Positions 1 through 36,270 of a stretch of DNA of 36,270 nt are shown piece after piece (the first letter of the stretch is position 1; each line of letters starts with the position of its first letter). A program made the position numbers and the translations under genes. Source of the DNA: Nitrosomicrobium frigidum (SeqCode) (GTDB lineage Archaea; Thermoproteota; Nitrososphaeria; Nitrososphaerales; Nitrososphaeraceae); contig JAHEZK010000012.1 in NCBI GenBank assembly GCA_023251115.1, positions 1 to 36,270 of the forward strand, given 5' to 3'. The notes beneath the pieces are model-generated. The model saw only the letters and a program-made list of their open reading frames with translations, did not search any database and had not been told where the DNA came from.

Positions 1-71
1 GACCATAGTGTTTTGTCGACCAATTATTTTTTGATAATAATCATTTAGAAATCAATCTAAAGCGTAAATTC

Positions 72-668
72 ATGATATTAAGGTCAGTTTCCAAAAATAT
101 ACATATGTCAATCATACCAAGATTATCAATGAGAATTTCATCACAAATGACAGAGGCAATTAATAATCAAATAGCTTATGAAGCATCCGCTGTCCACGCG
201 TACATTGCTATTGGATCATGGTGTGAAAGAACTGGATACGATGGAAGTGCCGCATTCTTTTTTGAACAGGCCAATGAGGAACATTCGCATATGTTAAAGT
301 TCATTCATTACCTCAATAATTCTGGGGTAGAACCAATTATTCCAGCAATAGATAAACCTCAGGCCAATTTCGATTCACTAGAGTCTACTTTCCAAGCTGG
401 CCTAAAAAGTGAGCAGACAGTTACTGGACTTATAAACAATTTAGTTGAGATTGCAGAAAATGAAAAAGATCGTGCTACCTACTCTTTCTTACAATGGTTT
501 GTTAGCGAACAGATGGAGGAAGAAACATTGTTTGAAACTATTCTGCAAAAGTTTGATATAGTCGGAAGGGACAAACTGGCACTATATCAAATCGACCAAT
601 CATTGACCACTATTAGATCCAAGGTAATGACAATGGGAAATGATCAGCAAGAACCAACAGCTAACTAG
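72..668 (+). CDS. Ferritin (non-haem iron storage)
   Basis: Ferritin-like four-helix protein that oxidises Fe(II) and stores iron as a mineral in a cytosolic 24-mer cage. The helix A Glu lies in IAYEASAVHAYIAIGSW and the ferroxidase EExH motif in EQANEEHSHMLKF; a later pair, AENEKDRATY and SEQMEEETLFETIL, fits helices C and D. The FtnA-type core is about 165-175 residues, so the 198-residue reading carries an extra N-terminus. In-frame ATGs at 105 and 129 (MRISSQMTEAINNQ) are more likely starts by family length, and AAGGT just before 105 could serve as a ribosome site. The gene stands alone; the next two genes point the other way. Family assignment is firm, the start is not. Confidence 0.93.
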   Translation: MILRSVSKNIHMSIIPRLSMRISSQMTEAINNQIAYEASAVHAYIAIGSWCERTGYDGSAAFFFEQANEEHSHMLKFIHYLNNSGVEPIIPAIDKPQANFDSLESTFQAGLKSEQTVTGLINNLVEIAENEKDRATYSFLQWFVSEQMEEETLFETILQKFDIVGRDKLALYQIDQSLTTIRSKVMTMGNDQQEPTAN

Positions 669-960
669 TTATTGAAAATTATTAATATTACATTTCCTTT
701 CTTATCCATTTATATCTTTTAGATGCATACTTTAATGTTACCAATATGCGTACTAAGAATCTATACTGCCCATTATGTTCGTGATTTTTGAAACTGATCC
801 CGATCGGGTTTTTTTACAACATCAACATCTGAAACATCCCTTTTTTCAGAATGAATGTTATAATATATTGTGTTCAATAAACAAATTAAGACTGTAGAGT
901 CTATAGCGATCGATCTCGATTAAAACTCAAGAGAACATCTCAAATACTCAAAGTTCGAAT
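669..960. other. Intergenic stretch after ferritin, no gene seen
   Basis: Convergent gap between ferritin and the small membrane protein gene. No open frame longer than about 22 codons looks coding. It holds the palindrome plus T-run at 799-815 and is otherwise AT-rich without recognisable sites. Confidence 0.5.
799..815 (+). terminator. Possible T-rich terminator with CCCGATCGGG palindrome
   Basis: A perfect 10-base palindrome, CCCGATCGGG, is followed directly by seven T. It lies 130 bases after the ferritin stop in a convergent gap. Archaeal transcription ends mainly on T-runs; the palindrome could add a weak hairpin (3 bp stem, 4-base loop). This is a reading of base pattern only. Confidence 0.3.
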
Positions 961-1254
961 TTATGATTTTGGATTATGTCCTCTTATATCCGGCGAACCC
1001 TTCTTGTACGTTATTGTTACAATATCTTCCTTGTCATAGAGACAATTATGAATCACTCTAGGTATTTTATCAGATGCTTCTAGAATACAAGTCCCACTAG
1101 CGTCTTTTATTACAACCCGTGCATCACTAATACTATCACTCTCAAATGATTTGAATAAAGGAAATCCGAACAGAGCCTGTAATGCAAAGAATATTCCTAC
1201 AATCGCAACACTTGCATAAATCAACATTTTTTTGCCATAATCTTCGTATTCCAT
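961..1254 (-). CDS. Small membrane-anchored protein of unknown function
   Basis: 97 residues with one hydrophobic segment at about residues 10-30 (MLIYASVAIVGIFFALQALF) after a short charged N-terminus, then a polar tail of about 65 residues with two cysteines (GTCILEAS and HNCLYDKED) that could form a disulfide if the tail is outside the cell. Positive charges near the N-terminus (GKK) favour an N-in, C-out anchor. No family is recognised. Transcription runs towards ferritin. Confidence 0.6.
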   Translation of the reverse strand: MEYEDYGKKMLIYASVAIVGIFFALQALFGFPLFKSFESDSISDARVVIKDASGTCILEASDKIPRVIHNCLYDKEDIVTITYKKGSPDIRGHNPKS

Positions 1255-1389
1255 GCTGATGCATATTACGAATACCTTTAAAAAGTATCTATAGTTAATC
1301 GATCACTTATTAGGTGAGGCATCATCTGAGAGGTGAATTAAAGTTGATTTTTGGAGATCTTGTAGACGTAATACAGAAAGGGTTCACGT

Positions 1390-2253
1390 TTATGACGGGG
1401 ACTTAATTTCCCTTACACTCAAGTCCCTAAAATTCCATGTCATATTATCTGATCTAAAGACAGCTAACGGTCCCCCATTTGTTATTATGTAGTTTTTGGC
1501 CTTTCCGCAATTTGCGCTGTAAAATTCAATATCAGGACTGTTCGCGTACCACCTACCATTGTCGGTTAGATCGGTAACCTTTAACCACCGATTATCAGCC
1601 TTATCATCTAGATAAGATTCCATCTTTACCGCAGTGTTATTATTAATATTGTATACAACTATTTTCCATCCAATCCACCGTCCAACAATGGGATCCGTGA
1701 TTTGTGCTTCCGCACGTTTGCTCGTATAGCCTCCCGTATGCCATATCTCCTTTACCCAAGAAACAGTTCCATTAACATCTATTCCACCCTTCAAGGCTGT
1801 TCCTTCACAAGGAGCAGTATCATTATGTACCCCACCTCTGACAGACCAGACAAGAGAATCATTTGGATTTGTTGTTGGAATTATCTTTGCGTATCCAGTC
1901 ATCTCGACATTTTTCCACTCCTCAGATCCGGGGAGTCTTAGCACTTCCATTCTGACCTCACCAGCGAATTTCCCGTTTTCAAGTCGTCCGCTTACCTGCC
2001 ATGAGCCATCCATTTGATGAGAAATATTTGAGGCAGGGTCGAATCCTGGATCCTTTGCAGGATTGTTCATATCAATAAACCATTCTCTCCCCCCAGGTTT
2101 TGTAGGATAAATTTCCAATATTCCAAATTTGTCAGAGTTTGTCACAATATTTGAGAGAAATGTCTTTGAAATTGGAACATAGTAGTAGGTCATTGTAAAA
2201 GCGCAGACAATCAAAGTTAGTATAATAAACAGTCTGATATTTTTAGGTCTCAT
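1390..2253 (-). CDS. Secreted or membrane-anchored jelly-roll-like protein
   Basis: 287 residues. Residues 7-27 (RLFIILTLIVCAFTMTYYY) form a signal anchor or uncleaved signal peptide; the rest is Trp/Gly/Asn-rich beta-type sequence with several N-x-S/T sites. Recurrent features such as GSWQVSGRLENG, EMTGYAKI, CEGTALKGG and WIGWKIVVYNI resemble a group of extracellular proteins common in Nitrososphaerales and look like a concanavalin A-like sandwich of the kind that binds or cleaves polysaccharide. That function is inferred from fold-like appearance only. Two cysteines far apart (in APCEG and SANCGK) may form a disulfide. The gene precedes the small membrane gene on the same strand, with a gap of about 135 bases. 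Confidence 0.75.
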   Translation of the reverse strand: MRPKNIRLFIILTLIVCAFTMTYYYVPISKTFLSNIVTNSDKFGILEIYPTKPGGREWFIDMNNPAKDPGFDPASNISHQMDGSWQVSGRLENGKFAGEVRMEVLRLPGSEEWKNVEMTGYAKIIPTTNPNDSLVWSVRGGVHNDTAPCEGTALKGGIDVNGTVSWVKEIWHTGGYTSKRAEAQITDPIVGRWIGWKIVVYNINNNTAVKMESYLDDKADNRWLKVTDLTDNGRWYANSPDIEFYSANCGKAKNYIITNGGPLAVFRSDNMTWNFRDLSVREIKSPS

Positions 2254-2390
2254 CCGTCTCCTATTCTTTTTTATTATAAAGTTTATAATTGTTAATCTTC
2301 AGATCTGTGTTTTATACCTACTAGATAATTTGCATTGGTTAGCATGGCATAAGTCTGATAAATATCTTTGGTTAGTCTAATTTGAGAGAA

Positions 2391-3044
2391 TTAGCTAGTT
2401 GTGTCTATTCGCAATGATTGTAAAATTTGCTTGATAGTGGGTAAATATGTATCAAATTTAGAACTTTCGACGCTATATTGGAGAACATAAATCTTTTTGC
2501 CCAATGCTATCCAGGAGTGCATTATCTCAAAAGAAACAGGATTTCCGACATTTGGTAATGTTGAAAAAACAACTTGATAACCGGGATGGCCAGCCAGAGT
2601 GGTAGAGTCAGAGCTTAAGATTTTTACTTGATTTGTTTGATTAAGGGAGGAAAGTGTCATATTAGTAAAGTCCTTGAGAGATACAGTTTGTTGGTAGTTC
2701 ATTACAGTTATAGTTAATCTAGGTGGAATTGGATCGGAGAGATTTTGTAGCGGACCATAAAATGCTGCTACCTGAGTATACTCTGGTAGACCGCTATTGG
2801 AGAAAGTCCAGTTTGAAGGAAACAACATAGATATTCCATGTTGTGAGTTTCGGTAAGCAATCTGGTTTGTCGATGATCCGTTAGTAACGTTTGATTCTAG
2901 TTCAAAATCATAACTAATCTTATTTGCATTTGATTCTGGGCTTTCTATTGCAACTACAAGATTTGATGAAATTATTATTTGAAATAAGAGTGCAATACTA
3001 ATTAATCCACAAATTGTCAATAATCTGTTGGTAAATAAATTCAT
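2391..3044 (-). CDS. PsbP-like secreted lipid- or membrane-anchored protein
   Basis: 217 residues: a hydrophobic N-terminal segment (about residues 8-31) directs export, followed by a low-complexity Asn/Ser linker and a domain beginning YRNSQHGISMLFPSNW. The pattern GI-(S/K)-(M/I)-x-(F/Y)-P-x-(N/D)-W, a central AGHPGYQVVFS and a final tail with YLPTIKQILQSL matches the PsbP/Mog1-type domain found in many copies in Nitrososphaeria. The biochemical role of these archaeal copies is not known. A paralogue with the same order of motifs is at 17642-18256. Monocistronic, with over 100 bases on both sides. Confidence 0.8.
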   Translation of the reverse strand: MNLFTNRLLTICGLISIALLFQIIISSNLVVAIESPESNANKISYDFELESNVTNGSSTNQIAYRNSQHGISMLFPSNWTFSNSGLPEYTQVAAFYGPLQNLSDPIPPRLTITVMNYQQTVSLKDFTNMTLSSLNQTNQVKILSSDSTTLAGHPGYQVVFSTLPNVGNPVSFEIMHSWIALGKKIYVLQYSVESSKFDTYLPTIKQILQSLRIDTTS

Positions 3045-3162
3045 AGTCTAATTATCGAGAAGTAACGAATGAGGCCTTTAATTGTTTCTATTTAGACTCG
3101 ATGATAATTAATTGGATTCTTGTGGTATCAATCGAATCGATGTGTACTCATTAATTTAGTGT

Positions 3163-3402
3163 ATGTGGACTTTCGCTATACTAGATTCATATAGAAAAAT
3201 AAGCAAGAAAAATATTTGCTTAAATGATTATACAAACTATTTAAATTATAATGACCACATTAATTTAATGGAAACGATGAAATGTGACTATTGTAGAAAA
3301 CAAATACATTCCTTAAATCACTTCTTGGATATGTTTGTCTGTAATACCTGTTATCATAAATTAATTTCTCATGTGTTCTATCCAGGGAAAATCAATGCTT
3401 GA
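3163..3402 (+). CDS. Small two-CxxC zinc-ribbon-like protein
   Basis: The C-terminal 44 residues, from an in-frame ATG at 3268, hold CDYC and CNTC, 22 residues apart, a compact zinc ribbon or treble-clef arrangement. The upstream 35 codons are Asn/Tyr/Ile-rich and look like non-coding AT sequence, so 3268 is the more likely start and the protein about 44 residues. Many microproteins of this kind occur in the window; they may be nucleic-acid or protein adaptors, but the sequence does not say which. Confidence 0.5.
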   Translation: MWTFAILDSYRKISKKNICLNDYTNYLNYNDHINLMETMKCDYCRKQIHSLNHFLDMFVCNTCYHKLISHVFYPGKINA

Positions 3403-3578
3403 TGGTTAGACTGTACCTTAATGCTAGGGCTAAATGCGTTACCTTAATAGATATCGCTACTTGGATATAAGGCTTAAACATGTGAATTGGCTAAATAATT
3501 TAACTTATGCTCCATAGAATGCTACTCCCATAAGAAAATTATCTACTCATTTAACTGTGATCACTTTTTTGTGTAGCG

Positions 3579-3588
3579 TTTATAAAAT
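3579..3588 (+). promoter_or_regulatory. TATA box of the PH-SHOCT gene
   Basis: TTTATAAAAT is centred about 23-24 bases before the TTG at 3607. This is the archaeal TATA-to-start distance expected if transcription begins at or next to the start codon, so the mRNA is probably leaderless. Confidence 0.55.
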
Positions 3589-3606
3589 ATGTAAACCTAG
3601 AGAATA

Positions 3607-4206
3607 TTGATAATTTTGGTCTCGACTGATAAGCACTCATTTAACACCGATATAACTGATGAAGAAGAATTGAGAGAGATTGAAAAGGTTGAGAAAATAT
3701 TGAGCTCGAATGAAAAAGTTCTCCTAGTTGCTAGACAATCCAGATTGATGCCAGGTGGCTCGGTTCTAACACCAGACTCTATCATAGCTACCGATAGAAG
3801 AGTAATTATGAGAGACCCATACATGCTCGGCTTAAAATCTGAACTTATTGATATTCCCTATGACGTAATAACTAGTGTAAAACTCCAGAAGGGTGTATTT
3901 ACCTCAACTATTTTATTTAAGGCACCATCGTTGGTAAACAAGAGCAAGTTAGGCCTTCTTGATGAGAATATATCCGGCGAGGATGACCAAGAAGGTGTGA
4001 TGGAGGCTCTCTCAAAGGACAAGGCTGAAGAACTTTTAGAAATAATCAGGCGGCGAATGAAAGAATCCAGTGATGATAGATCAATAAGTGTTGATAATAT
4101 CTCAATCGCGGATGAAATTGAGAAGCTCTCTACATTAATGAAAAAAGGAGTTTTGAGCGAATCTGAATTTCAGAAAATGAAACAACATCTTTTAGAAAGA
4201 ATGTAA
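3607..4206 (+). CDS. PH-like domain plus SHOCT domain protein
   Basis: 199 residues. After a short acidic helix (EELREIEKVEKILSSNEK), residues 35-110 look like a bacterial-type PH domain (VLLVARQSRL, IIATDRRVIMRDP, IDIPYDVITSVKLQKG). The last 35 residues form a SHOCT motif (DEIEKLSTLMKKGVLSESEF, then QKMKQHLL), a short helical pair commonly attached to membrane-facing or oligomerising proteins. The TTG start is supported by a TATA box 24 bases upstream. No transmembrane segment is seen. Its 3' end overlaps, on the opposite strand, the broken end of the oxidoreductase fragment, so the last few codons may be a junction product. Confidence 0.75.
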   Translation: MIILVSTDKHSFNTDITDEEELREIEKVEKILSSNEKVLLVARQSRLMPGGSVLTPDSIIATDRRVIMRDPYMLGLKSELIDIPYDVITSVKLQKGVFTSTILFKAPSLVNKSKLGLLDENISGEDDQEGVMEALSKDKAEELLEIIRRRMKESSDDRSISVDNISIADEIEKLSTLMKKGVLSESEFQKMKQHLLERM

Positions 4207-4407
4207 TTGGATAAATTTTGTTCTTTCGGAGACGGCTGAAATCCAGACCCATGTAAAATTTCCATGCCCATTTGTATGCGACCATGGATGAAAGTGGTCG
4301 CTTGTGAGAGTTGATTCAAATCCTGCCTTTTCTGCCTCCTTTACAAAATCAATCAATTGCTGCATTGAATATTGCTCTTGCGATGCCCAATATCCGATTT
4401 CTGTCAT
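4192..4407 (-). pseudogene. Truncated luciferase-like (F420-type) oxidoreductase, N-terminal remnant
   Basis: The 71-residue frame begins MTEIGYWASQEQYSMQQLID and contains EAEKAGFESTLTSDHFHPW and GNFTWVWISAVSERT, the N-terminal strands of the luciferase-like monooxygenase family (F420-dependent type; TSDHFHPW is characteristic). The family is about 320-340 residues long, and the frame stops after about 65 family-like residues exactly where it meets the 3' end of the PH-SHOCT gene. No continuation is visible in any frame downstream. The likely event is a deletion that removed about 80% of the gene. A normal start and spacing remain, so a short product could still be made. Confidence 0.75.
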
Positions 4408-4586
4408 ATCTTAATAAGGCACATAATATTTATTAATCAGTTTTAAATTCAAAACTTGAAATGATACCAGAGAAGACACTTTAATAGCATTACTATGTAG
4501 GGTAATTAGATCTGTTACAATGTATCCAATAAAGTTGAACTTGTAGAAATATTAATTAAATTGTTAAAATACAAAAAGCTTGGAAT
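4408..4586. other. Intergenic, nothing recognised
   Basis: AT-rich spacer between the truncated oxidoreductase and the small C2H2 finger gene, both on the minus strand. It must carry the former promoter of the oxidoreductase; several TTAATTAAA-like stretches are present but none is decisive. Confidence 0.35.
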
Positions 4587-4721
4587 TTAGCCAACTCCGG
4601 TCGGTTCTTCTTTCTTCTGATGTTCTAATTTCATATGTTGCTGCTTTTCTTGTTGAGTTGCAAATATTATACCACAAATATGACATTTTAAGTTGTCACC
4701 TTCAGATACTGCCTGTGACAA
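4587..4721 (-). CDS. 44-residue C2H2 zinc-finger microprotein
   Basis: A TTG at 4721 (directly after an in-frame TGA) opens a 44-codon frame with CHIC, then 12 residues, then HMKLEH: a C-x2-C-x12-H-x4-H finger with a charged tail (KKEEPTGVG). GGAG lies about 11 bases before the TTG. C2H2 microproteins of this size are known in Nitrososphaeria and are presumed nucleic-acid or protein binding. The finger pattern is clear; the exact start and whether the gene is expressed are not. An ATG at the same place reads into another frame and stops after 14 codons. Confidence 0.6.
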   Translation of the reverse strand: MSQAVSEGDNLKCHICGIIFATQQEKQQHMKLEHQKKEEPTGVG

Positions 4722-5332
4722 TCAAGTACCATCTCCATTTTTCAAAGTGATGCAGAACATGTATAATAATCCACTCCATCATTTAAATCTGTTACTTATG
4801 CTCGTTTGGCAGTTTGTGCTAATTTTTTTACAATCCATGGAGAAGCTTTTGTCTTAGTTTGCCCAAATCATTTCGATTATTCTACCTAGTATCTGACCTT
4901 GGAGCTTTACTTTTTCCTTTTGATTTATCCAAAATTGGGTAATTTATGGAGATTAGAGTTTAGCTCCGCAACTTGTGGGCAATAGAAACTTGATGAACAA
5001 AGCAGCTTTATGAGTAACGCTATTTTCCAACCAGGTAATTGAATTGTGAATTTAGGTATTATCGATGTATAATATCTAAGATGATATATATTAGGAAAAC
5101 TAAAAATTAAATATCCCAGGGTAGACTTAGTTTGCTCGTTACCAACAATCATACCAAGTTATTATTCGGCCTTATCAGATACCTACCGTATCAGACAAAA
5201 TTTCCAACCCTCTTGCTCGACGTTTTGAAATCATTTATTGTCACGTTTCCACTTTAGTAATGCAATAAGCTGTTTAAAATGTGCTAGTTTTTCATAATCT
5301 AGTAAATCATTTTATGTTTTGTTGTGCTACAA
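4722..5332. other. Gene-poor 0.6 kb region, possible decayed small basic gene
   Basis: No convincing gene. On the minus strand at about 4795-4920 there are short Lys-rich pieces in different frames (for example TKASPWIVKKLAQ, which ends at a stop near 4800), as expected of a small basic gene broken by frameshifts, but no single frame is continuous. The longest frame (4925-5152, minus) has random-looking composition with isolated Cys and Pro and no start context. Confidence 0.35.
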
Positions 5333-5459
5333 TTAAGCAGGGAAAGGAATCGGTTTTTGGCTCTGTTCACCGAAAGTCCAAGCTCCAACGACTATGGAAA
5401 GAATACCAAACACGGGGTGGCAACTCCCTTTCATAAAATTTCTTTTGCAAATCAGGATT

Positions 5460-5675
5460 TCATATGTTTTTGATAACCAATACAATATCGAGTGTAGAGT
5501 TACCAATAATACTACCAAATTCATTCTTTGCTTTGTTGGTCAGATTCTTTACTTCTGGAAGATTTCCAATTTTCTCCACACCTTCCTTAACCCCGCCAAA
5601 AAATGTATCCCAGCCTAAGCCTATTAGTGCCAGAATAACTAAAATGACCAGTATGAGTACAATCCAGCCTATCAA
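5460..5675 (-). CDS. Small single-pass membrane protein
   Basis: 71 residues: a strongly hydrophobic N-terminal helix (residues 2-23, IGWIVLILVILVILALIGLG) followed by WDTFFGGVKEGVEKI and an amphipathic tail. It resembles a group of 60-70 residue one-helix proteins recurrent in Nitrososphaeria; no function is known. A stretch of about 65 codons overlapping its 3' end in another frame (5333-5524) was judged a shadow. The convergent and flanking spacers are AT-rich. Confidence 0.6.
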   Translation of the reverse strand: MIGWIVLILVILVILALIGLGWDTFFGGVKEGVEKIGNLPEVKNLTNKAKNEFGSIIGNSTLDIVLVIKNI

Positions 5676-5940
5676 TAAAAATTACTTCTCATTATGTATG
5701 CTTTAAACTTTGAGTATCTTTTGCCTAAAATTTCTAGTATTCAGGATTGACCTAAAAATCTAATTTGTTGTTACATAACACAGTTCTAAATTCCGCAGCT
5801 TCCCATTTTATTTAAAATCATCATAGGAAAGTATTCCATTGTCGCTTGAATTGGCTATGAGAAGAAAGTACACAGTTATGAAATGCATACTATTGAAGTC
5901 GATATTAAAAAAAACAAAAAAGCTATCAGTAGTATCCTTT

Positions 5941-6684
5941 TTAAATACTGTAATGAATTCCATTATTACATTTACCTGATTGGATTGAATAACATACACA
6001 GCCATCCCTTAACATTACATTTTGAAATGTTATAGGATAAGCTGTTCCAGAGTTATCTTTATTTGGTATCAACGAGTCATGTGGAATAAAAGTAACTGAT
6101 TCGGGGTCATCCTTGTCTGAAAAACCAACCATAAGTTGAGATACCTCTACTTTATACCTGATTGAGTAGGGAGAGTTTCCCATCTTATTCCACCACTCAA
6201 TCCCCGAAAACTGATTTCCTCCAATATAATCAAAGTTCATCGAACCAAGTGAAAAATCAAAGGTTTCTGAAATTCCTGTGATTTGATCAGTAATAGAATA
6301 TTTAATTTGTCTATTTATTTTGTCCAGCACCAACATTCGTAGGTATGAGTGTTCAATAATTGGTAATACTTTTGTAAACCTATATTTGTTGACACCCTGA
6401 AATATTGCTTCAAAGTAGTCTTGATTATCAAATTGACAGATAAGATTCAACTCAATTGGCACATTGCGGATTGTAAATAATTCCAGCAGGTAGAGCATCC
6501 AGGATTTGTCAGGTATTTGGTTTCCTAAATCAGCTACTATCTTGATGACGTCTGATACTGCTGTTGCCCCTGCAGGAAATATAGGTGCTCGTTGTTTCTT
6601 ATCAGAGATACGACAAAATGACCCTACCCAATAATGCAATATGGTTAGATTAAGCGCTCTCTCTAAATAAAATTTCCTATACAA
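5941..6684 (-). CDS. Unrecognised protein, probably soluble
   Basis: 247 residues from a TTG start. No signal peptide or clear transmembrane segment, although a mildly hydrophobic stretch lies near the N-terminus (NLTILHYWVGSF). The middle has alternating hydrophobic and charged residues (KYRFTKVLPIIEHSYLRMLV; ISETFDFSLGSMNFDYIGG), suggesting beta structure. The C-terminus has two nearby cysteines (GCVCYS). No family is recognised. Start uncertain: the first internal ATG is far inside, so TTG at 6684 or a nearby non-ATG codon is needed. It lies about 100 bases downstream of the VTT gene on the same strand and may share its transcript. Confidence 0.6.
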   Translation of the reverse strand: MYRKFYLERALNLTILHYWVGSFCRISDKKQRAPIFPAGATAVSDVIKIVADLGNQIPDKSWMLYLLELFTIRNVPIELNLICQFDNQDYFEAIFQGVNKYRFTKVLPIIEHSYLRMLVLDKINRQIKYSITDQITGISETFDFSLGSMNFDYIGGNQFSGIEWWNKMGNSPYSIRYKVEVSQLMVGFSDKDDPESVTFIPHDSLIPNKDNSGTAYPITFQNVMLRDGCVCYSIQSGKCNNGIHYSI

Positions 6685-6784
6685 TTCTTGGAAAAATTCA
6701 AAAGTACCTTAATTCGATATTCTCTAAAGGAACTTTTGAGTATTAGAAAGCTAAATAATCATTACTCAAAGAGGGCGAACGAAG

Positions 6785-7447
6785 TTACAACCCTTCATTA
6801 TTATTATTGGTGTTGGTATTGGTGTTGGTCCATGGGAACCTTTTTCCAATTATCTTATTCCAATTTATTTTTATTAATAAGTACAGGGTTATTAGAATTC
6901 CAGCGATACTTAGAATAACGGCTATTATGATAGCGGCTGGATTATCTGTATTTGTAAACGTTGAAATCATGCTGTCAACAAATGGTCTTCCTAAAAGTAC
7001 TCCTATCCATACAATAAACTCATTATACAATAGCACTCCGATAAATACAACAACAGCAAATTTCTGTGGGCTATATCTTGTCAGACCCAATGTAATGTAA
7101 ATGAGATTTTCTGAAAATGGGATTACTGGGGCGACCAGTGCGCCTATCCAGCCGTACTTGCCCAGAAGTTTTTGAAGTGATAAAGTTTTTCCCTTTGATT
7201 TTCTGGTGATGATATTGCGTCCAGAATAGGCAAGATAAAAGATTATCATCTTCGCCGCAACAGCACCAGCTGTCCCAGATAGAGAGATTAAATGTGGATC
7301 CAAGTTCTTGTTGAATGCCGCTAGTAGAGGAAGGGGAAAATATGGTATTGGTAAAAAGAACAATATATTTATGATAAAGCTCACCAATAGAATTCCTGGG
7401 TATCCAAAATAATCATACAGTGGGAGTAAATCCTCGAGAGTAACCAA
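6785..7447 (-). CDS. VTT/DedA-family membrane protein
   Basis: 220 residues with about five hydrophobic segments. The centre has the VTT (SNARE-associated/DedA) signature: a reentrant-type region GTAGAVAAKMIIFYLAYSGR, then LGKYGWIGALVAPVIPFSEN and LIYITLGLTRYSPQKF. Family members act in lipid or small-molecule movement across membranes (phospholipid scramblase-like or undecaprenyl phosphate-linked in bacteria); the archaeal substrate is unknown. The C-terminal tail ends in a Thr-Asn run (TNTNTNTNNNN) encoded by simple ACC/AAT-type repeats, likely a slippage-prone, disordered cytoplasmic tail. Confidence 0.85.
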   Translation of the reverse strand: MVTLEDLLPLYDYFGYPGILLVSFIINILFFLPIPYFPLPLLAAFNKNLDPHLISLSGTAGAVAAKMIIFYLAYSGRNIITRKSKGKTLSLQKLLGKYGWIGALVAPVIPFSENLIYITLGLTRYSPQKFAVVVFIGVLLYNEFIVWIGVLLGRPFVDSMISTFTNTDNPAAIIIAVILSIAGILITLYLLIKINWNKIIGKRFPWTNTNTNTNNNNEGL

Positions 7448-7639
7448 GATGGTAGACTAAGATCAAATAATATTATTAAGTGTTATAAAGATCAAGTCAT
7501 AAAGGAACACAATTTGCAGCGAAGACAGTGTGAAATAAGAGTTGAATTAAGATACGTACAAGCTATTTGATAGAAACAAATTGGCCGTAAAGTACGTGGT
7601 AATTTGTATATAGGCTACATGTATGAAATTAGCTACTGA

Positions 7640-8044
7640 TTGGAATTGTTCTTTGATAAAATATCTGAAGGATTGTTTCGCGAAATACCAAAAGCCTCAC
7701 TTGTAAGGTCTCAAGTATTGCTGAATATTCATCAATTTGAAATCGGACAAAGTTATGTTACAGCAAAAATACAAAACAGATTCGCTGAAAACGTTACACT
7801 CAACATACAAGGAGGTCGACCAGGGATTGAACTTCAGGAAAGCCTCTTTAAGATTAAGAATCCTGAAAATCAAGATCCTTTACGATTTGCATACATAAGG
7901 GCAAGCTTGATCCAAACCGGTAAAATATTTGTTAGAAAGCTTCCTGTTATTGGTATAAGAGATTGGTTATTAATCTATGAAGATACATTGGTTGAACTTT
8001 CGGTAAAAGATTCTTATGATGAGTTAGAAATTGTCGTAGTTTAA
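7640..8044 (+). CDS. Unrecognised 134-residue protein
   Basis: TTG start. No signal peptide or membrane helix. The centre has a strand-rich pattern (SYVTAKIQNRF, NVTLNIQGGRPGIELQE) and the C-terminus DTLVELSVKDSYDELEIVVV is acidic. Composition and codon use match neighbours, so it is probably a genuine gene, but no family is recognised. A short inverted repeat follows the stop (8050-8065). Confidence 0.55.
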   Translation: MELFFDKISEGLFREIPKASLVRSQVLLNIHQFEIGQSYVTAKIQNRFAENVTLNIQGGRPGIELQESLFKIKNPENQDPLRFAYIRASLIQTGKIFVRKLPVIGIRDWLLIYEDTLVELSVKDSYDELEIVVV

Positions 8045-8049
8045 GAAAG

Positions 8050-8065
8050 TTTTGTCAAGACAAAA
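8050..8065. repeat. 7-bp inverted repeat just after a stop codon
   Basis: TTTTGTC and GACAAAA are separated by two bases, six bases after the stop of the 7640-8044 gene. It may be a 3'-end hairpin or only AT-rich coincidence. Confidence 0.3.
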
Positions 8066-8261
8066 ACTAGAGTCGCATTTTGTCATTTTGTATGTTTGAT
8101 AATTTCCATTTTGCCAAAAAGGAATTCTAGTTTCCAGCATAATCTGGTCTGACTATGACTAGATTATGACTAAGCATTAGAATTGAATTTAGAATTCAGA
8201 ATAAATAAAAATTTGATACTTCAAAAAGAACTAAATAGATAATCCATTCTAAAAAAAGTAG

Positions 8262-8408
8262 TCAGTGACCACCACAGCCACAACCATGTTCTTCTCCGTG
8301 ATGATGAGCATTAGAATTTTCAGAACATGTAGGACAAAGTGGACTATTATTTTCAGACATAAATGTAATCCCGCAGGAACTACACTTTAACTTTTGAACG
8401 CCTTCCAT
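8262..8408 (-). CDS. 48-residue Cys/His-rich zinc-ribbon microprotein
   Basis: An ATG at 8408 opens a 48-codon frame beginning MEGVQKLKCSSCGITFMS. It has CSSC and CPTC 13 residues apart, a complete zinc ribbon, then a His/Cys-rich tail (AHHHGEEHGCGCGGH) that is a plausible second metal site for zinc, nickel or copper. The tail resembles those of metal chaperones. The position between an unknown gene and the cupredoxin-cyclase gene, which it faces divergently, invites a metal-related link, but this is inference. Confidence 0.75.
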   Translation of the reverse strand: MEGVQKLKCSSCGITFMSENNSPLCPTCSENSNAHHHGEEHGCGCGGH

Positions 8409-8559
8409 TATTTGTTAAGCACTAGAACCATAATTAATGTCTTTCTTGGTTAACAATTTTCAGATTCGCATAACTTATCTATTATACAAAGTGAAACTGA
8501 AGCTAAAACAAGGTATGAAGTACGTAAGGTTATATTCCCTCATAATTATTTAGGATTGA

Positions 8560-9615
8560 TTGAAACAATTTGTGGTTATTCCTAGATTCAAAGAGAATAC
8601 TACTGAAATAATGTATTTTGAACCAAGGATTGTCAAGATAGTCAAGAGCGATTCCATAACTTGGATTAATCGGGATACAAAAGTACATAACTTAACTTCG
8701 GGGGATGCAAACTCCTCATTGCAAAGTCCCTTTTTTCAGACTGGCAGTATGTTGCCAGGAGAATCAACTACTGTTAAGATTGATAGTAATCAGCAGAGCA
8801 TACCATACTATTGTTCTATACATCCTTCTGAAAGAGGCGTCATAGCAATATTTCCCATACCCGAGGATCAGATGACAGAACAGGACAAATCAAAATTCTT
8901 AGATGACATAAACTTGTTCATATCTGACAACGCAAATCAAAAAATATTAACTCGCCTTCAGAGACAGCTAGATCCTGCAATTATTGAGTATCTAAGCGAT
9001 CCTTATGCAACACTGATCCAGAATAGAGTTATGACCATTGTTTTTTGGGACATTACTAACTTTTCAAAATTAACAGAGATCTTTAGAGACCATCCAGAGT
9101 TGATAGCCGTTTTTCTCAATGAATACTTGGGTGTGGCTGTGCCTATAATACACGAATACGGTGGAATTATAGATAAATTCATTGGAGATGGCATACTTGC
9201 TTATTTTGGATTCAAAGAACAAGGTGACGATGGCTCAATTGGAGCTTCTAATGCGATTCTTGCTGCCCTAAAGCTGAAGCAGGCATTCCAGATTTTTAAG
9301 CGAAATTGGCTGGATATATGGAAGACAGTTACTAATTCTGATATAAGAATAGAAATAAAATGCGGTATTAACACAGGCTCGGTGTTAGTTGGGCTCATGG
9401 GAAGCCAAGAAAGGGATCAGTTTACTGTAATAGGAACACATGTGAACTTGGCAAGCAGGTTGGAAGGAATAGCTGAATCTGACCAAATAGTTATTTCTCA
9501 ATATACAAAAGAAAAAATCCTAGAAAAATTCAACTTAGAAACTATCAAGATAAAAGATAAAATAAAGGCATTTGAAGATATTGAGAAATATTACACAGTT
9601 CTAGCTCAGAAGTAG
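8560..9615 (+). CDS. Cupredoxin-class III adenylate cyclase fusion
   Basis: 351 residues from TTG. Residues 5-100 form a plastocyanin-like domain: H43 (KVHNLTSGD), C85 and H88 (YYCSIHPSERG) fit the type 1 copper ligands; where related archaeal cupredoxins have an axial Met (CxxHPxM) this has Glu91, with M64 a possible alternative. A linker with RLQRQLDPAIIEYLSDP resembles the cyclase-transducing segment. Residues 155-345 are a class III nucleotidyl cyclase: metal Asp164 (VFWDITNFS) and Asp210 (IDKFIGDG), substrate Lys206, Thr293 in place of the usual Asp (IGTHVN), and Asn296/Arg300 for transition-state binding. The Thr is the hallmark of class IIIb, several of which respond to bicarbonate. 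No signal peptide or membrane segment is seen, so both domains are probably cytosolic. Likely product cAMP. Confidence 0.88.
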   Translation: MKQFVVIPRFKENTTEIMYFEPRIVKIVKSDSITWINRDTKVHNLTSGDANSSLQSPFFQTGSMLPGESTTVKIDSNQQSIPYYCSIHPSERGVIAIFPIPEDQMTEQDKSKFLDDINLFISDNANQKILTRLQRQLDPAIIEYLSDPYATLIQNRVMTIVFWDITNFSKLTEIFRDHPELIAVFLNEYLGVAVPIIHEYGGIIDKFIGDGILAYFGFKEQGDDGSIGASNAILAALKLKQAFQIFKRNWLDIWKTVTNSDIRIEIKCGINTGSVLVGLMGSQERDQFTVIGTHVNLASRLEGIAESDQIVISQYTKEKILEKFNLETIKIKDKIKAFEDIEKYYTVLAQK

Positions 9616-9682
9616 AGTTTCTAGATCCCGTAACGAATTAGTATTTTTACGATCAAGTCCATTATATAGCTATGGGATCGTA

Positions 9683-10837
9683 TTGGGTGGATTTAAAGTA
9701 GCAACACTTTCCTTAATGCTCGCTAGAATAATATACACAATTAACTGGTTTAATATTGCTTCAATCTTTTACCTCATAGCTTTGGATTTTAAAGAAGACA
9801 TAGCCATGTTGGGAATAATTAGCGCTAGTTTTCTTATTGGTGTTGGCCTCTTCCAAGTACCTGCGGGAATTATAGCTGCAAAGTACGGTCTGAGAAACAT
9901 GGCCATTTATGGAATAACGATCGCCTCAACTGCAGCATTAGTTACTGGGTTGGCAAGTGGTACAATGCAGATTACAATCTTGCGATTCTTGATTGGGATT
10001 GGCATGGCATGTTTCTTTGGACCTAGTGTCATGCTGGTTTCAAAATATTTGGGGAAAGAATCTGAAGGATTGGGAATTGGACTCTTGAACTCTGCACATG
10101 CCCTAGGTGGAATTGTAGGATTGTTTGGTTGGGTTGTATTGGCTGAGGCTCTAGGATGGAGGGCCTCACTAATTCTGAGTGGTGGTTTAGGAATAGCTAC
10201 GGCAATTATGTTGAGCAGAACGCTGTTAAAGGAAGAAGTTAAAGTATCAGAGCATTTTAGAATCAAGATTTCGGATATATTAAAAACCATATTTAACAAA
10301 TCATTGGTAATTCTCGGTTTTACTTTACTTGGGTTTCAGGCAGGGTCAAGTATGATTTTAACATTTAGTGTATTCTACTTTGTTGATCATTTGAATATAC
10401 GCCCAGTTGATGCAGGTCTAATAGCTAGTCTGAGTTTAGTAGTTGCTCTAGTATCCTCACCACTGTTTGGAAGAATTTATGATAAAATCGGTAATGCAAA
10501 GAAGCTGTTATTTATATCAGGTATCGTAAGCGCTATCAGCATACTAGGTTTTGCCACAGACTCACTATACATAATCATAATTTCAGTCGTGATAACGGGA
10601 TTATTCTTATCCGCAGGCTTTGTAATCGTATACGCGAAAGCCAAAGAAATCAACAAATCTCAATCTCAATATCAAACTCTTGCTGTAAGTTATGTTAATG
10701 GTCTCTCATTATTTGGGGTTTTTTGGATTCCCATACTATTTTCAATCGTTGCGAACCGAGTGGGCTATGAGATAGCTTGGTTGTTGGGAGGTCTGACTGT
10801 GATATTCCTGGTGCTTCCTGTATTGAAACTAAAATGA
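9683..10837 (+). CDS. Major facilitator superfamily transporter
   Basis: 384 residues with 12 hydrophobic segments in two halves. Typical MFS landmarks are present: a first-half loop after TM2 (AAKYGLRNMAIYG, in place of the usual GxLxDRxGRR), an ARG-like polar TM4 region (LRFLIGIGMACFFGP) and a second-half loop FGRIYDKIGNAKK. The family moves small solutes by proton or solute exchange; the closest subgroup in appearance is the anion/nitrate-like porters, but the substrate cannot be read. TTG start, because an ATG 11 bases upstream is in another frame with an early stop. It follows the cyclase gene by 67 bases in the same direction, so co-transcription is possible. Confidence 0.85.
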   Translation: MGGFKVATLSLMLARIIYTINWFNIASIFYLIALDFKEDIAMLGIISASFLIGVGLFQVPAGIIAAKYGLRNMAIYGITIASTAALVTGLASGTMQITILRFLIGIGMACFFGPSVMLVSKYLGKESEGLGIGLLNSAHALGGIVGLFGWVVLAEALGWRASLILSGGLGIATAIMLSRTLLKEEVKVSEHFRIKISDILKTIFNKSLVILGFTLLGFQAGSSMILTFSVFYFVDHLNIRPVDAGLIASLSLVVALVSSPLFGRIYDKIGNAKKLLFISGIVSAISILGFATDSLYIIIISVVITGLFLSAGFVIVYAKAKEINKSQSQYQTLAVSYVNGLSLFGVFWIPILFSIVANRVGYEIAWLLGGLTVIFLVLPVLKLK

Positions 10838-10974
10838 ACAATTTATTCTGCTATAAAATCAATTATCATAAATTATCAGTTAATTGACATCAATTTTTAT
10901 ATTCTACCGTTAATATGTCGAGTTTGAACTAAAAGTTCAAATGATATTCAATGACTAAAAAGGTGAGTATTTGA

Positions 10975-11430
10975 ATGGGTTGGAATAAGAAAACAAGAAA
11001 CTACAGAAATACTGTCCTGTTTGTTGTGGTTAGCATATTTATTCTTTCAATTGTACACCAACCACTATTTGCAAATCATGGAAAAGAGATACTACTGAAG
11101 TTAAATGATGGTCAATTTTTTTTACCGCCAGCCAAGAACGTCCAGCAAATTAAATTAACCACTACATATTCAGTTTCTGATCCTGCCACAGTAGGCAAGC
11201 AAATCAGTGCGACGATGAAAATATACACATCGAATGGGACATTACTTAAAACTACCTCAATTCCAAATGGATTCAAAGTTGACAATTCTGGTTTCCAGCA
11301 ATTTGTTACCAGTTTACCAAACAGTACCCTTCAATCAATCACCACTATTGTTTTATTTACGGATTTGAATAAAACTTCACCATTATCAAATTCGTTAACA
11401 AATAATTTAGTTCTAAATAAAACACAATAA
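10975..11430 (+). CDS. Secreted protein of unknown function
   Basis: 151 residues. A basic N-terminus (WNKKTRNYR) and hydrophobic core (TVLFVVVSIFILSIV) followed by FANHG give a standard signal peptide with likely cleavage around residue 34. The mature part is Thr/Ser/Asn-rich and strand-like, without cysteines, and could be a small beta sandwich. GGTGAG about 10 bases before the ATG could act as a ribosome site. No family recognised. Confidence 0.65.
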   Translation: MGWNKKTRNYRNTVLFVVVSIFILSIVHQPLFANHGKEILLKLNDGQFFLPPAKNVQQIKLTTTYSVSDPATVGKQISATMKIYTSNGTLLKTTSIPNGFKVDNSGFQQFVTSLPNSTLQSITTIVLFTDLNKTSPLSNSLTNNLVLNKTQ

Positions 11431-11611
11431 TGATTCTAATTTTTTAAACGTTTAAACTTTAAGTCGCAAAGAATGTAAAAACAATAGTAATAGTAATCCA
11501 TAGTTCTCACAAGTATTATGTTAAATTGAGAATAGTTTTTTTCTTTTCTATCGAATGGTATTCAAAATTAGGAGGACTTAAATATTTTCCCTGCGAGAAT
11601 AATCTATCAGG

Positions 11612-11920
11612 ATGATTACCGCAGAAATAAGTGTGCTACCTATTGGAATACGCTCTGGGACGAGTATGAGTAAGGAAATAGCATTAGCTTTTGATGCTAT
11701 TAGCGGAATCAAAGACCTTAAAGCAACCCTCACGCCACTGGGGACTCAAATTCAATCAAATAACATGGTAGACATCCTCAATGCAATAAATATTGCCCAT
11801 GAAGCTGTCAAGTCTTCTGGAATCCAGAGAGTGATCTCTATAGTGCACATTGATGAAAGATTGGATAAGGAACAGAATCTGGATCAGAAAGTTGACTCTG
11901 TGATGAATAAGCTCAAGTGA
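11612..11920 (+). CDS. MTH1187/UPF0045-family thiamine-binding-type protein
   Basis: 102 residues, the usual length. The sequence ITAEISVLPIGIRSGTSMS followed by TPLGTQIQ and HEAVKSSGIQRVISIVHIDE is typical of the MTH1187/YkoF-like ferredoxin-fold family (formerly DUF77), members of which bind thiamine or hydroxymethylpyrimidine in the cytosol. A promoter-like CTTAAATATT lies about 30 bases before the ATG. An NCS1 transporter of possible pyrimidine or thiamine-precursor type lies at 23360, too far away to be called an operon. Confidence 0.85.
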   Translation: MITAEISVLPIGIRSGTSMSKEIALAFDAISGIKDLKATLTPLGTQIQSNNMVDILNAINIAHEAVKSSGIQRVISIVHIDERLDKEQNLDQKVDSVMNKLK

Positions 11921-12580
11921 GCAGATTTTAATCTTTTGTATGATACTCTGTTAAACTGGGTACTTATTTTCATAACATTGAAAACCCAACTCTTGTTACT
12001 CTCAATTCTCTTGACCATCTAAGAGAACGCCACATTCATTTGTGGATCATGTATCATAAAACTTGACAGCGCCTTTGATATCTATGAAAAATTTATTCCA
12101 ATTGCCTTATTGCTAGGATGGCTGCATCTACATTTACGACTTGATGAGCCATGTTCTGAAAGCTTATGGCGACAGGTACGATAGTCTCAAATTACATCTT
12201 CATATTGACCCACTACGTTTACAAAGTGCTGGCGGTGGCCAGACATACCGTATATAAAACAACATGACATAATACCCTTTCTTAAATAGTGACCTTTCAA
12301 TTGGGTGTTATAATTTTAATTACCAGCCTGAAATATTGTCTTGTTTTTCTACTGATTTGTTTTCATTACTCTTTAATAATTCTGTTCTAGGAGAACTAAT
12401 AATTTTATTTCACGAGTATGCATATTTTTTGGTAAATGGTAATTGATTACAATAATCATGGTAGATTTAATTGAACCTTGCACAAGCGATCTTGTCAATT
12501 TGAGACATTTCGAATTATTTGAGGGGATAATAGTCTTAACCGAATCAAATTTAAGACATAGGGAAAATAAGTAGTATTAG
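11921..12580. other. Gene-poor 0.66 kb spacer with coding-like fragments
   Basis: No intact gene. It holds an open stretch at 12117-12257 that reads like protein (listed separately), and on the minus strand near 12325-12407 another short run (SSPRTELLKSNENKS) without a proper start. This looks like old gene remains. The 3' end includes AAATTTAAG at about 12547, a TATA-like site 30 bases before the VOC gene. Confidence 0.4.
12117..12257 (+). pseudogene. Coding-like fragment, possible gene remnant
   Basis: A 46-codon open stretch following a stop reads DGCIYIYDLMSHVLKAYGDR and later HIDPLRLQSAGGGQTYRI, a balanced amino-acid composition unlike the neighbouring non-coding DNA. A TTG at 12141 or ATG at 12144 could start a 37-38 residue peptide. 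It could be the 3' end of a decayed gene or a real microprotein; no family is recognised. Confidence 0.35.
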
Positions 12581-12994
12581 ATGTTCAAACGACTTGGTGC
12601 CGCAATACTTCTAGTCGAAGATTTACAGAAGTGCATAGCTTTCTATAGGGATATCCTTGAATTGAAAATAAAAAACCAATCACCTGATTGGGTTGAATTT
12701 CAGAATGAGGGTCAAAGTGCTGTGTTGGCGCTGCATCCTGCACGTATCAAACAGAAAGGATCTTCAAATATGTTAGTAGGTTTCAGTGTGAGTAACTTGG
12801 AATCTGTGTGTAAAAAACTCGAAGATAAGCATGTCAAATTTCATAAGCAGATAACTCAAGAATCTTTTGGAAAGCATGCCATAATAGAAGATCCTGAAGG
12901 TCACCTGATATCTATTGTAGAGATTCCGCCAAAAGATGAATTAGGACAGATTCCCTATTATCATGGCTTTGCTCCAGTTGAAGGCTTAATGTGA
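12581..12994 (+). CDS. VOC/glyoxalase-superfamily protein
   Basis: 137 residues with the two beta-alpha-beta-beta-beta modules of the vicinal oxygen chelate fold: AAILLVEDLQKCIAFYRDIL begins the first and MLVGFSVSNLESVCKKLEDK the second, ending KHAIIEDPEGHLISIVE. The final His-x-Asp-Pro-x-Gly-x-x-(I/L)-x-x-x-E pattern supplies the usual second metal pair (H and E). Members include glyoxalase I, dioxygenases and resistance proteins; the reaction here cannot be specified. ATG at 12581 with a TATA-like element 30 bases upstream. Confidence 0.88.
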   Translation: MFKRLGAAILLVEDLQKCIAFYRDILELKIKNQSPDWVEFQNEGQSAVLALHPARIKQKGSSNMLVGFSVSNLESVCKKLEDKHVKFHKQITQESFGKHAIIEDPEGHLISIVEIPPKDELGQIPYYHGFAPVEGLM

Positions 12995-13126
12995 TATTGC
13001 AGATGTAGTTGCTTGCGTTTTATTATTTAAACAAGTTCAATGATAGCAGAAATTTCAGTTTTTGTCAATCAATAATTCCATCTTACATATCTTTTATATC
13101 ATAACAATTCTGTAAATACGTGTTAA

Positions 13127-14167
13127 ATGTCATGTAACCCTGCTAGTAATGAAATTAGTGTAGCTTCCAGCTCCATTGCGAAAGTTACATTACAGGCTAT
13201 ATCTAGGGCAACAGCAGGTATTGACTGCTTTCTTGCCAGTGAATTTTTTAGCTATGTTGTCTCTAATGGGCTATCACTAAAATTTCTTGATCTTAAAAAG
13301 AAGGGATTGAAATTAAGAATGATCTCCGATATAGGTATGAAACAGGCTTCATTATATAGAGGCTTTCTAAACTATTTTGAAATTAGGCATTTTGATAAAA
13401 TCGCATACAATATCATACTCATAGACGACGCAGAATTTGTGATGTTTCTTAAGAAGAATAACGATAGGAGAAGATTATTACGCATTTCTGACAAATCATT
13501 CGTGTCTGCTCAGCAGTTCCTATTTAATTCGTTGTGGAGTATTGCGTTACCTTACAAAGAGAAAATTAAAGAATTCGAATATGATAAAGAAAAATCTTTT
13601 ACAAAAAATGTTTCCAAGTCATACGAGATACGCAATATCATAAGGAAATCTATCACGTCATCAATAGATGAAATATTGGTTCTATTTTCAGAATTTGAAG
13701 TTTTGATTCATTCAAAGAAATTAGGCATATTGAATTTATTGGAAGAGGCTTCAAAGAATGGAGTAAGGGTAAGGACAATAGTCTATTGTGAGAACAAGAA
13801 AGTTAAGGATAAAATAAGAGATTCATTTCATGATAACTTCCCCAATATCTCTGTCCAATACTTACAAAAATCCTTACAAACAAGAATGACAACAATGATA
13901 TTTGATAGAAGGACATTTCTTGACATTTCCCCAGATTTCAATTTTAGTAGAAACCTAGAAGGTGGGAAAGGATTAAGCGTCTATTCCAATAACGAAATCA
14001 AGCTCAACTCCCTGTTATCTATCTTTGAATTTCTCTGGATTCAATCGGATATTGATAATCAAAAGGTGATTAAGGAAGCGTACTTTAAGCTTTTTAAAGG
14101 ATTCAATCTTCGTGATGAAAAATATAAGAGGAGTTGGAAATTTGAAATGAGCAAGAAGAAAACCTAG
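13127..14167 (+). CDS. Kinase-less sensor-type protein (TrmB/PLD-like domains)
   Basis: 346 residues, soluble. The halves each look like the PLD-fold or TrmB-type input domain that starts many Nitrososphaeria sensor histidine kinases: second half IIRKSITSSIDEILVLFS, EEASKNGVRVRTIVY, QTRMTTMIFDRR and LSVYSNNEIKLNSLLSIFEF. In those kinases this module is followed by HisKA and HATPase domains. Here the protein ends after the module, with no H-box, N-box or HKD catalytic motif. It may bind a ligand or act as a partner of a separate kinase. ATG start; TATA-like CTTTTATATC about 31 bases upstream. Confidence 0.65.
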   Translation: MSCNPASNEISVASSSIAKVTLQAISRATAGIDCFLASEFFSYVVSNGLSLKFLDLKKKGLKLRMISDIGMKQASLYRGFLNYFEIRHFDKIAYNIILIDDAEFVMFLKKNNDRRRLLRISDKSFVSAQQFLFNSLWSIALPYKEKIKEFEYDKEKSFTKNVSKSYEIRNIIRKSITSSIDEILVLFSEFEVLIHSKKLGILNLLEEASKNGVRVRTIVYCENKKVKDKIRDSFHDNFPNISVQYLQKSLQTRMTTMIFDRRTFLDISPDFNFSRNLEGGKGLSVYSNNEIKLNSLLSIFEFLWIQSDIDNQKVIKEAYFKLFKGFNLRDEKYKRSWKFEMSKKKT

Positions 14168-14263
14168 ATTGGCAGGTATTATAATATCTCATTTAGTATA
14201 TTTCGTCTTCCAATTTGCTCATCAATAATAATAATAAGCTTGTTGTAGTATTATAATAGTGGG

Positions 14264-14548
14264 ATGAGCGAATTTGCCTTCTTTCGATTCAAAAGTGCTA
14301 ACATGTTAAGTGAAGATGAAGAACGAGATAAACAAGAGATGATTAGACTAACAGAGCAGGTTCTTGATGCCAGAGGTATAGAATGTGATGCTAGAATTGC
14401 AAAGATATCGGAAGATAGATTAAGAGAAATACTTGAAGAAGTGAGAAAGCTACGAAGGAAAAAGAAAATGAATAAGGTTGGATCAGATGATGGTAGTTCG
14501 AACGAAGACAGATATATTCAAAATGAAGAGGGAAGCTACATAAAGTAG
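14264..14548 (+). CDS. Small charged helical protein
   Basis: 94 residues, rich in Glu, Arg and Lys, with a predicted long helix (SEDEERDKQEMIRLTEQVLD; EDRLREILEEVRKLRRKKKM) and a polar Ser/Asn/Asp tail. No cysteines or membrane segment. Ends 22 bases before the next gene in the same direction, suggesting one transcript. No family recognised. Confidence 0.6.
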   Translation: MSEFAFFRFKSANMLSEDEERDKQEMIRLTEQVLDARGIECDARIAKISEDRLREILEEVRKLRRKKKMNKVGSDDGSSNEDRYIQNEEGSYIK

Positions 14549-14570
14549 ATAAAGTGGTAGATAAAGTGGT

Positions 14571-14915
14571 TTGAATTTGAATGTGGATAATCTCACGAAT
14601 CGCTGGCTTGCAGCTCTCGGCATAGGGGCAGTAATTTTTGGTTTGGCATTATTTACTTTACGAGTTCCCGTACGTACAATGATCATTTTCTTTGCAATTG
14701 GGATACCAGTAGTATTTTTATGGTTATACGCTGATGAAAGATCACGTAAAGAAAAGAAAGAGATGGAGGAGTTAGGAAAGATACAACAGCAACAATGTAT
14801 TTGCTCTGTATGTAAGCATGAACAGGCAGCAGTTTGTCTAGATCAAAAGTGCCCCTGTTGCATTATTCTGAAAGGCGATAGTATAGTAGGACATTCTATA
14901 AATCCTCTACAATAG
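14571..14915 (+). CDS. Two-helix membrane protein with C-terminal Cys cluster
   Basis: 114 residues from TTG. Two hydrophobic segments (about residues 12-30 and 36-53) are followed by a charged helix (DERSRKEKKEMEELGKIQQQ) and a cluster of seven cysteines at residues 76-97 (CICSVCKHEQ, CLDQKCPCC), which can bind one or two zinc ions or an iron-sulfur centre. The short hairpin topology puts the Cys cluster on the cytosolic side if the N-terminus is inside. No named family; it follows the charged helical gene closely. Confidence 0.65.
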   Translation: MNLNVDNLTNRWLAALGIGAVIFGLALFTLRVPVRTMIIFFAIGIPVVFLWLYADERSRKEKKEMEELGKIQQQQCICSVCKHEQAAVCLDQKCPCCIILKGDSIVGHSINPLQ

Positions 14916-15135
14916 TAGAACACGGTAGTAAGTGTGCAGAATCAAAATATAAAAATTTACTATTGCGTTGTTGTGTTACTTTGAATAATTTGTTACTATG
15001 AATAATATTTATCTTTTCAATTATCATATCAGAATCTGAACAAACGAATATTAAAAAAACCTTTCAAAGTCAGCTTAACAAGTCTTTTATTTAGTAATCA
15101 TTTTGTTTCATTGAAAGTCTAAAAGAATACCTTTT

Positions 15136-15224
15136 AAATCCAAATCCAAATCACGAAAATGCGGATTATATCTTACAAGTCCAAATCAATTGAGTGAATG
15201 TCCCGAAAGGTCTAATTTGGATTT
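15136..15224. repeat. Direct and inverted AAATCCAAAT copies
   Basis: AAATCCAAAT occurs twice in overlap at 15136-15151 and once inverted (ATTTGGATTT) at 15215-15224, upstream of the KAP-pentapeptide gene. The arms are 63 bases apart. Such a layout could be an operator pair or the trace of an inserted element; nothing decides between them. Confidence 0.35.
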
Positions 15225-15327
15225 ATCCAATTAGGTAATTAATAATGTTGGTAATAGATAATTAAGTCGTTTTGTTAACTCAGTTCGCCAAAACACACTA
15301 TACCTAAATCTAGGATAGCAACAAATA

Positions 15328-15336
15328 CTTAAAAAT
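15328..15336 (+). promoter_or_regulatory. TATA box of the KAP-pentapeptide gene
   Basis: CTTAAAAAT is centred 25 bases before the GTG at 15357, the spacing of a leaderless archaeal transcript. It supports the GTG rather than the later TTG at 15363. Confidence 0.55.
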
Positions 15337-15356
15337 GAATCAAGTTAAAGTAAGAT

Positions 15357-17510
15357 GTGATTTTGTCTAGAGAGGATGAACTGGTTCAAAGCGGATTAAT
15401 CTTAACAGACGACACGGTAATTGATCCAATCCTTGATTTTAATTTATACTCTAATGCCATTGTCAATATTATAAAAAACTCTCATCCAAAATTTAGTATC
15501 GGAGTATTTGGTGATTGGGGAACTGGAAAGACAACTTTAATTAATTCTGTTGATAAAGCCCTTCAAACTGACAGAGACCTAGTCAAAATAAGGCTCGAAG
15601 CATCACGGTACAAAAGAGAAATGTTTCCGCTGATTTCATTATTAAAAAGCATAGCTTATGCGTTACCTGCCGAGAAAGAATTCGAAAATTTAAAGCAGAA
15701 AATAGAAACAAGTGCAATAAATTTTCTGAAGAGAACTCCGGATATTCTTACATCTATTATATCAAAGTACGCGTCAGAAGAGGATGAAATTTCCCACGAA
15801 ATGATAAAAACATTCAAGAAAGAGCTAAACTCGAAGATTCAATTAATTGCAGAATTAGACAGGGATACAATCTATTTCGATGGTTTTAAGGAAATCAAGA
15901 AGGAGATAAAGAATCTGCGAGTAGATAATCCTGCTTTTAGGATTGTTATTTTTGTTGACGATTTGGACAAATGTTCTCCAGGGAAAGCTTTTGAAATTTT
16001 AGAGATGATAAGAGTATTTCATGATATTGAGGGTTTTATTTACGTAATTGGAATAAGCCATGATATGATAGTCAAGTTAAGCAAAGTTGGAAATAGCGAA
16101 TCTAGCATTGATGGAGAACGTTACATTAAGAAGTTGATCCAGGTACCAATAACTTTACCTAAATGGAGTAACCAAGACATCGTCAGACTAGTAAAGGATC
16201 TCATAAAAAAAGGTATGATTCATGATAAATTCAAAGATGTTGTAGACAAGAATATAGAATTAATTTCAGTTGCAATAGACAATAATCCAAGAGAAATTAA
16301 AAGATTCTTGAACAACTTTTTTGTGGCTTGTGAGATTTTTTCAGGTAAGAAAAATTTTGAAGCAAAGGAATTGATTTTTCCAGGTAAGAAAAATTTTGAA
16401 GCAAAGGAATTACTAGTAGCACAAGCAGTGCATTTACGATGGAATAAGTTTTATAATATATTAGTAAAATCTGATGAATCTTTCTTTAGAGGACTAGATA
16501 AATATCTCAAGATGGATGACGATACTCGTCTTAAAAGTTTGGACTTGTACGAAGAAAAAAAAGATGAAATTGATACGAAAGTATGGAAAGTGTTGCGCGA
16601 TTTTAAAACAGATTCGGATTTGTGGGATTTTTTGATAAAAAATTCAGATACTTTAAGAAACGTACGCGATTGGAGCATATATAGTCGTGCAATAGAAGTT
16701 GCTATTGAACCTACTGGCATCCCTGGAAAAACTGTAAACTATGAAGCAGTAAAGTTACTGCAAAGTGGAAAGATTAATGAATTCAATGACAAAAGAGCGA
16801 TAGAATTTAAGATTTTATCAATTAGAGAAGCGGATCTAAGGGATGCGGATCTAAGGGATGCGGATCTAAGGGATGCGGATCTAAGGGATGCGGATCTAAG
16901 GGATGCGGATCTAAGGGATGCGGATCTAAGGGATGCGGAACTAATGGGTGCGAATTTGAGTGGAGCGGATCTTGATGGAGCGGATCTAATGGGTGCGAAT
17001 TTGAGCGGAGCGGATCTAATGGGTGCGAATTTGAGCGGAGCCAGACTGGTAGGGACTAATCTTGGTGGTGCCGATTTGGTGGGAGCTCGTCTTTGGGGGG
17101 CTAACCTAATAAGCACTCGTCTTTGGGGGGCTAACTTGAGAGATGCGCATCTTGTGGGTGCCAAATTAATGGGAGCTAATCTTGGTGGTGCCAGATTGGT
17201 AGGAGCTAATCTTGGTGGTGCCAGATTGGTAGGAGTCGACCTTGGCGGTGCAGATCTTAAGCATACGGAGCTAACAAACTCAATAATAATAAATCCTCAC
17301 TATGAATCCTTAACCGTTAATTCCAGTACTGAGTTTAACAATGCAATAATAGATGATTCACAATTCATTGATTATATAACGCAGCATACAAGAAATGTTC
17401 CTCAAAAGATAAAGGATAAGAAGAAACTGAGAAGAGAATTAGCCAAAAAAGGTGTTAGTGAAGAAAATATTGAAGATCTGTTGAGCATTTCAAAGCTTCC
17501 CGAAGAATGA
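15357..17510 (+). CDS. Soluble KAP-family P-loop NTPase with pentapeptide repeats
   Basis: 717 residues. N-terminal KAP NTPase: Walker A GDWGTGKT (residues 52-59), Walker B RIVIFVDDLDKC (195-206) and NPREIKRFLNNF, a likely sensor-2 region. Most KAP proteins carry membrane helices between Walker A and B; here that region (100-190) is charged helix, so the protein should be cytosolic. After a helical middle (about 320-480) come about 29 pentapeptide units (A-(D/N)-L-x-x, residues 492-636), a right-handed beta-helix that in other proteins mimics DNA or binds partners, then a charged helical tail. The first seven units are identical in DNA. Two 13-residue copies (GKKNFEAKEL core) sit near residue 330. 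KAP proteins include the phage-exclusion protein PifA; a defence role here is inference. It has no close neighbours on its strand. Confidence 0.87.
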   Translation: MILSREDELVQSGLILTDDTVIDPILDFNLYSNAIVNIIKNSHPKFSIGVFGDWGTGKTTLINSVDKALQTDRDLVKIRLEASRYKREMFPLISLLKSIAYALPAEKEFENLKQKIETSAINFLKRTPDILTSIISKYASEEDEISHEMIKTFKKELNSKIQLIAELDRDTIYFDGFKEIKKEIKNLRVDNPAFRIVIFVDDLDKCSPGKAFEILEMIRVFHDIEGFIYVIGISHDMIVKLSKVGNSESSIDGERYIKKLIQVPITLPKWSNQDIVRLVKDLIKKGMIHDKFKDVVDKNIELISVAIDNNPREIKRFLNNFFVACEIFSGKKNFEAKELIFPGKKNFEAKELLVAQAVHLRWNKFYNILVKSDESFFRGLDKYLKMDDDTRLKSLDLYEEKKDEIDTKVWKVLRDFKTDSDLWDFLIKNSDTLRNVRDWSIYSRAIEVAIEPTGIPGKTVNYEAVKLLQSGKINEFNDKRAIEFKILSIREADLRDADLRDADLRDADLRDADLRDADLRDADLRDAELMGANLSGADLDGADLMGANLSGADLMGANLSGARLVGTNLGGADLVGARLWGANLISTRLWGANLRDAHLVGAKLMGANLGGARLVGANLGGARLVGVDLGGADLKHTELTNSIIINPHYESLTVNSSTEFNNAIIDDSQFIDYITQHTRNVPQKIKDKKKLRRELAKKGVSEENIEDLLSISKLPEE
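16334..16411 (+). repeat. 39-base tandem duplication inside the KAP gene
   Basis: Bases 16334-16372 and 16373-16411 are identical except one T/C difference at the eighth base. The unit is 13 codons, so the frame is kept, and it duplicates IFSGKKNFEAKEL as IFPGKKNFEAKEL. The near-identity points to a recent event. Confidence 0.9.
16830..16934 (+). repeat. Seven identical 15-base tandem repeats
   Basis: The unit GCGGATCTAAGGGAT occurs seven times in a row without a mismatch and encodes Ala-Asp-Leu-Arg-Asp each time; an eighth, diverged unit follows (GCGGAACTAATGGGT). The rest of the pentapeptide region is much more varied. Every unit is 15 bases, so gain or loss keeps the frame and changes protein length by five residues. 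Confidence 0.95.
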
Positions 17511-17641
17511 AAGAAAAGTTAATAATAATAATCCTTGTCAAATTCGGGTTTTGACTCATTCAGGTTATAATTCGTGAATATTTTTGACAGATCAGTGAAA
17601 TGATATCATTAAAACCAAATCAAATCAATAGCATTCATTAA

Positions 17642-18256
17642 TTATTTCTTGTATGTGTAAAATGAATTTAGCATTTTATCGATAGTGGGTAGGTAATTTG
17701 AGTACCTCTGATTATCTGATTTGTAAGTCATTAAAAATGCTTTATTGTCTTCCTTAAACCAGATCTGCATAGCCTTTTTCATACTTTGCGTATTATCAGT
17801 GGCTGTAAAAATAACCATATGGGAAGGATGTCCTAGAAATATAGTTTCCATTGATTCCAGAATTTGAATGTCTGGGTATAGATTCTTTAGTGTATTTAGT
17901 TGGTTCTGCGTTATTGAAGCAAGTGTCTTATTCGATTCAACTTCTATAACCATAATCCCAAGGCCTGCCGGATTTGTATCTGAATTACCTTCTCTTGGAG
18001 CCAGAAATGTGACTGATTTGTCCAAGTGTTGGGCCCTTTCCCAATTAGGAGGATATTTTATGCTAAATCCAGTTATAAGATCATCATATGTCAAGAATTC
18101 TGAATCCAAACCAATAGTAATTATCGGATTCTCATGGAATGAACCAAAGGCAAGATTGTGTTCCAGGTAATGTACTATCAGAAAAATTGAAAAAATAGTA
18201 AGGACTGATAATGCAATTGATATTTTGGTATGATTTATCTCATTGAATAAGACCAT
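17642..18256 (-). CDS. PsbP-like membrane-anchored protein (second copy)
   Basis: 204 residues with an N-terminal membrane segment (about residues 14-32, SIALSVLTIFSIFLIVHYL) and a PsbP/Mog1-type exported domain: GFSIKYPPNWERAQ, a middle LGHPSHMVIFTATD and a tail YLPTIDKMLNSF. The same motif order occurs in the 2391-3044 gene, so the two are paralogues, though diverged. It is the expected length. Its 3' end converges on the KAP gene. Confidence 0.82.
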   Translation of the reverse strand: MVLFNEINHTKISIALSVLTIFSIFLIVHYLEHNLAFGSFHENPIITIGLDSEFLTYDDLITGFSIKYPPNWERAQHLDKSVTFLAPREGNSDTNPAGLGIMVIEVESNKTLASITQNQLNTLKNLYPDIQILESMETIFLGHPSHMVIFTATDNTQSMKKAMQIWFKEDNKAFLMTYKSDNQRYSNYLPTIDKMLNSFYTYKK

Positions 18257-18430
18257 GTTTTCTAATTGATTATCTGGATGCTCTTAAATATTATCAAGTA
18301 GGAATCGGAATCGGGAGAACATAAATAATTCAAATGAATGCGCCAAACCAAATGAATAATATTGTTTCTAGATTTCGGTAAAAGATGGATATAAAGATCC
18401 TTTAAATTGCACTATTCCATTACTGCCTGA

Positions 18431-18943
18431 TCATCTAGATTTAAGTCTCTTTACCAGTTCTGTTCTAGCGATAATGAGATTAATTTGTTCTTCAAGTAGC
18501 TTCTTATAACCTTTCAAAAGCTTTTCCTCGTCAGCATAATCTCTTTTTTTGATTTCCATCATAGTATCTTCGAAACCCTTGGTGACACTTTCTACATAAA
18601 TTCCGAGAGCCTGGATCTCTCTTGCATCTCTCTTGGCTCCCACAGTAAATGTTTCTTCAGCCTTGTCTTTAATTTCTTGGGCTTTTTTACTGATTGAATA
18701 AATTACATCTTTAAAGGATGTGGTAGCCTCCTTTAGGCTGTTCACTATCAAGTCATAATCTTCAATTTTGACGTTTGAATTTGACTTTCTAGCCGTTTTT
18801 CGGGTTAGTGGTTGATTATCATTATCAGCAGCTGAATTTTGAGAGTGGAAATCGTTGGCTTGAACGCTGGAATTTTTATCTGTGTTCGATTCAGCTAGAT
18901 TGTCCTCAGAATTAGTTTCATTTTCGTTGGTTCTCTTCTTCAT
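18431..18943 (-). CDS. Coiled-coil protein of unknown function
   Basis: 170 residues: the first 55 are Asn/Ser/Glu/Asp-rich and probably disordered; the rest is helical with heptad-like hydrophobic spacing (EDYDLIVNSLKEATTSFKDV; AREIQALGIYVESVTKGFED; LLEEQINLIIARTELVKRL). No cysteine or membrane segment. It is divergent from alba with 180 bases between. Function unknown. Confidence 0.65.
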   Translation of the reverse strand: MKKRTNENETNSEDNLAESNTDKNSSVQANDFHSQNSAADNDNQPLTRKTARKSNSNVKIEDYDLIVNSLKEATTSFKDVIYSISKKAQEIKDKAEETFTVGAKRDAREIQALGIYVESVTKGFEDTMMEIKKRDYADEEKLLKGYKKLLEEQINLIIARTELVKRLKSR

Positions 18944-19102
18944 ATCTCAATAGTACAAATGCGAATTCAGATATATAACCGTGAGAGGCAATCGGTTATG
19001 ATTTTTTGTTGCATTTGACTACAGGATTTTTCTGAAACTGCGTGTTAATTTTACTCACTCTTTAGGACCTTGTTATTTTGAAATCAGAAAACATGTTTTA
19101 GA

Positions 19103-19110
19103 TTTAAATT
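19103..19110 (+). promoter_or_regulatory. TATA box of alba
   Basis: TTTAAATT is centred 26 bases before the ATG at 19133 but only 17 before the ATG at 19124. The spacing therefore favours 19133 as the start and a leaderless mRNA. Confidence 0.55.
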
Positions 19111-19132
19111 ATCCTTTTGACTAATGGTTTTC

Positions 19133-19444
19133 ATGTCTGAAGTACAACAGAATGCACAAACACAAAGAGACGGACCGCGCGATTCTATATACATAGGCAA
19201 GAAACCTCTGATGGCGTATGTAACCTCTACGCTTATTCAATTAGCAAATCAGCCATCAGTAACCATAAAGGCAAGAGGTCTTAGTATCGGAAGAGCAGTC
19301 GATGTCTCACAAATAATTCTAAAGAGAATGGAAAATGCAGGATATGCAATAGGTGATGTAAGGATTGGTTCAGAAACGCTCCAAGCAGAAGATGGCAGAA
19401 CAAGGAATGTCTCTACGATTGAAATTGAAGTAAAGAAGGCATAG
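19133..19444 (+). CDS. albA: Alba, DNA/RNA-binding chromatin protein
   Basis: About 103 residues from the ATG at 19133 (MSEVQQNAQTQ). The Alba core is plain: DSIYIGKKPLMAYVTSTLIQ contains the conserved Lys-Lys (KKP) that contacts DNA; KARGLSIGRAVDVSQIILKR forms the second helix; and VRIGSETLQAEDGRTRNVST the strand pair. Alba dimers coat DNA and RNA in most archaea. It is the first gene of a run on the plus strand that ends at 23044, with 47 bases to the next gene. Confidence 0.95.
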   Translation: MSEVQQNAQTQRDGPRDSIYIGKKPLMAYVTSTLIQLANQPSVTIKARGLSIGRAVDVSQIILKRMENAGYAIGDVRIGSETLQAEDGRTRNVSTIEIEVKKA

Positions 19445-19491
19445 GGGCTTCCTCCTTACTTTTTGTTATTATTTTCTATCAAGGTTGATAA

Positions 19492-20205
19492 TTGGAAAAT
19501 ACTGCAGCGCTATATCTAGCACATTTAAATCCAATCACAAATTCGCATGAAAAAATAATTTCTCAATTAGCCAAAGAATATCATGTGTATATTTTTCCAG
19601 TTATTTTCTTAAGAAAAGATAGAGAGGTAAATACAAGAACTTTTCCATTTTCGTATGAGATAAGAAAAAAGATGCTACTAAGCTTGTTCAATGGTCGTAA
19701 TAACATAGAGATCCTACCTAATTACAAATTCGTTTCTCCATATATCAGATACCTTCCGCCGATTGTGTCCCCATATTCATGGGTGTTGCGAACAGGGATT
19801 CTCCGTGACGTCGTCGAGGAGCGGTTTATTTCGTATACGGGAGATACAGCTGAAAGAATCGCTCTGCGATTGTATAATCTTCATCCAATCAAAGCAAAGA
19901 GACTTGAAATATCTTCATCTAATGTAAAAGAGTTACTTTATCAAGAGGCGATAGAGAAACTAAGAAAGGACGAACTTGACAATAATATTCACAATAACAT
20001 GAACCACTCTGCCCAAAACAATAATCAAGAACATACAGAACAATACAATGGAAGAGTTAGAGAATCATGGGAAGCAATGGTACCAAAATCTGTTGCCAAT
20101 GTAATTATGGATAATTGGAGCATAGTTGAAAAATTTGCCCAATCAACTGACAAGACCATTAAAATATTTGGGATGAAGTTCCCGACAGAAGGTATTCTCA
20201 ATTAG
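19492..20205 (+). CDS. Nucleotidyltransferase-fold protein (HIGH-type), substrate unknown
   Basis: 237 residues. Near the N-terminus HLNPITNSHEKII is a HxGH-like nucleotide-binding motif of the Rossmann nucleotidyltransferases (NMNAT, cytidylyltransferase and relatives), and ISSSNVKELL further on matches the ISSTxxR element. The second histidine is kept but Gly before it is Ser. The C-terminal third is polar with an Asn-rich linker. Possible roles are an NMNAT-like or sugar/lipid-cytidylyl enzyme; the nearby sugar-type genes permit either. TTG start chosen because it opens a 47-base gap after alba. Predicted cytosolic. Confidence 0.7.
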   Translation: MENTAALYLAHLNPITNSHEKIISQLAKEYHVYIFPVIFLRKDREVNTRTFPFSYEIRKKMLLSLFNGRNNIEILPNYKFVSPYIRYLPPIVSPYSWVLRTGILRDVVEERFISYTGDTAERIALRLYNLHPIKAKRLEISSSNVKELLYQEAIEKLRKDELDNNIHNNMNHSAQNNNQEHTEQYNGRVRESWEAMVPKSVANVIMDNWSIVEKFAQSTDKTIKIFGMKFPTEGILN

Positions 20206-20243
20206 TTCCAATGTTCTGAATACGGAGGATTTGAATTTGAATA

Positions 20244-20253
20244 CTTTTATTAT
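20244..20253 (+). promoter_or_regulatory. TATA-like site of ilvE
   Basis: CTTTTATTAT is centred about 26 bases before the ATG at 20274, so ilvE may have its own leaderless promoter within the run of genes that begins with alba. Confidence 0.45.
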
Positions 20254-20273
20254 CCAATTATTGATTTCCCACT

Positions 20274-21191
20274 ATGAAGGATAAGGCTGTAGATTTTGTC
20301 TGGTTCGATGGACAGCATCTGAAATGGGAAGATGCCAAAATCCCTATCTTTGTACACGCTCTTCATTATGGAACCGCGGTCTTTGAAGGAATACGTGCAT
20401 ATTCATCTGATGACAATTTGTACATATTCAGATTAAAGGAGCATATGGAAAGGCTCCATAAATCAGCTAATGTGTATTCCTTTACAACAAAATTTTCAGT
20501 TGACGAACTTTGTAAAGCCACGGTTGAATTAATTCAAAAAAACTCTATAAAGGAATCATGTTATATTAGACCATTAACATTTGTTGGTCTCCATGGAATA
20601 GATTTAAACGTAACCAAGAATTCTCCAACACACACAACGATCATAATATTTCCATTCGCAAAATACTTTAAGGGCGATGGCATTTCTGCCTGCATTTCTT
20701 CTTGGAGAAGAATTAGTGATGAATCTGTTCCTCCGATGGCAAAGGCTTCGGGCAATTATCTTAATTCTATATTGGCTACCCAAGAATGCAGAAGAAATGG
20801 ATATGACGAGTCGATACTTCTAGATATGAATGGGTGTGTTAGCGAAGCATCTGGGGAAAATATCTTTATTGTCAGAAATGGCAAGCTTCACACACCACAG
20901 TTCTCAGATTCGATATTAGAAGGCATAACAAGAAATACTGCCATTACAATTGGAAAAGAATTGGGATATGAAGTTGTTGAGCGTCCAATCTCAAGGACAG
21001 AATTGTATCTGGCTGATGAGATATTTCTGACAGGAACCGCCGCTGAAATAATAGCAATTACAAAGATTGACGGAAATGTAGTTGGAAATGGAAGGGAAGG
21101 CGCCATAACAAAAAGTATACGAGAAAATTATGAAAGTATTGTTATTGGAAAAGTTGAAAAATTTATGGGATGGCTAACGCCCATTTGGTAA
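20274..21191 (+). CDS. ilvE: Branched-chain amino acid aminotransferase (class IV)
   Basis: 305 residues, the full family length. PLP-dependent fold type IV enzyme that makes Val, Leu and Ile from their 2-oxo acids with Glu as amino donor. Landmarks: HYGTAVFEGIRAY (residues 31-43), Arg in YIRPLTFVG, PLP Lys157 in MAKASGNYLNS, the phosphate-binding VSEASGENIFIV, and a C-terminal DEIFLTGTAAEI. Its last 22 bases overlap the start of the dehydrogenase gene, so the two are translationally linked. D-amino acid aminotransferases share the fold, but the EGI and VPPMAK patterns fit the branched-chain type. Confidence 0.93.
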   Translation: MKDKAVDFVWFDGQHLKWEDAKIPIFVHALHYGTAVFEGIRAYSSDDNLYIFRLKEHMERLHKSANVYSFTTKFSVDELCKATVELIQKNSIKESCYIRPLTFVGLHGIDLNVTKNSPTHTTIIIFPFAKYFKGDGISACISSWRRISDESVPPMAKASGNYLNSILATQECRRNGYDESILLDMNGCVSEASGENIFIVRNGKLHTPQFSDSILEGITRNTAITIGKELGYEVVERPISRTELYLADEIFLTGTAAEIIAITKIDGNVVGNGREGAITKSIRENYESIVIGKVEKFMGWLTPIW

Positions 21192-22153
21192 GAAACAAGA
21201 ACGGTGGACTAAAAATTGGTGCAATTGGAGTAGGTGGTTGGGGGAAGAATCATGTCAGGGTTCTCCACAACATGGGCGTCCTCCAAGCAGTTTGTGATCT
21301 GTCTGAAGATCGTGCGCGAGAAATTGGAAAAAAATATGATACGAAATTTTATTCCTCATTAAAGGATCTATTTTCCAATGAAAGAGGGTTGGATGCTTGT
21401 TTAGTTTGCACACCAACTAAATCCCATCTCCCAGTAGTAAAGGAAGTAATGCAAAATGGCTGTCATGCATTTGTGGAAAAGCCCCTTTCATTTTCATCCA
21501 AAGAATGTGAAGAGATGACAAGCATGTCGGAGAAGGCCAACCTGATTTTAACATGCGGGTATGTAGAAAGATTTAATCCAGCTGTTCAGGATTTGAAAAA
21601 GATAATCCAGGAACAAACTTACGGTGACCTTTTGATGATGGAATTCCACAGGGAAAACAGAATGCCGCTACATATCAAGGATGTGGGTGTTATCTATGAT
21701 ACCTCAGTTCACGATATTGATACCGCAATGTTCCTTTTCGGTAAAGGTCCAAAAATGGTCTTTGCTAGAGCGGGCAAAAAGTTTCATTTGTTCGAGGATT
21801 TTGCAACTATAATGTTGGGATTTGAGGATCAAAAGGTAGCAATAATTGCATCAAATTGGGTTACACCGAAAAAGGTCAGAACTTTTTCTGCAGTATGTAC
21901 TGAAGGTACAGTTAATGGTGATTTTATTACCCAGGAGATAAGAATTGATCATGGCGATGCGACTATAATTCCCAGAAGACAACAGTTTCAAGAGCCTCTT
22001 GTATTGGAATTACAGAGTTTTATTGAGACTATAGAAGGGAAGAGGAAAAAGCCGGTAGTCACTTCTGTGGAGGCAACAAATGTTACAAAGGTAGCTGAGG
22101 CGGCACTTCTCTCAAGCGAAACTGGTTCGCCAATTTATTTGGAATTAAAATAA
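21170..22153 (+). CDS. Gfo/Idh/MocA-family NAD(P)-dependent sugar dehydrogenase
   Basis: 327 residues. Rossmann dinucleotide site GAIGVGGWG (residues 17-25), TPTKSH and the family EKP motif (FVEKP, Lys104), YVERFNPA (131-138) and a catalytic-type His in DTSVHDID (181). The YVERFNP pattern and partner acyltransferase resemble UDP-N-acetylglucosamine 3-dehydrogenases of the WlbA/WbpB type, which make nucleotide-linked diamino sugars; this specificity is inferred. The ATG at 21170 overlaps ilvE by 22 bases; TTG at 21185 is an alternative with a 7-base overlap. Likely supplies a sugar for protein or lipid glycans. Confidence 0.87.
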   Translation: MANAHLVRNKNGGLKIGAIGVGGWGKNHVRVLHNMGVLQAVCDLSEDRAREIGKKYDTKFYSSLKDLFSNERGLDACLVCTPTKSHLPVVKEVMQNGCHAFVEKPLSFSSKECEEMTSMSEKANLILTCGYVERFNPAVQDLKKIIQEQTYGDLLMMEFHRENRMPLHIKDVGVIYDTSVHDIDTAMFLFGKGPKMVFARAGKKFHLFEDFATIMLGFEDQKVAIIASNWVTPKKVRTFSAVCTEGTVNGDFITQEIRIDHGDATIIPRRQQFQEPLVLELQSFIETIEGKRKKPVVTSVEATNVTKVAEAALLSSETGSPIYLELK

Positions 22154-22185
22154 CATAATAAGATGTACCAGTCAATACATTAGGC

Positions 22186-22473
22186 ATGAGACTATCAATG
22201 CTAGACATTCTGGCATGTCCTATTGATAAGCATTATCCACTGGAATTGATTCAAATTGATACCCATGAAGATACGACTGTTAAAGAATTGATCATAAAGG
22301 AAGGAGTACTTTTTTGTTCAGAGTGTTCGAGGTTTTATCCAATTATTGAAGAGATTCCTGTTATGCTACCAGATGATCTGCGTGACAAAGAAAAAGATAT
22401 TCAATTTTTACAAAAATGGGAACAAAAAATCCCAGATAAGATAACAAAAAAGGCAAAACCATGGCATTTATAG
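22186..22473 (+). CDS. Trm112-family zinc protein
   Basis: 95 residues. MLDILACPIDKHYPLEL and later LFCSECSRFYPIIEEIPVML match Trm112/YcaR: a small zinc-binding fold. Three clear Cys are seen (CP, CSEC); the fourth ligand may be Asp or His as in some archaeal forms. Trm112 proteins stabilise and activate several RNA and protein methyltransferases. It lies 33 bases after the dehydrogenase gene. Its link to the sugar genes is only positional. Confidence 0.85.
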   Translation: MRLSMLDILACPIDKHYPLELIQIDTHEDTTVKELIIKEGVLFCSECSRFYPIIEEIPVMLPDDLRDKEKDIQFLQKWEQKIPDKITKKAKPWHL

Positions 22474-22552
22474 TGATTACGATTGCCAAGGAACGGTAAA
22501 TTGAATTTGAATATAGAAATAGTATAATATTCTCTATAAGAGAAGACAAAAT

Positions 22553-23044
22553 ATGGAAAAGCAGAGTGATAGTTTGATAAACTTTATTTCGGAATCTGCC
22601 AAGATAGGAAAGAACGTAAAGATATGGCATTTTAGCTACGTTGGTAACAATACTGAGATAGGCGACAATGTCTCTATTGGTTCACTTGTCCACATAGACT
22701 ACAATGTAAAAATAGGAGAAAATACAAGAATTGAAGGATCTGTTTATATTCCTCCCTTAACAAAAATCGGAAAAAACGTATTCATTGGACCCTGCGCGGC
22801 TTTTACAAATGATCCTTATCCAATGAGTCCGAAAATGATAGGAGTTATGGTGGAGGACGGAGTAATAATCGGAGGAAGAGCTGTATTTAGGGCTGGGGTA
22901 ACTGTAGGTAAAAACAGCGTTGTGGCCATGGGGGCGGTTGTAACGAAAGATGTACCACCTGATGTAGTTGTAATGGGCCATCCGGCAACTGTTAGATATA
23001 CAAGGGACGAATATGAAGCAAAAAAGAGGAATTGGAATTCCTGA
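22553..23044 (+). CDS. Hexapeptide (left-handed beta helix) acyltransferase
   Basis: 163 residues built of imperfect hexapeptides (IGKNVKIW, IGDNVSIG, VKIGENTRIEGS, IGKNVFIGPCAAF, VGKNSVVAMGAVV) with the terminal GHPATVRY. The active-site segment FTNDPYP and VIIGGRAVFRAGVTVG match WlbB/WbpD-type nucleotide-sugar N-acetyltransferases, which use acetyl-CoA. Together with the dehydrogenase two genes upstream it suggests an N-acylated amino sugar. The third enzyme of that pathway, a DegT-type aminotransferase, is not in the window. Last gene of the run. Confidence 0.88.
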   Translation: MEKQSDSLINFISESAKIGKNVKIWHFSYVGNNTEIGDNVSIGSLVHIDYNVKIGENTRIEGSVYIPPLTKIGKNVFIGPCAAFTNDPYPMSPKMIGVMVEDGVIIGGRAVFRAGVTVGKNSVVAMGAVVTKDVPPDVVVMGHPATVRYTRDEYEAKKRNWNS

Positions 23045-23091
23045 GACATTTCTTTATCAAAACAAAGAAAGATAATAGCAGACTGTTAGCG

Positions 23092-23214
23092 TTATTCTAT
23101 ATTCATAACTTCTGTCCAACATTCGTTGCAGAAATCTTTATCTTTTAATATTTTTCGTTGAAGATTTACATTATTCTCGTCATAAAGTTTCAGACACATA
23201 ACACAAATAGACAT
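23092..23214 (-). CDS. 40-residue zinc-ribbon microprotein
   Basis: An ATG at 23214 starts a 40-codon frame beginning MSICVMCLKLYDENNVNLQR and with CNEC later; the two CxxC pairs 25 residues apart make a typical short zinc ribbon. The TAA stop is at 23092-23094. Antisense to and downstream of the acyltransferase gene, it reads divergently from the NCS1 transporter. Composition is coding-like. Function unknown. Confidence 0.65.
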   Translation of the reverse strand: MSICVMCLKLYDENNVNLQRKILKDKDFCNECWTEVMNIE

Positions 23215-23329
23215 CACACTAATATATGCAGTTTTGACTTATTAATATTATGTAAAAAATTTATGTTTTTAGTTTGTTTTTTAATTTAATTATAATCTCT
23301 GAATTCTAATGGTTTGTTTGGTACATTAA

Positions 23330-23337
23330 TTTATATT
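23330..23337 (+). promoter_or_regulatory. TATA box of the NCS1 transporter
   Basis: TTTATATT is centred 26-27 bases before the ATG at 23360, the distance for a leaderless mRNA. Confidence 0.55.
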
Positions 23338-23359
23338 CACAAAAATTGGTAGTCAAAAT

Positions 23360-24646
23360 ATGGTCCCTAATTTGCCACAATGGGGTATTGATCCTGTGCC
23401 TTCAAAACATAGAATTCTTGGGGCCTTTGACTATTTTATTTTGTGGTCTAGTCTTGGAGTTGGATTGTTGGTTTTTTCTGCAGGATCATTTTTGTCGGAT
23501 GCTCCTTTTTATTATGCAATACTTGCAATCATACTTGGTTCTATTGCCGGCTCTGTACTCTTATCGCTGACAGGAAAAATAGGAAGTGATAATGCTGTAC
23601 CATCATTTATTGGAATAAGACCGGCTTTTGGATTGTATGGCTCATATCTTGCCGCTATTCTAAATATAATACAACTGATTGGATGGACTACGTTTGAGAT
23701 TCTTATACTTTCAAAAGCTGCTCAACAACTAACAAATATACACGTTACCTTTGTATGGAATATTTTATTTGGAATTATTATTGCACTGTTTGGTATTTTT
23801 GGTCCTTTATTTTTGGTAAAACAGTGGCTATCAAAGTTTGCGATATGGATAGTTTATGGTTCTTCAATAATAATCTTAGTTACCCTATTGTTTCAAAATC
23901 TTTCAAGTGTCATAGCTGAAACAGGTAAGGACATGTCATTTTTTGTTGCGCTTGATATTGTAATTGCCATGCCAATTTCCTGGATGCCCCTTGTTTCGGA
24001 TTACAACAGATTCGCAAAGACAAGTCGGGGAGCCTTACTAGGAACTCTAATTGGATTTTCCTTAACAAATATCATTTTTTATTTTGGCGGATTATTATTT
24101 GGATTAACGGATATTTCATCGATAATAGTTTCAATTCAGGCGATTTTATTTGGTTTTGTTCTATTGGTTATGATTGTCGACGAGATTGATAATGCTTTTG
24201 CAGATATCTATTCTGCAGCAATTTCGTCACAAAGTATCTTTCAGAATCTAAATCAGCGGCATCTAATTATCGGATTTTCTATAGTGAGTACTATTTTGGC
24301 TACTCTCATCTCAATTGAAGGATATGAACAATTCTTGTTGTTGATAGGAGCTCTTTTTATCCCTTTATTTGGTGTCTTATTGACAGACTATTTTGTGATT
24401 AAGCATGGTAAATATCAGAATGATATGATGTATGGTAACAATCTTACTAAAATCGGATATCCTGCTATCATAGCATGGGCTATTGGAGCATTATTATATT
24501 ATCTACTTTCTCAGCTTTCGCCCATATACCTATCCTCGCTACCCACTATAGGTTCTACTGTTCCCAGTTTAATTGCATCCTCGTTACTATATCTATTAAT
24601 TACAAAACTTGGTCTCAAATTTAAGGTCGCCAAAAATGCGATATAA
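23360..24646 (+). CDS. NCS1-family nucleobase/HMP-type permease
   Basis: 428 residues with about 12 transmembrane segments. The N-terminus (HRILGAFDYFILWSSLGVG) and TM3-4 region (GIRPAFGLYGSYLAAILNII) match the NCS1 (cytosine-purine-hydantoin-thiamine) symporters. The PISWMPLVSDYNRF motif is typical of the CytX/CodB-like group, which import cytosine or the thiamine precursor hydroxymethylpyrimidine with protons or sodium. The exact substrate is unknown; a thiamine-binding-type protein at 11612 weakly favours HMP or thiamine. No TPP riboswitch pattern was seen in the short leader; the gene looks leaderless. Confidence 0.85.
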   Translation: MVPNLPQWGIDPVPSKHRILGAFDYFILWSSLGVGLLVFSAGSFLSDAPFYYAILAIILGSIAGSVLLSLTGKIGSDNAVPSFIGIRPAFGLYGSYLAAILNIIQLIGWTTFEILILSKAAQQLTNIHVTFVWNILFGIIIALFGIFGPLFLVKQWLSKFAIWIVYGSSIIILVTLLFQNLSSVIAETGKDMSFFVALDIVIAMPISWMPLVSDYNRFAKTSRGALLGTLIGFSLTNIIFYFGGLLFGLTDISSIIVSIQAILFGFVLLVMIVDEIDNAFADIYSAAISSQSIFQNLNQRHLIIGFSIVSTILATLISIEGYEQFLLLIGALFIPLFGVLLTDYFVIKHGKYQNDMMYGNNLTKIGYPAIIAWAIGALLYYLLSQLSPIYLSSLPTIGSTVPSLIASSLLYLLITKLGLKFKVAKNAI

Positions 24647-24733
24647 TATCTCCTAGTCCTCTATTCTTATTTTTTTGGTCCATACATAACATTGACACTT
24701 TCCTTAAATCTAACTTTTAATAATATTAAGTAA

Positions 24734-25060
24734 TTGTGTCCCTGTGATATTCATAAGAATTTTTTTGCTGAAGGCTGTTATGATTGTAAACTTGAATATG
24801 CCGAGCTAAAAGGCTTCAATCAACCTGATGACCAAGGGCTGGGGCAGGGAAAAACATCAAATAAATCAAGAACTAAAAGAGAGTATAAAGAATTTTCTGA
24901 GCAGAGAGCAAAAAAACTTTATGAAGAATTATTGATACAGTTTTTGAGAACAAAATCGATGGATGAAAATGAAGCTGCAAGTAGGGCAAGGCAGATTATT
25001 AGAAAACAGTGTGCGATTAGAGGAATTGAAGTTTGGAATTGGTTGAAAGTAAGTGATTAG
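24734..25060 (+). CDS. Small protein with N-terminal Cys/His cluster
   Basis: 108 residues from TTG, beginning MCPCDIHKNFF with CYDC at residues 15-18: Cys2, Cys4, His7, Cys15 and Cys18 could bind zinc. The rest is a charged helix (KEFSEQRAKKLYEELLIQFL; EAASRARQIIRKQCAIRG) ending in VWNWLKV. Not recognised as a named family. The TTG start is needed to include the Cys cluster. A TATA-like run lies only about 15 bases upstream, so the mapping of the transcript start is unclear. Confidence 0.6.
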   Translation: MCPCDIHKNFFAEGCYDCKLEYAELKGFNQPDDQGLGQGKTSNKSRTKREYKEFSEQRAKKLYEELLIQFLRTKSMDENEAASRARQIIRKQCAIRGIEVWNWLKVSD

Positions 25061-25197
25061 AACGACCAAAATAACATACTCCCAAAATAATTAAAAATTG
25101 TCTAATCTCAATTCGGTTATACGATTTTTAAATAGAATACAATGTATGATTCATAGCAAATATTTTATTTGTTTACCGGCTAATTAACTTAATTTCA

Positions 25198-25353
25198 ATG
25201 ACCTTAGAAATGATAATTAATGAATTAACTGAAATAGCGCATAGAGGTGCCCTCTATGTATTGATAGGTTCATTTGGATTTTTGAGTATTATCATCATAA
25301 ATGGCATTATCAAGTCCAGTCGTAGAGGCAAAAGAAATATGAATAAATCATAA
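25198..25353 (+). CDS. 51-residue one-helix membrane protein
   Basis: ATG at 25198 opens a 51-codon frame: MTLEMIINELTEI, a hydrophobic helix (ALYVLIGSFGFLSIIIINGI) and a basic tail (KSSRRGKRNMNKS). The positive-inside rule puts the tail in the cytosol. It ends 13 bases before the cyclase-family gene, so the two are probably co-transcribed. TATA-like ATTTTTAAATAG lies some 70 bases upstream. Confidence 0.55.
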   Translation: MTLEMIINELTEIAHRGALYVLIGSFGFLSIIIINGIIKSSRRGKRNMNKS

Positions 25354-25366
25354 GAATCATTATTGG

Positions 25367-26020
25367 ATGATAATAGATTTAACCAGAGAAATAAGAGATG
25401 ACACCAAAGTCTTTCCAGGCTCGCCATTGCCCAAATTTATCACCTGGACTAAAATGGATGTGCATCAATATAATTCAGAAGTTATCTTTATGAGTACTCA
25501 TACAGGTACTCATATGGATGCTCCATCTCATTTTGTGAACGAAGTTTCATCGATCGACAAAATAACAGTCAGCAGATTCATTTCTAATGCTATCCTAATT
25601 AGGATAAAAAAGGGATTAGATCAACTAATAACAACAAGTGATATCGTGGCATCTAATGCAAGGATAGGTCAGGGTGATGCCATAGTATTTTCAACTTCGT
25701 GGGAGAATGAAATAGATAAGGACCATTATTTTAGTCATTGTCCTGGTCTTTCAGAGGATGCCGCAAATTATTTGGTAGATAAGAAGGTAAATGCTGTGTG
25801 TATTGATTCACCCAGTATTGATAGGGGAATGGATAATAATTTTCCAGTACATAAAATACTATTATCTAATCAGGTATTGGTAGTGGAGAATCTGTGTAAT
25901 TTGGAAAAACTACAGGACCAATATTTTACGTTAATAATGACACCTTTGAAGTTATCTGGAGCATCTGGTTCCCCCGTAAGAGCCATTGCTCTTGACAGGA
26001 AATTTGGGAAAATAGAATAA
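25367..26020 (+). CDS. Cyclase-family metal-dependent hydrolase (kynurenine formamidase-like)
   Basis: 217 residues, the family length. MIIDLTREIRDDTKVFPGSP starts the fold and the metal-binding signature HTGTHMDAPSH is at residues 45-55 (H45, H49, D51, H55). Members of the cyclase (PF04199-type) family include arylformamidase in Trp degradation and isatin hydrolase. The presence of ALDRKFGK near the end is usual. No kynurenine genes are in the window, so the substrate is not assigned. Cytosolic. Confidence 0.88.
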   Translation: MIIDLTREIRDDTKVFPGSPLPKFITWTKMDVHQYNSEVIFMSTHTGTHMDAPSHFVNEVSSIDKITVSRFISNAILIRIKKGLDQLITTSDIVASNARIGQGDAIVFSTSWENEIDKDHYFSHCPGLSEDAANYLVDKKVNAVCIDSPSIDRGMDNNFPVHKILLSNQVLVVENLCNLEKLQDQYFTLIMTPLKLSGASGSPVRAIALDRKFGKIE

Positions 26021-26087
26021 ATTTTACATCGCTAAAGCAACATCTCAAACTAGAAGTATTGCATAAAATTCCTTAATCTACATCGAG

Positions 26088-26095
26088 TTTTAATA
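26088..26095 (+). promoter_or_regulatory. TATA box of the Lrp/AsnC-sensor gene
   Basis: TTTTAATA is centred 27 bases before the ATG at 26119, which supports a leaderless transcript and this start. Confidence 0.5.
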
Positions 26096-26118
26096 CTTCC
26101 TAGAACTATTGTATTAGT

Positions 26119-26391
26119 ATGCCAACAGCTTATGTTTTAATAAATTGTGATCTCGGCTCTGAAGAGGAAATATTACAGGAAATAAAGAAGCTCCCAGGAG
26201 TAAGTGAAGTAAGCGGTGTATACGGAGTATATGATATTATTGTAAAGATTTCTGCAGATACTATGGACAAATTAAGAGAAACTATAACATGGCATGTTAG
26301 AAGAATAGATAAAGTCAGGTCCACACTGACTATGATAGTAATAGAAGGTCAGACAGGAAAAGACAAGAAAAATCAACCTAATATGTTTTGA
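26119..26391 (+). CDS. Stand-alone Lrp/AsnC ligand-binding (RAM) domain
   Basis: 90 residues: PTAYVLINCDLGSEEEILQE, GVSEVSGVYGVYDIIVKI and VRSTLTMIVIEG form the alpha-beta RAM domain that binds amino acids in Lrp/AsnC regulators. The helix-turn-helix half is absent, as in several archaeal stand-alone copies, which are thought to modulate partner regulators. Its last 19 bases overlap the 3' end of the aminotransferase gene on the other strand. Confidence 0.9.
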   Translation: MPTAYVLINCDLGSEEEILQEIKKLPGVSEVSGVYGVYDIIVKISADTMDKLRETITWHVRRIDKVRSTLTMIVIEGQTGKDKKNQPNMF

Positions 26392-27578
26392 ATATTTTTC
26401 ATGTTTTGTACAAAGGTTGATACTTCATTTAGGTCATTAAAGAAATGCGGAGATGCTCGCACCGCCTTTTTCTTGCCTCCTCCTACAATATCTCTCTCTG
26501 CAACAATTATACCCTTCTCTTCGAGGCTAGATACTATTGTCTTTGGATTTACTGAGTCTATTGTAAAAGATACAATTGATGATCTGATCTTTTCTTCTTC
26601 AGGTCCAAAGATAGAGATACCTGGAATTCTTCTTAGCTCCTGAACAAGTTCGTTTGCTATTTTCATATTCATTTTTCTTATTGTATTAACACCCAAACGT
26701 TGAAGGTAATTTATTGAGGATGAAAGACCTGCAATGCCCGGATAGTTTCTGAATCCTGTTTGAAATTTTTGTGGAGAATCCATATAAACAAGATCTTTTT
26801 CTTCAGTTATAATTGCGGATTCTCCTCCAATATACTTTGGAATTAACCAGTGAGCTGATTCTTTTTTGCAATAAAAGATTCCGATGCCTGATGGGCCGCA
26901 TATCCACTTGAAACCAGGAAATGCTAGAAAGTCACAACCAATTCTTCTTACGTCTACATTAATAGTACCAACAGATTGGGCAGCATCTATGGAATATAGT
27001 ATCTGATGTCTTTTTGCAATTTCACCAACTTCTTCAACAGGCATTATTGCTCCATTATTATAGAGAACATGACTGAGTGTTATCAGCCTTGCATTTTTGT
27101 TCTTTGCAAGCTTATCAATCTTGTCGAGATCAAAGAAGCCCTTATCATTTATTCTAATTTCCTCAAGTTTCACACCAAATTTTTTAGAGATATTAAACCA
27201 AGGGAAGTAATTAGCATAGTGTTCATGAAGACCGCCCCGTGAAATAATCGCATCTGACTTTTTCCATTCGATACCAGATGCCACATAGTTTATCCCCTCT
27301 GTAGTACTTTGAGTGAAGATTATTTCTTCGGGCTCACAGTTTATGAGTCGACTCAAGTTAACCCTAAGCTCTTTCATTAGTGATGTGATGTATTCTTGCA
27401 CAGAGGTCGAGTCAGGGCCTTCCTCTGAGCATCTTAGTAGAAAATCAGTGATTGATTTTATTGTAGATAATGGCATCGGAGCAAATGAGCCGCAATTCAT
27501 ATAGATCTTTTTTTTTGTGACTGGAAAATCTTTACGAATTAAGTCTATATCATTTTCCTTGGTATCATGATAATCCAT
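26373..27578 (-). CDS. Class V PLP aminotransferase (not a cysteine desulfurase)
   Basis: 401 residues. PLP-fold type I, class V: nucleotide-phosphate site TQSTTEGINYVASG, D198 in SIDAAQS, and PLP Lys224 in FPGFKWICGPSG. The C-terminal domain ends AVRASPHFFND, whereas cysteine desulfurases of the SufS type have a catalytic Cys in RxGHHC; that Cys is missing here. The protein therefore fits the isopenicillin-N-epimerase-like/kynureninase-like group rather than SufS. The reaction is unknown. It points away from the RecA-fold gene with about 36 bases between their starts, so a shared divergent promoter is likely. Confidence 0.82.
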   Translation of the reverse strand: MDYHDTKENDIDLIRKDFPVTKKKIYMNCGSFAPMPLSTIKSITDFLLRCSEEGPDSTSVQEYITSLMKELRVNLSRLINCEPEEIIFTQSTTEGINYVASGIEWKKSDAIISRGGLHEHYANYFPWFNISKKFGVKLEEIRINDKGFFDLDKIDKLAKNKNARLITLSHVLYNNGAIMPVEEVGEIAKRHQILYSIDAAQSVGTINVDVRRIGCDFLAFPGFKWICGPSGIGIFYCKKESAHWLIPKYIGGESAIITEEKDLVYMDSPQKFQTGFRNYPGIAGLSSSINYLQRLGVNTIRKMNMKIANELVQELRRIPGISIFGPEEEKIRSSIVSFTIDSVNPKTIVSSLEEKGIIVAERDIVGGGKKKAVRASPHFFNDLNEVSTFVQNMKNIQNILG

Positions 27579-27614
27579 TATAACCCCTTTTAATAATTCA
27601 TTATAATAAAAATC

Positions 27615-28289
27615 ATGATTTCAGAAATGCTAGATAACGGAGGATTCAATACATTGATCTTTGACGATACTTACGCCAAAATATGTCTAATTGCTTCAAT
27701 TATATCAGAATTCCAATGTAAGGATGATAACGACAATCATCATAAGGTATTCTATTTAGATTTTGATGCAGCATTTACTTCATATGCTAAAGCCGGATTA
27801 ATTCCTACCATGAAAATACAGAAAATAAATGATCATTTTTATCAATCTGAATCTAATATCTTGAAAATTTTTCTACCATCTCAAGATATTTTTGGTATTA
27901 TCACAGCAGACATAATAAAATCAATGAGTGAATGTTCTCTAGTTATTTTTGATTCTATAAATTCATTTTATAATCTTTTTTACGACAGACTTGTACCGAG
28001 CCAAAATAACAGAATAAATATTGGAAGTCTAAATCAGCTACTTTACTTTGTTCTCATGATAATTTTAAAACATACTTCAGAATATAATATCCCATTTTTG
28101 GTAACAAGTATGATTCGATATAGGGGAAAGGAACGAGTAACAAGTAATAGACTGCTTAGTATGAAAAGTTCATTTAATTTTTACGTTAAAATTAGAAATC
28201 TAGATGACCTTTCAATTACAGTTCTCAGGCATCCAAAACTCGAACATAAAAATTATATCATGAAGGACAAAGTTTTGAAATGGACCTAG
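27615..28289 (+). CDS. RecA/KaiC-fold-like protein without Walker A
   Basis: 224 residues. Order of elements suggests a RadA/KaiC-like core: a strand and loop at FNTLIFDDTYAKICLIASII where a GxxxxGK(T/S) P-loop would lie, a Walker B-type strand CSLVIFDSINSFYNLF (about residues 107-122), then NIPFLVTSMIRYRG and LLSMKSSFNFYVKIRN. The P-loop Gly and Lys are lost, so ATP hydrolysis is unlikely. It may be a RadB-like or RadA-paralogue partner, or a pseudo-ATPase. Assigned by motif order only. Its stop codon overlaps the end of the next gene. Confidence 0.5.
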   Translation: MISEMLDNGGFNTLIFDDTYAKICLIASIISEFQCKDDNDNHHKVFYLDFDAAFTSYAKAGLIPTMKIQKINDHFYQSESNILKIFLPSQDIFGIITADIIKSMSECSLVIFDSINSFYNLFYDRLVPSQNNRINIGSLNQLLYFVLMIILKHTSEYNIPFLVTSMIRYRGKERVTSNRLLSMKSSFNFYVKIRNLDDLSITVLRHPKLEHKNYIMKDKVLKWT

Positions 28290-28618
28290 ACGCCTGTCTT
28301 AATTTTTACTATGAAGAAAGCAACCATTAAAGCAATGGTGAGAACAATAAATCCTGACCCTAAATATGCCCATTGATTCTTTGGCGTTGCAGCTTTACCT
28401 GAATTATATAGCAAATAGGCGCCGAACATCCCCATAAATAGTATCATTACTATTACAATGGTTTCTCCGACAGTTTGTATTGATCTTGATTCGACAATAA
28501 ATTGTCTTGATCGTGCACCCTCTATAATTGAATTTACAAGTCCCGAAGCAAATGCAAAAAATGCAACCAGGTAAACTACCGTTGCAAGTGTGATATATTT
28601 TGAAGTACTAGTGAGCAT
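28286..28618 (-). CDS. Small three- to four-helix membrane protein
   Basis: 110 residues with hydrophobic segments at about 9-29, 47-68 and 84-106 (VYLVAFFAFASGLVNSI; VIVMILFMGMFGAYLLY; SGFIVLTIALMVAFFIVKIK), separated by a charged loop (EGARSRQFIVESRS). No family recognised. Its 3' end overlaps the convergent RecA-fold gene by 4 bases. Confidence 0.7.
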   Translation of the reverse strand: MLTSTSKYITLATVVYLVAFFAFASGLVNSIIEGARSRQFIVESRSIQTVGETIVIVMILFMGMFGAYLLYNSGKAATPKNQWAYLGSGFIVLTIALMVAFFIVKIKTGV

Positions 28619-29041
28619 CGAGTTACTAGTATTATGAATAATAATTAAGTTTATCGACTACGAAGACTATCCTTAAATGTTGACTCAATTAGAAGAGTAT
28701 TGATGTCAAAACCCGAGTTATACTGGGATTGAAATTTGCCCATTTACTAGTTTATTATGTTGTCTAATCTTACTCAACCTATTCAAAAAGAAAACGACTA
28801 TTTAACACATTTTAACCATCGAATTCACTATAAAATCAAAGCTGTCAAAGTAAGATGAATAGCTGAAACATAATTTTTCGCATCAGTCAGTATTGATAGT
28901 AGTAACGCAATAAAATTATCGAGCTAACAAGTCTTGTTATTCAACACTGTCATATCATATCACTAACTTATCGTGTATTTTTGAGATCGCGCTGCTGCTA
29001 TCATATGGTTTTATTTTTCGCTAATTACTGTTCGTTGAAAC
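28619..29041. other. 0.42 kb intergenic region, nothing recognised
   Basis: Upstream (on the minus strand) of the three-helix membrane gene and beyond the 3' end of the FMN-protein gene. No frame of useful length, repeat or RNA fold is seen by eye. Confidence 0.4.
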
Positions 29042-29473
29042 TCAATCAAGACCCCAACTAATCTTCTTATACGGTTCTACTTGTACAAACGGTGCTTCAC
29101 TTTCTTTCCAAGGGTCAGCTCTGACCCACTCAAATTTTCTATCGAAAATCTCGTATAATTTCTGAAACTTTATACCTTGTTCAATAAAGTCTACTTTTCC
29201 ATGAATTATGATTGCGCTATTTTTTAAAGAAGAATAAGTGTCCACAACAAGGGCTATGTTGGGATTTTGTTTGAGGTTCTTGTATTTTTTTGTATCATAA
29301 TCAGTAGCAAAAAACAGCATATTTTTTTGGAAAACATATGAAACAGGTGTTATGTGTGGTGTACTATCGGGTGAAACGGTGGCTATCCTGCAATCCTCAT
29401 TGTTCGAAAGGAATTCCATCTCTTTCACCGTGAATTTTATTTTTCTTGCATACCTTCGACTTTTAGCTTTCAT
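29042..29473 (-). CDS. Pyridoxamine-5'-phosphate oxidase-like FMN/F420 split-barrel protein
   Basis: 143 residues. FTVKEMEFLSNNEDCRIATV, then SPDSTPHITPVSYVFQ and LFFATDYDTKKYKNLKQNPN are the strands and loop of the split beta-barrel that binds FMN (or F420 in some archaeal members); the C-terminus WVRADPWKESEAPFVQVEP closes the fold. A perfect 14-base palindrome lies 53 bases upstream. The substrate cannot be read from sequence. Cytosolic dimer expected. Confidence 0.87.
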   Translation of the reverse strand: MKAKSRRYARKIKFTVKEMEFLSNNEDCRIATVSPDSTPHITPVSYVFQKNMLFFATDYDTKKYKNLKQNPNIALVVDTYSSLKNSAIIIHGKVDFIEQGIKFQKLYEIFDRKFEWVRADPWKESEAPFVQVEPYKKISWGLD

Positions 29474-30048
29474 TTTGTCTAGGAATTATCTCCATAGCTA
29501 AATTGTTATTAAAGCGTTAAAAAGTTGTCAAGCTTGACACTGACTATATCTGGAGAAAGGAATAATTTTTTACATGATACATTTTGCATATACTCGCCTC
29601 AAGGTATTACAAGATAGATTATTCATGATGTTGATTTATCAAAATAAACATGAAAACAACTGGGACTTCTCGGATGTGATGAACAAGAACAGCCAATAAT
29701 CCCAGCTGGTGTTTATGCACATAATAGATGTCTAACAAAATATAAATACTTTTTAGATATTCTATATTTTTCTAGAATATTATTTTCTTTTCTAAATAAA
29801 TTCTATCATTTAATTCGAAAGTTAATCAATATAAGCAACTGAGATTGACGCTTTGATTGTCGTGAAATTAGATTTGTTTCTCAATTTCAGGTTTGCATAT
29901 TTTGATTAGTAGATATGAAGATAAGAACCGAATATACCATAACATGACTCAAACAAAATTATACCAATATTTTTCTTGTAGGTATATTAATTATCTTTGC
30001 AAAAATGCTGTCTTGATTACTTGATATATTATTAATTTGCCTACCTAC
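29474..30048. other. 0.58 kb intergenic region with palindrome
   Basis: Between the FMN-protein gene start and the 3' end of the helicase. It holds the TGTCAAGCTTGACA palindrome (29526-29539) and an AT-rich stretch. No gene is convincing. Confidence 0.45.
29526..29539. promoter_or_regulatory. 14-base palindrome, candidate operator
   Basis: TGTCAAGCTTGACA is a perfect 14-base palindrome 53 bases upstream of the FMN-protein gene, just upstream of AT-rich sequence that could be its TATA box (TTTAATAA on the minus strand). Dyads like this are typical of dimeric regulators. No regulator gene is nearby. Confidence 0.4.
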
Positions 30049-31314
30049 TTATCCTCTTTTATACTGACTATGGGCGTTGTGGTACCGACCTCTACTATCT
30101 CCTCGGCTATACCCATATCTTCTTCTACTTTGACTATTATAGTTGAATGACCTTTGTCTATTCACTCTATTCCTGTTCACAGACAATGTAGGAACCTCAA
30201 TTCCTATTTCATCATTAAGCCTCTTGACTGTAAGTTCAGTACGTTTAAGAATCCTTGCAAAATCTTCATACCTGCTGCTTGAAACTAATGAGATTGCCTT
30301 ACCACTTCCGCCTGCCCGTGCAGTTCTCCCAATTCTATGGAAATAGATCAATGGATCTTCAGGAATATCATAATTGATAATATTTCCAACCGCCGGAACG
30401 TCTATACCCCTCGCAGCAATATCTGTTGCTACAAGGATATCTTCGCTTCCGTTCTTGAACCTGTTCATAGAGTAATCCCTCTGTCTTTGAGACAAGTCTC
30501 CATGAATTGTAATAACTTTGAAACCTTCTTTATTCAAATCATCAGCTATCCTCTGAGTTCGTTGTTTTGTGGCAACAAAAACAATAGTTTGTTGTCCTTT
30601 TTCTCTATTCCTAACAAAATTACAGAGATGTTTGAATTTTTCTCGTTCTTCCACAATTAGATAAGATTGATCGATAGTTTCTAAACTAATTTCATCTTCA
30701 TTGAGTCTGATTTGTTCTGGATCTTTCATGTATTCCCTAGATAATCTTATAATTTCAATCGGCATCGTTGCTGAAAACAGGCATGTTTGCCTTCTCTCAT
30801 TAACATAAAAAAGTATGAACTTAATGTCATCTACAAATCCCATGTCAAGCATTCGGTCAGCTTCATCTAACACTACAAACTTTACATCTTCTAGTTGAAT
30901 CGTTCCTTGTTTCAAATGATCTATGAGTCTGCCAGGTGTTGCCACGATAATTTGCACTCCCCTTCTTAGCTGTTCTTTTTGTATGTGAATACTCTGTCCT
31001 CCGTAAACGGCTAAACTCCTTATTCCCATATATTTTGAAAATTTTCTAATTTCAGTAGTAACTTGCATGGCCAGTTCTCTTGTAGGAACGAGTATTAATG
31101 CTTGGATTGGTCCTCGTGATTTTAAAATACTTATTAATGGAAGAGAAAAAGCAGCCGTCTTCCCAGTACCTGTGTGCGCCTGTCCTATGACATCTTTCCC
31201 TTTCAAAATAAGTGGAATACAATGTTCTTGAATAGGAAAAGGATTTTCCATTCCTATTTCCTTGACAGCCTTAACTATAGACATATTTAGTCCTAATTCT
31301 TCAAATGAAACCAT
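30049..31314 (-). CDS. DEAD-box RNA helicase
   Basis: About 421 residues from the ATG at 31314 (MVSFEELGLN), or 432 from the TTG at 31347. All helicase motifs are present: Q motif (GMENPFPIQ), I AHTGTGKT, Ia PTRELAMQV, II DEAD, III SAT, V ARGIDVP, VI HRIGRTARAGG. The C-terminal tail is Arg/Gly/Tyr-rich (RRRYGYSRGDSRGRYH), an RNA-binding extension typical of archaeal and bacterial cold-shock helicases. A TATA-like AAATATAAAA lies inside the TTG-started frame, about 23 bases before ATG 31314, so I chose the ATG. Unwinds RNA duplexes in ribosome assembly or mRNA decay. Confidence 0.93.
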   Translation of the reverse strand: MVSFEELGLNMSIVKAVKEIGMENPFPIQEHCIPLILKGKDVIGQAHTGTGKTAAFSLPLISILKSRGPIQALILVPTRELAMQVTTEIRKFSKYMGIRSLAVYGGQSIHIQKEQLRRGVQIIVATPGRLIDHLKQGTIQLEDVKFVVLDEADRMLDMGFVDDIKFILFYVNERRQTCLFSATMPIEIIRLSREYMKDPEQIRLNEDEISLETIDQSYLIVEEREKFKHLCNFVRNREKGQQTIVFVATKQRTQRIADDLNKEGFKVITIHGDLSQRQRDYSMNRFKNGSEDILVATDIAARGIDVPAVGNIINYDIPEDPLIYFHRIGRTARAGGSGKAISLVSSSRYEDFARILKRTELTVKRLNDEIGIEVPTLSVNRNRVNRQRSFNYNSQSRRRYGYSRGDSRGRYHNAHSQYKRG

Positions 31315-31332
31315 TTTCAAATTCACATTTTG

Positions 31333-31342
31333 TTTTATATTT
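31333..31342 (-). promoter_or_regulatory. TATA box of the helicase gene
   Basis: AAATATAAAA (minus strand) is centred about 23 bases before the ATG at 31314 and lies inside the 11 codons that an upstream TTG would add. This supports the ATG start and a leaderless mRNA. Confidence 0.5.
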
Positions 31343-31378
31343 GACAAAAGTCACGGAAGATCTGGAAAGATTTTGTAT

Positions 31379-31414
31379 TAACTTAACTTATCTGCCGCAG
31401 CTTTAGTTAAGTTA
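31379..31414. repeat. 10-bp inverted repeat with nested CTGC/GCAG
   Basis: TAACTTAACT (31379-31388) is the exact reverse complement of AGTTAAGTTA (31405-31414), with CTGCCGCAG (31392-31400), itself a dyad, in the loop. It lies between two divergent genes, the helicase and the zinc-ribbon protein, upstream of the helicase TATA box. It could be an operator for a dimeric regulator or a folded RNA. Confidence 0.45.
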
Positions 31415-31556
31415 CTGTGCTTACATCGGAGATATAAGTGTGATGATGTAAAGATTGATCAATTGATATTCAAATTAATTGTCAATTCAAATTTGTAATA
31501 TCTCTACAAACAAAAGATTTGTTTAGTCCAGACTTCATAATTTAAATTCTACACAG

Positions 31557-32375
31557 ATGAATATAAAAAATATGATGGAGGATCAGGATCAAAATCAAGA
31601 TCTGCGGGAGAAAAAATTACGCGGCTCTGGAGGCTATGTTATCGCTCACATTACAGATGAAGAGCAAAAAAAAGGAAATTTAGGAGGACCAGAATTATTT
31701 CTGGCAGGAATAGGGCGGCTTCCCACTGACAGATTTGTAAAGTATCGTTGTAACAAATGTGACAAAGATTATCAGGGGTCACCAAACATTAATTTTGAAA
31801 ATCCTAATGAAGATCTAGGTGAAGGTGTGACACTATATGAAAAGGGTGAATACAAGTGTAAGACCTGTAAGAGTATTATTGCACAGTATAGAAAATTTGA
31901 TGCTCCTGAAGAGTCACAACAGGAACAAGAATCAAAATCATCGCAATCTGAATTACCAAGTACGACTGATGTATCGAAGACTAAAGATACTGGTGAAAGT
32001 CTCGAGTCAAATACAAGCCAAACTAGTCCACCACCAACTCCGACTACCCAAAGTGACTTTATTTCGATTCAATCCCTCATTGGTATGCCTGCATATGATT
32101 GGGAAGCTATGTTGATAGGGAATGTACAAGAAATTGGGCTCAAAAGGACGTCAAGAGGAAAAATGGAAATAAATCTAAAGATTCCTAAAAAGGTCAACAA
32201 TCAAAATGTTGAAGTCGCATGGAAAAGTATTTCCAAAATTGGCGATATTATTTTGCTCGAGAATTCAGAATCTTCAGAATCCATTCAATTAGGTAAATGC
32301 TCGTATTGTAATTATCAAAATGAAAGCGATGCACTGTTTTGTTCTGAATGCGGTAAAAAAATTACTAATGAATAA
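31557..32375 (+). CDS. PRC-barrel-like protein with two zinc ribbons
   Basis: 272 residues in four parts. N-terminal ribbon: C65-C68 (CNKC) and C101-C104 (CKTC) within a conserved-looking IGRLPTDRFVKYRCNKCDKD. A disordered Gln/Glu/Ser/Thr/Pro linker (about 115-168). A PRC-barrel-like strand unit (about 170-240: IQSLIGMPAYDW, MLIGNVQEIGL, INLKIP, WKSISKIGDIILL). A C-terminal zinc ribbon C248-C251/C262-C265 (CSYCNYQNES, FCSECGKKI). A nucleic-acid or ribosome-related role is plausible, but no function is shown. Divergent from the helicase, with an inverted repeat between. Confidence 0.7.
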   Translation: MNIKNMMEDQDQNQDLREKKLRGSGGYVIAHITDEEQKKGNLGGPELFLAGIGRLPTDRFVKYRCNKCDKDYQGSPNINFENPNEDLGEGVTLYEKGEYKCKTCKSIIAQYRKFDAPEESQQEQESKSSQSELPSTTDVSKTKDTGESLESNTSQTSPPPTPTTQSDFISIQSLIGMPAYDWEAMLIGNVQEIGLKRTSRGKMEINLKIPKKVNNQNVEVAWKSISKIGDIILLENSESSESIQLGKCSYCNYQNESDALFCSECGKKITNE

Positions 32376-32424
32376 TTAGAATTGGAAGAGCTACTAAGAA
32401 ATAGAAAATAATTATCTGGTAGAT

Positions 32425-34545
32425 TTATGCAAGGCCTATTCTAACATCAACAGCGCATGCTCCTTTTCCCTCTTCCAGTACCAGCAATGGATTCATATCG
32501 AATTCAGTAATCTCGGGGAAATCTGTAACCAGTTGAGATAATCGTAGTAGGCATTCAATTAATACCTTTATATCTGATGGTGGCTGTCCTCTTATACCTT
32601 TCAATATCTTGTATGTTTTGATTGATTCAATCATTTTCATTGCTTCTTTTTCATCAATTGGTGCTAGTCTGAACACAACATCCTTTAGTGCTTCAACGTA
32701 GATTCCACCAAGACCAAACATGATTAAAGGACCAAATAATTTGTCGTGTTTTGCACCCAGAATTGTTTCTCTTGCAGATTCTATCATCTGCTGAACGAGA
32801 ACTCCCTTAATGTTGGCTTCCTTCTTGTAGTTCTTTGCATTGGTAATTATTTCGTTGAATGAGGACGAAACTTGTTGCTTATTTTTGACTCCTACCTTTA
32901 CTCCTCCAGCATCTGATTTGTGGATTATATCTTGGGATGCAATTTTCATAACCACAGGATATCCAATTTCCTCGGCCCTCTTTACACATTCTTCCTCATT
33001 TGTGCAGAGATAACTTTTCGGTCTTGGAAATCCATATGCGTTAAGTACATCGTAACCCTCTTCTTCCAAAAGATGTTTTCTCCCTTCCTTCCTTACGCTA
33101 TCAAAAATTTGTTTGACTTTTTCCTTGTCAACATCAAATTTTCTTATTTCAGATTCTTTTCCTGTACTCCAATTAGAAAATTCGTACATTGCTTTTAGTG
33201 TTCGAATTGCTGGTTCAGCATATGGAAAATACGGTATACCTCCGTCAGAAAGGATTTGTTTATTTTCTGTTCCTTCTGCAAGACCCATAAGCGCTGCAAG
33301 AGAGGTTTTTCCAGAATTGGCTGTGGTCTTCACAATAGTTCTAGCAAGATCATTATAATCAAGAGTAGCGGAGGGAGTACACATAGTAACAATAGAGCCT
33401 ACATTTGGATTTGAGACCACTTCATTCAGAACCTTTTCAAATCGATTGAAATCCGCATCCCCCACAATATCAACTGGGTTCCTTGCAGACCCGTGGGCCG
33501 GTATTACCTTTGATATTTCCTCTCTTGAACTGCTTATGTCAGCTAGCTTCATTCCATATTTTGAGCATGCATCTGTGGATATTATGGCAGGTCCACCTGC
33601 GTTTGAAACAATTACGGTTCCTTCGTCGCTTTTGGGAACTGGCTGTTTTGAAAATGCAGTTGCTAAATCAAAAAGTTCCTGCATAGTGTCAACTCTAATT
33701 ACACCGCTCTGCAAAAATAGCGCATCATAAACCTCGTCGGCTCCCATTAATGCACCTGTATGAGACATTGCCGCCTTTGCCCCTTCTGGAGTTCTGCCAG
33801 ACTTTATCACAACTATTGGTTTCTTGAATTGCTTCGTGGTTTTCCTGCCAATGTCCATAAACCTTCTACCATCATGGATGTCTTCAAGGTACATTATGAT
33901 AACAGAGGTTTCCGGATCATGGCATAATAACTCCAATATGTCATTTTCATCAACGTCAATTTTGTTTCCCATACTAATTACCTTCGAGAAACCTATTCCC
34001 TGTGCCATAGCATCTTCTACAGTAGCAGCACAAATAGCTCCACTCTGTGACACTAGAGCAATATTTCCATGCTTTGGTGTAATCTTCAGAAACGTGGAAT
34101 TCATCATGTTCTGTTTAGATAGGCTCATTATACCCAGACAATTTGGGCCGATGACCCTGATACCATATTTTTTGCATATTGTAGCCACTTCCCTTTCAAG
34201 AATAGCTCCCTGTTCATCAACTTCTTTGAAGCCGGCTGAAACGATAATGGAACCCTGAATCTTCTTCATTCCGACTTCTTCCATTACCTTCGGAACTATC
34301 TTGTTTGGGGTTGCCACCACTGCAAGATCTATATCCTCTGGTATGTCAAGAACACTCTTGTATGCCTTAATTCCAGAAACATACTCGTTAGTAGGGCTGA
34401 CGGGATAGATTTTACCTTTATAGCCATTCTTGATGTTGGTAAAAATTGCTCTTCCTATTCCTGGTTTTTCGGAGGCTCCTATAATCGCAATTGATTTCGG
34501 TGAAAGAAATACATTATTTTTGTATCTTTCACTCTGCGAATTCAT
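32425..34545 (-). CDS. ADP-forming acyl-CoA synthetase, single chain (3HP/4HB-cycle type)
   Basis: 706 residues, alpha and beta parts fused. CoA-binding Rossmann domain (GASEKPGIG, residues 23-31), succinyl-CoA-synthetase-like ligase domain with the phospho-His SHTGALMGAD (H262), and ATP-grasp domain from about 490 (MKIASQDIIHKSDAGGVKVG; GPLIMFGLGGIYVEALKD; EFDMNPLLVLEEG). Nitrososphaeria use such one-chain ADP-forming enzymes to make 3-hydroxypropionyl-CoA and 4-hydroxybutyryl-CoA, the energy-saving steps of their CO2-fixation cycle; which substrate this one uses cannot be read. A TATA box 28 bases before the ATG suggests a leaderless mRNA. Confidence 0.9.
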   Translation of the reverse strand: MNSQSERYKNNVFLSPKSIAIIGASEKPGIGRAIFTNIKNGYKGKIYPVSPTNEYVSGIKAYKSVLDIPEDIDLAVVATPNKIVPKVMEEVGMKKIQGSIIVSAGFKEVDEQGAILEREVATICKKYGIRVIGPNCLGIMSLSKQNMMNSTFLKITPKHGNIALVSQSGAICAATVEDAMAQGIGFSKVISMGNKIDVDENDILELLCHDPETSVIIMYLEDIHDGRRFMDIGRKTTKQFKKPIVVIKSGRTPEGAKAAMSHTGALMGADEVYDALFLQSGVIRVDTMQELFDLATAFSKQPVPKSDEGTVIVSNAGGPAIISTDACSKYGMKLADISSSREEISKVIPAHGSARNPVDIVGDADFNRFEKVLNEVVSNPNVGSIVTMCTPSATLDYNDLARTIVKTTANSGKTSLAALMGLAEGTENKQILSDGGIPYFPYAEPAIRTLKAMYEFSNWSTGKESEIRKFDVDKEKVKQIFDSVRKEGRKHLLEEEGYDVLNAYGFPRPKSYLCTNEEECVKRAEEIGYPVVMKIASQDIIHKSDAGGVKVGVKNKQQVSSSFNEIITNAKNYKKEANIKGVLVQQMIESARETILGAKHDKLFGPLIMFGLGGIYVEALKDVVFRLAPIDEKEAMKMIESIKTYKILKGIRGQPPSDIKVLIECLLRLSQLVTDFPEITEFDMNPLLVLEEGKGACAVDVRIGLA

Positions 34546-34569
34546 ACAAAAATAATTTTGTCTACATAG

Positions 34570-34577
34570 TTATAAAT
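34570..34577 (-). promoter_or_regulatory. TATA box of the acyl-CoA synthetase gene
   Basis: ATTTATAA (minus strand) is centred about 28 bases before the ATG at 34545, in keeping with a leaderless mRNA. Confidence 0.5.
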
Positions 34578-34791
34578 GCAGTGATATTACATGCCATGAA
34601 ATTAGCCACGTCGTAGGATATTCATCAAGTGTAGATCTTATAAGTGAGGTAAAAATCAAAAATCAAGACAGGACTGTATTTTGTTTATCTTTGTTATCTC
34701 TTTTCTATATATTAGTAAGACAGCAGTTACTACTCAAGATACACTGATAAAGTAGGAATTGATTATTGACTATCCACTATTTGTATTTTCC

Positions 34792-35688
34792 CTATTGCGA
34801 GTAATTTCTTATTAGCAATTCTTCATACCCCATCCTTCTAGACCCAATTGCGTTAATAGATCTGTTCGCACTGGTTATTTCTGTAAAATGAGAGTAGTCA
34901 GAATAAAGCCTTCTTATTTCCTCAGTATTTGAGTTACTTAGTAAGAGTTTACATCCTCTTCTTGTCAGCTCTTTGAATATAACTGCAAGGTCCTTCTGAT
35001 CTTCAAGAGTAAAACCATTATTGGTATAATTGGTAAAATTCGCAGTATTGCTGACAGGATGAAACGGTGGATCAAGATATACAAAATCATCCTTGTCGAC
35101 TTTTTCCCCTAATATTTTCTTGTAATCGCCGATTCTCAATGAGGATCCAGGTTGTCTTAGTACCATACTCGCTTTCCTTAAGTTATTGGTATCGCAGATG
35201 AGTGGGTTTTTATATCTTCCAATTGGAACGTTAAACAAACCGTTCTTATTTACACGATATAGTCCATTGTAACATGTTTTATTTAGTGTTATGAACCGTG
35301 CAGCTTTCTCTATATTATTAAATACTTTCTTTGAATCTCGCAATTCATAATAATATTTTTTTGGAGACTTGTTGTATTCAGTTTGGTGATAATTTAAAGC
35401 CGCAATAAGCTCTTCTACATTATTTCTTATGATTTTATAAACATTAATTAAATCTGCGTTTATGTCAGAAAGAATTGCGTTCCTATTATAGGGAGCGATA
35501 TGAAAGAATACCGCCCCTCCTCCGAGGAACGGTTCAAAATATCTGGTAAACTTTTGTGGAATATGACGCATTATTTGAGGTAATAATTGGCTCTTGCCAC
35601 CGGCCCATTTTACAAAAGGATGACAACTGGGTATTTTACAAAGTTCGTAATTCTTCCTTCTCTCAGATCTCATAATCTGACTGTGCAT
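34792..35688 (-). CDS. Dam-type (D12 class) adenine-N6 DNA methyltransferase
   Basis: 298 residues. FVKWAGGK (residues 25-32) and FEPFLGGGAVFF (51-62) form the AdoMet site, SDIN (74-77) follows, then the D12-class NKTCYNGLYRVNKNGLFNVP stretch (136-155), and the catalytic DPPF (206-209; the usual form is DPPY). The fold and order match Dam/DpnIIA-like enzymes that methylate adenine, often in GATC. No restriction endonuclease is seen next to it, so it looks like an orphan, or its partner lies beyond the right edge. Start at M1 or M6 (35673). Might methylate for replication, transcription or defence. Confidence 0.9.
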   Translation of the reverse strand: MHSQIMRSERRKNYELCKIPSCHPFVKWAGGKSQLLPQIMRHIPQKFTRYFEPFLGGGAVFFHIAPYNRNAILSDINADLINVYKIIRNNVEELIAALNYHQTEYNKSPKKYYYELRDSKKVFNNIEKAARFITLNKTCYNGLYRVNKNGLFNVPIGRYKNPLICDTNNLRKASMVLRQPGSSLRIGDYKKILGEKVDKDDFVYLDPPFHPVSNTANFTNYTNNGFTLEDQKDLAVIFKELTRRGCKLLLSNSNTEEIRRLYSDYSHFTEITSANRSINAIGSRRMGYEELLIRNYSQ

Positions 35689-35744
35689 CGATCATTAACT
35701 GCCCATCGCTTTACATATAAGTATTATAAAATATCAAAATTCTG

Positions 35745-35933
35745 TTACTTCAATGGTTTTATTAATTTCTTAGGAGTCTTACTTGTTTTGCTAATCCTGG
35801 TTCGATTACTCGTTTTGGTCATTTGGATATCACATTTTATGCATACTTTTCCCAGTCTTGTATTGATCATCGTCTCAGTGGGACTAAATTGATGACATAG
35901 TGCGCAAGCTGTTACCGATCTATACATATTCAA
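35745..35933 (-). CDS. Small zinc-ribbon protein with basic tail
   Basis: About 60 residues from TTG at 35933 or ATG at 35927 (MYRSVTACALC). CALC and CIKC, 21 residues apart, form a zinc ribbon; the rest is Lys/Arg/Thr-rich (MTKTSNRTRISKTSKTPKK) and could bind nucleic acid. It lies 56 bases upstream of the methyltransferase gene on the same strand, so a shared transcript is possible. Confidence 0.6.
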   Translation of the reverse strand: MNMYRSVTACALCHQFSPTETMINTRLGKVCIKCDIQMTKTSNRTRISKTSKTPKKLIKPLK

Positions 35934-36046
35934 TTCGTTATAATTTCTAATACTACTTTATTGTATTTATTTGTAAAAAAATTCTTCTCTTTGATTTTTA
36001 CACAACGTTTAGGGATTCTATAGATAAAAAAATAAAAAAACGTGTA

Positions 36047-36056
36047 TTACCGGTAA
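36047..36056. repeat. 10-base palindrome TTACCGGTAA
   Basis: Perfect palindrome in the gap between the zinc-ribbon gene and the partial gene at the right edge, flanked by GTA and CAA. Its position just downstream of the partial gene's stop on the minus strand suggests a 3' end or a regulatory site; short enough to be chance. Confidence 0.3.
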
Positions 36057-36078
36057 CAACGTCGATTTATTTTAAGCT

Positions 36079-36270
36079 CTAATATTTCCATTCGCTTGAT
36101 ATGCCGTTCCACCAGGATCGATATGGATTGGCATCCTTACCGATTTCATCTTTTATTCTAAATTCAATTGAATAAAACATATTTTCCATTGTGTCAATTC
36201 CTCCATCAGAATAAAGCTCTTTACCAATTGTAAATACTCTTTGTTTTTTTTCTTCAAAATCTGCAGCATC
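36079..36270 (-). CDS. Unknown protein, 3' part cut by the window edge
   Basis: 63 residues plus stop of an open frame that runs out of the window. The visible part ends EIGKDANPYRSWWNGISSEW and carries an acidic-basic region (EEKKQRVFTIGKELYSDGGI). The amino-acid balance is clearly coding. No family is recognised; the true start is to the right of position 36270. Confidence 0.6.
   Translation of the reverse strand, partial: DAADFEEKKQRVFTIGKELYSDGGIDTMENMFYSIEFRIKDEIGKDANPYRSWWNGISSEWKY

Follow-up and report, generated by a model that had tools for sequence, protein, structure and literature searches.

The 351-amino-acid product of a single gene from Nitrosomicrobium frigidum (Nitrososphaeraceae), an ammonia-oxidising soil archaeon, is probably a soluble cytosolic adenylate cyclase whose N-terminal cupredoxin domain serves as a metal or redox sensor, with copper as the most likely metal; judging from the sequence, we put the probability of this reading at roughly 0.6. 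The gene lies in the window analysed here, a stretch of 36,270 nucleotides corresponding to positions 1-36,270 of the forward strand of contig JAHEZK010000012.1 (assembly GCA_023251115.1). In the mechanism that we propose, the predicted cupredoxin site (His43, Cys85, His88, and Glu91) would bind a metal ion, most likely copper. Any shift in the metal occupancy or redox state of the domain would be relayed through a linker with an invariant Asp-Pro pair to the interface between the subunits of the class III cyclase dimer, and would thereby alter cAMP synthesis. The identity of the metal, cAMP as the product, dimerisation, the direction of regulation, and the signal are the elements of this mechanism that we infer. 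Direct support comes from the domain architecture, the conservation of ligands and catalytic residues, the recurrence of fusions and gene pairs, purifying selection, and the lack of an export signal. The detection of amoA in the same genome agrees with the proposal of the first-pass annotation that the host is an ammonia oxidiser, and implies that it depends on copper enzymes.

The open reading frame had initially been read as a cupredoxin followed by a class III cyclase, and both domains were recovered above the curated Pfam cut-offs, the former as Copper-bind (PF00127, E=1.1e-6, 29.4 bits versus a cut-off of 21.2) and the latter as Guanylate_cyc (PF00211, aa 158-328, E=1.6e-16, 60.9 bits versus 21.9). 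These matches are far above chance, and the same architecture is found over the full length in relatives from other genera that are 37-41% identical, some of the distant fusions scoring under the PF00127 cut-off. The positions originally assigned to H43, C85, H88, D164, K206, D210, and R300 were all correct in the translation. The residue set of a class III cyclase is complete, with D164 and D210 as the metal-binding aspartates, K206 as the substrate lysine, and N296 and R300 as the transition-state residues; in an alignment of 12 fusions, D164, K206, N296, and R300 are invariant and D210 is nearly so. In addition, K206 and T289, which bear on the use of ATP versus GTP, agree with the adenylate cyclase 1wc0 in the alignment. 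The pair D138-P139 is also invariant in the 12 fusions, and, from what is generally known of class III cyclases, the linker that contains it is likely a transducer helix. Among solved structures, the nearest cupredoxin was 5fc9 (phmmer 1.7e-6 over aa 5-97; profile 2.8e-10), which we take to be the purple cupredoxin Nmar_1307 of Nitrosopumilus maritimus, and the nearest cyclases were 1wc0 (single sequence, E=4e-25) and 3r5g (profile, 2.3e-33). The first-pass annotation had looked to structure prediction for confirmation of the cupredoxin domain, and on this point AlphaFold neither confirmed nor contradicted it: the pLDDT was 38.7 for residues 1-107 and 32.9 for the whole protein with eight close orthologues, both low because the alignments were shallow. 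The Greek-key beta sandwich predicted for residues 1-107 thus rests on sequence homology.

Table 1. Features of the fused gene in the window and loci of the corresponding gene pairs.
Feature	Position	Strand	Basis or remarks
TATA-box-like element TTATATTC	8530..8537	+	23-30 bases 5' of TTG; kept at the same spacing in 10 aligned sequences
Fused cupredoxin-class III cyclase gene	8560..9615	+	Open reading frame, 351 aa, TTG start; orthologues
Cupredoxin domain	8602..8859	+	aa ~15-100; Pfam match aa 15-91; 5fc9 alignment aa 5-97
Predicted metal ligand His43	8686..8688	+	Invariant in 12 aligned fusions; also in paired cupredoxins
C-terminal ligand loop C85-S-I-H88-P-S-E91	8812..8832	+	Predicted Cys and His ligands; Glu at axial-Met position
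Linker	8860..9024	+	Includes invariant D138-P139 ahead of the cyclase domain
Class III adenylate/guanylate cyclase catalytic domain	9031..9543	+	D164, K206, D210, T289, N296, R300; PF00211; 1wc0 alignment
Paired loci	L046, L047, L050, L091, L093, L095, L096, L097	same strand	Small cupredoxin gene directly upstream of cyclase gene

Several observations indicate that the protein starts at the annotated TTG and stays inside the cell. An in-frame TGA at 8557-8559 stands immediately 5' of the TTG, and this arrangement is kept in nine other sequences from the genus, as is a TTATAT box at constant spacing upstream of the gene (10 aligned sequences in all), so that the start codon chosen in the first-pass annotation proved correct. 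The box is presumably the promoter. A TATA-like box 23-30 bases upstream is expected of a leaderless archaeal transcript, and its distance from the TTG suggests that the gene is transcribed in this way. The highest 19-residue hydropathy within the first 60 amino acids is 0.3, which argues that the protein has no export signal and bears out the earlier claim that it lacks a signal peptide or membrane segment; an N-terminal signal missed by a wrong start was ruled out by the conserved upstream stop and promoter. Furthermore, a class III cyclase requires ATP, a cytosolic substrate, and the cyclase domain therefore also places the fusion protein in the cytosol.

The copper-ligand pattern His...Cys-x-x-His is present in the cupredoxin domain as H43, C85, and H88, and these residues, together with P89, E91, and G93, are invariant across the 12 aligned fusions. 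The loop C85-S-I-H88-P-S-E91-R-G aligns with the C-x-x-H-P-x-M-x-G of other cupredoxins in these genomes, and it shares the spacing C-x2-H-x2-(axial) with amicyanin (e.g. 1aac), in which the residue matching E91 is the axial Met ligand; the spacing thus puts E91 where amicyanin has this Met. The glutamate, which the first-pass annotation overlooked, replaces the axial Met of a classical blue (type 1) copper cupredoxin in every fusion, while the five other clearly matched cupredoxins of the same genome have Met at this position. With its invariant Glu, the site departs from a standard blue-copper site, and it might accommodate copper in an unusual state, or a different metal such as zinc. An axial carboxylate tends to lower the reduction potential, to stabilise Cu(II), and to make a site fitter for Zn(II), and for this reason copper is likely, but not certain, at the predicted site. 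Natural cupredoxins without an axial Met exist (PMC4059628). When a DNA pattern for CxxHPxExG was run on 70 genomes of the family, 20 of the 37 matches lay inside cupredoxin domains, and all 20 were cyclase-derived (19 fusions and one that is cut short after about residue 160). With Met in place of Glu, the pattern gave 757 matches in 69 of the 70 genomes, of which a few are expected to be chance matches outside cupredoxins. Among CxxHPx-type sites of these 70 genomes, the predicted axial Glu is limited to cyclase-linked cupredoxins. Cupredoxins encoded next to a cyclase have a Glu near the axial position, in a region where the alignment is less sure, and they escaped the pattern because the Pro is missing and loop residues are altered or inserted.

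The association of the two domains is not confined to this genome. Within the genus, the orthologues are 81-86% identical and gene order is conserved. With a profile built from the 12 fusions and run against the 70 genomes, full-length fusions were found in four genus-level groups (g1, g2, g4, and g7), the bearers including G183 (g2, two copies), G318, G320, and G082 (g4), and G189 (g7). In addition, G318 and G320 have a longer form of 571-572 aa (L089 1456-3171 and L090 3841-5553), in which about 100 additional residues precede the cupredoxin and about 150 follow the cyclase; no Pfam family matched the additional regions of L089. Adjacent same-strand pairs of a cupredoxin gene followed by a cyclase gene occur at eight loci in groups g1, g2, and g4, where the two genes overlap or stand within tens of bases of each other, and none of the four paired cupredoxins checked has a hydrophobic N-terminal segment. 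Fusions in four groups and eight paired loci mean that this is more than one odd gene, and this recurrence in fused and in adjacent form strongly supports a joint function of the two domains. Many cyclases of the same clade have no cupredoxin, either fused or nearby. Sampling beyond the family (300 genomes from the class and 398 from the phylum, with only the top candidates of each genome scored) turned up no fusion. Coverage outside the phylum came from a genome-contig scan with the fusion, which returned close relatives only, and from a plasmid search, in which every match was to the cyclase only and fell short of 80% of the query, and the cupredoxin part by itself matched nothing.

In the cyclase tree, a single clade (support 100/100) unites the cupredoxin-linked cyclases with their stand-alone relatives and excludes the other cyclases of their hosts. 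Fused forms are scattered through this clade, and the pairs are nested beside a fused form. This fits an ancestral fusion that would have split into pairs in some lineages and lost its cupredoxin in others, the order of events being read from a tree in which several deep branches are weakly supported. The fused and paired cupredoxins likewise form one clade, separate from other cupredoxins (95/82), with a branching broadly like that of the cyclases; the cupredoxin tree includes loci recruited by the Met pattern, and its Met majority is therefore partly by construction. Pairwise distances of the two domains correlate with r=0.96, a value reached in 0 of 5000 permutations and inflated by shared species history. 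Selection within the genus is purifying on both domains, with median dN/dS values of 0.078 (cupredoxin), 0.049 (linker), and 0.063 (cyclase). In one fusion (L024), the second metal Asp is gone, with IGGG in place of IGDG. In addition, genome G263 of the same genus carries a decayed copy of the fusion (L049 3462-4379) with an internal stop and without the His and Cys ligands, and besides this copy retains a cupredoxin-cyclase gene pair (L050). These two losses indicate that the system is dispensable and that its function can be lost.

The gene neighbourhood offered no conserved operon partner, since gene order is kept only within the genus and no neighbour in the window recurs beside distant fusions. 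A small divergent gene adjoining the fusion (8264-8411, minus strand) encodes 48 amino acids, which include two CxxC pairs and end in a His/Cys-rich tail (HHHGEEHGCGCGGH); its product is likely metal-binding, and the gene is found in the same place throughout the genus and was not found beside distant fusions. Elsewhere in the window are a KAP-family P-loop NTPase followed by pentapeptide repeats (15357-17510, plus strand) and two PsbP-like proteins (2391-3044 and 17642-18256, both on the minus strand), here in an archaeal context. Other cyclases of the same genome, encoded on other contigs, include two with an N-terminal KaiC-type ATPase domain (L013 86-1591 and L014 451-1875), and a further one has a C-terminal response-regulator receiver domain (L009 1342-2544). 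A search of this genome, which is 91% complete, for a cNMP-binding domain (PF00027) found none; there is thus no known cAMP receiver, and this counts against the proposed function. The domain is present in some relatives, where its presence does not track the fusion. In one related genome, it is fused to a pyridine nucleotide-disulphide oxidoreductase (L183 1387-3072), with matches in other relatives in frames of similar length, and it is possible that this oxidoreductase is a cAMP effector.

Other readings of the cupredoxin domain have to be weighed against a copper or redox sensor, for which cytosolic copper itself is a difficulty: it is normally chaperone-bound Cu(I), and a cupredoxin cycling between Cu(II) and Cu(I) in the classical way would be unusual there. 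The scarcity of free copper in the cytosol could instead favour zinc or another divalent metal, with a Cys-His-His-Glu set holding Zn(II) and the domain reporting zinc or merely stabilising the dimer, and the Glu that is invariant in all fusions would suit Zn(II) or Co(II) as it does Cu(II). However, the fold family and the other three ligands are of the copper-protein type, the closest relative of solved structure binds copper, and the lineage depends on copper, so that we consider zinc unlikely. The cysteine-metal site might also react with NO or with reactive oxygen from ammonia oxidation and set the cyclase output accordingly. NO comes into consideration because Nmar_1307, to which the nearest solved cupredoxin structure corresponds, has been reported to oxidise NO to nitrite, and NO has an important role in archaeal ammonia oxidation (PMC6790972). 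However, the axial site of Nmar_1307 is described as open in a 2016 paper, as cited by PMC6790972, whereas in the fusion Glu91 probably fills it; reactivity of this kind is not legible from sequence, and an NO or oxidant sensor appears quite unlikely.

It is very unlikely that the cupredoxin binds no metal and serves as a module for protein-protein docking or dimerisation, even though some paired cupredoxins have an altered ligand loop, the G263 relic has lost the loop, and cyclases of the same clade stand alone, because all 12 fusions keep His-Cys-His and Glu at identities as low as about 37%, and selection on the domain is purifying. The stand-alone cyclases and the altered loops nevertheless count against the sensor that we propose. 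An annotation artefact, in which two genes were falsely joined or an export signal was missed, had in its favour the TTG start and a fold left unconfirmed by the AlphaFold models, and is close to refuted: the two domains share one frame in close orthologues and in distant genera too, the upstream stop and TATA box are conserved, and the cyclase needs cytosolic ATP. A cytosolic cyclase with a metal- or redox-sensing cupredoxin, most likely of copper, is therefore the reading that we retain. The further proposal, that an intracellular cupredoxin was re-tuned by replacement of Met with Glu and would report copper or redox state directly to cAMP synthesis as an undescribed class of sensor, is more tentative, and we rate it at a little under even odds.

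The energy metabolism of ammonia-oxidising archaea is based on copper, and how these organisms sense the intracellular copper or redox state is, to our knowledge, largely open. Cupredoxins are known as exported electron carriers and are normally found outside cells. If the proposed function is true, cupredoxins also serve as cytosolic sensors, the Glu-for-Met signature predicts which of them do so, and copper-based energy metabolism is tied to a second messenger in these archaea. The recurrence of fused or adjacent genes in relatives suggests an undescribed metal or redox switch for intracellular cAMP signalling, and a single soluble cyclase with a built-in cupredoxin makes copper or redox sensing directly testable. 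No cyclase with a cupredoxin sensor was found described in the open-access full-text literature (most subscription journals and preprints being outside this scope), in agreement with the first-pass annotation, which knew of none; the fusion would thus be a class III cyclase with an undescribed type of sensor. Class III enzymes account for very few of the predicted archaeal adenylate cyclases (PMC8646023).

Compared with known systems, the fusion combines features that have been seen separately. Its Cys-x2-His-Pro loop is equal in length to that of Nmar_1307 (5fc9), and both lack the axial Met; in contrast, Nmar_1307 is a stand-alone protein with an open axial site and Arg at the aligned position, where the fusion has Glu91, and the fusion carries a cyclase. 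Amicyanin, which has the same loop spacing, differs in being a periplasmic electron carrier with an axial Met and no catalytic domain. Nitrosocyanin, the red copper protein of ammonia-oxidising bacteria, is a naturally occurring cupredoxin that uses a Glu ligand and has a low reduction potential; this Glu is contributed by a different region of the fold, and the protein is not linked to a cyclase. On the catalytic side, the metal Asp residues, the Lys, the threonine of the FTxIG motif (T289 in the fusion), and the N and R motif are shared with 1wc0, the catalytic domain of the CyaC type from Spirulina/Arthrospira, and CyaC bears other sensory domains, whereas the sensor of the fusion would be the cupredoxin. 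The best profile match, 3r5g, is the catalytic domain of Pseudomonas aeruginosa CyaB, a membrane-anchored enzyme, whereas the fusion is predicted to be soluble and carries a cupredoxin.
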